Origin: Corynebacterium atrinae | GTDB lineage: Bacteria; Actinomycetota; Actinomycetes; Mycobacteriales; Mycobacteriaceae | NCBI RefSeq assembly: GCF_030408455.1 | Contig: NZ_CP046977.1 | Span: forward strand, 2,542,001 to 2,606,000 | Length of the DNA stretch: 64,000 nucleotides | Direction of reading: 5' to 3' | Part shown: positions 1 to 64,000 of the stretch, piece after piece | How the letters are laid out: every line of letters starts with the position of its first letter | Position numbering within the stretch: the first letter of the stretch is position 1 | Notes under the pieces: generated by a model | What the model was told of the DNA's origin: nothing | The model's database searches: none | Seen by the model: only the letters and a program-made list of their open reading frames with translations | Program-made: the position numbers and the translations under genes

Positions 1-150
1 GGCATCAACGGCTGGATTGATTTTTGCAAAATCGTTTCCTATAAGAAAAGCGATTTAGTTTCCAAATCATGTACATTCCTCCACTGTATTTACTTTCGAA
101 AGCAACTAGGGAGCATTTCCGCACATACCACCGGACGTATTGGCGCATAG
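1..150 (+). other. Open frame running in from the left edge, unidentified
   Basis: Frame 1 is open from the first base to a TAG at 148-150 (49 codons), while the other two forward frames stop within about 60 bases. It could be the 3' end of a gene that begins outside the window, but I recognise no motif and the stretch is more AT-rich than the genes downstream. The following bases up to the first clear gene contain no other convincing feature. Confidence 0.2.
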
Positions 151-284
151 TTCCGCAGGAAAGCATCCTCTACATCGGGGCCAATCAAATACGCAGATTC
201 GACATAGTAATCTGAACGAAGTTGAGCCTGATCATCATCGCCATAAGGGGACTATTATATATAGCCCGCGGGAAGGACATTTAC

Positions 285-1607
285 GTGAACCTCTCTGGTC
301 ACAAACCTGAGCAATCAGTTCCCGGAGAACGCCACCTAGTCGTCATTGGGCAGGGGTACGTAGGACTCCCGCTAGCAATGCGTGCTTCGGAAGTGGGGTT
401 CCGGGTCACTGGCTTAGATCGAAGTGGTCCGGTGGTCGACCGGCTGAATGAAGGAAGATCTCATGTAGATGACATCACCGATCAGCAGGTCTCACAGGCC
501 CTAGCCGCAGGATTCTCTGCAACCACCGATTCCGAGGTGATCAGTCGAGCGGACATCGTGGTTATTTGCGTCCCCACCCCGTTAGATCCTCGAGGTGGTC
601 CCGACCTTCGCGCGGTTCGATCAGCGGTGAAGGATATCGCCACCTATGTCCGGTCAGGGACTCTGATTGTTTTGGAGTCAACTGTTTACCCAGGAACTAC
701 AGAAGACATCCTTGTTCCTGCGATCCAGGATTTGGGCTTTAACATCGGAACCGATATCTTCATTGCCTTTTCTCCCGAGCGCATCGACCCCGGCAACCCC
801 AAGTACGGATTGAAGAACACTCCCAAGGTCGTCGGCGCGGTGACCCCGACCTGCCAATCGCACGCGGTGGAGTTCTACTCTCAAATTGTCGACACAGTCG
901 TCCAAGCGCGCGGCACGAAGGAGGCCGAGCTGGCCAAGCTGCTTGAAAACACTTTCCGCCACGTCAACATCGCACTGGTAAACGAAATGGTCCGAATTTG
1001 CCACGAGCTCGACATCGATCTCTGGGACTCCATCGATTGCGCAGAGAGCAAGCCATTCGGATTCATGGCTTTCCGCCCGGGTCCCGGCGTAGGTGGTCAC
1101 TGCATCCCCGTCGATCCGAAATACCTCAGCCACCGAGTCAAGTCCGAGCTGGGTTACCCTTTCCGGCTTCTCGAGATGGCCGAAGTCATCAATGACGCTG
1201 CCCCCAGCTACGTCGCCGAGCGCGTCTGGTCGCTCCTCAATGAACAACGGATCCCCGTCAATGGAGCCAAGGTTCTCCTCCTCGGAGTCACCTACAAACC
1301 CGATGTCAGCGACTGCCGCGAAAGCCCAGCTGATCCTCTCTACTTCAAGCTTTCTTCCTGGGGTGCCAACATCAGCTACCATGACCCCTTCGTTGACAGC
1401 TGGCAGCCTGAGTCCCATGGTCTGCTAACTAAAGAGCCTCTAGCGCGAGTCGAGGATCTCTCCTCTGCCGTGGAGTCGGCTGACATTGTTGTCTTTCTTC
1501 AGGCACACAAAGAGTATGACCTGGAACAACTGTCAGCGCAGTCCACAGTCATCCTGGACACTCGGGGAAAGCTCAACGTCAATTCCAAGGCCGTTCAACG
1601 CCTCTAG
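285..1607 (+). CDS. Nucleotide-sugar (UDP-N-acetylhexosamine type) dehydrogenase
   Basis: A 440-residue NAD-dependent UDP-sugar dehydrogenase that oxidises the C6 hydroxyl of a nucleotide sugar to a uronate in the cytoplasm. The N-terminal Rossmann loop GQGYVG is at residues 22-27, the central region has VLESTVYPGTTE, and the catalytic cysteine is C273 in GGHCIPVDP, which places it in the WecC/WbpA branch. An upstream TTG at 222 would add 21 hydrophobic residues, but GTG 285 is preceded by GGAAGGA at 271-277 at good spacing, so I use it. It is followed closely by a sugar epimerase and, convergently, by a glycosyltransferase, which suggests a surface-polysaccharide locus. Exact substrate (GlcNAc, ManNAc or GalNAc) cannot be read from the sequence. 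Confidence 0.85.
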   Translation: MNLSGHKPEQSVPGERHLVVIGQGYVGLPLAMRASEVGFRVTGLDRSGPVVDRLNEGRSHVDDITDQQVSQALAAGFSATTDSEVISRADIVVICVPTPLDPRGGPDLRAVRSAVKDIATYVRSGTLIVLESTVYPGTTEDILVPAIQDLGFNIGTDIFIAFSPERIDPGNPKYGLKNTPKVVGAVTPTCQSHAVEFYSQIVDTVVQARGTKEAELAKLLENTFRHVNIALVNEMVRICHELDIDLWDSIDCAESKPFGFMAFRPGPGVGGHCIPVDPKYLSHRVKSELGYPFRLLEMAEVINDAAPSYVAERVWSLLNEQRIPVNGAKVLLLGVTYKPDVSDCRESPADPLYFKLSSWGANISYHDPFVDSWQPESHGLLTKEPLARVEDLSSAVESADIVVFLQAHKEYDLEQLSAQSTVILDTRGKLNVNSKAVQRL

Positions 1608-1658
1608 TCAAGAATCTCGATAGACAACCACCCACGAGCAAAAGAAGGTAATTACCGT

Positions 1659-2585
1659 ATGTCAAGAATCGTCATTACCGGTGGAGCAGGATTCATTGGT
1701 TCAAACCTCGCACGCCTCGCGCTGGAGTCGGGACACTCCGTCGTTGTCGTCGACGACCTATCCACCGGGGAGAAGGCTAACCTGGAGGGCCTAGACCTCG
1801 ATTTCGTGGAAATGAGCATTCTCGACGAGGAAGAACTCGTTCCCGTCTTCCAGGGTGCCGATTCAATTGTCCACCTGGCGGCGATGGGTTCCGTGCCCCG
1901 CAGTATTCAGGACCCGCACCGCACCAATGACGTCAACATCAACGGAACACTTGCGGTGCTGCAAGCTGCCCGCCGGGCCGACGTCAATCACTTGGTGTTC
2001 TCGTCGTCTAGCTCGGTTTACGGGCGCAACCCAGCCCTGCCGAAACACGAGCGTGAGTGGGTCCGAGCCATGAGCCCATACGCGGTAACGAAGCTTGCTG
2101 GAGAGCAGTATGTTCTTGCGCATCAGGAGTCCTACGGAATGGAGACGCTCGCGTTCCGCTTTTTCAACGTATTTGGTCCCCGGCAAAGCGTTGGACATGC
2201 TTACGCTGCGGTAATCCCGCGATTCCTCGATGCCATCATCCAGGGCCAGCCGGTAACTATTTATGGCGATGGGACCCAGTCCCGCAGCTTCACCTACGTA
2301 GGCACCGTTTGCAGTGTGCTACTCGACGCTGTCGAGCGACGGGTGAGCCATCCCGAACCGGTCAACCTGGCCTTTGATACCCGCACCGACCTCCATGGAA
2401 TCCTCACCGAGCTAGAGTCTCTGGTCGGTTCCCCGGTCGAGCGAATCTACGAAGACCCTCGCCCAGGAGACGTTAAACACTCTCAGGCTGCTAATTCCTC
2501 GCTGTTGACCTTATTCCCCCAAGTTAAAGAAAAGGACCTGCGAGAAGGACTTGCTGAGACGTTGGCCTGGTACAAGTCTCAGTAG
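1659..2585 (+). CDS. NAD-dependent sugar epimerase/dehydratase (UDP-glucose 4-epimerase-like SDR)
   Basis: A 308-residue extended short-chain dehydrogenase. The cofactor loop GGAGFIG is at residues 8-14 and the catalytic pair Y141/K145 lies in SPYAVTK, preceded by the SSSSSVYG segment that supplies the active-site serine. These features fit UDP-glucose or UDP-N-acetylglucosamine 4-epimerases that interconvert nucleotide sugars in the cytoplasm. The ATG is preceded by AGAAGG. It follows the dehydrogenase by 51 bases on the same strand, so the two probably act in one sugar-nucleotide pathway. The stop codon abuts the end of the convergent glycosyltransferase gene. Confidence 0.85.
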   Translation: MSRIVITGGAGFIGSNLARLALESGHSVVVVDDLSTGEKANLEGLDLDFVEMSILDEEELVPVFQGADSIVHLAAMGSVPRSIQDPHRTNDVNINGTLAVLQAARRADVNHLVFSSSSSVYGRNPALPKHEREWVRAMSPYAVTKLAGEQYVLAHQESYGMETLAFRFFNVFGPRQSVGHAYAAVIPRFLDAIIQGQPVTIYGDGTQSRSFTYVGTVCSVLLDAVERRVSHPEPVNLAFDTRTDLHGILTELESLVGSPVERIYEDPRPGDVKHSQAANSSLLTLFPQVKEKDLREGLAETLAWYKSQ

Positions 2586-3779
2586 CTAAATATCCTGCCC
2601 CACTACCTCGCGGCGGTGAGCGATGGAGCTCAACCAGTCCGACCAGGTTGCGAAGCGATGATCAAGCTCCGAGAGAGCGTATTTTGCGCTCTCTTCAAGC
2701 GACCTGCTCGACTGCTTGTGGTAGACCGAGTCGTCGAGAAGCAATGCAAGAATACTACTTAATTCTTCCGCATCACCTGGGTTGATTAGGAATTCCGGCG
2801 CTACGAGCTCCGGGATTCCACCAACGCGAGACCCTACAACTGGAAGGGCTCGTGACATAGCTTCAATAACTGTCCGGGGCAATCCCTCCGACAATGAAGG
2901 TTGCAGGAGAACGTCGGCGTTATCGATCGCCTCGACTACCTCTTTAGGTGACAACTGCCCGCGAAAACTCACCGAGTCGTCGATTCCCAGTGTCTGGGCT
3001 TGCGACTTGAGTTCCTCGTGGAGTCTGCCTCCACCGACCAGCTCTAGCGAGAAATCGATGGAAGGATGATTTCTGCACAAGAGAGCAACCGCTTGAAGCG
3101 CGATGTCGTGGCCTTTGTAGGGCACTTCCTGTGTGCCCACTGCAATAAGGCGGAGTTCATTTCGGTGGTGGCGGGACAAGCGGGGCGTTTGGCATATCTG
3201 AGAATCTGCAATCTGAACATTGCTGATGGCGATCGTGGGGCCATTCTTAACCGGGTACGTCTGCTGCAGCGTCTCACGGGTAACGAAACGCCCAGCTGAA
3301 GCTGCCGCGCAAATCCACTGAGTGACAAGCCTCCCTAGCGGGGCCAAGCGCCTAATACCTGGAATTGAGCCAAGAGCTAAGACTTCGTAGATGTCACCGA
3401 CGACTTCAACTGCATAGGGGATCTTGCTTACACGCGCAGCAAGAACTGCCAAGGTCGAGAGCGGGCCAGGGGTACGCACCACCAAAAGATCGGCAGATCG
3501 GACAGCAGAGAAGATCTCGCGAGCAATCCGAGGTGCAGTCTTGATAGCACCTCCCAGACCTTGATAGTTACTGAGTGCGATGACGTCGAAGACTGAAACT
3601 GGGTCGCCCTCGCCCGGAGACTGGGTCGCACGAGCTAGCAGGGCGGTGTCGCAGTCATCTAGAGAGTAGCGTCGCCACTGTGTATCACCATTGACGCCAT
3701 CTAGCGCTACCCAGCTTTCCCCCTTGCGGGCTAGGCGGGCTTCAGTAATGAACAAGACGCGAGGATGCGCAGGCAGCAA
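2586..3779 (-). CDS. Glycosyltransferase family 4 (GT-B)
   Basis: A 397-residue retaining GT-B glycosyltransferase. The C-terminal half carries the GT4 donor-site signature, SEGLPRTVIEAMSRALPVV followed by GSRVGGIPELV, and the linker has LIAVGTQEVPYKGHD. The N-terminal half is the less conserved acceptor domain. It would transfer a sugar from a nucleotide donor to a membrane lipid or growing polysaccharide on the cytoplasmic face. It converges on the epimerase gene with no gap. The substrate is unknown; the neighbourhood suggests a strain-variable surface glycan. A terminator lies upstream between it and pck, so it is probably transcribed from its own promoter. Confidence 0.8.
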   Translation of the reverse strand: MLPAHPRVLFITEARLARKGESWVALDGVNGDTQWRRYSLDDCDTALLARATQSPGEGDPVSVFDVIALSNYQGLGGAIKTAPRIAREIFSAVRSADLLVVRTPGPLSTLAVLAARVSKIPYAVEVVGDIYEVLALGSIPGIRRLAPLGRLVTQWICAAASAGRFVTRETLQQTYPVKNGPTIAISNVQIADSQICQTPRLSRHHRNELRLIAVGTQEVPYKGHDIALQAVALLCRNHPSIDFSLELVGGGRLHEELKSQAQTLGIDDSVSFRGQLSPKEVVEAIDNADVLLQPSLSEGLPRTVIEAMSRALPVVGSRVGGIPELVAPEFLINPGDAEELSSILALLLDDSVYHKQSSRSLEESAKYALSELDHRFATWSDWLSSIAHRREVVGQDI

Positions 3780-3813
3780 GTGAACTCCGGATCAAGTCGG
3801 TAGGATTCTGCTT

Positions 3814-3838
3814 CCAAGTATGTCAAATATCTGACATA
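3814..3838. repeat. Inverted repeat in the pck/glycosyltransferase gap
   Basis: The arms TATGTCA and TGACATA are separated by six bases, about 40 bases upstream of the glycosyltransferase start. It has no T-run and may be an operator in the glycosyltransferase promoter. Confidence 0.35.
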
Positions 3839-3840
3839 CA

Positions 3841-3890
3841 AAAAACCGGGCGGGGAAATACTGATTCAGTGATTCCCTGCCCGGCCTTTT
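3841..3890 (-). terminator. Rho-independent terminator of pck
   Basis: CCGGGCGGGGAA at 3846-3857 pairs with TTCCCTGCCCGG at 3873-3884. On the minus strand the stem is followed by a T-tract (complement of the A-run at 3841-3845). It lies 18 bases past the pck stop. The plus strand also has a TTTT after the stem. Confidence 0.85.
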
Positions 3891-3907
3891 ATCCGCAAGT
3901 TTGGCCG

Positions 3908-5731
3908 CTAGGCCTGAGCGATGCGCTCCTTCAGAGCCGCAAGCTGCGCATGAACCTCGGACGGAACGCGCGGGCCGAGGAAGGCGAGGTATTCCTCGTT
4001 CTCCTCCAGGTCACGCTGCCAGTCCGCGGGAGAGGTGCTCAGGGCCTCCTTGACGTCCTCAACCGGGGTATCCAGACCCGACAGATCGAGGTCCTCGACG
4101 CGAGCGGTGTATCCAACAACGGTCTCGTCGGCGTCGACCTTGCCCTCGATGCGGTCAACCACCCAGGCCAGAACTCGGGAGTTCTCGCCGAAGCCCGGCC
4201 ACAGGAAGCGGCCGTCCTCGCCGCGGCGGAACCAGTTGACCAGGAAGATGGCCGGCATACGGTCGCCGCCCTCATTGCCCATGTCGATCCAGTGCTGCAG
4301 GTAGTCTCCGGCGTTGTATCCCATGAACGGCAGCATGGCCATCGGGTCGTGGCGCAGGGAGCCAACCTTGGCTTCCGCGGAGGCGGCGGTCTGACCGGAA
4401 GATAGGGTGGCGCCAATCATGGTGCCGTGCTCCCAGTTGAATGCTTGGGTGACCAGCGGGACAGTGTCCGCGCGACGGCCACCGAAGAGGATGGCATCGA
4501 TCTTGACGCCGTGCCAGTCATTGAATTCGGGGGCAGCGGCCGGGCTCTGCTCGATCGGCACGCAGTAGCGGGAGTTCGGGTGCGCGGCATTGACGCCGGA
4601 ATCCGGGGTCCAATCATTGCCCAGCCAGTCGATGAGGTGAGCGGGCTTTTCGCCGTCCATGCCCTCCCACCAAATGTCGCCATCGTCGGTGAGTGCGACG
4701 TTGGTGAACAGGGTGTTGCCCGGCTCCATGGTCTTCATGGCGATCGGGTTGGAGTCATAGTTGGTACCCGGTGCGACACCGAAGAAACCGTTCTCCGGGT
4801 TGACGGCGTAGAGGCCGTCCTCGCGCAGCTTCAGCCAGGCAATGTCGTCGCCGACGACCTCGGCGGTCCAGCCCTCGATGGTCGGGGTGATCATGGCGAG
4901 GTTGGTCTTGCCACAGGCCGACGGGAAAGCGGCGGCGATGTGGTAGTTCTTGCCCTCCGGGGAAATGAGCTTGAGGATGAGCATGTGCTCAGCCATCCAG
5001 CCCTCTTCCTTAGCCATGACGGAGGCGATACGCAGGGCGTAGCACTTCTTAGCCAGGATGGCGTTTCCGCCGTAACCGGAGCCGTAGGACCAGATCTCCT
5101 TGGTCTCCGGGAACTGGGTGATGTACTTGAGGTCGTTGCACGGCCACGTGACATCTTCCTGGCCCGGCTCCAGCGGGGCGCCCACGGTGTGCAGGGCGTG
5201 AACAAAGTCGCCGTTGGTTCCGATCTTGGCCAGTGCGTCCGCGCCCATGCGGGTCATGACACGCATGGACAGCACCACATAAGCCGAGTCGGTGAGCTGG
5301 ACACCCAGCTTGGGGTCCGGGTCAGTGATCGGGCCCATGCAGAAGGGCACGACGTACATGGTGCGGCCCTTCATGGAACCACGGAAAACTTCGGTCATCT
5401 CCGCCTTCATGGCTGCCGGGTCCGCCCAGTTATTGGTCGGGCCAGCGTCCTCCTCCTTCTCAGAGCAGATGAAGGTGCGGGATTCGACGCGGGCCACGTC
5501 GTCCGGGTTGGAGCGAGCGAGGAAGCTGTTGGGACGCTTCTCCTCGTTCAGCTTGATTAGGGTGCCAGCCTCAACCAGCTGAGAAGTCAGTCGATCCCAC
5601 TCCTCCTGCGAGCCATCAGCGAAGACGACTGCCTCCGGCTGGAACAGCTCCACTGCCTCAGCAATCCAGGAGAGGAGCTTCTCGTTGTCGGTCGGGGCGG
5701 GGCCAACGAGGCCCTTGATGGCAGTGGTCAT
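3908..5731 (-). CDS. pckG: Phosphoenolpyruvate carboxykinase (GTP)
   Basis: A 607-residue GTP-dependent PEPCK that converts oxaloacetate and GTP to phosphoenolpyruvate, CO2 and GDP, the main gluconeogenic step from C4 acids. The P-loop (kinase-1) motif with the hyper-reactive cysteine is FPSACGKTN, with C273 and K275. The PEP/oxaloacetate-binding stretch GSGYGGNA is near residue 217, and length matches the GTP family rather than the ATP family. An AAGGAG ribosome site precedes the ATG. It is monocistronic, with a strong terminator downstream. A long open frame on the opposite strand (4427-5560) is a codon-bias shadow. Confidence 0.97.
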
Positions 5732-5849
5732 GTGTTCTCCTTGACATAAGCGTCACTAGATAGAGTTTCCTCCCCTAGATTATCGACTTGTCACCACTCG
5801 CGGGGGCTTCCCAAACCGTCTGTACCCCCTCCCTGGCCCTACATGGGCC

Positions 5850-6233
5850 TTATCCATGCTCTATACGAATCCACATGTCCGTTTGCTCATGATGCGAACC
5901 TTTTCTTTGCCTCATTTCGGGGGTGTTTTGGGGAGAATCTTCGCAGGCCAGCACCCTGTTACGTTGGTCACACAGTGGGTCAAAGTCGGTTAATCCCCAC
6001 ATCGCGCGGTGTGGGTCGGCGGAATAGACCTCATAGCGGCCATCGCCATGAACTGTGGAAATGTGATCGACATCTCCATCTCCATCAAGGTCGGCATAAA
6101 CGGTCGCACCCTCCGCATCGCACAAAGTGACCGAATCCCCGGCCACCCCTCCCAATCCCCATTCCTGCTCACCGAGGTACAGCCGGAGCCCCTCTCCCTC
6201 CCCCGCCAATCCTGCCAATCCATGCAGATCCAT
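5850..6233 (-). CDS. Small acidic protein with an Asp-rich repeat, DUF6802-like
   Basis: A 127-residue protein of unknown function. The N-terminus has LGEQEWGLGG and the middle has an aspartate-rich segment (ADLDGDGDVDHIS) followed by GDGRYEVYSAD, like the FG-GAP/dockerin-type repeats of corynebacterial proteins annotated as DUF6802. No signal peptide is evident, so a cytoplasmic or membrane-associated location is possible. GAGGGG eight bases before the ATG supports the start, which lies 15 bases after the stop of the upstream 413-residue gene, so the two are probably cotranscribed. Family assignment is from memory and moderate in confidence. Confidence 0.6.
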   Translation of the reverse strand: MDLHGLAGLAGEGEGLRLYLGEQEWGLGGVAGDSVTLCDAEGATVYADLDGDGDVDHISTVHGDGRYEVYSADPHRAMWGLTDFDPLCDQRNRVLACEDSPQNTPEMRQRKGSHHEQTDMWIRIEHG

Positions 6234-6248
6234 GTCGCTAACCCCTCA

Positions 6249-7490
6249 TCAATCCCGCGCCAAAGTCAGTTTGCGGTGCAGCCACTGCTGCGGGCCGTCG
6301 CGCTGCGCGGCACCGAGGGCAGTCGCACGGCGCAGTCGGGCAGCCTCCCGCTCCGCCCAAAGCACCTGTGCTTCTCGACGCCCCCTTACCCACCGCACCC
6401 AACCCACCGCCACACCAGCCCCCAACCCCAGCACGATGCCGAGCACCGGTTGCCACCACCAAAGCACTCGGCAGATAGCGGCGCCGGTGGCCAGCCCCAA
6501 CACGACGGCCTGCAGCGCGAGGGAACCCAGGCGCGGCTTTCCCGGCTCCGGGAGCGAATTGCTAAGCGCCACTGCGCGCAGACCCCTGAGTACAGCCGCC
6601 GGGTCCGATTCCGCCTGGGCGATGAGTGCTACTAGGTGGGCGTCGAAAAGCAGGCGACGGCGACGTTCGCAGTGCTCAGCGGCGCGCTGCCACGCCCCGA
6701 TCCGCGGGGCAGGCACGACGCCCGCTCGTGGGCGGGCGAGGGCCTGGGCCAAGTCGCCGGGGGCGGCGACAGTACCGTCGACACCGGGCGGTAGCGCGGC
6801 AGTGCTGATGAGTCGGCCGCTGCGGCGGGCGGCGTCGATAAGCGTCGGCACATCGTCCGGACCCCAGCCGGCGGATGGGGCGACGGCGAGGACCGCATCG
6901 ACATCCGAGTGGTCCACGACATCCACGCCCCGCGCCGCTGCTGCTACTTGCGCACAGGCATCGGAATCCGGACCGATGACGGCGATGCGCGGTCGACGGG
7001 GCTCGGCCTCCCGGGCGATCCCCGCCAGCTCTGACGCCACCACCGGATGCCGGGCAGCCAGCAAACGCAACTGCACAGCCAAGAGCCGGAGGCGAACCTC
7101 GATGAGCTGTTCTTTGACCCGTGCGAGCACGAACTCCCAGCTGGAACGATCGAGCTCGGCGACCACCACCACGAGCGGCGAGGCCGTGTGGATCCGCGCA
7201 CGAACCTCAGGCGGCAGGGGCGCGGGGTGCACAAGCACCGCGGCGTCGATCCCTAAAGAAAGCCCAGGCCACGTGACGGTGACCTCCCGTATCTCCGCAC
7301 AGTCGGGCAGCGGCACGCTCCCCTCCAGCGTGCATGCCCCCACGCGGGGCGGGCCCGTAAGTTCGCCGAGGATCCGGCGCAGGTCCATGCCCACGCGGCA
7401 GCCAAACTCGCGCCCATGCGCCCAGTCGGCGGCACGAATAAACATGTCCGGAGTCTCCACCCGCATCCCCCCCTGAATGCCGTTGCCCAC
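6249..7490 (-). CDS. Conserved corynebacterial membrane protein, function unknown
   Basis: A 413-residue protein with no family that I recognise. The first 270 residues are rich in short hydrophobic beta-like stretches (PRIAVIGPDSDAC, VDAVLAVAPSAGWG, GRLISTAALPPGVDG), suggesting a nucleotide-binding-like fold without a clear P-loop. Two adjacent membrane segments follow at about residues 330-370, and the basic C-terminus (RREAQVLWAEREAARLRR) should be cytoplasmic. It is divergent from trmB and precedes the small Asp-rich gene. A similar position next to pck is expected in other corynebacteria. Longest start taken; a start a few codons later is possible. Confidence 0.6.
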   Translation of the reverse strand: MGNGIQGGMRVETPDMFIRAADWAHGREFGCRVGMDLRRILGELTGPPRVGACTLEGSVPLPDCAEIREVTVTWPGLSLGIDAAVLVHPAPLPPEVRARIHTASPLVVVVAELDRSSWEFVLARVKEQLIEVRLRLLAVQLRLLAARHPVVASELAGIAREAEPRRPRIAVIGPDSDACAQVAAAARGVDVVDHSDVDAVLAVAPSAGWGPDDVPTLIDAARRSGRLISTAALPPGVDGTVAAPGDLAQALARPRAGVVPAPRIGAWQRAAEHCERRRRLLFDAHLVALIAQAESDPAAVLRGLRAVALSNSLPEPGKPRLGSLALQAVVLGLATGAAICRVLWWWQPVLGIVLGLGAGVAVGWVRWVRGRREAQVLWAEREAARLRRATALGAAQRDGPQQWLHRKLTLARD

Positions 7491-7582
7491 ATGATCACCC
7501 GGCAGGACTAATCCCGCAACCGCAGGGGATTATGGCTGGCAGAGAATTGAAGTTTGCCCAAGACCAGAGGACAATATAAGGG

Positions 7583-8365
7583 ATGTCTACTTCCAATTTT
7601 CCTGATAGTGCCCGCCCGCTTGGAGATCTGCCCGCTGGCCGCCCCCCGCAAACTGACTTCGGCGATGACGGCCGCACCTACCCTCGCCTCGGTGCGGTGA
7701 GTTTTCGGCGCGGAACCCTCACCGATAACCAAGAAAAGCTCTGGGAGGAAAACTGGCCCCACCTGGGCACAGTCCTCAGCGATGAGCTTATCGACGTCCC
7801 TTCATGGTTCGGTCGCAGCAACGCCCCCACCATCGTGGAAATCGGCTCGGGAACCGGAACCTCCACCGCCGCGATGGCTCCGCTTGAGGCGGACACGAAC
7901 GTTATTGCCGTCGAACTGTACAAGCCGGGCCTGGCCAAGCTCCTCGGCTCGGTCGTGCGCGGGGACATTAACAACATCCGTATGGTGCGCGGGGATGGGG
8001 TCGAGGTCCTCGCCCGCATGATCGCGCCGGCGTCCTTGGACGGCGTCCGTATCTTCTTCCCCGACCCTTGGCCGAAGGCTCGCCATCACAAGCGTCGCCT
8101 CATCCAATCCGGCACCCTGCACCTGATCGCCACCCGCCTCAAGCCGGGTGGCGTCCTCCACGTGGCCACCGATCACGCGGACTATGCCGAATGGATCTCC
8201 GAGCTCGTCGACGTGGAACCTCTCCTGGAATACCGGGGGTGGCCGTGGGAAGAATGCCCGCAGCTCACCGACCGCCAGGTGATCACTAAGTTTGAGGGCA
8301 AGGGTCTGCAAAAAGACCACACCATCAATGAATTTCTGTGGCAGCGCAACCACACGCCTGCTTAA
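7583..8365 (+). CDS. trmB: tRNA (guanine-N7-)-methyltransferase
   Basis: A 260-residue SAM-dependent methyltransferase that makes m7G46 in tRNA variable loops. The SAM-binding motif is [15 protein letters not shown] (GSGTG replacing the usual GCGxG) and the family signature [15 protein letters not shown] is intact, followed by [17 protein letters not shown]. The first 45 residues, rich in Pro, Gly and Arg, are a typical actinobacterial extension. It is the first gene of a run of same-strand genes ending at 13.6 kb, with 28 bases to the next. Confidence 0.95.
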
Positions 8366-8393
8366 CTCCTATTTCTGAAATGAGAACCCCTCC

Positions 8394-9071
8394 GTGAGCG
8401 ATCTTCACGAATCCACCCACCATTACACGGCTGCGGCGGCGCCCGGCCCCGAGAACCTGCTGCTCGTGTGGGATGCCCCGAACCTGGACATGGGCCTCGG
8501 TGCCATCCTCGGGGGCCGCCCGACCGCCGCCTACCGCCCGCGTTTCGACGCCATCGGCCGCTGGATGCTCGCCCAGGCCGGCCGCCTGGCACACGAGACC
8601 GGCCAGCACATCGAAGCCGAGGCGACGGTGTTTACCAACGTCACCCCGGGTGGCGCCGATGTCATCCGCCCCTGGGTGGAGGCCCTGCGCAACGTCGGTT
8701 TCGCCGTCTTCGCCAAACCAAAGACCGATGAGGATTCCGACGTCGATCCCGACATGCTGGCGCACATCCGTCGTCGGCACGAAGAAGGTGTGCTCAAAGG
8801 TCTGGTTGTCGCTTCCGCAGACGGCCAGAACTTTAAGGACACTATCGACGAGCTGACTGCCGAAGGCCTGCCCGTCACCGTCCTCGGTTTCCACGAGCAC
8901 GCCTCCTGGGCAGTGGCTTCCGACTCGATCACGTTCGTTGACCTCGAGGAGATCCCCGGGGTCTTCCGCGAGCCACTGCCGCGCATCAGCCTCGACTCCC
9001 TGCCGTCCGAGGGTGCCTGGCTGCAGCCCTTCCGCCCGCTCTCGGCCTTGCTATCTAGCCGCAACCACTAA
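8394..9071 (+). CDS. NYN domain (PIN-like) ribonuclease-type protein
   Basis: A 225-residue cytoplasmic protein of the NYN/LabA-like branch of the PIN nuclease fold. The acidic residues expected to bind metal are visible in LLVWDAPNLDMG near the N-terminus, in KTDEDSDVDPDM near the middle and in LVVASADGQNF, a typical N-Y-N arrangement. Members are proposed RNases acting in RNA turnover. Start is a GTG 28 bases after trmB with only weak ribosome-site character. Placed between trmB and the mycolate exporter, as in C. glutamicum by recollection; no specific substrate is known to me. Confidence 0.8.
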   Translation: MSDLHESTHHYTAAAAPGPENLLLVWDAPNLDMGLGAILGGRPTAAYRPRFDAIGRWMLAQAGRLAHETGQHIEAEATVFTNVTPGGADVIRPWVEALRNVGFAVFAKPKTDEDSDVDPDMLAHIRRRHEEGVLKGLVVASADGQNFKDTIDELTAEGLPVTVLGFHEHASWAVASDSITFVDLEEIPGVFREPLPRISLDSLPSEGAWLQPFRPLSALLSSRNH

Positions 9072-9098
9072 GCTTCGTTCCCGGAAAGGAGGATTGCC

Positions 9099-11435
9099 GT
9101 GTTCCTCAAATGGGGTCACTTTTCCTATCGCCACCGCCGCATTGTGCCGGTGATCATCATCGCCGCGATCGTGGCAATCTACGTTATCTTCGGCCTCCGC
9201 CTGGGCGATCGCATGAGCCAAGAAGGCTGGGACGATCCAGGTTCCTCCTCCACCGCTGCCGCCGCGATCGAGCTCGAGACCTTCGGGCGAGACAACAACG
9301 GCGACGTTATCCTTCTCTACGAAGTGGCGGAAGGTTCTGGGCGCACGCTCAACGACCCGGCCACCTTCGGCGCGCTGGCCAGTCAGCTGACGGAGCTGAA
9401 AGAACAGCATCCCGGGCAGATCGACAAGATCACCAGCTACTTTGATACCCGCAATGCGCAGCTGATCAACGCGGACGGCACCAAGGCTTTCGCCGCCATC
9501 GGCCTGGTCGGCGATGGTGAGCAGACCCTCAAGGACTTCCGCGCCATCGAGGACGCGCTCGTTCCCGATCAACTTCCCGAAGGGGTCACCGTCCAGGTTG
9601 CCGGCGCCACCGCCGTGGCCGATGCTCTCGATGACGGCATGGCAGGCGATATTGTCCGCGCCGAAGTTGTCGCCCTCCCCGTCGTCGCCATCCTCCTGCT
9701 AGTGGTCTTCGGCTCCGTCGTCGCCGCTTTCATGCCCCTGCTCGTTGGTGTGCTCTCCATCGCTGGTTCCCTGGGCATCCTCTCCATCCTGGCCGGAGTC
9801 ACCCAGGTCAACGTGTTCGCCCAGTCCGTGGTCACCCTGCTCGGCCTCGGCCTAGCCATCGACTACGGCCTGTTCATGGTCTCCCGCTTCCGGGAGGAAT
9901 TAGACAAAGGCGTGGACATAGAAACGGCGGTAACCACCACGAACGCGACCGCCGGTAAGACGGTGGTGTTCTCCGCCCTCATGGTCGCCGTGGCCTTGTC
10001 GGGCCTGCTGGTGTTCCCGCAAGCCTTCCTCAAGTCAGTCGCTTATGGTGCCATTTCTGCGGTCGGACTTGCTGCCTTACTCTCCGTGACGGTCCTGCCC
10101 GCAGTGTTTGGCATGCTGGGCCGAAACATCGACAAGCTTTCCGTTCGCCGCGCTAGCCGCAAGGCCCGTCGCCTCGAAGACACCATCTGGTTCCGCTTCC
10201 CCGCTTGGGCCATGCGCCACTCCAAGCTGGTCACCGTCGCCATCGTCGGTCTCCTCCTCGCGCTCACCCTGCCGTTGGCGGGTGTGAAATTCGGCGGCAT
10301 CAACGAGACCTACCTCCCACCAGACCAGGTCACCCGCGTGGCACAGGATGACTTCAACGAGAGCTTCCCTAGCTTCCGCACCGAGCCGATCAAACTGGTC
10401 GTCACCAACGCCAGCGAGCAACAGCTCGTTGATATCTACATGCAGACCCGTCAGATCACCGGCCTGTCCTCCCCCTTCACGCCGGACTCCGGCACAGTGG
10501 ACGGGACAACGGTGCTTTCCGCAGGTATTGAGGACCGCTCTCTCAACGGCGACGTCGTCGATCAGCTCCGTGCCATCACCGTCCCCGAGGGCGTTAACGC
10601 CTACATTGGCGGCACACCGGCAATGGAAATTGAGTCCATCGAAGCACTCATGGAGAAGCTGCCGTGGATGGCGCTGTACATCATCGCCGCCACATTCATC
10701 CTCATGGCGCTCGTCTTCGGATCGCTCATTTTGCCCGCTAAGGCGATCATCATGACCATCCTGGGTCTAGGGGCGACGCTGGGTATCCTCACCGCGATGT
10801 TCGTCAACGGAGTTGGCTCCAGCCTGCTCAACTTCACCCCGGGCCCCCTGATGTCGCCGGTGCTGGTCCTCATTGTCGCCATCGTCTACGGCTTGTCAAC
10901 GGACTACGAGGTCTTCCTCGTCTCCCGCATGGTCGAGGCCCGCGACCGAGGAGACAGTACCGATGACGCCATCAAATACGGCACTGCGCACACTGGTTCC
11001 ATCATCACCGCGGCGGCGCTCATCATGATCGTCGTGGCCGGCGCGTTCGGCTTCTCCGAGATCGTCATGATGAAGTACATCGCCTTCGGCATGATCGCCG
11101 CCCTCGCACTCGACGCGACGATCATCCGCATGATGTTGGTGCCGTCTGTCATGCACCTGCTGCGGGAAGACAACTGGTGGGCCCCTGGCTTCGTCAAGAA
11201 GGCCTACGCCAAGCTCGGGCACGGCTCGCAGGTGGAACCCGCGGTCGTCGATAAGCCTGTGCCGGCACCATCGGTGCAGGACACCGCCGAACTCTCGATC
11301 CACGATGCCGTCATCGTCGATGAACAGGAGGCCGCACGTGGCGGCCGCACGACCCGCCAGGATGATGAGCTGGTTCCCTTCGCCGAACTGCTCCGCCGCC
11401 TTCGGGAGGACGAACAGCGTCAGCTGGAACGTTAA
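9099..11435 (+). CDS. cmpL1: MmpL-family RND transporter (CmpL1-like, trehalose monocorynomycolate export)
   Basis: A 778-residue inner-membrane transporter with two repeats of six transmembrane segments, each following a large periplasmic loop. The proton-relay Asp-Tyr pairs sit in the first helix bundle (D255-Y256 in LAIDYGLF) and the second (D602-Y603 in STDYEVFL), as in MmpL3. The C-terminal 90 residues are hydrophilic and cytoplasmic. In C. glutamicum the MmpL-type proteins CmpL1 and CmpL4 flip trehalose monocorynomycolate across the plasma membrane; position near pks13-fadD32 supports the CmpL1 assignment. An AAAGGAGG precedes the GTG start. Its TAA overlaps the ATG of the next gene. 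Confidence 0.85.
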   Translation: MFLKWGHFSYRHRRIVPVIIIAAIVAIYVIFGLRLGDRMSQEGWDDPGSSSTAAAAIELETFGRDNNGDVILLYEVAEGSGRTLNDPATFGALASQLTELKEQHPGQIDKITSYFDTRNAQLINADGTKAFAAIGLVGDGEQTLKDFRAIEDALVPDQLPEGVTVQVAGATAVADALDDGMAGDIVRAEVVALPVVAILLLVVFGSVVAAFMPLLVGVLSIAGSLGILSILAGVTQVNVFAQSVVTLLGLGLAIDYGLFMVSRFREELDKGVDIETAVTTTNATAGKTVVFSALMVAVALSGLLVFPQAFLKSVAYGAISAVGLAALLSVTVLPAVFGMLGRNIDKLSVRRASRKARRLEDTIWFRFPAWAMRHSKLVTVAIVGLLLALTLPLAGVKFGGINETYLPPDQVTRVAQDDFNESFPSFRTEPIKLVVTNASEQQLVDIYMQTRQITGLSSPFTPDSGTVDGTTVLSAGIEDRSLNGDVVDQLRAITVPEGVNAYIGGTPAMEIESIEALMEKLPWMALYIIAATFILMALVFGSLILPAKAIIMTILGLGATLGILTAMFVNGVGSSLLNFTPGPLMSPVLVLIVAIVYGLSTDYEVFLVSRMVEARDRGDSTDDAIKYGTAHTGSIITAAALIMIVVAGAFGFSEIVMMKYIAFGMIAALALDATIIRMMLVPSVMHLLREDNWWAPGFVKKAYAKLGHGSQVEPAVVDKPVPAPSVQDTAELSIHDAVIVDEQEAARGGRTTRQDDELVPFAELLRRLREDEQRQLER

Positions 11436-12478
11436 TGGAATTCCTGCAGAAGGCCGCCCGGAACAAGTGGGTGCGATGGGTTGCACCACTGGTCATCCTC
11501 GTGGTCCTCGCCGTCGCCTTCCGCGACCAATTCCCCTTCTTCGGCGCGGGCGTCCGGCGGCTTAGCGACGCCCACGTACCCGGCCTCCTCCTCGCCACCA
11601 CCGTCGCCTTCGCGTCACTGTTCGCAATGGCCGAGGTCATGCGCCTGCTCATGCGCGCCGGAGGGACCCGCGTCCGCCTGCGCGAAGCCACGGCAGTGAC
11701 CATGGCCTCCAACTCCTGGTCCACGACCCTGCCCGGCGGCCCCGCCTTCTCCGCGTTCTTCACCTACCAGGTCCAGCGCGGCTGGGGCGCCTCCCCCGTG
11801 CTCTGCGGCTGGTTCTTCGTTTTATCCTCGGCAATCTCCACCATGTGGCTCGTCCTCATCGGTGCCTGTGCAGTGTTCTTCCTCGGCGCGAAGATCAGCA
11901 TCTGGTCCCTCGTTGCCTCACTCATCGCCATGGTGGCCCTTTCTTGGGCCGTCTACTGGGCAGCAAATAACCCACGCCACCTCGAACAATGGACACGCGC
12001 CTGGATGCCTCCCCTCAACCGACTCCTCCGCCGCGAAGAAACCGCAGGGGTCGACGGACTGGTCAAACACATCCATCAGCTCGACACCGTCCACCTGAGC
12101 AAACGCAGCTTCGCCGCCGCCGCCTTCTGGTCCCTGTCCAACCGGCTTCTCGACGCCGTCGTCCTCTGGGCCAGCATCTGGGCCATCACCGATGCCGCTC
12201 CCTGGCTGGAAAAAGCGCCCGATCACACCACCATCATGGGCGTCCTCCTCGCGTACACCACCGCTAAGATCGCCGGCTCCGCGCAGGTCACCCCCGGTGG
12301 GCTTGGCACGGTGGAAGCCACCATCCTCGCCACCCTGGTCGCCTCCGGCATGACCGCCGTCGACGCCACCGGCGCCGCCCTCATCTACCGACTCATTTCC
12401 TTCGCCTTGGTCACCGTCATCGGTTGGATCATCTACTTTGCGCACTACGCCCGCCGCGGACTCACAGCTTCCGAATAG
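11435..12478 (+). CDS. Flippase-like membrane protein (lysylphosphatidylglycerol synthase TM / UPF0104 family)
   Basis: A 347-residue polytopic protein with seven to eight predicted membrane helices, starting at about residue 13. The conserved family stretch GSAQVTPGGLGTVEATI near residue 285 and the early VTMASNSWSTTLPGGPAFS segment are characteristic of the aminoacyl-lipid synthase transmembrane region (PF03706), which flips lipids when fused to a synthase domain. No synthase domain is present here. Translation is coupled to the MmpL gene through TAATG, so it may assist lipid export, but this is inference. Confidence 0.8.
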   Translation: MEFLQKAARNKWVRWVAPLVILVVLAVAFRDQFPFFGAGVRRLSDAHVPGLLLATTVAFASLFAMAEVMRLLMRAGGTRVRLREATAVTMASNSWSTTLPGGPAFSAFFTYQVQRGWGASPVLCGWFFVLSSAISTMWLVLIGACAVFFLGAKISIWSLVASLIAMVALSWAVYWAANNPRHLEQWTRAWMPPLNRLLRREETAGVDGLVKHIHQLDTVHLSKRSFAAAAFWSLSNRLLDAVVLWASIWAITDAAPWLEKAPDHTTIMGVLLAYTTAKIAGSAQVTPGGLGTVEATILATLVASGMTAVDATGAALIYRLISFALVTVIGWIIYFAHYARRGLTASE

Positions 12479-12488
12479 GGCGGGGCCC

Positions 12489-13166
12489 ATGTTCAACTTC
12501 TTCCGGCCACGCCCCTCCGACGACGACCTCAGCGAGATTCTCCTCGAGGCCATCCCAGAACACCTCTCCCGCTTCCTCCCTGGCGAACCAACCGTGTGGC
12601 ATGAGATGGTCCCGCAGGGCCCTCGCATCGACGTCTACTCCTGGGCACCCACCCCCGAACGCCCACTGTGGACCCTCGTCACCTCCGGCATGTCCTCGCA
12701 TCGGATGAACGTTCCCCGGGGCCGCAAGGATGTCGACCGGGCGGAGCTCATGATCACCCTGCCTGCCGACTGGACTCCCCTCGACCAAGCCCCGACACTG
12801 CCCGAGGAAGAGGCCCAGCGAATCACCTGGCCCTATGATCAGCTCAAGTTCACCGCCCGCGTTCCCTACCTCGCGGACACCTGGCTGGCACCCGGCACCA
12901 CACTCCAGGCCTGAGACACAATCGAGGACACTTACGAAGGCTCCGACTTCTCCGGACTGATCGTCGGTGAGCCAACCTCCGTAGCCGATCCGAACATCCG
13001 CTCACTCAAGGTCGAAGGCACCACAGTACACTTCTGGGGCCTGTACTTCCTCTACCCCGAAGAGTCTGGCTTCCACCTGCAACACAGCCCAGGGGAGCTG
13101 CTCGCGCGTCTCGACGCCGCCCGATTCCCCGAAGGCGTAGTACCGGGCCGCCCCAGGGTCATCTGA
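12489..13166 (+). pseudogene. SUFU-domain protein gene interrupted by an in-frame TGA
   Basis: The frame beginning at ATG 12489 reads as a Suppressor-of-fused-like (PF05076-type) protein: TLVTSGMSSHRMN, then AELMITLPADW, then ITWPYDQLKFTARVPYL. It hits TGA at 12912-12914 after 141 codons. Reading on in the same frame gives 83 more sense codons with family-like sequence (GTTVHFWGLYFLYPEE, then LLARLDAARF) to a TGA at 13164. A single substitution, for example GGA to TGA, would explain it. The role of bacterial SUFU proteins is poorly known; many sit in contact-toxin or stress loci. It starts 10 bases after the flippase-like gene. Confidence 0.75.
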
Positions 13167-13223
13167 TCGCGGGATAAAGTAGCTGTATATCCAGCAGCTC
13201 TCAGCGTGAAACCGGAGAACCTC

Positions 13224-13595
13224 GTGCCCCCCTCTCGTATCATCCTTGCGGATGTCATCGCCATCCTCACCTTCGCGATCCTCGCCCGCCTTGCCCACAA
13301 CACCCCAGAAGCCCCCTTCACCACACTCAACGTCCTGGGGACCTTCTGGCCATTCCTCCTCGGCGGGATCACCGGACACGCGATCTGCTACGCAACGAAA
13401 AAGCCCACACTCCCCATCGCTCCCGGCGGCCTCATCATCTGGCTCTCCACCGCCATCACCGGACTAGGCATCTGGGCACTGCGACACGGGGAACTACCCC
13501 ACTGGTCCTTCATCATCGTCGCCTCCATCATGTCCGGCCTCCTACTCATCGGATGGCGCGGCCTAACGAACATGCGAGCCAAAACAAAGTCCTAG
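13224..13595 (+). CDS. DUF3054 small membrane protein
   Basis: A 123-residue protein with four predicted membrane helices (IILADVIAILTFAILARL, then LGTFWPFLLGGITGHAICYA, then LIIWLSTAITGLGIWAL, then FIIVASIMSGLLLIGW), matching the DUF3054 family of actinobacteria. Function is unknown. GTG 13224 is chosen over GTG 13206 because GGAG at 13214-13217 is correctly spaced for it. It is the last gene of the trmB-led run and is followed by a hairpin. Confidence 0.75.
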   Translation: MPPSRIILADVIAILTFAILARLAHNTPEAPFTTLNVLGTFWPFLLGGITGHAICYATKKPTLPIAPGGLIIWLSTAITGLGIWALRHGELPHWSFIIVASIMSGLLLIGWRGLTNMRAKTKS

Positions 13596-13600
13596 CCCCC

Positions 13601-13640
13601 AGAGGGGTGCTGTGCGCAGCTGCACACACCACAGCCCTCT
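13601..13640 (+). terminator. Hairpin after the DUF3054 gene
   Basis: AGAGGGGTGCTGTG at 13601-13614 pairs with CACAGCCCTCT at 13630-13640 with one small bulge. There is no T-run, so efficiency is uncertain, but it sits directly after the last gene of the run. Confidence 0.55.
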
Positions 13641-13711
13641 GACTAGCGCCAACGCGGCCAGTCTGCCAGCACTGAACATGCGCCACCTGGACAAAAACAT
13701 TGCCCTACCCC

Positions 13712-13740
13712 TTGCGTGTTTCGATATTGTGTTCTACTAT
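13712..13740 (+). promoter_or_regulatory. Promoter of the DUF222/HNH gene
   Basis: TTGCGT at 13712-13717, a 17-base spacer and TACTAT at 13735-13740. This fits the corynebacterial sigma-A pattern and lies about 45 bases before the ATG. Confidence 0.6.
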
Positions 13741-13754
13741 TGGAGTTAGAACAC
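13729..13754. repeat. 8-bp inverted repeat over the HNH promoter -10 and start region
   Basis: GTGTTCTA at 13729-13736 and TAGAACAC at 13747-13754 are perfect inverted arms ten bases apart, covering the -10 and predicted transcription start. It is a likely operator. It does not match the actinobacterial LexA box because the spacer is too long. Confidence 0.5.
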
Positions 13755-13784
13755 CTAATCGAAGGGGCAAGGGGGTGAACGAAC

Positions 13785-15146
13785 ATGAGCAGTGACATTT
13801 TCTACCCAGGCAAAGCGCTACCACTCACGCTTGAGATTGGCTTTTCCATGGTGGAGGCGCACCTGAAAGAGGCAGCCGCCGGCCCCCAGCACTACTTCGC
13901 GGTCAGCTCACCTCATGACCCAGTAGCCCGGCGGGGAACACAGATACGCCAAGAAGACCACAAACTCTGGCAATCAGTCCTCCCCAATGGTGATGAGGAC
14001 ATTGACATCGTCCTCGCTAAGCTACGGCGTTCTCTGGGGCGTGGGGATCACTACCTCATGTCCGCGATCAGCGCCCACCAACGGCTTAACGAGCTGCCGA
14101 AGTTGAAGGAGATTCAGGAGGAGTACTTCCACCTCGACCTTGTCCGCTTGAAGACGATTGACGGTGTGTTGTGTAAAGCAGACACCACCATCACCGAACA
14201 CCTCGACCTCATCGATACCGAACTAGCAGAATTCCTCACCCCTACTCGTACTAATCAGATCCTTCCCACACCAGGAAAGATCAAACAGCGCCTTAATGCG
14301 ATCATCACCATGCTCGATGAGTCGATCTCCTCCGAGGATCCCGCCCCACAACCGGTTGATAGTGTCTCGATCTCCTTCGACGACGGCCGGGGCTTCCTGC
14401 ATGCTGATCTCGATGGGGTCGTCGCCCAAGAAATCGACCTTCGTATCCGCAAGCACGCCATCGCCCATGGGATCAGTCAGGCAGACGCCTTCGTGGCCTT
14501 GATGAGGGGTGAGGGGTCAACGAATGTCACCCTCAACATCTACCGAGCATCCGATATCCCGAATGCCCCAGCATGGGTCTCCGGGGTCGGGTACCTCACC
14601 GCAAAGCAGACCGAAGATCTGCTTAACCGGGTTGATGTGGAGATTGATCTCGATGCGATTGCTCAGAAAGTCTCGTCTGCGTATGCCACCCCCTCAGATA
14701 TCCGCTCCCTCGTCATCGGCCTTGATGGGACGTGTGCAGTCGGTGGGTGTGATGCCCCTGCTCATCGAGCACAGATGGATCACCGGATCAATCACGCCGA
14801 TGGCGGGCCCACCACAGCAGCGAATTTGGCGGCGTTGTGTGTGAAGCATCATGCGATGAAGACAGACCGCCGGGTGACGTATGTCATGGATCCGGTGACG
14901 AGGCGGAAGTACTTCTTGTTTGATGACGGGTCCTGGGCGGAGTCCGAAGGTGATGGGCCACTAGCCCCCAGCGAAAGACGGTGGTTGCAGACGGTGTCCC
15001 AGCGGATTACGAAGCGCAGGGCGAGGATTAGGTCGGAGTCCCAAGCACAAAAGAGAGAACAAGGCGAACCGGAGAAACCACCACCGCCCCACGAACGCCC
15101 TAGCTGCTCCGAATGGGGACGCCCCCTTGACAGCCGGGAGACCTAG
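13785..15146 (+). CDS. DUF222 / HNH endonuclease family protein
   Basis: A 453-residue protein of the actinobacterial 13E12/DUF222 type: a helical N-terminal DUF222-like region (about residues 60-300) and a C-terminal HNH nuclease motif near residues 318-365 with a CAVGGC zinc knuckle, HRAQMDHRINHADGG and ALCVKHH. The core D-H, N and H residues are present. The last 50 residues are basic and low-complexity. Such genes are often multi-copy and variable in corynebacteria and are suspected mobile or selfish. It has its own promoter and operator-like palindrome and is followed by a perfect palindrome, so it looks like a self-contained cassette set between conserved genes. Confidence 0.85.
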   Translation: MSSDIFYPGKALPLTLEIGFSMVEAHLKEAAAGPQHYFAVSSPHDPVARRGTQIRQEDHKLWQSVLPNGDEDIDIVLAKLRRSLGRGDHYLMSAISAHQRLNELPKLKEIQEEYFHLDLVRLKTIDGVLCKADTTITEHLDLIDTELAEFLTPTRTNQILPTPGKIKQRLNAIITMLDESISSEDPAPQPVDSVSISFDDGRGFLHADLDGVVAQEIDLRIRKHAIAHGISQADAFVALMRGEGSTNVTLNIYRASDIPNAPAWVSGVGYLTAKQTEDLLNRVDVEIDLDAIAQKVSSAYATPSDIRSLVIGLDGTCAVGGCDAPAHRAQMDHRINHADGGPTTAANLAALCVKHHAMKTDRRVTYVMDPVTRRKYFLFDDGSWAESEGDGPLAPSERRWLQTVSQRITKRRARIRSESQAQKREQGEPEKPPPPHERPSCSEWGRPLDSRET

Positions 15147-15180
15147 AAGGCCCCCTGCAGAACCTGGAAATGCTCACACA

Positions 15181-15198
15181 CCACGGGCATGCCCGTGG
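15181..15198. repeat. Perfect 18-bp palindrome after the HNH gene
   Basis: CCACGGGCATGCCCGTGG is a perfect palindrome that can fold as a 7-bp stem with a CATG loop, 34 bases after the HNH stop. It may be a terminator stem or a protein-binding site; no T-run follows. Confidence 0.5.
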
Positions 15199-15224
15199 GA
15201 TTGCTCAGCCCAGGGAGAATCACT

Positions 15225-15266
15225 AAAGCCGCCGTTTCCCGGCAACAGCGGGACGCGCGGCGGCTT
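15225..15266 (-). terminator. Terminator hairpin downstream of the 27-residue peptide gene
   Basis: AAGCCGCCG at 15226-15234 pairs with CGGCGGCTT at 15258-15266, and on the minus strand the stem ends in CTTTAG. It lies about 20 bases past the small-peptide stop codon. Confidence 0.6.
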
Positions 15267-15285
15267 CGTCTGACCCAAAGAACGT

Positions 15286-15369
15286 CTACTTGCCGCTAAT
15301 GATCTGGTTGATGATCATGTAGACGTAGTTGAGGATGTCACCGGACAGATCAAGAATGCTGCTGAGCAT
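15286..15369 (-). CDS. Short amphipathic peptide (27 residues), porin-like or membrane-active candidate
   Basis: A 27-codon open frame, too short for standard gene calling. It begins MLSSILDLSG and ends MIINQIISGK, with a pattern of Ile, Leu, Val, Tyr against Asp, Asn, Gln that would form an amphipathic helix. AGGAG lies nine bases before its ATG, the codons are those favoured in highly expressed corynebacterial genes (TAC, AAC, ATC, CTC, GTC, AAG), and a terminator hairpin follows its stop. It sits 80 bases downstream of the mycolate carboxyltransferase gene, same strand. Corynebacteria make very short secretion-signal-free outer-membrane channel peptides (PorA, PorH); this could be of that type, a toxin-like peptide, or a regulator. 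No homologue was checked. Confidence 0.6.
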   Translation of the reverse strand: MLSSILDLSGDILNYVYMIINQIISGK

Positions 15370-15449
15370 AGGGATTAACTCCTAGAGAAAATTTGGGGCT
15401 GGTACATGGACTACATCGTGCGGAGGTTATCAGTTCGTTACACAACGAG

Positions 15450-17000
15450 CTACATGGGCATGATGTTGTGCTTCTTCGGCAGGTCGTACTCTTCCTTGGT
15501 GGACAATTGCCGCAGGGCGCGACGCAAAGCCAGTCGAGTTTCAGTCGGCTGGATCATGGCGTCAATGTAGCCACGCTCCGCGGCAACATAAGGACTGGTC
15601 ATGTTCTCGTCGTAGAAGTCCATGAAGATCTTCTTCAAGTAGTCGCGTTGCTCGGGAGGAGCGGCAGCAAGCTGCTTGCCCTGGATCATAACCACAGCGG
15701 CGGCGGAGCCCATGACAGCGATCTGGGCGGTCGGCCAGGCGAGGTTGATGTCACCAGAGAGGTTCTTGGAACCCATGACGGCGTAAGCACCGCCGTAGGC
15801 CTTACGAACGATGAGGGTGACCTTCGGCACGGTCGATTCGACGAGAGCGAAGGCCAGCTTGGCACCGCGGTGAATGAGTCCGGCTTTCTCCTGCTCCACG
15901 CCAGGCAAGTAGCCGGGAGTATCGACGACGAACACCAGCGGGATGTTGTAGGCGTCGCAGATGCGGACAAATCGGGCACCCTTATCGGCGGCGTCGGCGT
16001 CGATGCAACCAGCGAAGTGCATGGGGTTGTTGGCGATGAAGCCGACGGCTCGGCCATCGATACGCCCGAATGCCGTGATGAGGTTGGGCGCGTAGTTGGC
16101 CTGAATTTCCACCAGGTTGTCATCGTCGCCGAGGTGGCCGAGCAAGTCGAGCATGTCGTAGCCGGCGTTGGAATCGTCGGGCATGAACAGGTCGAGCTCG
16201 GGGGCCTCGGCGACGTCCTCATCGGTGGGGGCCGCGAAGACGGGGGCGGCATCGAAGCAGGAGGTGGGGAGGTGGTCGAGGAGGTCGCGGACGAATTCGA
16301 AGGCCTCGTCCTCACTTTCGACGACCGCGGAAATGTTGCCGTTGAGTTCCTGCTGGCGGGCGCCGCCGAGTTCGGCGGAGGTGATGTCCTCGCCGGTGAC
16401 CTCGCGGATCACGGCGGGGCCGGTGACGTACATCTCGGTTTCGCCGTCAACTGCGATGACGAAGTCAGTGGTCACGGGAGCGTACACGGCACCACCGGCG
16501 GACTTACCCAACATGATGGAGATCTGTGGGCTGCGTCCAGAAAGGGGCATTTGGCGGCGGGAGATTTCGGAGTACATCGCTAGCGATGTCACGGCGTCTT
16601 GGATGCGGGCGCCGCCGGAGTCTTGGATGCCGATGACCGGGCAACCTATCTTGATCGCCATGTCCATGACCTCGACGACCTTGCGGCCAAAGGCCACGCC
16701 GACGGAGCCGCCGTAGACGGTTTTGTCGTGGGCGTAGATGGCGACGGGTCGACCGTCGATCATTCCGTAGCCGGTGACTACGCCGTCGGAGTAGATCGCG
16801 GAGGGATCGCCGGGCGTTTTGGCGAGGGCGCCGACCTCAACGAAGCTGCCTTCGTCGAGAAGCGCGTTGATGCGCTGCCGGGGGGTCGTTCGACCCGCGG
16901 CATCGCGCTTTTCCCGGGCGCGTTCGCTGCCCGGATCTTGGGCTTTGTCGAGCCGGGCGCGAAGGTCGGCGAGCTTAGTCGCCGTGGAGTTCTCAGTCAC
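15450..17000 (-). CDS. accD3: Acyl-CoA carboxylase beta subunit for mycolate synthesis (AccD3/AccD4 type)
   Basis: A 516-residue carboxyltransferase subunit. In mycolic-acid bacteria the enzyme carboxylates the long-chain acyl-CoA that Pks13 condenses with the FadD32-activated acid. The crotonase-fold halves show the oxyanion glycines (GGARIQDAVTSL, GKSAGGAVYAPV in the first; KAYGGAYAVMGSKNL in the second). Position directly downstream of pks13 (25 bases) is the same as accD4 in Mycobacterium and accD3 (dtsR-type) in C. glutamicum. It works with a biotinylated alpha subunit encoded elsewhere. Likely cotranscribed with pks13. Confidence 0.93.
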   Translation of the reverse strand: MTENSTATKLADLRARLDKAQDPGSERAREKRDAAGRTTPRQRINALLDEGSFVEVGALAKTPGDPSAIYSDGVVTGYGMIDGRPVAIYAHDKTVYGGSVGVAFGRKVVEVMDMAIKIGCPVIGIQDSGGARIQDAVTSLAMYSEISRRQMPLSGRSPQISIMLGKSAGGAVYAPVTTDFVIAVDGETEMYVTGPAVIREVTGEDITSAELGGARQQELNGNISAVVESEDEAFEFVRDLLDHLPTSCFDAAPVFAAPTDEDVAEAPELDLFMPDDSNAGYDMLDLLGHLGDDDNLVEIQANYAPNLITAFGRIDGRAVGFIANNPMHFAGCIDADAADKGARFVRICDAYNIPLVFVVDTPGYLPGVEQEKAGLIHRGAKLAFALVESTVPKVTLIVRKAYGGAYAVMGSKNLSGDINLAWPTAQIAVMGSAAAVVMIQGKQLAAAPPEQRDYLKKIFMDFYDENMTSPYVAAERGYIDAMIQPTETRLALRRALRQLSTKEEYDLPKKHNIMPM

Positions 17001-17025
17001 TGATCACCACTCGCTTTTTCGTTCG

Positions 17026-20000
17026 TTAGCTGTCCAGACCCTCGATGCGCTTGGCCATGTGCGCGCCAACAATGCCGATGGCGGGCTCGTCAGGGACCGC
17101 GAGATGGTCGCCGGAGAGCTGAACAATATCCAATTGATCAACGATAGCGGACCAACCACCGTCGGGGTCAATCGTGGCGTAGCGGGGCTCGAGCTCGATG
17201 GCGCCGTCGTGCATCCGTTCGGAGCGGAACAGCAGGACTGGGATGCCGAGCCCGGCCCAGCGTTCAAAGTCGAGCTTGTCCAGAATGCGGTTGTCCACGA
17301 AGGAAGCGCGCTGGTGTTCCAGCACACCGGCGGCGAGGCCGTGCTCGGAGGCGTCGGTGGTGGCGAGGAACTGCTCCAGCATGGTGAGCATCACTTCTTC
17401 ACCAGCGGTTTCCAGCATCTCGTAGGGGACGGGGAAGTCGAGGCCGTAGGTGCGCTTGGCAAAGGCGCTGTAGCGACCCCAGCGGGCCTTGGTTTCTTCG
17501 ATGGTGTCCGGGATGGGCTCGGAAGGCTGAGTAGTGTCCAGCAGCGCGATAAACGCCACGTCGACATCGGTGTCTTTGAGTTGGTACGCGACTTCATAAG
17601 CGAGAGCGCCGCCGAAGGACCAGCCGCCGAGCACGATGGGGCGACCGTCTGAGTAAGTGCGGATCTCATCGACGTAGGCCGCGGCACGCTCTTCCAGCGT
17701 CCCTTCGAGACGTTCGACACCGTAGACCGGGATGGATTCGGGCAGGCGGCGCATGAGCGGCTGGTAGACGATGGAGGATCCACCGGCGGGGTGGAACATG
17801 AACACGCTCGGGGCGGTTGAGCCTTCGGCGCGCGGGCGCAGGACGCGGATGTTGCCTTCGACCTCGGTCTCGAGACCCTCGCGCACGATGTTCGCCAGCG
17901 GCTCCAGGGTGTCGGCCTCCGCCACCTGGGCGGCGGAGATGTCGATTCCGGAACGCTCGCTGAGGCGTTCAGCGATTTGCTTGGCGACGTCCGCGTCAAT
18001 CGCCGGGAGCACGCTCGTCACCCCAGCCGGGGCCTTGCCGGTGAGACCGGCCCACACACCGAAGACCATGCGCTCGGAGGCATCGCGGGGAGCGACGCCG
18101 ACGCCTTGGGCGGCCTCGGCCACGTCATCGGCGGATACGACGGGCTCGATGAGCGGGGTACCGACGGACTTGCCGTCGACAGCTTCCTTGACGATGCGGA
18201 CGACGTCGGCCACGGAGGCGTCGCGAAGCGCCTGCAGCTGCAGGGGCGGGATTTGGAAGTCGTTCTCCACACGGTTTTTGATGCGCATGCCCATGAGGGA
18301 ATCGAGGCCCAAGTCGATGAGCGGCAGCTCACGCGGCAGGTCATCAACGTCGTAGCCCATCGACTCGGAGACGATGGAACGCAGGCGTTCCTCGACAGTT
18401 TCGCCGGAGGCGGGATCCCAACGGACTTCTTCGATGTCGAGGTCGTCGGTGGCGGGGTCGTCGATAAGCGAATTCTCTCGCGGCGCCTGGACGCCGGGGG
18501 CAGAGGTGGGTGCGCCGAGCTGCAACGCGGTGGCGAAGCCCTCCGCGACGAGGGAGGTCACGCCGGAGGGGGATATGGAGTGAACCTCGATGGACAGGCC
18601 ACCGATTGTGCGGGTGACCAGCGTGGTGATCTCTCCCTTGGCGGGCAGCATCGCGTGCTCTTCGGCGGCGATGAGCTGCGATTCGGGCTGGACCTGCTCG
18701 GCGGCGCGTTCCAGGAGCGCGAGCGAGGAGGGCACCTGATCAGCGTTCGTGGAGAACGCCACCCCACCGTTGGGCAGGTTGACGCGAGCCCCGGGCAAAT
18801 CCGCGGCGCGGTTGCTCGATGGGCGGGCGTTGGTCCAGTAATGCTGGTGCTTCCAGGTGATGTTCGGGGCGGGCAGCAGCGCGCCATCGCCATAAGCCAC
18901 GGAGAAGTCGATCGGCGCACCGTTGACGTAGAGCTTGGCCAAGAGATCGCGGATGGAGATGGCCGAGTCGATTTTGCGCTTGAGCACGTACAGGAGCTGC
19001 GCATCGGGCTTGCCCACGCTAAACGCAGTGTTCATCATGCCCATGATGGCGATCGGGTTGGGAGAAATTTCCACCAACGTGTTGTGCCCCTGCGCGAAGG
19101 CGGCCGCGGTGGCGTCCTGGAAGTACACGGGCTGGCGGGTCATGCGCAGCCAGTAGTCGGTGTCGTGGACGACCGCGCCCGGCTCGTGGATCACGCCGCG
19201 ATCAACGGAGCTAAACAGCGGGGTGTGCAACGGCTGCGGGGTGATGCCAGCGGTCTCGAAGCCGAGCTCTCCGAGCAGCGGTTCAACCGCGCTCGTGTGC
19301 CCCGCGCCCTTGACATTAAGTAGCCGAGCGAACAGACCCTCGCCCTCCAGCTTCTCGACGAGCGCGGTCACCTGCCCGCGCGGCCCGCCCACGGTGGTCA
19401 TGCCGGGGCCGGCGTACACGGCCGGTTCGATGTCGGCGAAGGCATCCTCTGCGTTGAGTTCTGTGAGCTGCTCCGCGGAAAGCTCGACCACGGCCATGGC
19501 GCCGAGCTGGTCCTCGGGCAGGGACTTTTCGCCCTCGCCCATGAGGCGGGCACGGTGGCAGGCAATCTGCATGGCGTCGTGGTCGCTTAAGCCACCGGCG
19601 GCGTAGGCCGCGGCGATCTCGCCCATGGACATGCCCATGACGGCGGCCGGCTTCGCGCCGAAGGCAGCAAGGAAATCAGTCAACGCAATCTGGATGGCGG
19701 TGATGGCCACCTGCGCGGTTTCGGTGTCATAGGTCTGCTCGTCATCGCGGACGAGGTCGAGGATGGACCAGCCGAGCTCATGATCGACAAAACCGTCGAG
19801 TTCTTCCAAGCGGGCGAGGAACTTAGGCGAGACGCCGATCAATTCCTTGGCCATCTTGCGGTGCTGGGAACCGAAGCCGGAGTAGACGAAAACGGGGCCG
19901 AGTGCGGCGGGAGAGTCGGAAGCGGAGATCCCTACGGAGACCTTGCCGTCCGCGACCTGGCGCAGGCGCTTGATGGCCTCGGTGACATCGGTGGCCGTGA

Positions 20001-21834
20001 CCACGGCGCGTGAGCGCCCGTGGTTGCGGCGGGCGAGGGAGCGGGCCAGGGGGATGAGGGCGGCGTCGTCACGCTCTTCCAGGAAATCCGCCAGGTCGGC
20101 GGCTGCTTGCCGACGCCGCGATGGCAGCAATCCAGACACCGGCAAGGCCACCGCGTTCGGACGGTCCGGATCGACGAGCTGAGCTTCGCGCTCGAGCGGC
20201 TGATGCTCGTAGTCGGCCGGGTCGAAGGAAGAAACGACGAGGTGGCCGTTGGTGCCGCCGAAACCGAAGCCAGAGACGCCGGCAATCTTGTGGCCGGAGT
20301 ACTCGGGCCACTCACGCGGGTCTTCGACGACCTCGAGGTGCTCGGCATCGAAATCGATGTAGCGGTTAGGAGCCTCAAAGTGCGGGGACGGCGGGATGAC
20401 GCCGTGATTCATGGCCTGCACAACCTTGATCAGGCCAGCGGCACCGGCGGCCGACTCGGAGTGACCGATGTTGGACTTCACGGAACCGAGCAGGGTCGGA
20501 CGCGATGCTTCACGGCCCTGGCCCAGGACTTCGCCGAGGGCGGAGGCCTCGATCGGGTCACCGAGAATGGTTCCGGTGCCGTGAGCCTCAACGTAGTCGA
20601 CCTCGCGCGGATCTACCTGGGCGTCATTGTAAGCGCGGTAGAGCACATCAATTTGCGCGTCCGGGTTCGGGGCGGTGAGGCCGTTGGAGTGCCCATCCGA
20701 GTTCACGGCCGAACCCTTAATAACGGCGAGGATCTCGTCGCCGTCTGCGAGAGCATCATCAACTCGCTTGAGGATGAGCACGCCAGCGGCATCCGCGCGG
20801 ACAAATCCATCCGCCTCGTCGGAGAAGGCATGGATGTGGCCCGAGGGGCTAATCACGCCGAGCTCACCGAAAGCGGTGGAGACGAAGGGCGAGGCCAGGA
20901 CGTTCACACCACCGGCAACGACGACATCGGCATCGCCTTCGCGCAGCGCCCGCACTGCCTGGTGTACCGCCACGATGGAGGAAGAACAGGCCGTATCCAC
21001 CGATACGGAAGGCCCGCGGAAGTCGAAGGCGTAGGAAATACGGTTCGGGATGATCGAGCTCGCGGTTCCTGTCAAGGCATAAGGGTGCGCCTCCGCTGGG
21101 TCCGAGGAGATGAGCATTCCGTAGTCATTGTTGGAGGATCCGATGAACACACCCACCGAGGTCCCACGCAGTTCACTCGGCGCGAGGTGAGCATTCTCCA
21201 GGGCCTCCCACGTCACCTCGAGCATGATGCGCTGCTGCGGATCCATGTTCGCGGCCTCCAGCGGGGAGAGCCCAAAGAACTCCGCATCGAAGGAGGAGAG
21301 GTCGTTGAGGTAGCCGCCCACGAGGTTTTGCTCGGCCATCTTCTGCGACATGACATCGTCGGCGACGTATTCGGCCCAGCGGCCGATCGGCAACTCGCCG
21401 GTGCCATCACGGCCCTCGACCAGCATGTCCCAGTAGGCAGGCAGGTTGGGGGCGCCGGGGAAACGCCCGGCCATGCCGACGATCGCGATGTCGTGCGTGC
21501 CCGGGGTCGATGCGCCCGACGCTGCGTGGCGAGAAACCGGTCGGGTGCGCTCGCGGGTAGCGGGCTCACCGTCGACGAGGCGCTGCGCCAGCGCGTCAAT
21601 GGTGGGGTATTCGTATGCGATGGTGGCGTCCAATTGGACGCCAAGGAGGTTCTCCAACTCGCCGGAGAGGACGACGGCGTCGCGGGAGGACAGTCCGAAA
21701 TTCTCCATCGGCTTCGCGTCGGAGATCTCCTCGATGGGGACACCTGAGGTGGTAGAGACCCATGTCCGCAGCCATTCACGGAGTTGTTCGACGGTCATGT
21801 TCTCGACAGTCGCGGGAGTCTGGCTCACACTCAT
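17026..21834 (-). CDS. pks13: Polyketide synthase Pks13 (mycolic acid condensase)
   Basis: A 1602-residue type I synthase that performs the final Claisen condensation of mycolate synthesis and transfers the product to trehalose. Domain order matches Pks13: N-terminal acyl carrier domain (attachment serine S50 in FGLSSRD), ketosynthase (C283 in DTACSSS, H418 in VEAHGTGT, H458 in SNIGHSE), acyltransferase (S736 in GMSMGE), second carrier domain (S1179 in LGLDSL), and thioesterase (S1406 in GWSFGGA, H1577 in SGDHLAVP). No domain is missing. AAAAGGAT precedes the ATG. It lies between fadD32 and accD on one strand, but a hairpin upstream suggests that it also has its own promoter. Several long opposite-strand frames across it are shadows. 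Confidence 0.97.
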   Translation of the reverse strand: MSVSQTPATVENMTVEQLREWLRTWVSTTSGVPIEEISDAKPMENFGLSSRDAVVLSGELENLLGVQLDATIAYEYPTIDALAQRLVDGEPATRERTRPVSRHAASGASTPGTHDIAIVGMAGRFPGAPNLPAYWDMLVEGRDGTGELPIGRWAEYVADDVMSQKMAEQNLVGGYLNDLSSFDAEFFGLSPLEAANMDPQQRIMLEVTWEALENAHLAPSELRGTSVGVFIGSSNNDYGMLISSDPAEAHPYALTGTASSIIPNRISYAFDFRGPSVSVDTACSSSIVAVHQAVRALREGDADVVVAGGVNVLASPFVSTAFGELGVISPSGHIHAFSDEADGFVRADAAGVLILKRVDDALADGDEILAVIKGSAVNSDGHSNGLTAPNPDAQIDVLYRAYNDAQVDPREVDYVEAHGTGTILGDPIEASALGEVLGQGREASRPTLLGSVKSNIGHSESAAGAAGLIKVVQAMNHGVIPPSPHFEAPNRYIDFDAEHLEVVEDPREWPEYSGHKIAGVSGFGFGGTNGHLVVSSFDPADYEHQPLEREAQLVDPDRPNAVALPVSGLLPSRRRQAAADLADFLEERDDAALIPLARSLARRNHGRSRAVVTATDVTEAIKRLRQVADGKVSVGISASDSPAALGPVFVYSGFGSQHRKMAKELIGVSPKFLARLEELDGFVDHELGWSILDLVRDDEQTYDTETAQVAITAIQIALTDFLAAFGAKPAAVMGMSMGEIAAAYAAGGLSDHDAMQIACHRARLMGEGEKSLPEDQLGAMAVVELSAEQLTELNAEDAFADIEPAVYAGPGMTTVGGPRGQVTALVEKLEGEGLFARLLNVKGAGHTSAVEPLLGELGFETAGITPQPLHTPLFSSVDRGVIHEPGAVVHDTDYWLRMTRQPVYFQDATAAAFAQGHNTLVEISPNPIAIMGMMNTAFSVGKPDAQLLYVLKRKIDSAISIRDLLAKLYVNGAPIDFSVAYGDGALLPAPNITWKHQHYWTNARPSSNRAADLPGARVNLPNGGVAFSTNADQVPSSLALLERAAEQVQPESQLIAAEEHAMLPAKGEITTLVTRTIGGLSIEVHSISPSGVTSLVAEGFATALQLGAPTSAPGVQAPRENSLIDDPATDDLDIEEVRWDPASGETVEERLRSIVSESMGYDVDDLPRELPLIDLGLDSLMGMRIKNRVENDFQIPPLQLQALRDASVADVVRIVKEAVDGKSVGTPLIEPVVSADDVAEAAQGVGVAPRDASERMVFGVWAGLTGKAPAGVTSVLPAIDADVAKQIAERLSERSGIDISAAQVAEADTLEPLANIVREGLETEVEGNIRVLRPRAEGSTAPSVFMFHPAGGSSIVYQPLMRRLPESIPVYGVERLEGTLEERAAAYVDEIRTYSDGRPIVLGGWSFGGALAYEVAYQLKDTDVDVAFIALLDTTQPSEPIPDTIEETKARWGRYSAFAKRTYGLDFPVPYEMLETAGEEVMLTMLEQFLATTDASEHGLAAGVLEHQRASFVDNRILDKLDFERWAGLGIPVLLFRSERMHDGAIELEPRYATIDPDGGWSAIVDQLDIVQLSGDHLAVPDEPAIGIVGAHMAKRIEGLDS

Positions 21835-21928
21835 TCGGTGTTTATCCTTTTCCTACAGGGGATTAAGCAGTATCACAACAACGCAGACCCTCATGTCAGC
21901 AGACGAGGGCATGCTTATAAAGACTTAA

Positions 21929-21979
21929 ATCGTTGCTCCGGCCAGTAACGTTACCAACGCCAGGCCATCGAGCAACGAT
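21929..21979 (-). terminator. Hairpin between fadD32 and pks13
   Basis: ATCGTTGCTC at 21929-21938 and GAGCAACGAT at 21970-21979 are perfect 10-bp arms, with GGCC pairs inside. On the minus strand the stem is followed by a T-rich stretch (ATTTAAGTCTTTATAAG). It lies just past the fadD32 stop and should terminate or attenuate fadD32 transcripts before pks13. Confidence 0.6.
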
Positions 21980-21985
21980 CCAAGT

Positions 21986-23836
21986 TTAGTTCGCCAGGTA
22001 CGCTTTCTGCACCACGCGGCGGGCAATCTTGCCGGAGGAAGAGCGGTTAATCTCATTCGGGCCGACGAAGCGAATGTCGGCCGGGGTGACACCGTGCGCA
22101 CTGGTCACCGCGGCGCGGATGGCCTCCGCGGCAGCGGCATCGTTAGCAGCATCAGCCTTCTCGTCACGCTCAATGACGAGGATGAGCTTTTCCACATCAT
22201 CGCCCTCAATGGAGAAGGCGGCGAGGGAATCCGGGCGGACCTGGTCGGACGCGGCCATGACCGTGTACTCGATGTCCTGCGGGTAGTGGTTACGTCCGGC
22301 GATGACGATGAGGTCCTTGAGGCGGCCGGTGATGTAGAGGTGCCCATTGACGAAGGCGCCCAAGTCGCCGGTAGCCATCCATCCTTCATCCGGACGGCCA
22401 TCAGCGCGGGATCCTTCGGCCAGGCGCTCCCCTAGCGTGTTCCGGAAGGTATCGGCAGTCTCCTCGTCGCGGCCGAGGTAGCCGGCGGCCATGTTCTCGC
22501 CGATAGCCCACATCTCGCCGACTCGGCCATCGGGCAGCTCGGCGCGGGTGGCCGGATCAACGATGGTCAAGGCCTGCGGGCGGACGACCTGGCCATTCGA
22601 GGTGAATGCGGCGGCCTTGTCGGAGTCCCGGTCGATGAACTCGATGATGCCCTCGGCCAGCTTGTCACGGTCGAAGTGCGAAACGAGCGGGCGTTCGTCG
22701 GTCTGCGGGGTGGCGACCAGCAACGAGGCTTCCGCCAGACCGTAGGACGGGCGCAGGGCGCTGCGGTTGAGGTTGTACTCACCGAACGTATCCAAGAAGG
22801 TCTCGATGGCCTTTTCCGTCACCGGCTCGGAGCCAACGACCAGACCGTCAACAGCGGAGAAGTCGTAGGTCTCACCCTCCTTTGGCTTGCCGTAGCGGGC
22901 GGCCAATTCCAGGGCGAAGTTCGGCACGACGGTGTAGATGGAGACACCGTCCTCGCCTTCGCGACGGTTGAGCTGGTCTACCCACCGCTTGGGCTGCTGA
23001 ATGAAGTCACGCGGGGTCATCAACTCGTTCGGCAGTCCCAAAATGGTGACGAAGGTAGCCAAAATGATGCCCATGTCGTGGTGCAGCGGCAGCCAGGACA
23101 CCAGACGCAGCGGGGTGCGCAGGCCAATTGCCGTGAAAATCTGCAGCACGTTGGTCAAGATGGAGCGGTTGGTCAACTGCACACCGGCTGGGGTGCGGGT
23201 CGAACCGGAGGTGTACTGCAGAAACGCCATCTGATCCACCGGCATCGTGGTGGCGGACGCCATGAGCTGCTGGCCCTGCAACGTCATCATCGGGTTGACG
23301 TAGGACGGGGCGAGGCTATTCGGCAGGGTGTCCACCGCGAGGATGCGGGGGCGCTCCCGGGAGGGCAGCTCAGAGAAGTGTTCGCGCACGGCCGCGGCGG
23401 AAGTGGAGTTGGTCAGCACAAACGCCGGCTCCGAATCCGCGAAGACAGCCTTGAGGTGATCCGCGTGGCCCGGCTCGTTCGGGTCGTACAACGGCACCGG
23501 GACCATGCCAGCGTAAAGGGCGCCGATGAAGCCGAAAATGTACTCCGGGGAGTTGTTGGCCAGGATGGCAACGCGGTCACCGATCTTGCCCACTTGCTGC
23601 AGGCGTGCGGCGACGGCCTTGATGCGGGTGTTGATCTCGGTGCGGTTGTAGTCCACCGGGGTGCCCTCACGGGATTCGGAGAAATCCCAGAAGCGGAGGC
23701 ATTGACGCTCGCCGCCGCCGTACTGGAGATCGGCTTGGTACGTCAGCTCGGCCAGGCCCGCGAGCGTGAGCTGCGGTGCTAGAACGATCTCACCCTTCTC
23801 GTTGAAGAACTGGCTCATCGCCGCTTTCAGGTCCAT
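21986..23836 (-). CDS. fadD32: Long-chain fatty-acid AMP ligase FadD32
   Basis: A 616-residue adenylate-forming enzyme that activates the meromycolate chain as acyl-AMP and loads it on the N-terminal carrier domain of Pks13. The P-loop-like motif YTSGSTRTPAGVQLT is near residue 208, the GWMATGDLGAF hinge motif near 460, and the C-terminal catalytic lysine is K603 in SSSGKIARR. An insertion typical of FAAL enzymes separates it from acyl-CoA ligases. AAGGAGAAGC precedes the ATG. Head of the fadD32-pks13-accD cluster. Confidence 0.96.
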   Translation of the reverse strand: MDLKAAMSQFFNEKGEIVLAPQLTLAGLAELTYQADLQYGGGERQCLRFWDFSESREGTPVDYNRTEINTRIKAVAARLQQVGKIGDRVAILANNSPEYIFGFIGALYAGMVPVPLYDPNEPGHADHLKAVFADSEPAFVLTNSTSAAAVREHFSELPSRERPRILAVDTLPNSLAPSYVNPMMTLQGQQLMASATTMPVDQMAFLQYTSGSTRTPAGVQLTNRSILTNVLQIFTAIGLRTPLRLVSWLPLHHDMGIILATFVTILGLPNELMTPRDFIQQPKRWVDQLNRREGEDGVSIYTVVPNFALELAARYGKPKEGETYDFSAVDGLVVGSEPVTEKAIETFLDTFGEYNLNRSALRPSYGLAEASLLVATPQTDERPLVSHFDRDKLAEGIIEFIDRDSDKAAAFTSNGQVVRPQALTIVDPATRAELPDGRVGEMWAIGENMAAGYLGRDEETADTFRNTLGERLAEGSRADGRPDEGWMATGDLGAFVNGHLYITGRLKDLIVIAGRNHYPQDIEYTVMAASDQVRPDSLAAFSIEGDDVEKLILVIERDEKADAANDAAAAEAIRAAVTSAHGVTPADIRFVGPNEINRSSSGKIARRVVQKAYLAN

Positions 23837-23983
23837 GCTTCTCCTTAAGGTTGGCCCCCTGGTTGGGACACTTCAGTACGTATGTGGCATCCGAAAAATG
23901 CTTTTACATCACAACGTATCAGAGGCGGGATACCTCTTAATATTCCCCCGCCGTGACACTTTCGTTACATGCGAGAGTAGTGC

Positions 23984-24895
23984 TTAGCGGCCGTCGATAA
24001 GCCCCGTTGCCCAGTCGACCACCCAGGCGTTGGCCGTGGTGCCAGGGATAACATCCGGATTCGTGGCGTACTGAGCATGAATGCCATTGGCGGCGACGAG
24101 CGCGAGGGCGCGATCGAGCGCATTGCCGACATTGAGGGGGGCGTCGCAAATGCTGTCGTTCGGGGCACAGATGTCGAAGGTGCGGTCCTGCAGGGAGCCG
24201 TAGCCACCCGGGCGCGGGCCGCGCATGGTCGCACCGGGGACGATGGGCTGGACCAGCAGATTCAGCGGGGCGAGTGCAACTTCGGCGCCGACGCCGTCGA
24301 CGTAGGTGCCGGGGAACTGGCCCACACCAGGTTCCCGGCGGCCGTCAGCAATCAGGGCGACACCCCTGATCCGGTCGGCCGGCACTACGCCGCTATCCTG
24401 GCCGATCTTGTTGGCCACGTCGCCAACAATCACTGCGCCCTGGGAGAAGCCGACCATGATGAAGTCGGTGAGCGGGCACTCACTGTGTGTGAGGACGAGC
24501 TCTTCTTCCAGCTTGGCTAGGCCCTCCTGCCGCGAGTCGTCGTAGCTCATCTCGTTTTGGGAGTTGATGTTGCGGAACTCTGCCGTATACGGCAGCGTCC
24601 ATACCTTGACGTCGTCGGGCGAGTAGCGCTCCTGCAGTGGCTGCGTGATCGAGAGCATGAAGCTCCACGGGTTCGCAGTCGGGTGCACCGGATCGTCTCC
24701 CGGGGAAGACTCCCAGGTGCCTGGGGCAGAGATGAACTCCACTGCAGGACACCATTCCGGTTGTTGCACATCCTCGGTCGGTGGCTGCCCGAACGGGGGC
24801 GGGGTCTGATCGGAGGTGCGGAAGAACTGCAACGCGCCCACTCCGATCACCACGACGAGGACGATGACCGCCAGGATGGTGAGTGTCTTTCTCAT
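23984..24895 (-). CDS. Membrane-anchored cutinase-like serine esterase
   Basis: A 303-residue protein with an uncleaved signal or anchor (MRKTLTILAVIVLVVVIG) and a cutinase/CULP alpha-beta hydrolase domain. The nucleophile is in VGFSQGAVIVGD, and the Asp and His follow in CAPNDSICDAP and NGIHAQYA, the usual cutinase order. Homologues in the same place in mycobacteria and corynebacteria hydrolyse lipid or ester substrates in the envelope; thioesterase or phospholipase activity on mycolate products is inferred. I use ATG 24895, four bases after the stop of the upstream lipoprotein gene, because it leaves a normal signal sequence; 24931 would add 12 basic residues. Confidence 0.87.
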   Translation of the reverse strand: MRKTLTILAVIVLVVVIGVGALQFFRTSDQTPPPFGQPPTEDVQQPEWCPAVEFISAPGTWESSPGDDPVHPTANPWSFMLSITQPLQERYSPDDVKVWTLPYTAEFRNINSQNEMSYDDSRQEGLAKLEEELVLTHSECPLTDFIMVGFSQGAVIVGDVANKIGQDSGVVPADRIRGVALIADGRREPGVGQFPGTYVDGVGAEVALAPLNLLVQPIVPGATMRGPRPGGYGSLQDRTFDICAPNDSICDAPLNVGNALDRALALVAANGIHAQYATNPDVIPGTTANAWVVDWATGLIDGR

Positions 24896-24899
24896 CGCT

Positions 24900-25388
24900 C
24901 TAGCAATACGCCTTCCGCGCCGCGTTCTCAATCAGCGTGGCGATCTCCTCGGGAGATTTGTTGCTGCGTCCTTGCTCCACGAGCTGGCCCGCCACCGCCG
25001 GAACGGTAACCGCATCGATGCCCGAACCCTCCGGATTGCACACGGTCACAGCAGTGCCAATCATTTGGCTCTCGACTCCCTTAACGTCGATGCCCGAACC
25101 GCTTAGATCCTCCAGGTAGGCGAGGTCTTCCTTGGTGCGCGGCACAGACTGCTCCGGCACCTCCTCCACTTCCCGTGCGCCCTGGTCTTGCGGCTGAGCC
25201 TCAGTCGGAGAGGGGCTGGCCTTGGCAGAAGAGCTTTCCGACGCCGCCGTCGACCGCTCCAGCGGTGCCACCGAGGTGGCCGTCACCGAGCCCTCCTCCA
25301 CCGTCGTGCCGCCGCAAGCGGCGAGCACGACGGCGGTGGCAAGGGCCATGATGGCCAGGCCGATGCGGTTACTACCGCGGGCGCTCAT
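24900..25388 (-). CDS. Small lipoprotein, DUF732-like
   Basis: A 162-residue exported lipoprotein. The signal ends in a lipobox, VVLAACGG, with lipidated C25. A Ser/Thr/Glu-rich linker follows, then an alpha-helical C-terminal domain with two cysteines (VCNPEGSG and KAYC at the end), as in DUF732 proteins. Role unknown; it lies between cop1 and the cutinase-like gene and its ATG overlaps the end of cop1, so the three are probably one transcript acting in the envelope. Confidence 0.75.
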   Translation of the reverse strand: MSARGSNRIGLAIMALATAVVLAACGGTTVEEGSVTATSVAPLERSTAASESSSAKASPSPTEAQPQDQGAREVEEVPEQSVPRTKEDLAYLEDLSGSGIDVKGVESQMIGTAVTVCNPEGSGIDAVTVPAVAGQLVEQGRSNKSPEEIATLIENAARKAYC

Positions 25389-27328
25389 TAGTTTCGCTCC
25401 TCTTTGATGGCCCCGTTAACCTGGCTGATCTTGCCGTGCTGGAATTCCATTACCTCGCCGCCAGCCGGGATCCCGGCCTGGTCAGCGGTAGGCCAGCCGT
25501 ACTCGCCCTGCTCCCACTTCTTCGCGCCCCAGGCGTCGAAGATCGCACCGTACTTGATGAACTTCGCGCCGGTGGCGGGCGACCAGTAGATGTTGCCGTG
25601 TTCGAACTCCTGGAAGGCGCCGCCGTTGATGCGAATCTCGTTGGACTTCGGGTAGCCCAGTGCGGAGTTGGCGGTATCCATTTCGCCGTACTTGACGCCG
25701 ATGAGTCCACCTACCCAGTAGTTCTTGTTGTCCTTGGTGCGGACGACGTAGCCCTTCTGGAACTGCTGAACAAAGCCGCCGTTGACTTCCTTGGCGGGTG
25801 CCGTGGGGAAGCCCAGGTCACCGTTCTCGTAGCCGGTGGTTCCCCACATCTCGAACATGTCGCCCGGGATCTCCTGAGCGCCGGTGGACGGGCTCCAGTA
25901 GATCGACCCATTCTGGAAGTGGACGAAGCGACCGACGCCGTCCCGGGTCGGGGTCTCGCCCGTGGTCGGGAATCCGAGCCAACCGGACGGCCCACCAAGG
26001 GCGTTGTAGCGGGCGTTGATCGCGCCGAACAGCGCGTGCGCATCAGTGCCCGGGGACCAGTAGGCGGTGCCCGAACGGAAGTCTTGACGACGGCCCTCGT
26101 TGTCCTTGCCGGCTTCGTACTCGTCGTTGACACAGGAGCCGATGTTGACATTCTTCACGGCCTCGGCGATGGCGCCGCCGACGGTGCACTTGGCGCCGCG
26201 GTCTTCTTCAGAGAGCTTGAGCGCGTTGGCGATGTGCGGCCAGGCCTGCGTCATCTCGAACTGCCAGTACGGCCACGCGTGCACACCGGAGGGCCGGAAG
26301 TGGGCGATCGGCTCGATGCCAGCGGCCCGCGCCTCGTTGACGAACGTATGCGTGGTCATGTTGGAGAGGATCTCCAAGCCAATGCCGGCGGCTGCGGCCG
26401 GGCTGTTGGCCACGGAGCCGGGCTTGCCAAAGTCGTCAGTTCCCGAGCCGGAGGAGACGTAGACCGTCATGTCCTTGAGCGCGCCGATGCCAAAGCGAGG
26501 GTTGTGATCGATCCAATCCTGGCTGTTGTACGGACCCCACATGGCCTGGGAATCGTAGCCACCTGCGTCACGCTGCGCGGCAGTAATCGCGGGCTGCATT
26601 CCGGAGGAGGTGGTGTCCAGGTAGCCGGAGAAGGAGCCGACGAAGGAGAACAGGTGCGGGTGGCGCTGGGCGAGGTTCATCGCGGCGGTGCCGCCCATGG
26701 ACAGACCGAACACGGCGCGCTGCTTGTTGGAGCGGAAGCCGTTGTCCAGGATCGGGATGAGCTCCTTGGTGAGGAAGGATTCCCACTTGTAGTTCTTGCC
26801 GTTGTTGGGCTGCTGCCAATCCGAGTAGAAGGAGGATTCGCCGCCGACTGGCAGGATGACGTTGACGTTCTTGTCAGCGTAGAACTGCTCGATGTTGGTC
26901 TCGATGGTCCAGCCGCTTTCATCCTCACGGGCGCGCAGTCCGTCGAGGGCCCACACCTCCGGGAAGTCGCGGTTGGGGCTGGAGTGCCAGTCGCGGGCCA
27001 GGAGCATCTGGACCTGGATCGGCGCATCTGGCATAGCGGCGGAATTGATGAAGATGGCGAGGCGGCGGTCGCTGAGCCACTCGACGCGGTTGACGGAAAC
27101 GCCAGCCGGCAGGTTATCGACGGTCGGGTACTCAGTACTGATGGGCGTCCGCGCAGGGGGATCCGACGGGCGGATCTGATCAGACAGGCTCGAGCGGGAG
27201 CTCTGAGCGGTCGCGACCGGAGCGAGGCTCAGGCCGAGGGCGACGGTGGTGGGAATGACGGCAGCTGCCAAGCAGGCCTGGCGGAAGCGGCCAGCGCGCT
27301 GTGGGGAACGGAATGCGGTGTCGCGCAT
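25388..27328 (-). CDS. cop1: Mycolyltransferase with C-terminal LGFP repeats (Cop1/PS1 type)
   Basis: A 646-residue secreted protein. A signal peptide ends near ATAQ (residue 42). An antigen-85-like alpha-beta hydrolase domain follows, with the nucleophile S210 in [11 protein letters not shown] and the late His in GVHAWPYW. The C-terminal 200 residues hold four LGFP repeats ([36 protein letters not shown]), which bind cell wall. It transfers mycolate between trehalose esters and arabinogalactan, like C. glutamicum Cop1. ATG 27328 is preferred over a start 19 codons upstream because it gives a proper signal and has AGGA before it. Confidence 0.93.
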
Positions 27329-27691
27329 GGAGTTGTGGTCCTTGTTCTCGTGTCGTGGTTCGGATGACCCCGCGGTCGCTGTCAAGAGGGTCGCCGACGT
27401 AGGACCGCGCGGAAGCGGCCAGCTCCACCCCGGGGGTTCCCCGCCCTCGGGATCGTGCTATCGATCAACCCCGGCGTGCAGATAGCTTCCGGGAGCGTAT
27501 GTGATTGTGTCGCCCGAGCGGGAAGGTCGCAGGCTTGGTGTGGGCCAAGGTCGCTACCGTCTCCGTAGGTCACGGTCAAGTTTAAGTTGAACTTGAGACT
27601 TTTGGGAGTGGGACACACCGAAACACCTGAGAATCACTTCAGCCCCGCCCAACCTCAGGGAGGTCAAAGCGGGGCTGTTGCGGCGTGGTGA
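27329..27691 (-). promoter_or_regulatory. cop1 upstream region
   Basis: This 363-base gap holds the hairpin after cmt, an inverted repeat TCAAGTT (27576-27582)/AACTTGA (27590-27596) and the cop1 leader. I see no coding sequence. The inverted repeat is a possible operator for cop1; no clear promoter hexamers were found. Confidence 0.35.
27641..27676 (-). terminator. Hairpin downstream of cmt
   Basis: AGCCCCGC at 27641-27648 pairs with GCGGGGCT at 27669-27676, with a second inner stem ACCTC/GAGGT. It begins 15 bases after the mycolyltransferase stop. No T-tract follows on the minus strand, so read-through into cop1 is possible. Confidence 0.6.
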
Positions 27692-28708
27692 TTACCAGGC
27701 GTTCATAACGTCGAGGACGCGGTTCCTGGACTTCTCCAACTGGGAACCGAACTGAGTCCAGTTGTGGATGCCGGTGATCGGGTAGTCGGTGGCAACATTC
27801 AGACCAGCAGCGCGAGCCTTGCCCTCCCACAGGCGGGTGGTGACGCGAGCCAGCATCTCCAGAGGAGCGCCAGAAAGCTTCAGGTTCGCCGGGTAGTTGG
27901 CATCCTCCGGGCCGGGGATACCGGTAGCAGCGGAGATGTACACGTCGGAGTTAGCGAGGCCGTTCATGTTAAGGAACGGATCGTTTTCAAAGCGACGCGG
28001 GCTGACAATGCTGCCGTACATGGCGTTGAGGTTGAAACCACCAGCGTCGAGCAGGGCGACGCGGAGCATGGTCTGCATGCCCGGCAGGGTCGGGGTCAGG
28101 TAACCCGAGAAGGACAGCGCCTGGCGGAACTGGCCGGGGTGCTTGGCAGCCAGGTTCAGGGCGGCAGTTCCACCCATGGACAGGCCAGCAATGGAGTTGT
28201 TGTTCGGGGCGACGCCGAAGTTGTTGCGCAGGTAAGCGGGAAGCTCCGAGGTCAGGAAGGTCTCCCACTGGTAGGTGACCGGGTTGTTCAGGTCGTAGGT
28301 AGCAGGACCCTCCCAGTCAGCGTAGAAGGAACCGGCACCACCGATGGGCATGACCAGGGTGATGTTGGTGCCTTCGTACACGGCCGGGGCATTTACGTCC
28401 ACGGTCCAGGCGTTAGCGTGCTCCGTCGCGCGCAGGCCGTCCAAGAGGTAGAGGGCTGCGTTGCCGCCGCGGGCGGCGGGCTTGATCTGGACGGGGATGT
28501 TGCGGCCAGAAGCTGCAGACCACACGTCACAACGCTGGACGCCGTAGCCCACGCCATCCCAGTCGCAGGTACCCGTGGCATCGCCGCGGAGGTTGGCTTT
28601 GGCTTCACCGGCATTGACAAACACCATGAGAGCTAGGGCGGTGGCAAATGCGGTCAAGACGACGATGGCCTTTCGGCTCATACGTCGGGCTCCGGTCAGG
28701 AAGGTCAT
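27692..28708 (-). CDS. cmt: Mycolyltransferase (Cmt/antigen 85 type)
   Basis: A 338-residue secreted mycolyltransferase without LGFP repeats. The signal region runs to GEAKA near residue 38. The catalytic serine is S177 in [13 protein letters not shown], the strand LYLLDGLRA matches antigen 85, and the late His is in TGIHNWTQFG. It acts at the outer wall with Cop1 on trehalose mycolates. GAGGAG four bases before ATG 28708 supports this start; ATG 28681 with GGAG upstream is the alternative and gives a shorter signal. It follows aftB on the same strand after 188 bases containing AGTCAA at 28798-28803, a possible minus-strand TTGACT -35 box. Confidence 0.92.
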   Translation of the reverse strand: MTFLTGARRMSRKAIVVLTAFATALALMVFVNAGEAKANLRGDATGTCDWDGVGYGVQRCDVWSAASGRNIPVQIKPAARGGNAALYLLDGLRATEHANAWTVDVNAPAVYEGTNITLVMPIGGAGSFYADWEGPATYDLNNPVTYQWETFLTSELPAYLRNNFGVAPNNNSIAGLSMGGTAALNLAAKHPGQFRQALSFSGYLTPTLPGMQTMLRVALLDAGGFNLNAMYGSIVSPRRFENDPFLNMNGLANSDVYISAATGIPGPEDANYPANLKLSGAPLEMLARVTTRLWEGKARAAGLNVATDYPITGIHNWTQFGSQLEKSRNRVLDVMNAW

Positions 28709-28896
28709 TGTTCTCCTCGGCTTTACAGTGGCTCTGGATGGCACTGATTGGTTTATCGGCACGAACCTAGACATCGTTAACAACGGCGGCTAACGGCAGT
28801 CAAAGAACGCACACGCATACTTCGCTCGGACATAGCTTAGACCACGCCGTGATGATTTACTCATCTGATTGTTATCACTTCGTGACTAAATTGCCG

Positions 28897-30858
28897 CTAC
28901 CTGGGAGTATCTAAGGAAACTTCTGTCGGCCAAGCGATGCGCCTGCCCGAATCAGGGGGCCCCAGCTCCTTGATCGCCTCTTCTGGCTCGAACGCGATCT
29001 GCAATGTGCGGCCTTCTGTCAACGAGTAGCGGAGGTTAGCCAAGAAACGATCCCAGCTCATCGGCTCGCGGGAGGTCGCGAGCAGGTCAGCGATTTCGGG
29101 TGTTTGGAGAGCTTCGCGGGCTAGGCGGGTTTCCTCCGGCGGATACCAACCATAGAGGCGCTCAATATCGGCGTCCGTGTCGGCGGCCTGCCAGCTGAAT
29201 GGAAGCCACTTATCGTGCCCGACCCGGCCGTCCTCATCTCGTGGCAAGCGCGCCGCCAACGGGGTAGTCAAACCAACGGTGTCGAGCACGCGGAAGTCCA
29301 ACGGAGCATTCATGCTGGTCATGCCAAGATTCGTGTGGTACAACGTGGGACGCAGGTCTCCAAGTCCGGAGCCGTCGAGGAGGTTTGCCGTGGCGTCTTG
29401 GCGCGGATTGGTCATCCATGAGAAGTAGGCTGGATCGCCGGTCAGGTACTGCGACATTAACGCGGCATCCTCGGCCTCAGCCCGCTCCATTGTTGAGGAA
29501 TAGTCCCTCAGTGCCTTATTTCCTGTGAAATCTGTGGCTAAGAGGGGAGGATCTCCCTGCTCGCGATTGGTGGCAAACGTCCAGAAGTCACGCTCGTCGA
29601 CGATGCCGAGCTCATCACCGTATTCTTCCTCCCAATTAAGGGTGTGCCCGTCGGCGACCACGCTCAAGCCCCACCACGACAGGCCAACGAAGGCCAACAA
29701 AAGCGCACCATCAAATAGACGGCTAGAATGCGCTAGGTCGAGAACCGGCAGCACGAGAACGGGGAGCAAAGCCGCGAAAAGCGGGAGAAGCAGCATCCGG
29801 CCGTGCATGAAGTCACCACCAACTCGCAGCACATAGGTGGCGTGGAGTGCGGCGGCAAGCAGGATCAACCCGATGGCTGCGCCGGGAGTGCGCGCCAGCG
29901 CTGGCTGGTCGGAGTGGTGGGGTACGGAGGACGTCGACAAGCGCCACAGGACGATCGCCGCCATCGCTATGGCCAAGACCAACGCAATCCACAGGTAGTA
30001 GGGCTCGGAGAGGTCACGGGCGTAAGCCCAGCCATTAGCCCACTGAGCATCGCTGGCCGACTTGGCCACTGCCGTGTGCGGGGTGATCAGCCCGTAGTAG
30101 CCCATGCGGAAGATTTGGTAGCCGAGTGGGACGGGCAGCGCCGCCGCCATGACGAGCGCGCGTCCATTCCAACTGGAGGTGCCAATGAGGATGAGCAGGC
30201 CGACGAGGCCACCGTAGAGAGCCAGCTCCGGGCGGACGAGCCAAGACAGCCCACACCAGAACGCCAACCAATAGACAAGGGAATCGACTCCGGAGGCGGC
30301 ATGGTGGCGACCGGACGTCGCCGTGGGGGTCGCCCAGGACACCAGCAACCACCACAGCACGGCAATCCAGAACAGGCTCAGACCCCACTCGAGTCCCGAG
30401 GTGGCGAAGTCACGCGCGGGAGGAACCGCGAAATAGATGAGCCCGCCGACCGGAAGGAGCACGACGGCGTGGTGCCGACGATAAAGCCGCGCCGTTCCCC
30501 AAGCACCGATGGCCAAGGCCGCGGTGGTGAAGATGAGGGCCAGCCACATGGCGATGATCTCAAGCCGGGCATCCGATACCAGCGCGACGAGATAGATAAG
30601 GTACTGCCACAGGGTCGAGGTATTCGCCTCGACCCGCTCACCGGCGTTGAAGACGGGGCCGTTCCCGGCCAAGAGGTTGCGAACAGTACGCAAGACGATG
30701 AGCCCATCATCGCTCATCCAGCGGCGGGTCCAGCCCCCCACGAAGGCGAGGACTCCCAAAGCGAGCACCCCTGCAAGAGCCGACCATCCGGTGATGGTTC
30801 CGCGGCCGATGAGCGAGGTCTGTGCTCGGCGGGAACCCTCCCGAACTGCTGTGGTCAT
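28897..30858 (-). CDS. aftB: Terminal beta-(1->2) arabinofuranosyltransferase AftB
   Basis: A 653-residue GT-C membrane glycosyltransferase that adds the terminal arabinofuranose to arabinan using decaprenyl-phosphoarabinose. The first periplasmic loop carries the acidic motif RWMSDDGLIVLRTVRN and the following ERVEANTSTLWQY, both typical of AftB (Rv3805c). About nine helices fill residues 20-420, and the remainder is a periplasmic soluble domain. It is the last gene of the glfT2-PAP2-ubiA-aftB run, 30 bases after ubiA. Confidence 0.94.
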   Translation of the reverse strand: MTTAVREGSRRAQTSLIGRGTITGWSALAGVLALGVLAFVGGWTRRWMSDDGLIVLRTVRNLLAGNGPVFNAGERVEANTSTLWQYLIYLVALVSDARLEIIAMWLALIFTTAALAIGAWGTARLYRRHHAVVLLPVGGLIYFAVPPARDFATSGLEWGLSLFWIAVLWWLLVSWATPTATSGRHHAASGVDSLVYWLAFWCGLSWLVRPELALYGGLVGLLILIGTSSWNGRALVMAAALPVPLGYQIFRMGYYGLITPHTAVAKSASDAQWANGWAYARDLSEPYYLWIALVLAIAMAAIVLWRLSTSSVPHHSDQPALARTPGAAIGLILLAAALHATYVLRVGGDFMHGRMLLLPLFAALLPVLVLPVLDLAHSSRLFDGALLLAFVGLSWWGLSVVADGHTLNWEEEYGDELGIVDERDFWTFATNREQGDPPLLATDFTGNKALRDYSSTMERAEAEDAALMSQYLTGDPAYFSWMTNPRQDATANLLDGSGLGDLRPTLYHTNLGMTSMNAPLDFRVLDTVGLTTPLAARLPRDEDGRVGHDKWLPFSWQAADTDADIERLYGWYPPEETRLAREALQTPEIADLLATSREPMSWDRFLANLRYSLTEGRTLQIAFEPEEAIKELGPPDSGRRIAWPTEVSLDTPR

Positions 30859-30888
30859 GGTGGCAGATGTTACCAGGGTGAAATCGGC

Positions 30889-31869
30889 TTAGAGCGCAGG
30901 CACCAAGTAGACCGCCAGGACAATGCACACAACCCAGAGGAGGGCCAGCGCCTGCAGGACACGGTCCGACAGAGCCATCTCATCCGGGGCTCCGCCGGCC
31001 CCGCGGTCCACGTCCGCGGCATAACGCAGGATCGCGATGGTGAACGGAACCATGGAGACCTGGTACCACACGGCGGCGGCACCCTCGACGGCGTTGGACA
31101 GCTGGAAACCCCACAGGGCGTAGCTCATGACGACGGCGGTGGCGGCCAGCGTCCACACAAATCGCAGGTAGGTCGGGGTATAGCCCTGGAGGGACTTGCG
31201 GATCTTCTTGCCCGTCCGCTCGGCGAGCAACAGCTCCGAATAGCGCTTGCCGGAGGCCATGAACAACGAACCGAAGGCGGCGACCAGTAGGAACCACTGC
31301 GACAGTTCGATCCCGGCGGCCACGCCACCGGCCATCGCACGCAGCATGAAACCGGAGGACACCAGAGCAATATCAATCACGGGCAGGTGCTTCCAGCCGA
31401 AGCAGTATCCCAGTTGCAAGGCGATGTACACCGCCACCACAACCGCCAGCCCCCACCCGGAGGAAGCGAGGAAGGACAATCCCACGGAGGCAATGATGAG
31501 GACCACTGCCATGGCATACGCCAGGTTGATCGGCAGCATTCCAGAGGCGATCGGGCGGAACTTCTTCGTGGGGTGCTCGCGGTCAGCATCGACATCGCGG
31601 GCATCATTGACCAGGTAGATCGACGAGGCAGCGAGGCAGAAGACAACGAAGGCGAGGAGAACGTCGACAAGCGTGCGGCCGTCGAGAAGCGCTTCCGCGC
31701 CGGCAGCGGCAGGAGCCGCAACAACCAGGACATTCTTAACCCACTGCTTCGGCCGCAGGGCCTTGATCATCGCATCGGGCAGGTTCTTCGGCGGCTGGCG
31801 CTTGCGCGTGTTGTCGATTCCCTCGGTATGGGGCTCAGATTGAAAGATCCCCGTCTTTTCCTCGGTCAC
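30889..31869 (-). CDS. ubiA: Decaprenyl-phosphate phosphoribosyltransferase (UbiA family)
   Basis: A 326-residue membrane prenyltransferase-fold enzyme that transfers 5-phosphoribose from PRPP to decaprenyl phosphate, the first committed step to the arabinose donor. The metal-binding motif NDARDVDADREH is near residue 87, following LKPKQW-like LRPKQWVKN, and nine helices are predicted. Start overlaps the end of the PAP2 gene by four bases. Same order as in Mycobacterium (Rv3806c). Confidence 0.94.
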   Translation of the reverse strand: MTEEKTGIFQSEPHTEGIDNTRKRQPPKNLPDAMIKALRPKQWVKNVLVVAAPAAAGAEALLDGRTLVDVLLAFVVFCLAASSIYLVNDARDVDADREHPTKKFRPIASGMLPINLAYAMAVVLIIASVGLSFLASSGWGLAVVVAVYIALQLGYCFGWKHLPVIDIALVSSGFMLRAMAGGVAAGIELSQWFLLVAAFGSLFMASGKRYSELLLAERTGKKIRKSLQGYTPTYLRFVWTLAATAVVMSYALWGFQLSNAVEGAAAVWYQVSMVPFTIAILRYAADVDRGAGGAPDEMALSDRVLQALALLWVVCIVLAVYLVPAL

Positions 31870-32369
31870 GCTATCTTCCTCTCGATCGTGGTGACTGCGC
31901 GGCTCGTCACAACGCCCAGCAAGGCGCCCGCGAGAGTATCAGTCGGGTAATGCACCCCCAGGACCATACGCGAGACCATCATCACCGGAATTCCCGCCAG
32001 CGGAATCGTCGAACCGCTGAGGCTAGACAGCGAGGTCAGCGCCGCGGCCGTGGACGTGGCGTGTGACGAAGGAAACGACAGGCGCGACGGCGTGCCCACG
32101 CCCACGCGGATGCGTGGATCATGGGGGCGCTGACGCCGCACGACCCGCTTGATCACCACGGATGCCGCGTGCGAGGCGAAGGCAGACACGCCCACGCCCA
32201 CCCACTGCCGACGCCGCCGTTCGTCCACCGCCGCGCCGAGCGCGGCCAGGGCCATCCACCCGAGCGCGTGCTCACCAAAGTGAGATAGGGCGCGGGCCCC
32301 AGGCACGAGGCCGGGCCGGTCGGCAAGGACCTCCTGGAGGCCGACGAGCAGATCTACCTCGGACTTCAC
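31866..32369 (-). CDS. PAP2-family phosphatase (decaprenylphosphoryl-phosphoribose phosphatase candidate)
   Basis: A 167-residue membrane phosphatase of the PAP2 family. The three active-site motifs are visible: KRVVRRQRP, FPSSHATS and GVHYPTD. Its place between glfT2 and ubiA with four-base overlaps on both sides matches Rv3807c, proposed to remove the 5-phosphate from decaprenylphosphoryl phosphoribose in arabinan-donor synthesis. That role is inferred from context, not shown by sequence. Confidence 0.88.
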   Translation of the reverse strand: MKSEVDLLVGLQEVLADRPGLVPGARALSHFGEHALGWMALAALGAAVDERRRRQWVGVGVSAFASHAASVVIKRVVRRQRPHDPRIRVGVGTPSRLSFPSSHATSTAAALTSLSSLSGSTIPLAGIPVMMVSRMVLGVHYPTDTLAGALLGVVTSRAVTTIERKIA

Positions 32370-34360
32370 CGGAAAATCTCCCCCCAGGACTCGCGGCTGA
32401 CCAGCCGCGGCTCGGCCGCGCGGTAGCGCTCCCGCATCTCATCGAAACGCTCTTCGATCTCCGACTGCAACTCCCACGTCTGCTTGAGCAGTTCCTTCGC
32501 CTTGGCGCGGTCACGCTTACGGAAGGACACGCCGTTGTTGCCAGCGGTGGTGACGGTCGCACCGTCAAGACGCGAGAGCGTGAACCAGCGCGCCTGATCC
32601 GGCGAGAGGTTGGCCTGCGGCACCTCGTGGTGGCGCGGGTCTTCCTGGCTCAGCGAATGCTTGAGGCCCTTGATGAGCCAATTCAACTTGCGCACCTTGT
32701 TCAAGCGGCCGCCCACATCCTTCATGGGCACTCCCGGCGCGCCAGAGACCGGCGGCAGCTCAGAGGAAGAGGGGATGACGACGGCGTCAGGATAGTCCTT
32801 GCGGATAGCGGCGATGCGCGGCAAGGAAGACTCAAGGATGTCAAAGAGCTGGTCCGGGCCGGCCAGGAAGTCGCGCATGGACTCCAGCTGGATGGCCAGC
32901 GTGGAGTACTCCATGCACATCAGGTGCTTGAACATGGACTTGCGCAGGCTCGTGATGATGCCCTCGACCGGGCCGTCGAAGTTTAGTGCCGCAACGATGA
33001 GGCGGTTGCGCAGGTGGAAGTACGCCTGCCAGTCAATCGCATCATCCTTGTCGGTCCAGGCCATGTGCCAAATAGCAACGCCCGGCCAGGTCACCGTCGG
33101 GAAACCCTTCTTGGCGGCGCGAAGCGAATATTCCGTGTCATCCCACTTAATGAACAGCGGCAGCGGCTGGCCGTTGGCCTGCGCAACGACGCGCGGGAAC
33201 ATGCACATCCACCAGCCGTTGTAATCGACGTCGATGCGGCGGTGCAGGTCGCGGGAGTTGATCGCGTCCGGGTCCTTCGCATCGCGCGGATCACCGAGGT
33301 AGTTGAGCGGGTAGGCGGCGAAATCGTGATCCTCCACCGAGTGCGGGGCCTTGCCCCACATGAAATCCGTGCCGCCGACGATCTCGCCCATGGTGCGCAG
33401 CTGGCTGCGTTCCTGCAGGTTGAGCATCTGGCCGCCGATGATGATGGGGCTGGCCGCATAACGGCCAACCTGGATGGCCCGGAGGATCGACTCAGGCTCG
33501 ATGGCAATGTCGTCATCCATGTACAAAATGAACGGGGACTGCGCCGCACCCGCCGGGCCATCACCCAGGGCCTCAAACATGATGCGCGAATAGCCGCCCG
33601 AGCCGCCGAGGTTGCCCTGGCGGAACTCGTGGAAACGCTCGCCGAAGTGGGCAACCGCCTCGTCGTAGCCGGGGAAATCGGCCGGATGCTGATTGCCCTG
33701 ATCGGGCATGATGACGGCGTCGATCGCGGCGTCGACAAGCGGGTCCTCCGCCAACGCCTGCAAGGCGGCGACCGCATCGGCCGGGCGGTTGAACGTCGGG
33801 ATACCGACGGTGGCGCGCTTATCGAAGGGGCCAACCTGCGTGCCATCCGGCATCGTCTGCGGCCCCGGCTCCTGGTCCGAATACCAGCCGGCCTCAGTGA
33901 TCGTCGTCGCCGTTTCCGCCGTCACGTCGAACCACAGCCAACCACCATCCTCGAAATGAGACAGCGGGATGGAAAACTCCACGACATCGTCGACGACGAG
34001 TTGGCCATCGACCGACACGCGCGTCCCATCAATCTTCGAGCGATACACATCCACGCTCGCCGTACCAGCCACGTTCATCCGCAGCAGCACATGATCCAGC
34101 TGCGACCAGCGCCGCCAATAGCTCGCCGGGAAGGCGTTGAAATACGTCTCAAAGGACGCCTCGGCACCAGCCGGAACCGTCACCGTCACCCGATCAGACC
34201 AGGTCAGGCGATCCTTATTCTGCTCCGCCTCGAGCAGGTAGAGGCTGCGCACATCATGTGGCTCACCACGCTTGGGCAGCAAAATCCGCTGCAACATCTC
34301 GCGCACGTTTTGGGCTCCGGTCTGCTTCACGTCCGTCAACTCTGCCTTTCGACTATTCAT
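32366..34360 (-). CDS. glfT2: Galactofuranosyltransferase GlfT2
   Basis: A 664-residue GT2/GT-A enzyme that polymerises UDP-galactofuranose into the linear galactan on a decaprenyl carrier. The nucleotide-metal motif is DDD at 282-284 in LYMDDDIAI, and the conserved W-D-D (406-408 in IKWDDTEYS) and downstream IWHMAW lie as in mycobacterial GlfT2. The first 180 residues form the beta-rich N-terminal domain and the last 200 the helical tetramerisation region. First gene of the galactan/arabinan operon, divergent from the TPM-type gene. Confidence 0.95.
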   Translation of the reverse strand: MNSRKAELTDVKQTGAQNVREMLQRILLPKRGEPHDVRSLYLLEAEQNKDRLTWSDRVTVTVPAGAEASFETYFNAFPASYWRRWSQLDHVLLRMNVAGTASVDVYRSKIDGTRVSVDGQLVVDDVVEFSIPLSHFEDGGWLWFDVTAETATTITEAGWYSDQEPGPQTMPDGTQVGPFDKRATVGIPTFNRPADAVAALQALAEDPLVDAAIDAVIMPDQGNQHPADFPGYDEAVAHFGERFHEFRQGNLGGSGGYSRIMFEALGDGPAGAAQSPFILYMDDDIAIEPESILRAIQVGRYAASPIIIGGQMLNLQERSQLRTMGEIVGGTDFMWGKAPHSVEDHDFAAYPLNYLGDPRDAKDPDAINSRDLHRRIDVDYNGWWMCMFPRVVAQANGQPLPLFIKWDDTEYSLRAAKKGFPTVTWPGVAIWHMAWTDKDDAIDWQAYFHLRNRLIVAALNFDGPVEGIITSLRKSMFKHLMCMEYSTLAIQLESMRDFLAGPDQLFDILESSLPRIAAIRKDYPDAVVIPSSSELPPVSGAPGVPMKDVGGRLNKVRKLNWLIKGLKHSLSQEDPRHHEVPQANLSPDQARWFTLSRLDGATVTTAGNNGVSFRKRDRAKAKELLKQTWELQSEIEERFDEMRERYRAAEPRLVSRESWGEIFR

Positions 34361-34421
34361 CTCCCGACTAAGGGTAGTGCGCGGGACCGACTTTTCGCGT
34401 CACACACGCAATGCACCTGCG

Positions 34422-34434
34422 TAACATCGCGTTC
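34422..34434 (+). promoter_or_regulatory. -10 box of the TPM-type gene, leaderless start
   Basis: TAACAT at 34422-34427 ends seven bases before ATG 34435, with no ribosome site. This is the usual geometry of a leaderless mRNA starting at the A of the ATG. No clear -35 box. Confidence 0.45.
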
Positions 34435-35859
34435 ATGAGAAGCCGAATCCTCCTAGTTCTCGTGGCCCTAGGCTTCATTGTGGCTACTTCTCCCCTGCTT
34501 ATCGACGCCTCCCCTCCCGCTACCGCCCAATCCACATCGGTCGCCCAGGTCGACGTCGTCGACCTCGCCGGTGAACTCAGCCCCGGCGACGTCGACCTAC
34601 TCACCTCCCAAACCCCCACCATCCCCCTGCCCGCCGATGTCACCACAGTGAACTACTTGCTGTTCGCCACCAACGACGACAACCTCAACGACACCGTCCT
34701 GGACTACGCCAAACAAGACCGCCCCGACCTCATTTCCGCCGACGGCGACAAATGGGCACCTGGCCACCTCCTCGTCGCCGTGGGACTGGATCCTAAAAGA
34801 ATGGGCGTGTACTGCGGAGATGACGTCTGCGCCTCGATCGGCCTCTACGAGTCCGGCCGCCTCGACGGCATCCTCGACCGCATGGAACCCCCGCTCAAGG
34901 ACGGCAACTGGGCCGCCGGCCTCCTCCAAGGCGCCATGGCAGCGGCCGATCCGACGGCCACCCGTAACAACGGCGGTGGCGGGTCTGGAGACAACACGGG
35001 CCTCTACCTTGCCGCCGGTCTCACCGGCCTCGGCGGGGTCGCGGCCGTTGGCCTCGGCGGTGCCATGGTAGCCCGCAGCCGCAAGAACAAGGCAGCAACC
35101 GCCCGCTCCCAGTTCGACGACCTGCAACGCAACTACGGGCGCGTGGCCCAAGAGCTACCCGCCATCGACGTTCGGGCCACCTCACTGACCTCCCCCCTGG
35201 CCAACGATGCCTTAAGGCGGCAGTGGGCAGAAGTCCGCGACGGCTTCCTCGCCATTCACTCCGACATGGATGCCCTGGGCGAGCTCAGCGCCTCCTCCGA
35301 TGACAAGCGCTTCCGCTCCCACGCTGCGCGGATATCCAGCGCGCATGAGAAGCTCACCCGACTGACCACGGCGGAAGAGAATATCGAAATGCTCGCCAGC
35401 ATGGAACACGGCGATGCCTCAGTGCGTAGGCGAGAGCTCAGCACACTCCACGAAGACATCCTCGAAGCACTCGCCGCCGAACCCGAGTCCGATTTGGTTC
35501 CCCAGCTCGAAGAACTCGGCCGCGATGTCGTTGCCCTGCGCTCAGACCTGGAGGCTCCCAGCTTTATGGACCGCTTCGCCGACCTGCTGACCAGGCATCG
35601 CGTCCTCGTCGAGGCCGCCACGAAACGCCTTTACGACGCTTCCGACGTCGAGGCCTCCGACGAACACCACGCACCGGCGCTGTGGGAATCGACGTGGCGC
35701 CCCGGCTACGGCTTCCAGGGATATGTGCCGTTCGCCATCACCAGCGCGTGGCATCACCAAGACGTGGAGGCGCATGCCGCGGCCGCGTCATCGTCTAGCG
35801 CGACGACCGGCTACTCCAGTCCCGGCTTCTCCGGCGGGGGCGGGTCGCGCGGGTTCTAG
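34435..35859 (+). CDS. Secreted/membrane TPM-domain protein (DUF5129-like)
   Basis: A 474-residue protein. A signal peptide (MRSRILLVLVALGFIV to PATAQ) precedes a TPM-like extracellular domain of about 130 residues containing VDLAGELSPGDVDLL and DKWAPGHLLVAVGLD, then a glycine-rich membrane helix near residue 190 (AAGLTGLGGVAAVGLGG) and a long cytoplasmic coiled region. It ends in a glycine/serine tail, SPGFSGGGGSRGF, typical of TPM proteins. Corynebacterial members are annotated DUF5129; function is unknown. I prefer ATG 34435 to 34411 because of the leaderless promoter geometry. Confidence 0.75.
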   Translation: MRSRILLVLVALGFIVATSPLLIDASPPATAQSTSVAQVDVVDLAGELSPGDVDLLTSQTPTIPLPADVTTVNYLLFATNDDNLNDTVLDYAKQDRPDLISADGDKWAPGHLLVAVGLDPKRMGVYCGDDVCASIGLYESGRLDGILDRMEPPLKDGNWAAGLLQGAMAAADPTATRNNGGGGSGDNTGLYLAAGLTGLGGVAAVGLGGAMVARSRKNKAATARSQFDDLQRNYGRVAQELPAIDVRATSLTSPLANDALRRQWAEVRDGFLAIHSDMDALGELSASSDDKRFRSHAARISSAHEKLTRLTTAEENIEMLASMEHGDASVRRRELSTLHEDILEALAAEPESDLVPQLEELGRDVVALRSDLEAPSFMDRFADLLTRHRVLVEAATKRLYDASDVEASDEHHAPALWESTWRPGYGFQGYVPFAITSAWHHQDVEAHAAAASSSSATTGYSSPGFSGGGGSRGF

Positions 35860-35867
35860 GGTTGCAC

Positions 35868-35944
35868 AAATTCTCTAGAATGTGGAACCCGTCTGCTCGC
35901 GAACTGGGAAAACGTCAGGAGGGCACGCGCATTCTAGAGAATTT
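35868..35944. repeat. Perfect 15-bp inverted repeat with a 47-base loop
   Basis: AAATTCTCTAGAATG at 35868-35882 and CATTCTAGAGAATTT at 35930-35944 are exact inverted copies. They fill the gap between the convergent TPM-type gene and the ArsC-like pseudoenzyme gene. The arms are AT-rich in a GC-rich region. Confidence 0.75.
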
Positions 35945-35961
35945 TGGCACCTGCGTTCCGG

Positions 35962-36594
35962 TTAAGCCGCCAGGGGCTCCGCATCTTGTGCGAGGGGACG
36001 GATGTCGAGGTCCTGGAGGAGGCGGGCGACGGCGCCTTCGAGCTCATCAGCAAACTGACGAGTAGCAGTCAGGTCCATACCGTCGGTGTGAGAAACGTCC
36101 CAGTGCACGTAGCGGCGCCCTGGCAGATCAGCGTCCTCATCCATTCCGAGGTAGACAACCAGGTCGGGGGCATCGAGGGTTCGGTCGTGGGCGCTCACCG
36201 CGGCACCTGCAAGGCCACGCTCAGAGATGACCCATTCGATGAGGTTATCTTCGCGGTTTTCCGGGTGGGTAGCGGCGGTGGTTGCTACGACGCCATTGTT
36301 GCTCAGGCGGCGAGCAAGGCCGGCGGCCAGGACGGCGACGGGGGCGTTACTGCGGTTAACGAAGAGGATCTTCTTCCGTGGTGTTCCAACGTCTCCATGT
36401 GTCCAGGCGTGGTCTTCGATCTGCTCGGCGGCATCGCGGGCGATGAAGATGGGGAGAAAATCAGTCACCTTCGCCGTCGCAGTGTGACGGGTGATGACCT
36501 TGTCCAGGATGGAGTCAATGATCCGCGCGTCGCAGGCGTGGCCGTAGCGGGTGTAGAGGTCGCGGCGGACGAGGAAGAAAGAGTTGTTGTTCAT
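35962..36594 (-). CDS. ArsC/LMW-phosphatase-like protein lacking catalytic residues
   Basis: A 210-residue paralogue of the ArsC-like enzyme at 37.6-38.3 kb. It shares the N-terminal helical domain (VRRDLYTRYG against VREDMHRRYG) and a phosphatase-like domain starting KKILFV. In the P-loop the paralogue reads VCERNAGRS, while this protein reads VNRSNAPVA: the nucleophilic cysteine is N80 and the phosphate-binding arginine is V86. The general-acid region WDIADPAG is WDVSHTDG. It should be unable to act as a phosphatase or reductase and may be regulatory or ligand-binding. Two sets of 11-nt phased repeats lie upstream. Confidence 0.75.
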   Translation of the reverse strand: MNNNSFFLVRRDLYTRYGHACDARIIDSILDKVITRHTATAKVTDFLPIFIARDAAEQIEDHAWTHGDVGTPRKKILFVNRSNAPVAVLAAGLARRLSNNGVVATTAATHPENREDNLIEWVISERGLAGAAVSAHDRTLDAPDLVVYLGMDEDADLPGRRYVHWDVSHTDGMDLTATRQFADELEGAVARLLQDLDIRPLAQDAEPLAA

Positions 36595-36648
36595 GATGAA
36601 TGCTCGCTTTCGTGTGCGGGGAGAAAGGTTAATTCCCTCACCCCGGTT

Positions 36649-36677
36649 GTTAACCTTGCGTTCACCTTACGTTACTC
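36649..36677 (-). promoter_or_regulatory. Three 11-nt phased GTTNACC-type repeats (PHO-box-like), promoter-proximal
   Basis: GTTAACC at 36649, GTTCACC at 36660 and GTTACTC at 36671, each exactly 11 bases apart. The Streptomyces PhoP box consists of GTTCACC direct-repeat units of 11 bases, so this is a plausible site for a PhoR/PhoP-type response regulator, about 60 bases upstream of the ArsC-like pseudoenzyme start. Confidence 0.6.
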
Positions 36678-36745
36678 AAGGCGCGCCCGGCAAGCATTAT
36701 CCAGCGGTTTTATCTCAACCCGCAACATAACCGCAGGTCACAGCG

Positions 36746-36774
36746 GTTCATCTTTCGTTAACTTAAGGTTAATC
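36746..36774 (-). promoter_or_regulatory. Second triplet of 11-nt phased repeats
   Basis: GTTCATC at 36746, GTTAACT at 36757 and GTTAATC at 36768, again 11 bases apart. The last unit includes the stop codon of the VOC gene. Confidence 0.5.
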
Positions 36775-37176
36775 GGCCACGAGGTTGAACATCCACAGCA
36801 CCCCGAAACGGTCGCGCACCTGCCCGTAGAGAGATCCCCACGCCTGCTTCTCCAAAGGCATGTGGACCTCGCCGCCCTCGGCGAGCGCGTCGAACCACTC
36901 GAGGGCCGCGGGGTTGGGGCGGTCGGATCCGATGCACAGGCTGCGGGAGGGATTTCCGTCGCCCTCACCATCCGTGTCATCGCAATCGGAAGCCATGAAG
37001 GTCCAGCCATCAGCAGTTTCGAGGTGGGCGTGCATGATCCTCTCGTCATCATCAGGCACGCCGAAGTCAGCCCCGGTAGCGATGTCGAGTTGGCCACCGA
37101 AGACGGAGTGGTAAAAGGTCATCGCCTCGCGGGCATTACCAAGGAACTGCAGGTAGGGATTGATCCACGTAGTCAT
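36769..37176 (-). CDS. VOC-family (PhnB/glyoxalase-like) protein
   Basis: A 135-residue vicinal-oxygen-chelate fold protein of the PhnB-like subgroup, seen in WINPYLQFLGNAREAMTFYHSVFGG at the N-terminus (split here: WINPYLQFLG and AMTFYHSVFGG) and WGSLYGQVRDRFGVLWMFN at the C-terminus. Members are small dimeric metal-binding proteins, many without known substrate. Its ATG overlaps the PAP2 stop by four bases, so it is translated with it. Confidence 0.8.
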   Translation of the reverse strand: MTTWINPYLQFLGNAREAMTFYHSVFGGQLDIATGADFGVPDDDERIMHAHLETADGWTFMASDCDDTDGEGDGNPSRSLCIGSDRPNPAALEWFDALAEGGEVHMPLEKQAWGSLYGQVRDRFGVLWMFNLVAD

Positions 37177-37625
37177 GGTTTGATTCTAGGCCGGAAAAGT
37201 TGCCACGTGGCCAGGGAAACCGCGCCACCCAGGACTAGGCCACCAAGCAAGTCAGTTACCCAATGAACTCCCAGGTAGAGCCGGGTCCAGCAGACGAACA
37301 GCACTGCCAGCCAGGCCAGGCCGATGGCCCAGCGATGGCGCGGCCACCACCACACGGTGAGCATCGTAGCCAGCGCAGCGACCGCGGTGGCATGGCCGGA
37401 GGGGAATGCGAAGTTAGTTTCCTCAATGAGCCGGCCCTCAACCGGCGGCCGATCCCGCCCGATCACCGCCTTGAGCAGGTGGCTCAACAGATTGGCGACG
37501 AGCACCGCCACCGGTGCTGCCACCCACCACACCTGGCGAGTGCGCAGGACCTGCACCGCCGCGATGACGATGGCCAGCAGGGCCATCGCCGTGGGGCCGG
37601 TGAGGTGGCTCAGGACGGTGAGCAC
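37173..37625 (-). CDS. PAP2-family membrane phosphatase
   Basis: A 150-residue integral membrane phosphatase with intact motifs KAVIGRDRPP, FPSGHATA and LYLGVHWVTDLLGG. Likely substrates are undecaprenyl/decaprenyl pyrophosphate or phosphatidic acid; the sequence alone does not decide. GTG start 19 bases after the ArsC-like gene, with no strong ribosome site; four-base overlap with the following VOC gene. It is distinct from the PAP2 gene of the galactan operon. Confidence 0.85.
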   Translation of the reverse strand: MLTVLSHLTGPTAMALLAIVIAAVQVLRTRQVWWVAAPVAVLVANLLSHLLKAVIGRDRPPVEGRLIEETNFAFPSGHATAVAALATMLTVWWWPRHRWAIGLAWLAVLFVCWTRLYLGVHWVTDLLGGLVLGGAVSLATWQLFRPRIKP

Positions 37626-37644
37626 GGGGGCGTCGAAAAGCTAG

Positions 37645-38277
37645 CTACACGGCGCTGAAGTTGGACTTCCCCAGCTCAACGACAAGATCCTTGATGTGGG
37701 CCTCGATGTCATCGGCGATGGCTCGGACTTCATCGAGGGATTTGCCGGCGGGGTCGGCGATATCCCAGCGCTCGATGCGATCGCCCGGGATGCCGGGGAG
37801 CTCGTCGACGCCCATGAGCACAATGACGCTGGAGCGGTGGACCGTGCGGGGGACGATTTCCTTTTGGTACAGGTGGGCGTTAGGGATGCCGCGCTCTTCC
37901 AGCACTTCGATGACCTGCGGGTCAATCCCGCCGACGGGGTTGAGGCCGACGGAGCGGACGAAAACGCGATCGCCGATGACGTGATTCATGATGGCGGAGG
38001 CGAGCTGCGAACGACCGGCGTTACGCTCGCAGACGAACAGCACCTCCGGGCGGGCGGTACCGCTGCGACCGGCGGCCTCGGCGCGGCTTTCGAGCTCCTC
38101 CGATACCTCGCGCTCGACGATGATGGGCAAGAACGTCTCGATTTTTGCGCGGGCCTCGGCCTCCGCGATGGCTTTATCCATGAGCTCATCGATGGTTCCG
38201 GCGTAGAAGTATTGCCCGTAACGGCGGTGCATGTCTTCGCGGACGATGGCGTAGCGGTCGTTGGACGTGGTGCTCAT
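37645..38277 (-). CDS. ArsC-like low-molecular-weight phosphatase with N-terminal helical domain
   Basis: A 210-residue protein whose N-terminal 70 residues form a helical dimerisation-like domain and whose remainder is an LMW protein tyrosine phosphatase/arsenate reductase fold. The P-loop VCERNAGRSQ gives C83 and R89 of the C-x5-R motif, and the general acid is in RWDIADPAG. It may be a mycothiol-dependent arsenate reductase or a phosphatase; no ars operon surrounds it. It leads the run phosphatase-PAP2-VOC-pseudoenzyme. GGGAGG precedes the ATG and PHO-box-like repeats lie over the expected -35 region. Confidence 0.8.
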   Translation of the reverse strand: MSTTSNDRYAIVREDMHRRYGQYFYAGTIDELMDKAIAEAEARAKIETFLPIIVEREVSEELESRAEAAGRSGTARPEVLFVCERNAGRSQLASAIMNHVIGDRVFVRSVGLNPVGGIDPQVIEVLEERGIPNAHLYQKEIVPRTVHRSSVIVLMGVDELPGIPGDRIERWDIADPAGKSLDEVRAIADDIEAHIKDLVVELGKSNFSAV

Positions 38278-38310
38278 GGCGTGCCTCCCGGGGAGCGCTG
38301 TTTCTATTTT

Positions 38311-38328
38311 GTTAACCTGCAGTTAACC
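38311..38328 (-). promoter_or_regulatory. Two 11-nt phased GTTAACC repeats upstream of the ArsC-like gene
   Basis: GTTAACC at 38311-38317 and 38322-38328, four bases apart, ending 34 bases from the start codon. On the coding strand they are followed by AAAATAGAAA, a possible -10, so the site would cover the -35 region as for an OmpR/PhoB-type activator. Confidence 0.6.
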
Positions 38329-38361
38329 TTAAGGCACCCCGGGGGCTGTGACAAGTCGCCT

Positions 38362-39682
<1,321 letters not shown>

Positions 39683-39729
39683 CGACCCAACCTGCAACAC
39701 CTGCATCACCAATCATAGGGAGCCCCATC

Positions 39730-41829
39730 GTGCAGCAACGACGCCGAATCGCCACGTCCCGGCAAGCCAGCGTCAATCCGACGTTGGCTATTGTCCTGTC
39801 CACCGCCCTGGTCGTATCCGCCGCCTTCGGCGGCAACCAGATCCTCAAGACCCAGGAAACCGGCGGCAATCCCATCGACGCCGCCATGGCCACGGACTCC
39901 TTCGCCTCCGGCGCCAACGTGGTCGTCGAAGACGCCGCGATCTCCGCCCAGTCAGGCGAGCCCGGACCCCGCACCGTTAAGGAATTCACCCGCGACGAGC
40001 AGTTCTCCATGTTCGCCGTCACGTGGGACGGCGACCGTGACATCGCCGCCTACATCCGCGCCGAAAGCGCCGACGGCACCTGGGGACCCTGGTACAACGC
40101 CGAGCCCATCGGCCTCGAGGAGGGCGGCACCGCCAACGGCACCGACCTCATCTACGTCGAGCCGACCAACAAGGTCCAGGTTTCCGTCGCCGGCGTCGAC
40201 ATCATCGGCGACCAGGCTGTCGACGTCACCGTGCCGGGCGAGGGCAACGCCGAACAGGCCGAAGCCGCCGCCCCCGCAGTCGTGCCGGAGGCAGCCGCCC
40301 CCGCCCCTGCTCCTGCACCTGCTCCCGCTCCGGTGGAAGAACCCGCCCCCGCGGCCGCACCGGCTCAGGTCTCCACCACCGACGGTGGCCTGGCTCCCCT
40401 GCCCACCAACTACGGCGACATCAAGCCCGTCGCGGACGTCGCTGCCCAAGACGACCTAGGCGTAGTGTTCATCGACGGTAAGGCCGATGAAGGCGGCATC
40501 GCCCTCGCCACCAACTCGACGACCTACGGCATGCCCAACGTGGTGAGCCGCGCTGGCTGGGGAGCCAACGAAAGCATCCGCTGCAGTTCCCCGTCCTACG
40601 ACAGCTTCACCCAGGCGGCGGCCGTGCACCACACAGCCGGATCGAACAACTACACCCAGGCACAGGCCGCCGGCATCATGCGCGGCATGTACGACTACCA
40701 CGCGAAGGCGCTCGGCTGGTGCGACCTCGGCTACAACGCCGTCGTGGATAAGTTCGGCACGATCTACGAAGGCCGCGCCGGTGGCTTGGACAAGTCCGTT
40801 CAGGGCGCTCACGTGGGTGGATACAACCACAACACCTTCGGCATCTCCATGATGGGCAACTACGACACCGCCGTGCCCTCCACCGCCCTCATCAACTCCG
40901 TGGGCGAGATGATCGGCTGGAAGGCCGCAGTCGCCGGCTTCAGCCCGATGGGTAGCAAGTCCTACACTCCGCGAGCCTTCAGCGGGAACAAGTACCCGGC
41001 CGGGGTTCCCATGACCCTGCAAAACGTGTTCGCACACCGCGACGCTCAGGTCAACACCTGCCCGGGCCAGTACGGATACGCCCAGATGGGCAACATCCGC
41101 AGCATCGCGGAAAAGAAGTACCAGCAGATCAAGGGCGGAACCGCCAGCACTGGTTCCAACCCGATCATCACCAATCCGACGGTCCCGACGAACCCGGTAG
41201 TGACCGACCCGAACCGCCCCGCACCGCAGACTCTGCCGGCCCAGTTGAGCAGCGCCATCAACGGTGACACCACCGCCATCGCCAGCATCGTGGGAACCCT
41301 GGCTGCGGTCGCCATTGGCGCCGCTGTCGCAAACGGCTCCCTTCCGGGTGGAGTAAACAAGGTCGGTGACGTGGAGGTCATCCAGGGCCTGAAGATCGCA
41401 GACCTCAAGCCCTTCGCCGATACCGCCATCTCCATGTCGGGCAATTCCGACATCGAGAAGACCTGGAGCCGGATTTCCACCACGCTCGGCCCCGTTCTCG
41501 GTGCCTCCCGCGGCGGCATCAGCACCACCGGCACCACCACCGGCATCTCGGCTATCGACGGCCTCCTGCTCGGCGCCGGCGGCGGCAAGGGAAGCACCGA
41601 CTACGCGGTCTTTGACAACGGCATCATCCTCAACAACCAAGAGGTGGGCACCAAGGCGCTGTGGGGTGTGATCGCCGATACCTGGGCTGGCCAGGGCTTC
41701 GATCTCGGCCCGCTCGGCCTGCCCACCAGCGAAGAGTACGCCTCGGGCAACACCCTCCGCGTAGATTTCCAGGGCGGCTACATCACTTACGATCCCGCCA
41801 CCGGCACCGTCGACGTCAAGCTGACTTAG
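39730..41829 (+). CDS. Secreted PGRP-type N-acetylmuramoyl-L-alanine amidase-like protein
   Basis: A 699-residue exported protein. An N-terminal anchor/signal ([20 protein letters not shown]) is followed by a beta-rich region, a Pro/Ala linker near residue 190-210 and a peptidoglycan-recognition amidase domain (about 270-470). Zinc-ligand candidates are in VHHTAGSN and [12 protein letters not shown], with the [18 protein letters not shown] core. The C-terminal 130 residues have LGFP-like sequence ([18 protein letters not shown]) for wall binding. It resembles the secreted protein called Psp5 in C. glutamicum, by recollection. GTG start with AGGGAG upstream. Its stop overlaps the convergent glpK stop by four bases. 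Confidence 0.88.
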
Positions 41830-43340
41830 GCCCAGTCGACGGAACGCTCCACGGCCTTGTCCCACAGGGCCACCAGTTCCTCCCGCTCCTGCGTCCCCCA
41901 CTCCGGGGACCAGGAGCGGTCTTCTTTTTGCAGCGACCTCACAGAGTCAAGCGAGGGCCAGAAACCAGCACCGATGCCCGCGGCGAAGGCCGCACCCATG
42001 ACCGTGGTCTCGATATTCGCCGGCCGGACCACGCTGGAACCAAGGACATCGGCCTGCAGTTGCATGAGCAAATCATTGGCCACCATGCCGCCATCGACCC
42101 GCAGCTCATTGAGCGAGAGCCCCGAGTCCGCGATCATCGCCTCCACCACCTCTTTGGTTTGCAGGGCCGTGGCTTCCAGGGCGGCTCGGGCGATGTGACG
42201 GCGATCAGCGAAGCGGGTGAGGCCGACAATGACGCCGCGGGCGTCGGGACGCCAGCGGGGAGCGAACAGCCCCGAGAAGGCAGGAACGATGACCACACCA
42301 CCGTTGTCGTCGACCCGAGCGGCGAGTGTCTCAATTTCTTGAGCCGAGCGGATAATTCCCAGCTGGTCCCGCAGCCATTGGATGAGCGACCCACCCACCG
42401 CGACTGACCCTTCTAGGGCGTAGACCGGCTTCTCCCCCTCGATCTCGTAGAGGACGGTACTCAGCAGTCCGTGCTGGCTCACCATCGGCTCCGAACCGGT
42501 ATTGAGCAGGAGAAATAGTCCGGTGCCATAAGTATTCTTTGCATCACCTTCCGCGAAACAGCCCTGCCCGAACATCGCGGATTGCTGGTCCCCGAGGATG
42601 CCGGTGATTGGTACGGCGCGCAGGGTGCCGCGGCGGCGCACCTGACCAAAGCGCCCCACCGACGGTCGGATCTCCGGGAGCATCTGGAGGGGAACGCCGA
42701 CGGCGTCACACAGCTCGGGGTCCCACTGCCGGGTCCGCAGGTCCATGAGCAAGGTGCGCGAGGCGTTGGTCACGTCCGTGGCGTGCACTGCCGCGCGGCC
42801 CTCGTCACCGCGGGCGCCACCGGTGAGGTTCCACAGCAGCCAGGTATCCATCGTCCCGGCGAGCAACTCTCCCGATTCGGCCCTCTTCCGCGTGCCCTCC
42901 ACATGATCGAGGATCCACGCAATCTTTGGGCCGGCGGAGTAGGAATTAGCCAGCAGACCCGTTCGCTCAAACCAGCGGCGCGGGTTATCCCCGGCGATGT
43001 CTTCGGTACGGGTGTCTTGCCAGACAATGGCGTTGTAGATAGGCCGCCCGGTCGCTCTGTCCCACACGACGGTGGTCTCGCGTTGGTTGGTCACCCCGAG
43101 GGCAGCAAAATTCTCTGGCGACGCATCGATGCTCACCATCGCCTCCGACACCGCCAGCCGGGTATTTGACCAAATTTCCATCGGGTCGTGTTCGACCCAG
43201 CCTTGCCGGGGCATGATCTGCTCGTGCTCGAACTGGGCGGAGGAGACTACGTCACCCGCCTGGTTGACAATGACACAGCGTGTCGACGTCGTCCCCTGGT
43301 CGATCGCGACCACATACGGCTTTTCCTGGGATACATTCAC
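41826..43340 (-). CDS. glpK: Glycerol kinase
   Basis: A 504-residue FGGY kinase that phosphorylates glycerol to sn-glycerol 3-phosphate. The N-terminal phosphate-binding loop DQGTTSTRC is at residues 13-21, followed by [16 protein letters not shown], and the FGGY adenosine signature region is [13 protein letters not shown] with the later [17 protein letters not shown] use GTG 43340, five bases past the HAD stop; the frame is open for another 87 codons but that extension only reads the HAD gene in another frame. With plsC upstream in the same run, the product could feed phospholipid synthesis. Confidence 0.95.
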
Positions 43341-43344
43341 GGTC

Positions 43345-44172
43345 TTAGAACCAGCGCTCGAGGACTTGCGCCAAACCTTCGTCATTGTTGGTGGCTGTGA
43401 CGAAATCGGCGGCGTCTTTAACCGAATCCCGGGCGTTGCCCATCGCCACGCCGAGACCCGCCCATTGGAGCATCTCGATATCGTTGGGCATGTCTCCCAG
43501 GCAGAGGACCTCTGACCTATCGACGCCGTGGAGCTCCGCGAGCGTCGATACGCCCAAAGCCTTGGTGACGCCAGGGGCGGCGATTTCGAGCAGCCCTTCA
43601 TTCATGGAGTAGGTGACGTGCGCGAGGTCGGGGTCGATGAAGGGGAAGATTTTGTCGAACATCTCAGGCGCGCTCAGCCCTTCGTGGCGCAAGATCATCT
43701 TCGCCGCCGGCTGGGAGATGACCTCGTGTTCGGGGAGCACTCCGTACCCCTGCTCCTCCCAGGTATGGAGGAACCCGGGTGTGATGACGAAGATTTCTTC
43801 CTCCGGGTCGAAGGCGGACTGGCCGACGCGCTCGCATCCGACGGCGACCCCACCGACGTCGTAAAACGCCTCCTTCGCCGACTCCAGCACGAGGGTCATG
43901 GTCTCCGGGTCGAGGACATGGGAACGCAGGACGCGATCAGTCGCGGAATCATAGAGCACGGCCCCGTTGGAGGTGACGCACACGGGGCGCACGGTCAGCT
44001 GGTCCAACACCGGGAAGATCCAGCGATGAGGGCGGCCGGTAGCCAAAGCCACTTCGGTGCCGGCCTCCACTGCTCGGACGATCACATCACGCACCCGGGG
44101 AGTCACCCTGTCCTGGGAGTTGAGCAACGTCCCATCGACATCGCTGGCGACCAGCTTTGGTGCGTGATCCAT
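43345..44172 (-). CDS. HAD-IIB (Cof-type) hydrolase
   Basis: A 275-residue haloacid-dehalogenase-family phosphatase with motif [11 protein letters not shown] (nucleophilic Asp and DxD), motif II around LATGRPHRW, the C2B cap insertion, and motif IV in [13 protein letters not shown]. Cof-type enzymes act on sugar phosphates or nucleotides; the substrate here is unknown. ATG 44172 follows the plsC stop by one base; longer frames upstream read the plsC gene. Confidence 0.9.
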
Positions 44173-44173
44173 G

Positions 44174-45115
44174 TTATCGCTTCCTGAACAGGTTCTTGAG
44201 TCGGGCTCTAACAGTGCGTGCGTTGCCAAGGGCCGCATCCGCGCGCTTGTTCAACCGCTCCGAAACCTTGGCTTCCTTGCGTTCCTTCCGCGCTTCACGC
44301 TCTTCGGCGTCGAGGCGGGCGGCGTCGAAAAGCGTCGGGGCGCTGCCGCCCTGATCGGAAGGGATCCAGAACTCCCCGGAAGGAAACGGGCCGTAGGCCC
44401 GGGTGTAGTCATCGCGGACTTGGTCAAGCATCCCGTTCATGACGGACTTCAAGCGTTCGGTGGCCACGTCCGGATCGCCGGTCGGGTCGACTGGCTCCCC
44501 AACGCGGATAAAGATCGGGGTATTGCTCCGCCCAAGCCGCTTGGGGTGATCCTTGGTCCACACGCGCTGCGAACCCCAGATGACCACCGGCAATAGCGGG
44601 GCATCGGCTTCCTCGGCGATGCGGACCGCACCGTTTTTGAAATCCTTGAGCTGGAATGCGCGGGAGATCGTCGCCTCAGGGAAGATCCCCACCAACTGCC
44701 CCCGGCGCAGCCGGGCGACGGCCTCGGTGCGGGAGGAACCTCCGGCGGCGCGGTCGACCGGCAAATGATCCATCGAGCGCATGAGTTTGCCGATGACGGG
44801 AACGTTAAACACTTCCTGCTTCGACATGAACCGGACCAAGCGCTTCCCCCGCAGGAGAGCTGGGATGCCAGCGAAGATGAAGTCGTAGAAACCGGTGTGA
44901 TTAATGGCGAGCAACGCGGGACCCGAGGTCGGAACATTCTCCGCTCCGAACACTGTGATGGTCAAGCCCTGGGCGGACATGATCTTTCGCAGGAGCGGAA
45001 TCATCACCCGGTTGTAGGGTGCTTCTTTCGCCTCTTGGGGGTGGTCGGGCACGGTGGGAAAGCCGCGGGGAACGTAGAAACCGCCGCGGCGTTCAAAACG
45101 AGTATGTCCGCTCAT
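44174..45115 (-). CDS. 1-acylglycerol-3-phosphate O-acyltransferase-like protein (PlsC family)
   Basis: A 313-residue LPLAT-family acyltransferase that would make phosphatidic acid on the inner membrane face. The catalytic HX4D is in INHTGFYDF and the phosphate-binding motif is GIFPEATIS, a variant of FPEGT. The C-terminal 60 residues are very basic and charged (ARKERKEAKVSERLNKR). ATG 45115 is two bases after the serS stop. C. glutamicum has several PlsC paralogues, so the exact acceptor is uncertain. Confidence 0.88.
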   Translation of the reverse strand: MSGHTRFERRGGFYVPRGFPTVPDHPQEAKEAPYNRVMIPLLRKIMSAQGLTITVFGAENVPTSGPALLAINHTGFYDFIFAGIPALLRGKRLVRFMSKQEVFNVPVIGKLMRSMDHLPVDRAAGGSSRTEAVARLRRGQLVGIFPEATISRAFQLKDFKNGAVRIAEEADAPLLPVVIWGSQRVWTKDHPKRLGRSNTPIFIRVGEPVDPTGDPDVATERLKSVMNGMLDQVRDDYTRAYGPFPSGEFWIPSDQGGSAPTLFDAARLDAEEREARKERKEAKVSERLNKRADAALGNARTVRARLKNLFRKR

Positions 45116-45117
45116 GG

Positions 45118-46377
45118 TTACCTTTTCGGTTCGATGACGTCCTTGCCCACGAAGGGGCGCAACGCCTCGGGGACGACGACGGAACCATCGGCCTGCTGGT
45201 TGTTTTCCAAAATGGCAACGAGCCAACGAGTCGTAGCCAGCGTTCCGTTGAGGGTGGCGGCTACCTGCGCCTTGCCGTTCTCATCGCGGTAGCGGGTCTG
45301 CAGGCGACGGCCCTGGAAAGTGGTGCAGTTCGAGGTGGAGGTCAGCTCACGGTAGGTCCCTTGGGTGGGCACCCAGCCTTCGGTGTCGAACTTGCGGGCG
45401 GCGGAGGCTCCGAGGTCACCGCCAGCAATATCGATGACCCGGTAGGGAACCTGCATTGCGGCAAGCATCTCGCGTTCCATGGCGAGCAGGGCCTGGTGCT
45501 GCACCTCAGCTTCCTCCGGTTTGCAGTAGACGAACATTTCCACCTTGTCGAACTGGTGGACGCGGATGATGCCGCGGGTGTCCTTGCCATAGGAACCGGC
45601 TTCGCGTCGGAAGCACGAGGACCAGCCGGCATACTTGAGCGGGCCATTGCGCAGGTCAATGATCTCGTCTTTGTGGTAACCGGCCAGGGCAACCTCGGAG
45701 GTACCCACCAGGTACAGGTCATCGCGCTCGAGGTAGTAGATCTCCTCGGAGTGGTCCCCCAGGAAACCGGTGCCCTGCATGATCTCCGGGCGCACGAGCA
45801 CCGGCGGGATCATCAGCTGGAAGCCAGCCGCACGGGCCTTCTGGGCCGCCAGCAACATCATGCCCAACTGGAGGAAGGCCCCGTCACCGGTGAGGTAATA
45901 GAAGCGGGAACCGCCGACCTTAGTACCGCGCTCCATGTCGATGAGCCCCAAATTGGTGCCCAGTTCTAAGTGGTCCTTCGGCTCGAAATCGAAGGTGGTG
46001 GGCTCCCCGACCGTGTCCAGTACGATGAAGTCGTCCTCGCCGCCCGCCGGGGCACCGGCGACGACATTAGACAGGCGCATCTGGATCTCAAAGACCTTGT
46101 CCTCGGCGGATTTCTGGCCTTCTTCGGCTTCCTTAACCTTGGCCTTCAGCTCATTGGATCCTGCTAGCAAGGCGGAGCGATCCTCCGGCGCGGCCTGGCC
46201 GATTTTCTTGCCAAAAGACTTCTGCTCGTTGCGCAGGGCGTCGGCGGCCTGGATGGCCTCGCGGCGGATTTCATCGGCGGCTAGCAGTTCGTCGACCAGC
46301 CCGGGATCCTCGCCGCGGGTCACCTGAGAGGCGCGGACTACGTCGGGATTCTCACGAAGGAATTTGAGATCAATCAC
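45118..46377 (-). CDS. serS: Seryl-tRNA synthetase
   Basis: A 419-residue class II aminoacyl-tRNA synthetase charging tRNA-Ser (and tRNA-Sec where present). The N-terminal 100 residues form the antiparallel coiled-coil arm. Motif 2 is around [21 protein letters not shown] (given in parts: [19 protein letters not shown]) and motif 3 near the C-terminus [15 protein letters not shown]. Begins [15 protein letters not shown], standard for the family. Head of the serS-plsC-HAD-glpK run and divergent from the FarR-like regulator. Confidence 0.97.
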
Positions 46378-46506
46378 GCCCCGAGCCTACCGCGCGCAGG
46401 GGTCAACAGCAGATATCAGTTGCCCACTCCCCCGGGCTCTCATCTAATTTTGAGCTAAAACCTAAAGGCATTCCTATGCTGTACATAGTTTTTCACTCCC
46501 TAAATG

Positions 46507-46541
46507 CACACTGGTAATAACCAGCCCTCTAGAATAGGACT
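46507..46541 (+). promoter_or_regulatory. Leaderless promoter and operator of the FarR-like gene
   Basis: TAGAAT at 46530-46535 is a good -10 box, ending six bases before ATG 46542, which implies a leaderless transcript. The palindrome CTGGT-AATA-ACCAG (46511-46524) lies directly upstream, between the -35 and -10 positions, and resembles the TGGTCTAGACCA-type sites of HutC/GntR regulators, so autorepression is likely. Confidence 0.6.
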
Positions 46542-47312
46542 ATGCCAACTTCTTCTCGGAAGTCACCTGCCCCAGAGCTACCCGATCGAATCATTGTTGA
46601 TGGACCGATTCCCAAGCACGCTCAACTCAGGTCGATTTTGGAAGAAATGTGTACCACGCAACTACACCCTGGCGATATTCTGCCCGGCGAACGGGCACTG
46701 GAGGAAGCCTATGGCGTCTCCCGCATCACGGTCCGCCGCGCCATTGGCGATCTCGTCGCTTCCAACCGCTTGCGCCGCGTCCGCGGACGAGGCACCTTCG
46801 TCGCCCCGAGCCCCCTGGTATCGCGACTGCACCTCGCCTCCTTCAGCTCGGAAATGAAGTCCCAGAATGTCGTCGCCTCCTCGAAGATCCTCATGGCCGG
46901 GCGCGCCTGCGCCCCACCCGAGGTGGCGAGTTTCTTTGGTGCCACCCCCAGCCTGCTCCACACCCACCTGCGCCGACTGCGGCTAGGCGACGGTGAACCC
47001 TATTCCATCGATGACGGTTGGTACAACGCGACTTACGTCCCCAATTTGCTGGAAAACGACGTGTACAACTCCGTCTACGCCATCGTGGAACGTGACTACG
47101 ACCTACCCATCACGGAAGCTGACCAGGTTGTCACTGCGGTGGAAGCGGACGACCATCAGGCCGAGCTGCTCGAGGTCCCTCCGGGCACCGCATTGCTCCA
47201 CATCGTGCGTTTTTCCCGGTCCAATTCCTTACCCATTGAGTGGTGTTCCTCGGTGTATCGCACGGATCGTTACCGCTTGAATACACGCGTCTCCAGGGCC
47301 GAAGGGCTCTAA
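46542..47312 (+). CDS. farR: GntR-family transcriptional regulator, HutC/FarR type
   Basis: A 256-residue regulator with an N-terminal winged-helix domain (PKHAQLRSILEEM to RGRGTFVA, residues 24-89; recognition helix in GVSRITVRRAIGDL) and a C-terminal UTRA effector domain (residues about 100-245, ending LPIEWCSSVYRTDRYRL). Position after serS matches FarR of C. glutamicum, which affects amino-acid metabolism genes. The ligand is not evident. A palindrome in its promoter spacer suggests autoregulation. Confidence 0.87.
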   Translation: MPTSSRKSPAPELPDRIIVDGPIPKHAQLRSILEEMCTTQLHPGDILPGERALEEAYGVSRITVRRAIGDLVASNRLRRVRGRGTFVAPSPLVSRLHLASFSSEMKSQNVVASSKILMAGRACAPPEVASFFGATPSLLHTHLRRLRLGDGEPYSIDDGWYNATYVPNLLENDVYNSVYAIVERDYDLPITEADQVVTAVEADDHQAELLEVPPGTALLHIVRFSRSNSLPIEWCSSVYRTDRYRLNTRVSRAEGL

Positions 47313-47387
47313 TAGCTCTTCTAAAAGGTCTTGGAATCGCGTGGCGCGTTGGTATCGTCAACTCCAACTGGGCACAATGGGAGAACT

Positions 47388-48395
47388 ATGAACCTGCGAT
47401 CCGCTCGATCAGCGACAGCCGTGCGCACCGGCCTCGTGGCGACTTTGTGCGCGGCCACCGCGATCGGGACCTTCAGCTATGTCACTGGCCACCCGGTCGG
47501 CGGTGACTCCACCCATGATGGTTCGATCAACGCCTCCGCCGACGATCCAGCATCGTTCACCACGGCCGATGTTGGTGCCTGCCTCACGTGGAATGTCTCC
47601 GACTCGGGGGAAGTGACCAACTTCGAGCAGACCCCATGCGATAGCGAGCACCGCTTCGAGGTCTCCGCCCGGGAAAACCTGGGCACTTATCCGTCCTCTG
47701 AGTTTGGCGATGAGGCGCCCCGCCCGGATCTCACCCGCCAAGCCCAGCTGCGCGAAGAACTGTGCCAAGCCCCGACGCTTCGCTTCCTCAACGGGCGTTT
47801 CGACCCGGTCGGCCGCTACTCCATCGCCCCGATTTTGCCGCCCGCCGCTGCGTGGGAGGCCGGGGATCGGACGATGTTGTGCGGGTTGCAGTCCACCGAT
47901 TCCTCGGGCATGCCCATGCTCACCGTCGGCAGTGCCTCCACGCAGGACCAGGCGCGGGTATCCAAGCCGGGGGAGTGCGTCTTGGTGGATAATTCCCATT
48001 CGCTGCGGACGGTCGATTGTTCTGAGGACCACAACTTGGAGATCACGCAGGTGGTTGACCTCACCGCACAGTTCCCCGAGGGTGTTCCTTCGGTGGAGGA
48101 CCAGGACCGCTACCTGTCCGGGGTGTGCACCCAGGCCGCCATGGACTACCTCGGCGGGGAAGAGCAGCTCTATCAATCCACCCTGCAGCCCTATTGGGGC
48201 ACCTTGGAGCAACCGTCGTGGATCGGTGGTTCCCGCTCGGTAAACTGCGCGCTCACCTTCGCCCGCGAGGACGGGGCCTTTGCCACCGTGACCGGTTCCG
48301 CAAAGGACGGCCGCGAAGCCCTCAAGGTGGACGGCCAGACCCCCGCCGCCCCGCCGGAGCGTGATCCTCTCCGAGACGCCGCTCGCACCCCGTGA
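47388..48395 (+). CDS. Exported protein with septum-formation-like domain
   Basis: A 335-residue protein with an N-terminal membrane anchor (TGLVATLCAATAIGTFSYVTG) and two copies of a cysteine-containing domain of the Septum_form type: VGACLTWNVSDSGEVTNFEQTPCDSEHRFEV, here given as GACLTWNVSD and TPCDSEHRFEV, and PGECVLVDNSHSLRTVDCSEDHNLEI, here GECVLVD and VDCSEDHNLEI. Paired cysteines suggest disulfides outside the cell. A role in division is only suggested by the family name. ATG 47388 has GGGAG just upstream; 47331 would add 19 unrelated residues. Confidence 0.8.
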   Translation: MNLRSARSATAVRTGLVATLCAATAIGTFSYVTGHPVGGDSTHDGSINASADDPASFTTADVGACLTWNVSDSGEVTNFEQTPCDSEHRFEVSARENLGTYPSSEFGDEAPRPDLTRQAQLREELCQAPTLRFLNGRFDPVGRYSIAPILPPAAAWEAGDRTMLCGLQSTDSSGMPMLTVGSASTQDQARVSKPGECVLVDNSHSLRTVDCSEDHNLEITQVVDLTAQFPEGVPSVEDQDRYLSGVCTQAAMDYLGGEEQLYQSTLQPYWGTLEQPSWIGGSRSVNCALTFAREDGAFATVTGSAKDGREALKVDGQTPAAPPERDPLRDAARTP

Positions 48396-48739
48396 TCGAG
48401 GTCTCTGATGCCTCCTTCGAGGAAATGGTCAATGACGCCATTGATCTCATCCCCGAGGAGTTCGCCCGCCACTTAGGCAACGTCGTCTTCCTCGTGCAGG
48501 AGTTCAACGAGGCCAACCCAGAGATCCTCGGTCTCTACGAGGGCGTGATGCTCACCGAGCGCACCTTCGACCACACCGGGTTCCTGCCCGACACGATCTC
48601 CATCTACAAGGGCGCGCTCCAGCGTTTCTGCGACACCGAAGAGCAACTGGCAGCGGAGATCAAGGTGACGGTGTTCCACGAGGTCGGGCACTACTTCGGG
48701 CTCGAGGAGCACGAGCTGCACGAACTCGGCTGGGGCTAA
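48392..48739 (+). CDS. Minimal zinc metallopeptidase family protein (Zincin_1/DUF1025)
   Basis: A 115-residue protein with the zinc motif HEVGHYFGLEEHEL, giving HExxH with a downstream Glu/His ligand. It is the compact actinobacterial zincin-like family of cytoplasmic metallopeptidases, whose natural substrates are unknown. GTG start overlaps the preceding stop by four bases (GTGA), so the two are translationally coupled. Confidence 0.88.
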   Translation: MIEVSDASFEEMVNDAIDLIPEEFARHLGNVVFLVQEFNEANPEILGLYEGVMLTERTFDHTGFLPDTISIYKGALQRFCDTEEQLAAEIKVTVFHEVGHYFGLEEHELHELGWG

Positions 48740-48759
48740 CTCAGGGCTAGCCCACAATC

Positions 48760-49422
48760 TCAGCCCGGCAGATCCCCATCCGCCCAGCGCAGAATGTCCC
48801 AGCTACCGAACTCCTTGCCCACCGGGTCAAGCACGATGAAGCGACAATTGCCCAGGTAGCTGGCGAAGGCGTAGTCGGGGTCGACGCCGGAGGCGTGGGC
48901 GGCAACAGTCCGGATCGCTGCCCCGTGGCTGACCACAAGGACGTCATCCTCCTGCCCATCGGCGAGGTTATCTTCGACCAAGCCTTCGAGCACCGGTTGG
49001 AAGCGATCGAGCACCTGACCGTAGGTTTCGCCACCGGGAGTAGCCGCGAATTCGTCGCCTCCCAGCCAGCCCCGCAGGGCCTGGTAGTAGTGCAGTTGGG
49101 ATTTTTCATCACTGCGCAGTTCGAGGTCTCCGGCGAAAATCTCGTGCACACCGGGGAGCACATCGATGCGTTGGCTCCCCTCCGGCAAGCCTGCGGCTTC
49201 CTCGTATGCCTGGACGGCGAGGACTGCGGTCTGTTGGGCGCGCAGGGCGACGGAGGAGGCGACCGTCGATAAGCGACTGTATTTTGCCAGTTCGAAGCCG
49301 ACTTCCCGGGCTTGGGCACGGCCTTTGGCCGTGAGTTCGGCGCCGGGCGGGCGGGTGTCCAGGCGACGATTGACGTTGCTGTGGGTCTGCCCGTGGCGCA
49401 AGAGGATGAGGCGTCCGGGCAT
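48760..49422 (-). CDS. Histidine phosphatase (phosphoglycerate mutase-like)
   Basis: A 220-residue branch-1 histidine phosphatase. The phospho-acceptor is in LLRHGQTHSN at residues 7-16, and the second catalytic His is in VVSHGAAIR. It is annotated gpm-like in corynebacteria but lacks features of true glycolytic mutase; it is more likely a cofactor-dependent phosphatase. ATG 49422 follows the pheA stop by one base; the longer open frame reads pheA out of frame. Confidence 0.88.
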   Translation of the reverse strand: MPGRLILLRHGQTHSNVNRRLDTRPPGAELTAKGRAQAREVGFELAKYSRLSTVASSVALRAQQTAVLAVQAYEEAAGLPEGSQRIDVLPGVHEIFAGDLELRSDEKSQLHYYQALRGWLGGDEFAATPGGETYGQVLDRFQPVLEGLVEDNLADGQEDDVLVVSHGAAIRTVAAHASGVDPDYAFASYLGNCRFIVLDPVGKEFGSWDILRWADGDLPG

Positions 49423-49423
49423 G

Positions 49424-50371
49424 CTAGGCGACCCCGCCTTCGAGACCTTCGCGCGCGGCCAGCACCCAATCGGTGGCGAGTTGCAGGCGGTTGAGGTTCG
49501 ATTCCAGCTCCTCGGGCCGGCCCTCCTCGCGCGGGATCGGCCACGATCCGAGGTAGGTGATGTCCTCCGCTCGGAGCCACAGGGCGCGGAGCGCTTCGGC
49601 GAGGGGGGCGTCGTCGATGTGGCCGATGAGGTCGACATAGAAGTGGTAGGTGCCGAATTCCTGGCGGGTGGGCCGCGACTCAATGCGGCTCATGTCGACG
49701 CCCCGCAGCGCGAACTCAGTGAGCGCGCCGACGAGGGTGCCAGGCTCGTTGGGGAGGGTGAACACGACCGTCGTGGAATCGTTGCCGGTGCGGGCGGTGG
49801 GGACGCCGCGGGCACCGACGACAACGAAGCGAGTGCGCGCTCCGGCCAGGTCAGCGACGTTCTCTGCCAAAACATCAAGCCCGAAGAGGGCGGCGGCACG
49901 GTCGGGGGCGGCAGCAGCATCGGCGCGCCCCTCCGCGACGGCCTCGGCGGCGGCCGCGTTAGAGGAGGCCGGGATGAAGCTCGCCCCGGGGATGTTCTCA
50001 GCCAGCCACTTGCGAACCTGCTGGTGGGCGACGGGGTGCGTGGCAAAAGTCCGCACGTCCTCCAACGCCATGCCGGGCCGCACCATGATGGAGAAGGCGA
50101 TCTCGAGTTCCAACTCGCGGTAGATCTGCACTCCCCCGTCCTCAACGAGGGCATCGAGCGTCGACGTCACCGAACCATCCACGGAGTTCTCGATCGCCAC
50201 GCAGGCGAAACTCGCTGCCCCGGTGCGCACCGCGTCGAGCGCCTCCCGCGGTGAACTCACTGGTAGTGGGGTGATGTCCGCCTCCCCGAAGGCCCCGGCC
50301 TCGGCGAAGCGCAGGAGCGCTGCCTCCGTAAAAGTTCCGGCGGGCCCGAGGTAAGCGACAGTGGTGGTCAT
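49424..50371 (-). CDS. pheA: Prephenate dehydratase
   Basis: A 315-residue monofunctional enzyme converting prephenate to phenylpyruvate in phenylalanine synthesis. The catalytic domain begins VAYLGPAGTFTE and contains the TRF motif (GARTRFVVVG) near residue 180. The C-terminal ACT domain has the phenylalanine-binding motifs, NEPGTLVGAL and IESRP, so feedback inhibition is expected. ATG 50371 is chosen because the family starts here; upstream codons are not homologous. Divergent from the amidase gene with 34 bases between starts. Confidence 0.96.
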   Translation of the reverse strand: MTTTVAYLGPAGTFTEAALLRFAEAGAFGEADITPLPVSSPREALDAVRTGAASFACVAIENSVDGSVTSTLDALVEDGGVQIYRELELEIAFSIMVRPGMALEDVRTFATHPVAHQQVRKWLAENIPGASFIPASSNAAAAEAVAEGRADAAAAPDRAAALFGLDVLAENVADLAGARTRFVVVGARGVPTARTGNDSTTVVFTLPNEPGTLVGALTEFALRGVDMSRIESRPTRQEFGTYHFYVDLIGHIDDAPLAEALRALWLRAEDITYLGSWPIPREEGRPEELESNLNRLQLATDWVLAAREGLEGGVA

Positions 50372-50405
50372 GACTGACAGCCTATCCAGTCGTAATGTGG
50401 TCGGC

Positions 50406-51638
50406 ATGGTTTCCTCCGTCCGCGCGACCGTCGCCGCGCTTCGTCGTGGTGAGCTCAGCGCCGTCTCCCAGGTGGAGAAGTTGGCGCGCCGCCTGGATGG
50501 CCTCACCCCCGCCGAGCACGGTTTCAGTCATGTGGACCTTGATGCCGCCTATTCGGCGGCCATGCTTATCGACGCCGTCCCTCCCGCACCCCGCAGCCGC
50601 CTCCACGGTCTACTCATGCCCATCAAAGACCTGTCGAACGTCGCCGGGATGCCCACCACCTCCGGGTCTGCCCGGCGCGCCCGCCTGGCACACCACAACG
50701 ACGTGTTCGTGGACGAACTGCTCGCGGAGGGGGTGGTCATCCCGGGGAAGAGTGCCGCGGCGGAGCTGGGGTTGACCATTTATACCGAACCGCCGGGGCT
50801 GCCCTTCCCAGATAATCCGCTGTGGCCTGGGCGGACCCCCGCTGGTTCTTCTGGTGGGGCGGCGGTGTTGGTGGCCCGGGGCATCCTGCCCGCTGCTCAT
50901 GCCTCGGATGGGGGTGGCTCGATTCGGGTGCCGGCTGCGGCCTGCGGGGTCGTGGGCTTCAAACCTTCCGCCCCGCAGTTGGCAGCGCAGGGCTTCATCA
51001 CGCGCACGGTTGACGATGCAGCGTTCTTGCATGGGTACCCCGGGGGCGTCGGTCCCCGACGGCGGATCGGGGTCTTGGCCGAGCCGCTATTCGCCGAGGC
51101 AGAGGTGGATGAGGTGATGCTGGCGGCGTTGGCGTCGGCTGCTTCCGAGTTGGCGGAGGCGGGACACGAGGTCGTGGCGGTGGACCCGTACCCGCAGGCG
51201 GCGGATACCTTTGCGGCCTTTCGCACCATCTTTACCTCCAAGCTCGCCGGGTTGCGCGGGCCCACCGAGGGCATTGTCGCCTGGCTGCGCGCTCATGGCC
51301 GCGCGGTGACCCGCTCCCAGTTCGCCGAGGCCACGGCACACGCGAGCGCGCTATCCGACCTGCTGGTGCGGACCTGGGACGTCGACGCCCTGCTCACCCC
51401 CATGACCACCACCGCCGCTCCCCCACCGATCGGCTACTTCGCGAGCCTCGACCCGGAGGAGAACTTCCTCGCCCAGACCCGCTGGTCGCCCTGGGGGTCA
51501 CTGTTCAACATGTCCGGGCGCGGGGCGATCTCGGTGCCGTGGGCTGTGGTCGGCGGACCTCCGGTGGGCGTGAACCTCGGGTCGATCACCCTCGACGACG
51601 CAGCCCTCCTCCAGCTGGCCACGGAGCTTGAACGATGA
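50406..51638 (+). CDS. Amidase signature family protein
   Basis: A 410-residue hydrolase of the amidase-signature family. The Ser-cisSer-Lys triad is K74 (MPIKDLSNVAG), S149 (TPAGSSGGAAV) and S172 (GGGSIRVPA). Substrate cannot be predicted; corynebacterial annotation calls it AmiC. ATG 50406 has no strong ribosome site; GTG 50361 would add 15 residues and overlap the pheA start. Its stop overlaps the CPBP gene start by four bases. Confidence 0.87.
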   Translation: MVSSVRATVAALRRGELSAVSQVEKLARRLDGLTPAEHGFSHVDLDAAYSAAMLIDAVPPAPRSRLHGLLMPIKDLSNVAGMPTTSGSARRARLAHHNDVFVDELLAEGVVIPGKSAAAELGLTIYTEPPGLPFPDNPLWPGRTPAGSSGGAAVLVARGILPAAHASDGGGSIRVPAAACGVVGFKPSAPQLAAQGFITRTVDDAAFLHGYPGGVGPRRRIGVLAEPLFAEAEVDEVMLAALASAASELAEAGHEVVAVDPYPQAADTFAAFRTIFTSKLAGLRGPTEGIVAWLRAHGRAVTRSQFAEATAHASALSDLLVRTWDVDALLTPMTTTAAPPPIGYFASLDPEENFLAQTRWSPWGSLFNMSGRGAISVPWAVVGGPPVGVNLGSITLDDAALLQLATELER

Positions 51639-52372
51639 CTACGCCACGCCTGCAAAGGGTGCGCCTGGAAATCCTCCTGGTCCTCGCCATCACCTTCGGC
51701 ATCTCCGGGCTGCGGGCCTCGCTCCGGCTCATCGATTCCCTCCTCAGCCCCACTCCCCTCAACGAGCAGCAAGTCACGCTCAACACCACCATGTCCTCGT
51801 CCGTGTGGATCGATCTGGGGCTGCAATTGTGTTCGGCCGGGGTGCTCGTCGCCTACGGGTGCCTCGCCCTCTTCCTCCTCGCCGGTGATGGGATCACGCT
51901 CCATCGCCCGCGCTGGAGCGACGTGGCCTGGGGCGCTGGGTTGGCGGCGATCATTGGGATTCCCGGCCTGGTTTTCTACGCCTCCGCCGTTCACCTCGGC
52001 CTCTCCCGGGTAGTGATCCCCACCACGTTGACGCACCCGTGGACGGAAGTGCCAGTGCAGTTGCTGAGGTCCGGGGCGAACGCCTTTGGCGAGGAAATCG
52101 TCGTCGTCTTCTACCTGCTCACCCGGCTGCGCGGCCTCGGCTGGGGTATGCCCGCCGCGCTCGCCGCCTCCAGCGTGCTGCGCGGCAGCTACCACCTCTA
52201 CCAGGGGGTATCCGCCGGCTTCGGCAATATCCTCATGGGCCTGCTCTACGGCTGGTTTTATTGGCGCACGGGGCGCGTGTGGCCCTTGGTCATCGCTCAC
52301 TTCCTCATCGATGCCTTCGCCTTCGTCGGCTACTCCTTCCTGGCCGGCAACCTCTCGTTCCTGGGACTGTGA
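51635..52372 (+). CDS. CPBP-family intramembrane metalloprotease (Abi/CAAX-like)
   Basis: A 245-residue protein with about seven membrane helices. The active-site residues are present: the Glu pair in NAFGEEIVVVF, a His in GSYHLYQG and a third motif His in AHFLIDAFAF. The usual EExxxR is EEIVVVF here, so the Arg is missing or shifted. Family members process proteins or protect against bacteriocins. Four-base overlap with the amidase gene. Confidence 0.8.
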   Translation: MTTPRLQRVRLEILLVLAITFGISGLRASLRLIDSLLSPTPLNEQQVTLNTTMSSSVWIDLGLQLCSAGVLVAYGCLALFLLAGDGITLHRPRWSDVAWGAGLAAIIGIPGLVFYASAVHLGLSRVVIPTTLTHPWTEVPVQLLRSGANAFGEEIVVVFYLLTRLRGLGWGMPAALAASSVLRGSYHLYQGVSAGFGNILMGLLYGWFYWRTGRVWPLVIAHFLIDAFAFVGYSFLAGNLSFLGL

Positions 52373-52389
52373 CAGGTAACCTCTTATCC

Positions 52390-53634
52390 ATGGATGAACG
52401 GGATTACCGAGACGACCGCAGGCCACCCCGCCCGCGATCTACCGACCCACGCGATTCGGGCGACATCGTCCGTGGGCGCGACGGCCGTCCCCTCGTCGAT
52501 CGTTTCGGCCGCCCCGTTCGCCGCCGTCCGGATGCTCGCAATGCTCCGCAGCGTCGCCCGCGTCGCGACGCCCCGCCTCCCGCAGCTGAGCCCACCCGCT
52601 ACGAATCGCCGCGGCAGTACATTCCCCCGCGTGAGGTTCCCCGTCGGCCCCAGCCTGTGCCATCAGCCCAGCCGGTGCCGCGATCCATTCGTCCCCAGCC
52701 GGCCGCGGTACCCCGCAAGCGTCGCCGCGCTCCCCGGCCGGGTGGGTGCCTCCGCTCGCTCGGCGGGCTGCTCGCCGTGGTGTTGGTGTTGGGCATATCG
52801 ATGCTCTTCTGGGTCGATTCCAAGCTCACCCGCGTCGAGGCAACCCCGTCCCCCCAGGTGGCCAACACCGCCGGAACGAACTGGCTGCTCGTGGGTTCCG
52901 ATTCCCGTCAGGGCATGAGCGAGGAGGACGTCGCCAGGCTGGGCACCGGCGGTGACATTGGCATCGGCCGCACCGACACCATCATGGTGCTGCACATCCC
53001 CAACGGCGGCCAGGCCCGACTCGTGTCGCTGCCCCGCGATAGCTACGTTTCCATCCCCGGATACGGCGAAGACAAGATCAACGCCGCCTTCACTTACGGC
53101 GGTCCGACCTTGTTGGCGTCCACGGTTGAACAGGCCACTGGCCTGCGCATTGACCACTACGCGGAGATCGGCATGGGCGGACTAGCCAACGTCGTCGACG
53201 CCATCGGCGGGGTCGAGCTGTGCCCCACCGAGCCCATCAATGATCCGCTGGCCAATCTCAATATCGTTGCGGGCTGCCAGAAGATGGACGGGCCCACCGC
53301 CTTGGGATACGTGCGCACCCGCGCCACGGCCATGGGTGACCTCGACCGGGTGGATCGCCAACGGGAGTTCTTCGGCGCCCTCATGACTGAGGCCACTCGC
53401 CCGTCGACGTTGCTCAACCCCTTCGAGTTCTTCCCGCTTGTGTCCAACACGGCCAACTCGTTCACCGTGGGCAAGGGCGACCACGCCTGGCACTTGGCGC
53501 GGGTCGCGTTGGCGATGCGCAGCGGCGTCACCACGGAAACCGTCCCCGTTGCCGGCTTCGCGGACTATGCCGTGGGCAACGTCGTCCTCTGGGATGACGC
53601 CGGCGCGCAGGCGCTGTGGAGCTCGATGAAGTAG
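52390..53634 (+). CDS. lcpB: LytR-CpsA-Psr family phosphotransferase (LcpB)
   Basis: A 414-residue membrane-anchored enzyme of the LCP family, which attaches arabinogalactan or other polymers to peptidoglycan. A basic, Pro/Arg-rich cytoplasmic tail of about 115 residues is followed by one membrane helix (LGGLLAVVLVLGISMLFWV) and the LCP domain with GSDSRQG, RTDTIMVLHI, LPRDSYVSIPGYGEDKIN and GYVRTRAT-DLDRVDRQ, containing the Asp and Arg residues that bind the polyprenyl pyrophosphate. Position matches lcpB of C. glutamicum. ATG 52390 begins MDERDYRDD; longer frames read the CPBP gene. Confidence 0.92.
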   Translation: MDERDYRDDRRPPRPRSTDPRDSGDIVRGRDGRPLVDRFGRPVRRRPDARNAPQRRPRRDAPPPAAEPTRYESPRQYIPPREVPRRPQPVPSAQPVPRSIRPQPAAVPRKRRRAPRPGGCLRSLGGLLAVVLVLGISMLFWVDSKLTRVEATPSPQVANTAGTNWLLVGSDSRQGMSEEDVARLGTGGDIGIGRTDTIMVLHIPNGGQARLVSLPRDSYVSIPGYGEDKINAAFTYGGPTLLASTVEQATGLRIDHYAEIGMGGLANVVDAIGGVELCPTEPINDPLANLNIVAGCQKMDGPTALGYVRTRATAMGDLDRVDRQREFFGALMTEATRPSTLLNPFEFFPLVSNTANSFTVGKGDHAWHLARVALAMRSGVTTETVPVAGFADYAVGNVVLWDDAGAQALWSSMK

Positions 53635-53638
53635 CCCG

Positions 53639-54553
53639 CTAGCGGATGGTCACCTGGCGGGACTTGATGTTCTGCAACTGCTTGCGCTCATCGGCGCTGA
53701 GCTGGGAATCATTATCCAGTTCGGCGTCGACGGCCTTGGACACGCGCTGCAGTTCCTCGTCGTATTCCAGGTGAGTGACCACCGGGTCAAGGTCGAAGAC
53801 CGGCACGACGATGCCGTGCGTGCGGAACACACCGGCGAACTTCGTTCCCTCGCCGAGGTTGAGCTCACCGCGGGCGGCGATGCGGGCCAGGGCGCTGAGC
53901 AGGGCATCCTCGTTGTCCACCGGGCGGACCCACCGGATGTGGGCCTTGCCGCTGCCCGGATCAACCCACCAGACGGCACCGGGGATCTCGACGTTGATGC
54001 GGTACGATTCGACCACGGCGTCATTCGCGGCCTGCATGCCCTGCGCCGTCGCCGCATCCAGCTGGGTGCCTTCCGGAATCCACCAATTGAAGTCCTGGTG
54101 TTCGGTAATCTCCAGCTCGGCGTCGGCGGGAATGAGCTCGCTCAGCGCCGGCTCGGTGCCGTCCGCCTGACCGTTGTCCAGCGTCTGACCCGGCGTGGCA
54201 TCCTTCACCCACGCCAGGGCCTTGGCCAGGTCACGGCCAGGGTTGGCGCTGCGGATCGGCAGCTGCAAGGCGACGAAGGCCTCGCCGGAATCGCGCACCA
54301 GTGCTGCTCCGCCGCCGGGCAGCACCGTCGCCACGTACACGTCCCGGTCGATGCCGGTGACATCAAGCTTGGCGACGGCCGAGGGCACAAACTCCTGCAA
54401 AGCCACCAGGTCAGCCTCTGCCGCCAGCCCACCGTAGGGGCGGGGATCGCGGTCCAGGGCAGCGCGCTCGGCGACGCGAGCTGCCAACTTCGCTTGTCGA
54501 CGGCTCATGCCTTCCGGCAGGACTTCAGCATTCTTCTTATTCTTCTTGGCCAT
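53639..54553 (-). CDS. DUF5926-family protein
   Basis: A 304-residue cytoplasmic protein of unknown function, with a very basic Lys-rich N-terminus (MAKKNKKNAEV, RRQAKLAARV). The body alternates acidic and hydrophobic stretches (VAKLDVTGIDRDVYVATVL, FNWWIPEGTQLDAATAQG, split). The family occurs only in actinobacteria, next to glpQ2 in Corynebacterium. It converges on lcpB with four bases between stops and follows glpQ2 by 21 bases. Confidence 0.7.
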   Translation of the reverse strand: MAKKNKKNAEVLPEGMSRRQAKLAARVAERAALDRDPRPYGGLAAEADLVALQEFVPSAVAKLDVTGIDRDVYVATVLPGGGAALVRDSGEAFVALQLPIRSANPGRDLAKALAWVKDATPGQTLDNGQADGTEPALSELIPADAELEITEHQDFNWWIPEGTQLDAATAQGMQAANDAVVESYRINVEIPGAVWWVDPGSGKAHIRWVRPVDNEDALLSALARIAARGELNLGEGTKFAGVFRTHGIVVPVFDLDPVVTHLEYDEELQRVSKAVDAELDNDSQLSADERKQLQNIKSRQVTIR

Positions 54554-54574
54554 GGCGTCCAAGATACCTGGGCG

Positions 54575-55300
54575 CTAGGACTGGCTCGGACCCAACACCC
54601 GCAGGGCCAATTCCGGCTCATCCGTCGCGATCATGTCGACGCCCGCGTCGCGGGCCCACAGCATGTCCTTGGGGTCATTGACCGTCCACACGTACGTCGG
54701 CAGGCCCCGCTTCCCGATGAGCTCCGGTCGGCTCCGTGCCCGCGCGAGAGACAAGCCGAGGCCGGTCGGGGTACCGGGATGAGTATCGATGGGGTTGAGC
54801 CAACGCTCGATCTTGCGGCGCAGGTGAAAACGATCGACCTGCGGGGCGATCTGTTTCATCCGGACCACCGCGGACGCGGCGAAGGAAATGATGTGGATGC
54901 GGGGGTCGTCGACAAGCCCGCGGTGCCGCAGGCACTGCACGACCTGCTCCTCCAGCATGCGCCCGTAGCGCATCGGGTGCTTGGTTTCGATGTAGATGTG
55001 CTTGTCGTCGTGCTCGGTGACCATGTCCAGCAAGTCGCCGAGAGTGAGCACTTCCTGGGGGTCGAGGGCGGTGCCGAAGTTGAAGTCCCGCAAGCGGGAG
55101 AGCGTGAGCGCGGAGACGCGCCCGGAACCATCGGCGACGCGGTCGATGATGGGATCGTGGATGACCACGACCTCGCCGTCGAGAGTCAATCGCACATCGC
55201 ATTCGACGCCGTGAATTGGCAGGGCCAGGGCGGCCTCGAAGGCGCGCCGGGTCAGTTCGGGATAACGCGCGGAATAGCCGCGGTGAGCAATGATCTTCAT
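54575..55300 (-). CDS. glpQ2: Glycerophosphodiester phosphodiesterase
   Basis: A 241-residue GDPD-family enzyme that hydrolyses glycerophosphodiesters to glycerol 3-phosphate and an alcohol. The catalytic His pair is in KIIAHRGYSARYPEL at the start and in HGVECDVRLTLDGEVVVIHDP (given in parts: GVECDVRL, VVIHDP). A Glu in YIETKHP is the metal ligand. No signal peptide, so cytoplasmic. Follows pyk2 by five bases. Confidence 0.93.
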   Translation of the reverse strand: MKIIAHRGYSARYPELTRRAFEAALALPIHGVECDVRLTLDGEVVVIHDPIIDRVADGSGRVSALTLSRLRDFNFGTALDPQEVLTLGDLLDMVTEHDDKHIYIETKHPMRYGRMLEEQVVQCLRHRGLVDDPRIHIISFAASAVVRMKQIAPQVDRFHLRRKIERWLNPIDTHPGTPTGLGLSLARARSRPELIGKRGLPTYVWTVNDPKDMLWARDAGVDMIATDEPELALRVLGPSQS

Positions 55301-55305
55301 GGCAT

Positions 55306-57156
55306 TTAAGACCAGCTGCCGATTCGGCGCAGCAGCTGGCGATTTTTGCGCTGGGAGCGGCCCAGCTTGGCGGATAGGACGTTGAGAACCCGAATGGCAT
55401 CGGTGATGTGCGGGCCCTTGTTCAGCATGACAGCCTCGCTGCGCAGGGCGTACGCGGCGTCGGTGATCTCCGCCCGGGAGGGCAGGCCGGACTTGGCCAG
55501 ATTCTCCAGGACTTGGGTGGCCATGATGGTGGGCACGTGCGCGGCCTCCGCCATCTGCGCAATGAGGCGGGGCACCTCAGCCATCCGGTCAAAGCCCAGC
55601 TCCACGGCTAGATCGCCGCGAGCGATCATGATGCCTAGGTTGGCGTGCCGCAGGCCCTCCAGCAGGATGAGGGCGAGGTTTTCAAAGGCCGGGATGGTCT
55701 CGATCTTGAGCACGATGCCGAGGTTGCGCACCCGCTCCGGGTCCTCGGACTCCTCCGCGATGCCTTCCAGGGTTTCCAGGAGGAAAGCCACGTCCGCCGG
55801 GTTGCGAATGAAAGAAACATTGGCGATGTCCCCGTGATGCGCCACAAACCTCAACGCCTCGATATCTTCCGGGCTCAGGCTAGGCAGGGGCAAGTCCGTG
55901 TCGGGCAGGTTGATGCCCTTATAGGCAGCAAGATTGGTGCCGTTGGCACCGGCGTAGTCGATGTCGAGGATGACCTCAGTGAACCCCTCGGCGGTGACTC
56001 GCTTGTCTGTTGCGACCGCGCCAATCGAGCCATCATCGAACAACACCCGCTGGCCGACTTCGATGGCGGTGACCGCCTCCGCGAGGGTGCAGCTGATCCG
56101 CGGTGTCCAGCCCGGCGCGGGCGCCGCCGGGGTCGGATCATCGGTGAGGATGAGGCGATCGCCGACGTACAGCCGCAACTTCTGCTCCGTGGCCGGGATG
56201 CCGCTGACGCGGGCCTTGCGCCAGTCGTGCTGCAAGAGAGTCGAGTTGGAAATGTAGGCATTGCGCTGGCCCTCGGCGAGGGCAGCGCCGTCCGCCAGCG
56301 TGGTGACGGTGAAGGTGCGCTTGGCATCGCGATTATCCACCAGCGTGATCTTGCTGCCCACCTCTAAAGCTTGGAACCACTCCTCGTCCACCTGGACCGG
56401 CAACGCCGGACGGCCGGCAAGGAAGGGCATCTGCGGGACAGGCGAGCCGGTGGGGGTGATCCACAGTTTCGCCGGAGTAGTCACCAACCCGGTCTCGGTG
56501 CGGGTGACGCGCGCGCGTCCCACCTCAGGTCCGGGGACGATGGCACCGGTGCGGACCTTCGGACCCGCGAGATCCATGGCGACCCTGACGGGGCGACCTG
56601 CCTCGCTGGCTGCGACGCGGACATTGGCGATCATCTGCTCCCATGCTTCTGGGCCATCGTGAGCACAATTGATGCGAGCGAGCTCCATGCCCGCGTCGAC
56701 GAATCCGCGGACGAGCTCCAGGTCGGTGGCCGCCTCCGTCGGGAGCGTAACCATGATGCGGGAACTCGTCTCCTCCAACGTCTCACCCAACAGAGTGTCC
56801 GCGTGCTGCTCCAAAATGTCATCCGCCCGCGCGAACGCAGTGCCCACCTCGGAGGACGTGTACTTCAACTCCTCTCCGGCATAAGCCGAAAGGACATTGC
56901 GGGCAGCCTGGAGGCGCGGCAGGACAGAAGGTTCCGTCGTGGTCAAACGAGTCGCCCCCACCGACGACAATCCACCCTGGATAGGACGAATATCATGCTG
57001 CCGCAGGGCCGCATAGTGCACCAGGTTGAGCGCACCATCCCGATGCGTGTCTGCGACCCGGGCAATCGCCTCTTCGTGGATCTTCGCGTCCTCATTGAGG
57101 TCGACGATGAGCTTGTCGACCTTGGTGATCAATTCCTGCAGCCTGGACTCGTCCAC
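55306..57156 (-). CDS. pyk2: Pyruvate-kinase-like protein with N-terminal extension (Pyk2 type)
   Basis: A 616-residue protein with an N-terminal region of about 145 residues not found in classical pyruvate kinase, then the barrel with its B domain. Motifs are partly conserved: DLAGPKVRTG, FDDGSIGAVA, LKIETIPAFENL, IARGDLAVELG, ATQVLENLAKSGLPSRAE. The signature MLSGETA is MLNKGPHI, and the C-terminal allosteric domain is absent. Pyk2 of C. glutamicum has the same layout. Catalytic activity is uncertain. Two inverted repeats lie in its 5' region. Confidence 0.88.
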   Translation of the reverse strand: MDESRLQELITKVDKLIVDLNEDAKIHEEAIARVADTHRDGALNLVHYAALRQHDIRPIQGGLSSVGATRLTTTEPSVLPRLQAARNVLSAYAGEELKYTSSEVGTAFARADDILEQHADTLLGETLEETSSRIMVTLPTEAATDLELVRGFVDAGMELARINCAHDGPEAWEQMIANVRVAASEAGRPVRVAMDLAGPKVRTGAIVPGPEVGRARVTRTETGLVTTPAKLWITPTGSPVPQMPFLAGRPALPVQVDEEWFQALEVGSKITLVDNRDAKRTFTVTTLADGAALAEGQRNAYISNSTLLQHDWRKARVSGIPATEQKLRLYVGDRLILTDDPTPAAPAPGWTPRISCTLAEAVTAIEVGQRVLFDDGSIGAVATDKRVTAEGFTEVILDIDYAGANGTNLAAYKGINLPDTDLPLPSLSPEDIEALRFVAHHGDIANVSFIRNPADVAFLLETLEGIAEESEDPERVRNLGIVLKIETIPAFENLALILLEGLRHANLGIMIARGDLAVELGFDRMAEVPRLIAQMAEAAHVPTIMATQVLENLAKSGLPSRAEITDAAYALRSEAVMLNKGPHITDAIRVLNVLSAKLGRSQRKNRQLLRRIGSWS

Positions 57157-57172
57157 GTGCCTCGTCTCCCTC

Positions 57173-57187
57173 GTGAGTACTACTCAC
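57173..57187 (-). promoter_or_regulatory. Palindrome in the pyk2 leader
   Basis: GTGAGTA-C-TACTCAC, perfect 7-bp arms, 16 bases before the pyk2 start. It overlaps the ribosome-binding region and is a candidate operator. Confidence 0.5.
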
Positions 57188-57196
57188 CACATTGTG

Positions 57197-57230
57197 CCTG
57201 TGCCGGGGGGATTCGGCACCTCGGCACAGG
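57197..57230 (-). repeat. 9-bp inverted repeat upstream of pyk2
   Basis: CCTGTGCCG at 57197-57205 and CGGCACAGG at 57222-57230, a GC-rich hairpin with a 16-base loop in the pyk2 promoter region. Confidence 0.5.
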
Positions 57231-57815
57231 TGAGAATTGGTGAGTTGAGGACTCTTCGGTTAGTGCGAGTTTCTATGTATTGCTGGCTCGGCGTGTGTGC
57301 GGTGTGGAACTGCGTTTGAACGAGGCAGGTGAGTCAAAGCAGCAGTAGGCACCAGAAGGCTCAAAAAAGGACCTCGGCGCTCGCTTGGTCGGGCAGATAT
57401 GCGAACATCGCTGAGGCTTCGATCTATCAGAGCTCCGTGCGGCGTATTCACAGTCAATGGACTCCGTCTTGATACGGGCGTTGAACTCTTGGATGTCTAT
57501 CGACGATTTTCGGCACGTTGGGCGGGGGTCGATAGTCTGCCCGAATGCCACCCTAGTCGTTCGACGAGCTATGGAGAGACAGACATAGAAGGCCACTGAC
57601 AGCAACGTAAGAAGTCCAGGTCCAAAAGGCAGAAATTTGGGGTCACATTGTGATTGTGATTCGCCAAGATAACCCTGGCCACCGACGCGATAGAAAGGCC
57701 AATTCACCTACCCACAAGGTAAGCTACCCCGTACAGTGTCGTACGTATCCGACAGGATGTGGTCCGGTTTGTCTCAGCGATTCGCTTCGCCCTCTCTTAA
57801 ATAATGGAGCATCGA

Positions 57816-60800
57816 ATGATTGATCAAGAGGGTTCAGAAAAGCAGAGCATATCGTCCGATCGGCTACCGGCGTGGGAGTAGCTTACCGGACATAAGTACT
57901 CACACCTACTACCGACGCCCTGGCTATCGGACACCGAATTGGAGGACTTCGTTGAGGCTCTCCTCTTTTCGGAGCGGGTTCTCGGAAACACTGCTCGCCA
58001 CGTGCAGCACGTTGAGCGATGGGGTGTCCCTGGCGACAAGCAAGATGGCATCGACTTCTTTGGCCGCTTTAACGATGGAACGCCAGCGGCCTGGCAGGTG
58101 AAGCAGCTCGAGAAGCTCACTCGTGGAGTGGTCCGAGATGCCGTTCGGGCGACGACTTTCGACAAAGCCGATGAGCTGTATCTCGTTTTCGGCGGAATAG
58201 CTACCGTACAGGCACGCAAGGAGATGCTCACTTACCCGAACTGGACACTCCTGGATCGAAGGACACTCACGGAAATGCTGAGGATCCTGCCGACTCAGAC
58301 GCAACACGACATCGTCGAACGATTCTGGGGAGCTCAGGTCCGGCGACAGTTCGTCGCTGCGCTGGGTGACGCGATGATTCCCTTTGACCGTTTCCTGACC
58401 TCCCGACAGAACCCTGCATCCATCATCAATGACCTCGGCCAGCTAGCTGGCCGAGAGGATGAACTGGATCGCCTCGCCAGCGAGTTGGACGGGTCACACG
58501 AGGGAGCGCCCCAAATTCTCGTCATCAGCGGCCCAGGTGGTCGAGGAAAGACTCGCCTGTGGAACGAGGCTCTCTGTGCCGTGATCGCACGTGATCCGAG
58601 TCGCGTCATCAGCTGCCTCGCACCGAACTGGACCTTCGACGTGAGTGCGATGCGTGATCTGCACTCAGGCACAGACATTGTCGTGATCGACGACGCGCAC
58701 AACGACCCATCCGCGTTAGACCCCCTGCTCGCCTTCGCGCGCAGCCATTCCGACCTTCGGATCATCCTCGCTACCCGACCAAGCGGTCTCCCTTCAATAC
58801 AAGGTGCGATCGCACGTGCCTCCTTCGCACCAGACGACCAACTCCTTATCTCCCTCAATGAACTGAGTCTCTCCGCAGCCAGAAAGCTCGTGGCAGGACT
58901 TACGTCCGGTCTTGACCTAAGCTTCGGTCTTCGCAACTACCTCGCCGAACAAGCCCGACACAGCCCACACATCGCTGTCATCCTGACGAACCTCATACGG
59001 AGAGGGCAAGTTAGCGGGGCAATAGCGGTCAACGCGAACCTTCGGCGGGTCGTGCTCTCGCGATACCAGGAGGTCATGGTCCCGAGCGGCTTCGAAGGAT
59101 TTGACAGCGAGATGGTCCATCGAGTGATCGCGACATACGCTTGTGTACAACCTGACGCCAGCGAGTTGACGGCCGAACGAGCGCGGATCGCAGACTTCTG
59201 TAAACTCAGCTTGCTACAACTCTCCCGGCTAACTAAACAACTCATCGACTGCGGGATCTTAATTGATACCGACGGCCGACTTCGCGTGGTGCCGGACGTA
59301 CTTGCCGACCAGATCGTCGAAGGTGTCGCGGTGTTCGCGGATTTCGACACTGGCTTCGTTTCTGAACTTTGGCAGTCCTTCGGACCGAACCACTACCAGC
59401 GACTAACGATCACACTTGGCGAGCTCGACTGGCGCGTAAGTCAACGAGGCGGGCCCGCGGTTATGGCTGCCGTTTGGAACGCAATTCGAACTCGGCTCGA
59501 CTCACCGCACCCTGCAGCACTTACGCGAGAGCTGGATCAGATCGCGCCGCTCGCAGCGACGCAACCCGCCGCCCTAGTGGCCGCGATCGAGGATGTACGC
59601 ATTCGCCTCGATCGAGACGACGTCTGGCAAGTTCCTGAGGTAGACGACGCACGCGACGCGGACGAACAACTCCATCGGCGGATCTGGCCAGGCTCTCGGT
59701 ATATCATCGGCCGGTCCGACGTGCGCGCGAAGTTGCCAAGACTCTACGGTCGCGCAGCGATATATGACTCCAGCACTCTCGAGACCGCCGTCGACGCGCT
59801 GTTGGCTCTCGCATGTGTGGACTCCCGGCCCCCACACTCACACCCGGATCACCCCAGTCGCGTTCTTTCCGATGAACTCTGCAATCTGGCGACACTCCCA
59901 GACCATTCCTACGCAACCCGGATCGTCGCACGAGTGGAGTCATTCATCTCCTCGCACAGCGATGCCGAAGCGGTCGTCGCGCTATCGGCGCTCAAACCAC
60001 TACTCGCAAAGGAGGTGGTCGAGACCACCCAGTTCTCGCATCACCAGCTATCCTTCACACCGCACCTGATCTCTGCGACCGAAATGCGGCTCGTGCGTGA
60101 CCATATTCGAGCACTACTTGTCGACGAAGCATCGTCTAACAGCCTCTTACGAGCCGGAGCCGCTATCGAACTGTTGAGGCAAGCACTACGAGCGCCTCAC
60201 GGCTACTTCGGAAACGCCGTGAGCGCGGATGCCGTGCTTACCTGGGAAGACGACGACCTCGCGACCCTGGACACACTCACGCAGGCCGCCGCACGCACTC
60301 CTTATGCGACCATCCGCCGCATGATCCGAGGCGCGATCGACTGGAACGCCAAACATGCCCAGTCGCTCCTCATTCAGCATGCGGCCCTGTCCCTGCAGCA
60401 CGAGCTCGATATCTCCGACAACCTCCGAGACGCACTTGCTGACTATGCCACCGGATTGCCATGGCAGTTGGCCAGCGAAAAAGTTGAATATGTTCCGGAC
60501 CTTGCCGAACTAAAAACCCGGAGAGACGCGAGACGCGCCGAAACGGAAGGACTATCGGAGCAAGAGCAGCGCGAGAGGAGACAGGCTGCCTCGTCCGCGA
60601 GAATCGCTGCCAAACGCGCCCGCATCTCGACCGTCAACAGTGCCCTGGCCCAACGGCTACTCAATCTCGGCACGGCGGCCGAGATCCTCGCCATCATTGG
60701 CGATGTGAGCGTCGAGTCGCAAGGGCTCGGCAAGCAGCAGTCGTTCTATGGAATTTGGCAAGCCATCGGTGACCTTCAGGCACCGATCGTGCCCGACCTC

Positions 60801-61871
60801 GTTCGCATGATCGCCTCCACACCGGAGGACCACCCTTTGGACCAGGATCTCCCAGTCCTGATCACTCAATGGAGTGGCAGCGCCATGGAAGAAACCCTTG
60901 CGTGGGCGGCAGGCGCTATCGTGTCCTCGCGGACTGGAGTGCGACTTGCTCTGGCCACATTCGTAAACGGTGTTCCCTGGACGCAGAACCAAGAGGTATT
61001 TCTCGAAATCTGGCGCACTGGCATCGCGGATCCTGACATCGACATCGCGACCGCATTCCTCGGGAGCAGCGGGTGGTATCTCCACACCAACCCTCGAGAG
61101 ACATCCGCAATGCTCCTAGCACACGACGTTCCGCCACGTGCGGCTGCGAACGCACTCATGGGCGCATGGAGTTACGATAACGACACCGGACAAACAGAGC
61201 GTGATCAGGCTACCCATTCAGCGCTGCTGTCAATCGCAGCACGTGCTGGACTCAACGACTTCATCGCCCAAGAAGTAGTCACCACCGCAGCCCGCGCGCA
61301 CCCCAAACTGGCTCTGGACTTCCTACTCGACACCATCCGCAAAGGCGAGAAAATAGATGACGGTTTTCCTGACCTTCACGCCGCCTTTGAGAAAAACGTA
61401 GACGAATTTTCGGACTGGCTCATCGAGCATCTCCACGACGGCTCCGATGATCTAGGAGAGGTTGTCTCAGCTGCACTGAGCAACCAACTCCTCCCGGACC
61501 AAGCAGCATCTCTCACCTCGATGGTCCCGGGCCTTCGCTCCAACGAACTCATCATCTTCGTGCGAGTACTTGGGTCCCTGAGGCTCTGGGTCCCGAGCAA
61601 CCTCGCGCTGGCGGATGCCTGTGTGAACCGAGCTGAGAGCGACGACGTTCTCGACGACGTCTTGCCTGAGCTCCAGCGAGGGATGCGTCTGAATACATGG
61701 GGATGGGTGGGGAACGAGTCATCTGAACTGAATGCCGCACGCGACGCGTGCGCAGCGGCCGCAGAGAAGACGACGTCTACGTACCTTTGTTCCCAGTTGA
61801 GCCAAGCAGCCGACTGGTTTCAACAGATAATTGACGAACTTCGATACAGGGAACGAGAGGAAGACTGGTGA
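57816..61871 (+). CDS. Mrr-like nuclease/P-loop NTPase, defence-system core (in-frame TAG at codon 22)
   Basis: A very large protein: 1351 residues if read from ATG 57816 through the TAG at 57879-57881, or 1310 from TTG 57939. Numbering is from 57816. The N-terminal domain has the Mrr-type PD-(D/E)xK pattern: QDGID with D77 and D80, then QVK with Q94 and K96. A P-loop follows: Walker A GPGGRGKT at 239-246 and Walker B DIVVIDD at 287-293, then LRIILATRPSG as in STAND NTPases. The remaining 900 residues look alpha-helical, like a repeat sensor. ATG 57816 has GGAG at 57806-57809; homologous-looking residues (SHLLPTPWLSD) precede the TTG. Its stop overlaps the partner gene by four bases. Function as a phage-defence protein is inferred. 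Confidence 0.7.
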
Positions 61872-63739
61872 GCTTTACCGATAACTCAGGTGGCCAAGAC
61901 CCGACGACACCTGCCGCCGACAGCGACGATCCGAGCGACCTGGCAAGTGGTAAGTACCTATACGAATCGGGGCATGGCGAGGCCGCCGCCAGTATCCTCG
62001 ATCGCCTTGGAGCCACCGCTGGTGACCCTCTGGCGATATCGCTAGCCTGTCACGCAGACGCTGAGTTCGTTGAGTTGCCGCTCGACCTTCAGTCCGAGTT
62101 GACTACTTTGCTCGGGTTCGAATTGGACGACGAGGCGATAGACGGCAGCGTTGCGCTCACACCACTATCGGGCCCACGCACTTTCTTGCAGGTGAGACCC
62201 ATCCCGGCCGCGACTCGGGAGTCACACAACTTATGGCGATCCCTGCTAGCAAGCACAAACCTGCCGATCTTGGTTGCCCTGCTATGCGACTCCCTACTTA
62301 CATCCGGTGCCGAGATCGGCGTCGAGCATGCCGCGAGGTCAGTGGCTGCCTACACCGAACTCGGAGCCGACGGCACAGTCGACAACCTCCACCGCGCTCT
62401 AGCGATCGCTAGAGCCAACACGATCGCGCGACGTCGGCGGATGCCTGAAGAGGAAGGCATTCGTAAAGAGGCGCTCAGATTCGCTAAATCCGCGATCGGC
62501 GATCACATGCCAGACGGAGTGGTCTCTCGGGTGGCGATTCCGCTCTCGGCTGGCCCCGCAACCTACTCGATGGCGAACGACGAACGTGCACAGGTACGGG
62601 CTGTCCTGGATCAGGCTGCGACGGAGTATCAAGACCCCTCGACTGCCGATTGGATAGCAGACTGCCGGCGCAGTCTCGCGACGACTGATTCCGAGCGACT
62701 GGAAGCGACACGCCAGCAAGTTGACATATATCTGACCACGGCGGAATTGGAGGAAGTAGGTTTCCGGCGAATGCACTGGGCCTCCGCAGCGGCCGACGTT
62801 GCCAGTCGCTACGGCGACACAGAATCGCGCGACAGAGCCGTCAAGATTATGCAGTCCGTGCCTCCAGAGTCGATGGGATGGCAATCCCACGAGGCAACCC
62901 TCATCGTGCCGACCAGCGCCTTCCGCAGCCACGTGCGGCGATACAAGCTGGCTGCCGACTGGCGCTACGCGCTGCGGATCTTTCTGGCATCGACATCCCC
63001 AGCGGGCAGCCACGCCGAGAACGTTGCAACTTCTAAGGCATCGTCAGCAGGCAGCATCCGGCGTCTGGTTTCGCGCATAGCATTCGGATCCCACGGTCTA
63101 CCAGAACGAAGCGACGGTGACTTCGATGAGGAAGAGCTTGTGCGAACGGAGCAATTTGCGATCGGTATCCACGGGATACTACTCAATCTGGAGTTGACCG
63201 AAATTGAGCGAAGGTTTGGACGGCCTGCGGAGTCAGAGATTGCTTCCTGGATGTGCGCAACCTTTGGCGGTGACCCCACTCATGCGTCTCAATTCGCCCA
63301 CTCTCTCCACCTGCACTGGCGCGGGGAGCCGTCGGATAGTGCGCGTCTCGCTATCCCGCTGATCGAAGCAGGAGCGCGACGCCTACTCCTGCTGCTCGAT
63401 GAACCGATCTACAGGCTCGAGCGGGGGGCATCACCTGGCAGGTTCCCAGCCATGGATTTCTACGTAGACAAACTTGAAGGGCTGAACCTAGACGTGGACT
63501 GGGTCCGCGCGTTGCGAACAACGCTCCTAAACCCCGGCATGAACTTACGCAACATGTCGGCTCACGGATTCAAGTTTAACTTCGTCTCTTCCGAGTCCGC
63601 AGTCCTATTGCGTCTGGCGGGCTTGTTCTGCGCATTGCCGATCAAACAAGAAAGCGAATCTGACCGTGAAATGCTGAAGCGCCCCACTGAAGGAGCGCGT
63701 CGAACCTTGCGGCGTCGACTTTCTTGGACTTGGCGCTAG
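61868..63739 (+). CDS. Partner protein with C-terminal HEPN/DUF4209-like domain
   Basis: A 623-residue, mostly alpha-helical protein. The C-terminus has LLNPGMNLRNMSAHGF, in which R561-N562 and H566 form the R-N-x3-H pattern of HEPN ribonucleases and resemble the LRN-x-AHG core of DUF4209 proteins. The preceding stretch GARRLLLLLDEPIYRLE is also DUF4209-like. The first 40 residues are acidic and probably disordered. GTG start overlaps the nuclease-NTPase stop (GTGA), so both are made together. It could be the RNase effector or sensor of the system. No close family was identified with certainty. Confidence 0.65.
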   Translation: MSFTDNSGGQDPTTPAADSDDPSDLASGKYLYESGHGEAAASILDRLGATAGDPLAISLACHADAEFVELPLDLQSELTTLLGFELDDEAIDGSVALTPLSGPRTFLQVRPIPAATRESHNLWRSLLASTNLPILVALLCDSLLTSGAEIGVEHAARSVAAYTELGADGTVDNLHRALAIARANTIARRRRMPEEEGIRKEALRFAKSAIGDHMPDGVVSRVAIPLSAGPATYSMANDERAQVRAVLDQAATEYQDPSTADWIADCRRSLATTDSERLEATRQQVDIYLTTAELEEVGFRRMHWASAAADVASRYGDTESRDRAVKIMQSVPPESMGWQSHEATLIVPTSAFRSHVRRYKLAADWRYALRIFLASTSPAGSHAENVATSKASSAGSIRRLVSRIAFGSHGLPERSDGDFDEEELVRTEQFAIGIHGILLNLELTEIERRFGRPAESEIASWMCATFGGDPTHASQFAHSLHLHWRGEPSDSARLAIPLIEAGARRLLLLLDEPIYRLERGASPGRFPAMDFYVDKLEGLNLDVDWVRALRTTLLNPGMNLRNMSAHGFKFNFVSSESAVLLRLAGLFCALPIKQESESDREMLKRPTEGARRTLRRRLSWTWR

Positions 63740-64000
63740 CTCCCGCGCCAGGCGAGAGCTGCACCGTTCACTCTTGCTCTGTCCAGCGGCGTTGGGGAAG
63801 GCATTGACCTATTCGACGGCCGATTCGAGATTCCAGTGACCTACGTGGAGGTCAAACAGTGGTCGACTTTCACTAATGAGGTGCCCAAACCCTGTTTTCT
63901 GCTCCCACTACAGTCAGGACCAAAACCGCCTACGCACAGCCGCAAACCAAAAGACCTGACCCACAAAATCCCGCAGGTCAGGCCTTAAGGCCACAAGGCA
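63740..64000. other. Right-end non-coding stretch
   Basis: No gene is recognised in the last 261 bases. A short frame near 63780-63880 has no ribosome site. The end holds a terminator-like hairpin pointing to a minus-strand gene outside the window. Confidence 0.4.
63946..63982 (-). terminator. Terminator of a minus-strand gene beyond the window
   Basis: CCTGACC at 63955-63961 pairs with GGTCAGG at 63976-63982. On the minus strand the stem is followed by TCTTTTGGTTT. It ends a gene read from the right. Confidence 0.65.

What the first reader, a model, noticed from the sequence alone, without database searches (positions are those of the whole stretch)
57816..63739. Two-gene Mrr-nuclease/NTPase plus HEPN-like module, candidate undescribed defence system
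The sequence shows an Mrr-type nuclease motif (DGID then QVK), a P-loop NTPase with a STAND-like LATRPSG, a 900-residue helical C-terminus, and a four-base-overlapping partner whose C-terminus carries R-N-x3-H. Known anti-phage families (Avs/STAND, Mrr-fused NTPases) combine a nuclease effector, an NTPase switch and a repeat sensor in the same order. The partner adds a potential second, RNA-directed effector. The pair stands where synteny with the core chromosome ends. I do not recognise this pairing as a named system. Whether it defends against phage is inference.
Basis: partly seen in the sequence, partly recalled or inferred. Interest (0 to 1): 0.85.

Follow-up and report, generated by a model that had tools for sequence, protein, structure and literature searches.

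The report
NLR-like nuclease with HEPN partner
A two-gene unit, inserted between two metabolic genes of an actinobacterial chromosome, encodes an immune-receptor-like protein with a DNA-cutting domain and a probable RNA-cutting partner that look like an anti-phage defence pair, although in this strain the first gene is interrupted near its start.

Summary
Gene A (57939-61871) has Mrr nuclease residues, a STAND-type NTPase and a long helical C-terminus. Gene B (61868-63739, four-base overlap) is a DUF4209-like HEPN protein: RN-x3-H is kept in 21 of 21 aligned B proteins, and 19 of 21 match PADLOC candidate PDC-S39 at E <= 1.

Corrections: the A frame from ATG 57816 meets an in-frame TAG (57879-57881) in a segment that full-length relatives keep, so A is truncated or off here. 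The pair is a ~6.8 kb insert between ldh and a pyk-like gene; these are adjacent in 18 of 33 other pyk-carrying genomes of the genus. 2 of 242 genus genomes (own included) carry any A.

A and B are not obligate partners: 15 of 15 distant named A loci with flanks lack an adjacent B, as does Agromyces ramosus; six Microbacteriaceae genomes have B without A. Known pairs fall in one A clade. Solo A genes lie among CRISPR, Wadjet, Uzume and other defence-like genes, and distant A relatives carry other N-terminal domains.

Best reading: an NLR/Avs-like DNase receptor whose one clade acquired a portable HEPN RNase as second effector. New variant of a known kind; no function was tested.

The parts
57225..64000 (.). 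Insert between the pyk-like gene (55306-57156, -) and ldh (- strand, beyond the window, G000:C1:2606010-2606963); it ends about 14 bases past the window end (virtual 64014)
   Evidence: Left homology to empty sites in G075/G198 ends at 57223-57224 and right homology resumes at 64015-64020; GC 0.587 against 0.664 in 50001-57225
57816..57881 (+). Start of the longer N-terminal frame of gene A (ATG 57816), ended by in-frame TAG 57879-57881
   Evidence: Translation compared with full-length relatives
57939..61871 (+). Gene A, longest intact ORF (TTG start, 1310 aa): Mrr-type nuclease, nSTAND NTPase, helical C-terminus
57942..58103 (+). Mrr nuclease residues E2, D39, Q53, K55 of the ORF (E43, D80, Q94, K96 of P0023)
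   Evidence: Mrr_cat PF04471 in 23 of 35 homologs. The role of these residues in Mrr is recalled
58530..58700 (+). P-loop (GPGGRGKT) and Walker B (DDAH) of the STAND NTPase
   Evidence: nSTAND_NTPase5 in 34 of 35 homologs
59394..61871 (+). Helical C-terminal region (from about residue 486), putative sensor
   Evidence: DSSP on the model of residues 1-1195; HEAT_2 profile in 2 of 35 homologs
61868..63739 (+). Gene B (GTG start, 623 aa): helical N-terminal region plus C-terminal DUF4209-like HEPN domain
63548..63565 (+). HEPN motif R561-N-M-S-A-H566 (R-x4-H)
   Evidence: kept in 21 of 21 and 10 of 10 aligned proteins; R-x4-6-H as HEPN catalytic motif: PMC3710099 passages

Best explanation
A is an NLR-like (Avs-like) immune receptor. 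Its C-terminal helical repeats recognise an invader component, the STAND NTPase then oligomerises, and the N-terminal Mrr nucleases are brought together and cut DNA. B is a portable HEPN ribonuclease that one clade of A acquired in its operon, where it is made in step with A and acts as a second, RNA-directed effector (or is released or activated by A), so that infection ends in growth arrest or cell death. Shown: architecture, conserved catalytic residues, operon, correlated divergence in the few known pairs, insertion into a site that is empty in relatives, defence-like neighbourhoods of relatives, exchange of the N-terminal domain in distant relatives. Inferred: sensing, oligomerisation, DNA and RNA cleavage, dependence of B on A, anti-phage function. 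In this strain the A N-terminus is interrupted, so the system is probably impaired or off.
Against: No function was tested. B is not beside A in most A loci seen and A is absent from the 6 other B genomes, so functional coupling is not proven. The HEPN fold of B was not confirmed by structure: fold searches aligned mainly its helical N-terminal region. Whole-model TM-scores of A to its top Foldseek hits are low (0.12-0.22) and unrelated helical proteins (karyopherins) follow closely; clamp loaders and other AAA ATPases tie with the NLRs in VIA. No PADLOC model matches A. The A gene here is interrupted. No A relative was found in phage records or viral contigs.
Confidence: 0.55

Rival explanations
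1. A is a self-sufficient defence receptor and B is an independent HEPN defence protein (PDC-S39 type) that merely shares the operon in one clade; the two do not act together.
For: A occurs without adjacent B in 15 of 15 named distant loci with flanks and in Agromyces ramosus; B occurs in 6 of 398 Microbacteriaceae genomes, none of which has an A match, and beside different genes: a DUF4011/MTES_1575 helicase-nuclease (L069), an SMC-like AAA ATPase (L068).
Against: 4-nt overlap, neighbouring genes in M. luteolum too, correlated divergence and one paired clade.
Confidence: 0.27
2. B is a regulator, adaptor or sensor of A (holding it off or recognising the trigger), and its HEPN domain is a binding fold rather than an enzyme.
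For: B has a large helical N-terminal part that matches helical-repeat scaffolds; partner proteins encoded beside receptors can be regulators (recalled).
Against: R561 and H566 are kept in 21 of 21, also in relatives that occur without A, which points to catalysis.
Confidence: 0.1
3. In this genome the locus is a decaying remnant without function (this concerns only this copy and can be true together with the best explanation).
For: In-frame TAG in A; other split copies: L018 A in two frames, L071 B in two ORFs; no other genome of the genus searched has this close A type.
Against: No other stop in 1310 codons of A, and B is open over 623 codons; a TTG or GTG restart could give a product lacking the first 41-62 residues.
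Confidence: 0.6

Closest known systems
Avs (AVAST) STAND defence proteins, e.g. Avs5 (9jap, 9nc9) and Avs4 (8dgf)
   Same: N-terminal effector, STAND NTPase, C-terminal helical region; best Foldseek match is EfAvs5
   Different: No PADLOC match for A; profile match to Avs4 only E 0.77; operon partner of DUF4209 type. That Avs4 carries an Mrr-like nuclease is recalled
STAND proteins with Mrr_cat, SIR2 or TIR effectors in the P4 satellite hotspot (PMC9122126, passages seen)
   Same: Mrr_cat + STAND + C-terminal repeats
   Different: Those are from E. coli phage satellites; no HEPN partner for them is mentioned in the passages seen
DUF4209/C6orf70 HEPN family (PMC3710099, passages seen) and PADLOC PDC-S39
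   Same: R-x4-H motif, DUF4209 similarity, 19 of 21 match PDC-S39 at E <= 1
   Different: PDC-S39 is a single-gene candidate (my reading of the PADLOC label, recalled); here the gene is in an operon with a STAND nuclease. The one paper found for PDC-S39 (PMC11878078, listing only) was not opened
nSTAND2 two-gene conflict systems (PMC8195603, passages seen)
   Same: STAND-centred two-gene unit in which a HEPN RNase can be an effector
   Different: There both genes encode STAND modules and HEPN is fused to an inactive STAND; here B gave no NTPase profile match

Membership tests
STAND NTPase defence receptor (Avs-like) | STAND NTPase with intact Walker A/B | tested here: met
   nSTAND_NTPase5 in 34 of 35 homologs at E <= 0.01, in the window protein E 1e-6 but below the curated cut-off; G, K and D/H kept in 47 of 47; fold matches
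STAND NTPase defence receptor (Avs-like) | N-terminal effector domain | tested here: met
   Mrr_cat in 23 of 35 homologs, catalytic residues kept, N-terminal domain exchanged in distant relatives; the window's own truncated A gives no Mrr_cat hit at E <= 1
STAND NTPase defence receptor (Avs-like) | C-terminal repeat sensor | tested here: inconclusive
   Helical from about residue 486 in the model and HEAT_2 in 2 of 35 homologs; sensing was not tested
Avs1-5 (named families) | Sequence match to a known Avs model | tested here: inconclusive
   A: 0 PADLOC families at E <= 1; 35 homologs: 22 families at E <= 0.01, none named Avs. That PADLOC holds Avs models is recalled
Avs1-5 (named families) | Activation by a phage protein (terminase, portal or other) | not testable with these tools
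   needs experiment
HEPN, DUF4209 family | Conserved R-x4-6-H motif | tested here: met
   R561-x4-H566, 21 of 21
HEPN, DUF4209 family | Profile match to PF13910 | tested here: inconclusive
   Window B 15.0 bits, below cut-off 22.3; 15 of 21 members match at E <= 1, best 0.0051; 2 of 5 further B-like proteins tested are above the cut-off
HEPN, DUF4209 family | HEPN helical-bundle fold | tested here: inconclusive
   C-terminal helices modelled but fold searches covered residues 29-412 mainly
PADLOC PDC-S39 | Match to PDLC05011/05012 | tested here: met
   PDLC05012 in 19 of 21 B proteins at E <= 1, best 2.6e-14; PDLC05011 in 5 of 21; window B E 6.8e-4 over a partial stretch. PADLOC's own thresholds were not applied
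Obligate two-gene system | A and B occur together | tested here: not met
   A without B and B without A both seen; known pairing confined to one A clade

The most novel reading that the evidence does not exclude
A two-effector bacterial NLR: activation of the Mrr-STAND receptor both cuts DNA and directly unleashes a separate, dedicated HEPN ribonuclease, acquired once among relatives in Microbacterium/Arthrobacter-type actinobacteria and able to plug into other NTPase-nuclease sensors, like a shared executioner subunit.
Probability: 0.25. Interest if true: 0.75.

Novelty: new variant of a known kind. Interest (0 to 1): 0.5.

Why it matters
If right, it gives an actinobacterial NLR-like receptor with both a DNA and an RNA effector in one operon. 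The tree suggests that the second effector was added after the solo receptor existed (A. ramosus lies just outside the clade of known pairs; the root is a midpoint and six rows inside have unknown context). Whether receptor and executioner are coupled, and whether one HEPN module serves several sensors, becomes directly testable.

Tried and rejected
Rejected: obligate two-gene system (partners occur apart). Rejected: a boundary where core synteny ends (empty ldh-pyk sites show an insert). No transposon-type boundary stood out: among the repeats shown for the insert (20 of 37 direct families, 25 of 37 inverted pairs) I saw no pair joining its two ends. No tRNA in the window, no Rfam family at gathering in 56900-64000, promoter and terminator scans near chance (2 against a mean of 1.6; 4 against 5.0). 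A 144-aa ORF in the insert's leader (57273-57707, -) matched no Pfam family. No A relative in phage records; pattern hits in viral contigs, 26 for A and 47 for B, encoded no relative. Plasmid records: A, 3 partial hits under 60% identity; B, 18. PDB sequence search: best E 0.031 for A and 0.7 for B. No HEPN structure is among the rows shown, which excludes nothing.

Two genus guesses through unnamed handles, meant to reach Microbacterium, turned out to be small genera (7 and 6 genomes, no A at E <= 1e-30), so pairing in that genus rests on database listings. Flanks of three unnamed relatives (L120-L122) had pyk without ldh nearby, so were no use for the empty site. 15 of the 33 other pyk carriers do not show ldh beside pyk (3 lack ldh at E <= 1e-60).

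The defence-neighbourhood control is weak: 79 genes from 10 Streptomyces loci (of 15 prepared, 119 genes), many from the same chromosomal place; the A set is 109 ORFs picked by codon composition, some perhaps not genes, from 15 of 16 loci (L007, a 3.7 kb contig, left out); ORFs over 900 aa were dropped in both. The tool lists families (25 of 159 shown), many of them redundant models of one gene, and not how many genes matched, so no gene count is claimed.

Contig-length matching is indirect: of 11 B clusters at 62% identity or more, other than the window's own and the truncated P0013, 3 share a contig length with an A cluster, and so does P0013; the other 8 could not be placed.

The empty answer for B in A. 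ramosus and G214 had no positive control in the same call; the similar search did find the Lentzea B.
Full report
Observation. Two genes lie on the + strand: A, longest intact ORF 57939-61871, and B, 61868-63739, overlapping by GTGA. The frame from ATG 57816 meets TAG at 57879-57881; full-length relatives (about 1350 aa) run uninterrupted through this segment. The database entry of the same protein, P0020, starts even later. The A product here therefore lacks at least the first 41 residues or is not made; nuclease residue E43 would be residue 2 of the TTG-started product and would be lost from the P0020 form. Whether the stop is real or a sequence error cannot be told from here.

Protein B. 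It shows weak DUF4209 similarity (15.0 bits against 22.3) but aligns with two plasmid proteins that are above that cut-off. R561-N-x3-H566 is kept in 21 of 21 and 10 of 10 aligned proteins. PMC3710099 (passages) lists C6orf70/DUF4209 as a HEPN family with the R-x4-6-H motif and notes its occurrence in restriction-modification-related operons. 19 of 21 B proteins match PDC-S39 at E <= 1. The model (mean pLDDT 81, pTM 0.54) is helical; the fold searches matched mainly its N-terminal helical part, so the HEPN assignment rests on sequence.

Insertion. In 91 genomes of the genus (own included), 34 carry the pyk-like gene and 80 carry ldh at E <= 1e-60. Of the 33 other pyk carriers, 30 also have ldh, and in 18 the two lie 91-253 bp apart (recounted), including the four closest by pyk identity. 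In the window genome 6.85 kb separate them. Alignment to two empty spacers puts the breakpoints at 57223-57225 and about 64015. The insert has GC 0.587 against 0.664 in the adjacent 7 kb. Only A and B were recognised in it. 2 of 242 genus genomes, own included, have an A match; the second, G214, is 24% identical, lies at another place and has HTH, Mrr_cat and nSTAND_NTPase5 matches. The nearest named A relatives come from Microbacterium, Agromyces and Arthrobacter, so the pair was probably acquired horizontally. The genus looks like Corynebacterium from genome sizes and gene content; that name is inferred, as the handles bear none.

Pairing. In M. luteolum A and B have consecutive locus tags; three further A/B cluster pairs share a contig length. 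A and B identities across these five genomes correlate (r 0.88, 10 non-independent pairs, one B truncated). In a tree of 24 chosen A rows the five paired rows, with six rows of unknown context, form a clade (100/99) and solo A. ramosus lies just outside (midpoint root). Against obligate pairing: 15 named distant A loci with flanks have no B-like ORF beside A (the sixteenth, L007, is too short to tell). Of the 16 genomes one (Lentzea) has a B, on the same contig about 12 kb away on the other strand. A. ramosus has A (65% identity) beside a resolvase gene and near a phage integrase, with no B found. In 398 Microbacteriaceae genomes 6 have B, and none of those 6 has an A match. There B sits after an SMC-like AAA ATPase operon (L068), overlaps a DUF4011 helicase with an MTES_1575 nuclease domain (L069), has no recognised partner (L070), or is split (L071). 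PMC3710099 lists an active HEPN fused to a helicase-REase protein named MTES_1575 (passage), so HEPN with such helicase-nucleases recurs. On the conjugative Arthrobacter plasmid pJ340-69 B follows a TIGR02391 gene and lies near a Swt1 HEPN gene and a restriction-modification pair.

Defence context. In 109 neighbour ORFs of 15 solo-A loci PADLOC matched 159 families at E <= 1e-5, the 25 shown including Cas3g/Cas8g, JetD, UzuA, LeoA and PDC-S05/S23/S58 models, many redundant. Pfam shows 3 phage integrases, Abi_2, ApeA_NTD1, MazG_C and NERD, next to housekeeping genes such as ribonucleotide reductase and glutamine synthetase. In 79 control ORFs PADLOC matched one family, subtilase, in 5. The control is weak, as told under Tried and rejected.

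Mechanism and novelty. The most economical reading is an Avs/NLR-like receptor with an Mrr DNase effector, to which one clade added a HEPN ribonuclease as second effector. The receptor kind is known: STAND plus Mrr_cat plus repeats is described in PMC9122126 (passages), and Avs1-4 nuclease effectors cutting phage and host DNA in PMC12931631 (one passage). A HEPN RNase as 'backup effector' is described for BREX-related systems (PMC12839542, passages), and a two-gene STAND unit with HEPN effectors in PMC8195603 (passages). In the searches made (open-licence PubMed Central only, listings and passages) I saw no paper naming an operon of an Mrr-STAND protein with a DUF4209 protein; this is not proof of absence. 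Hence: new variant of a known kind, moderate interest, with the strain's own copy probably impaired.

Noticed in passing
G214 (L091:6788-10885): Another species of the genus carries a distant A relative (24% identity) with N-terminal helix-turn-helix, Mrr_cat and nSTAND_NTPase5 matches, at a different chromosomal place and with no B found.
   Followed up: partly
L018:9770-13932; L071:8002-9914: An Agromyces A copy and a Microbacteriaceae B copy are each split over two ORFs, so breakage of these genes recurs, as in the window.
   Followed up: partly
L072 (1-20000): In the Lentzea genome a B gene, a 2144-aa ORF with a NACHT-type NTPase match and, on the other strand, a solo A share one 30 kb contig, like a defence island.
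   Followed up: partly
L089:6352-13731: In the Agromyces ramosus genome the solo A is preceded by a resolvase gene and lies near a phage integrase gene and what reads like a tRNA end (not tested), suggesting an integrative element.
   Followed up: partly
L069:2528-9818: A B relative overlaps a gene for a DUF4011/MTES_1575 helicase-nuclease, perhaps a second kind of nuclease-plus-HEPN operon.
   Followed up: partly
window 57225-57815: About 590 bases of the insert upstream of A carry no Rfam match, and their one 144-aa ORF no Pfam match; their role is unknown.
   Followed up: partly
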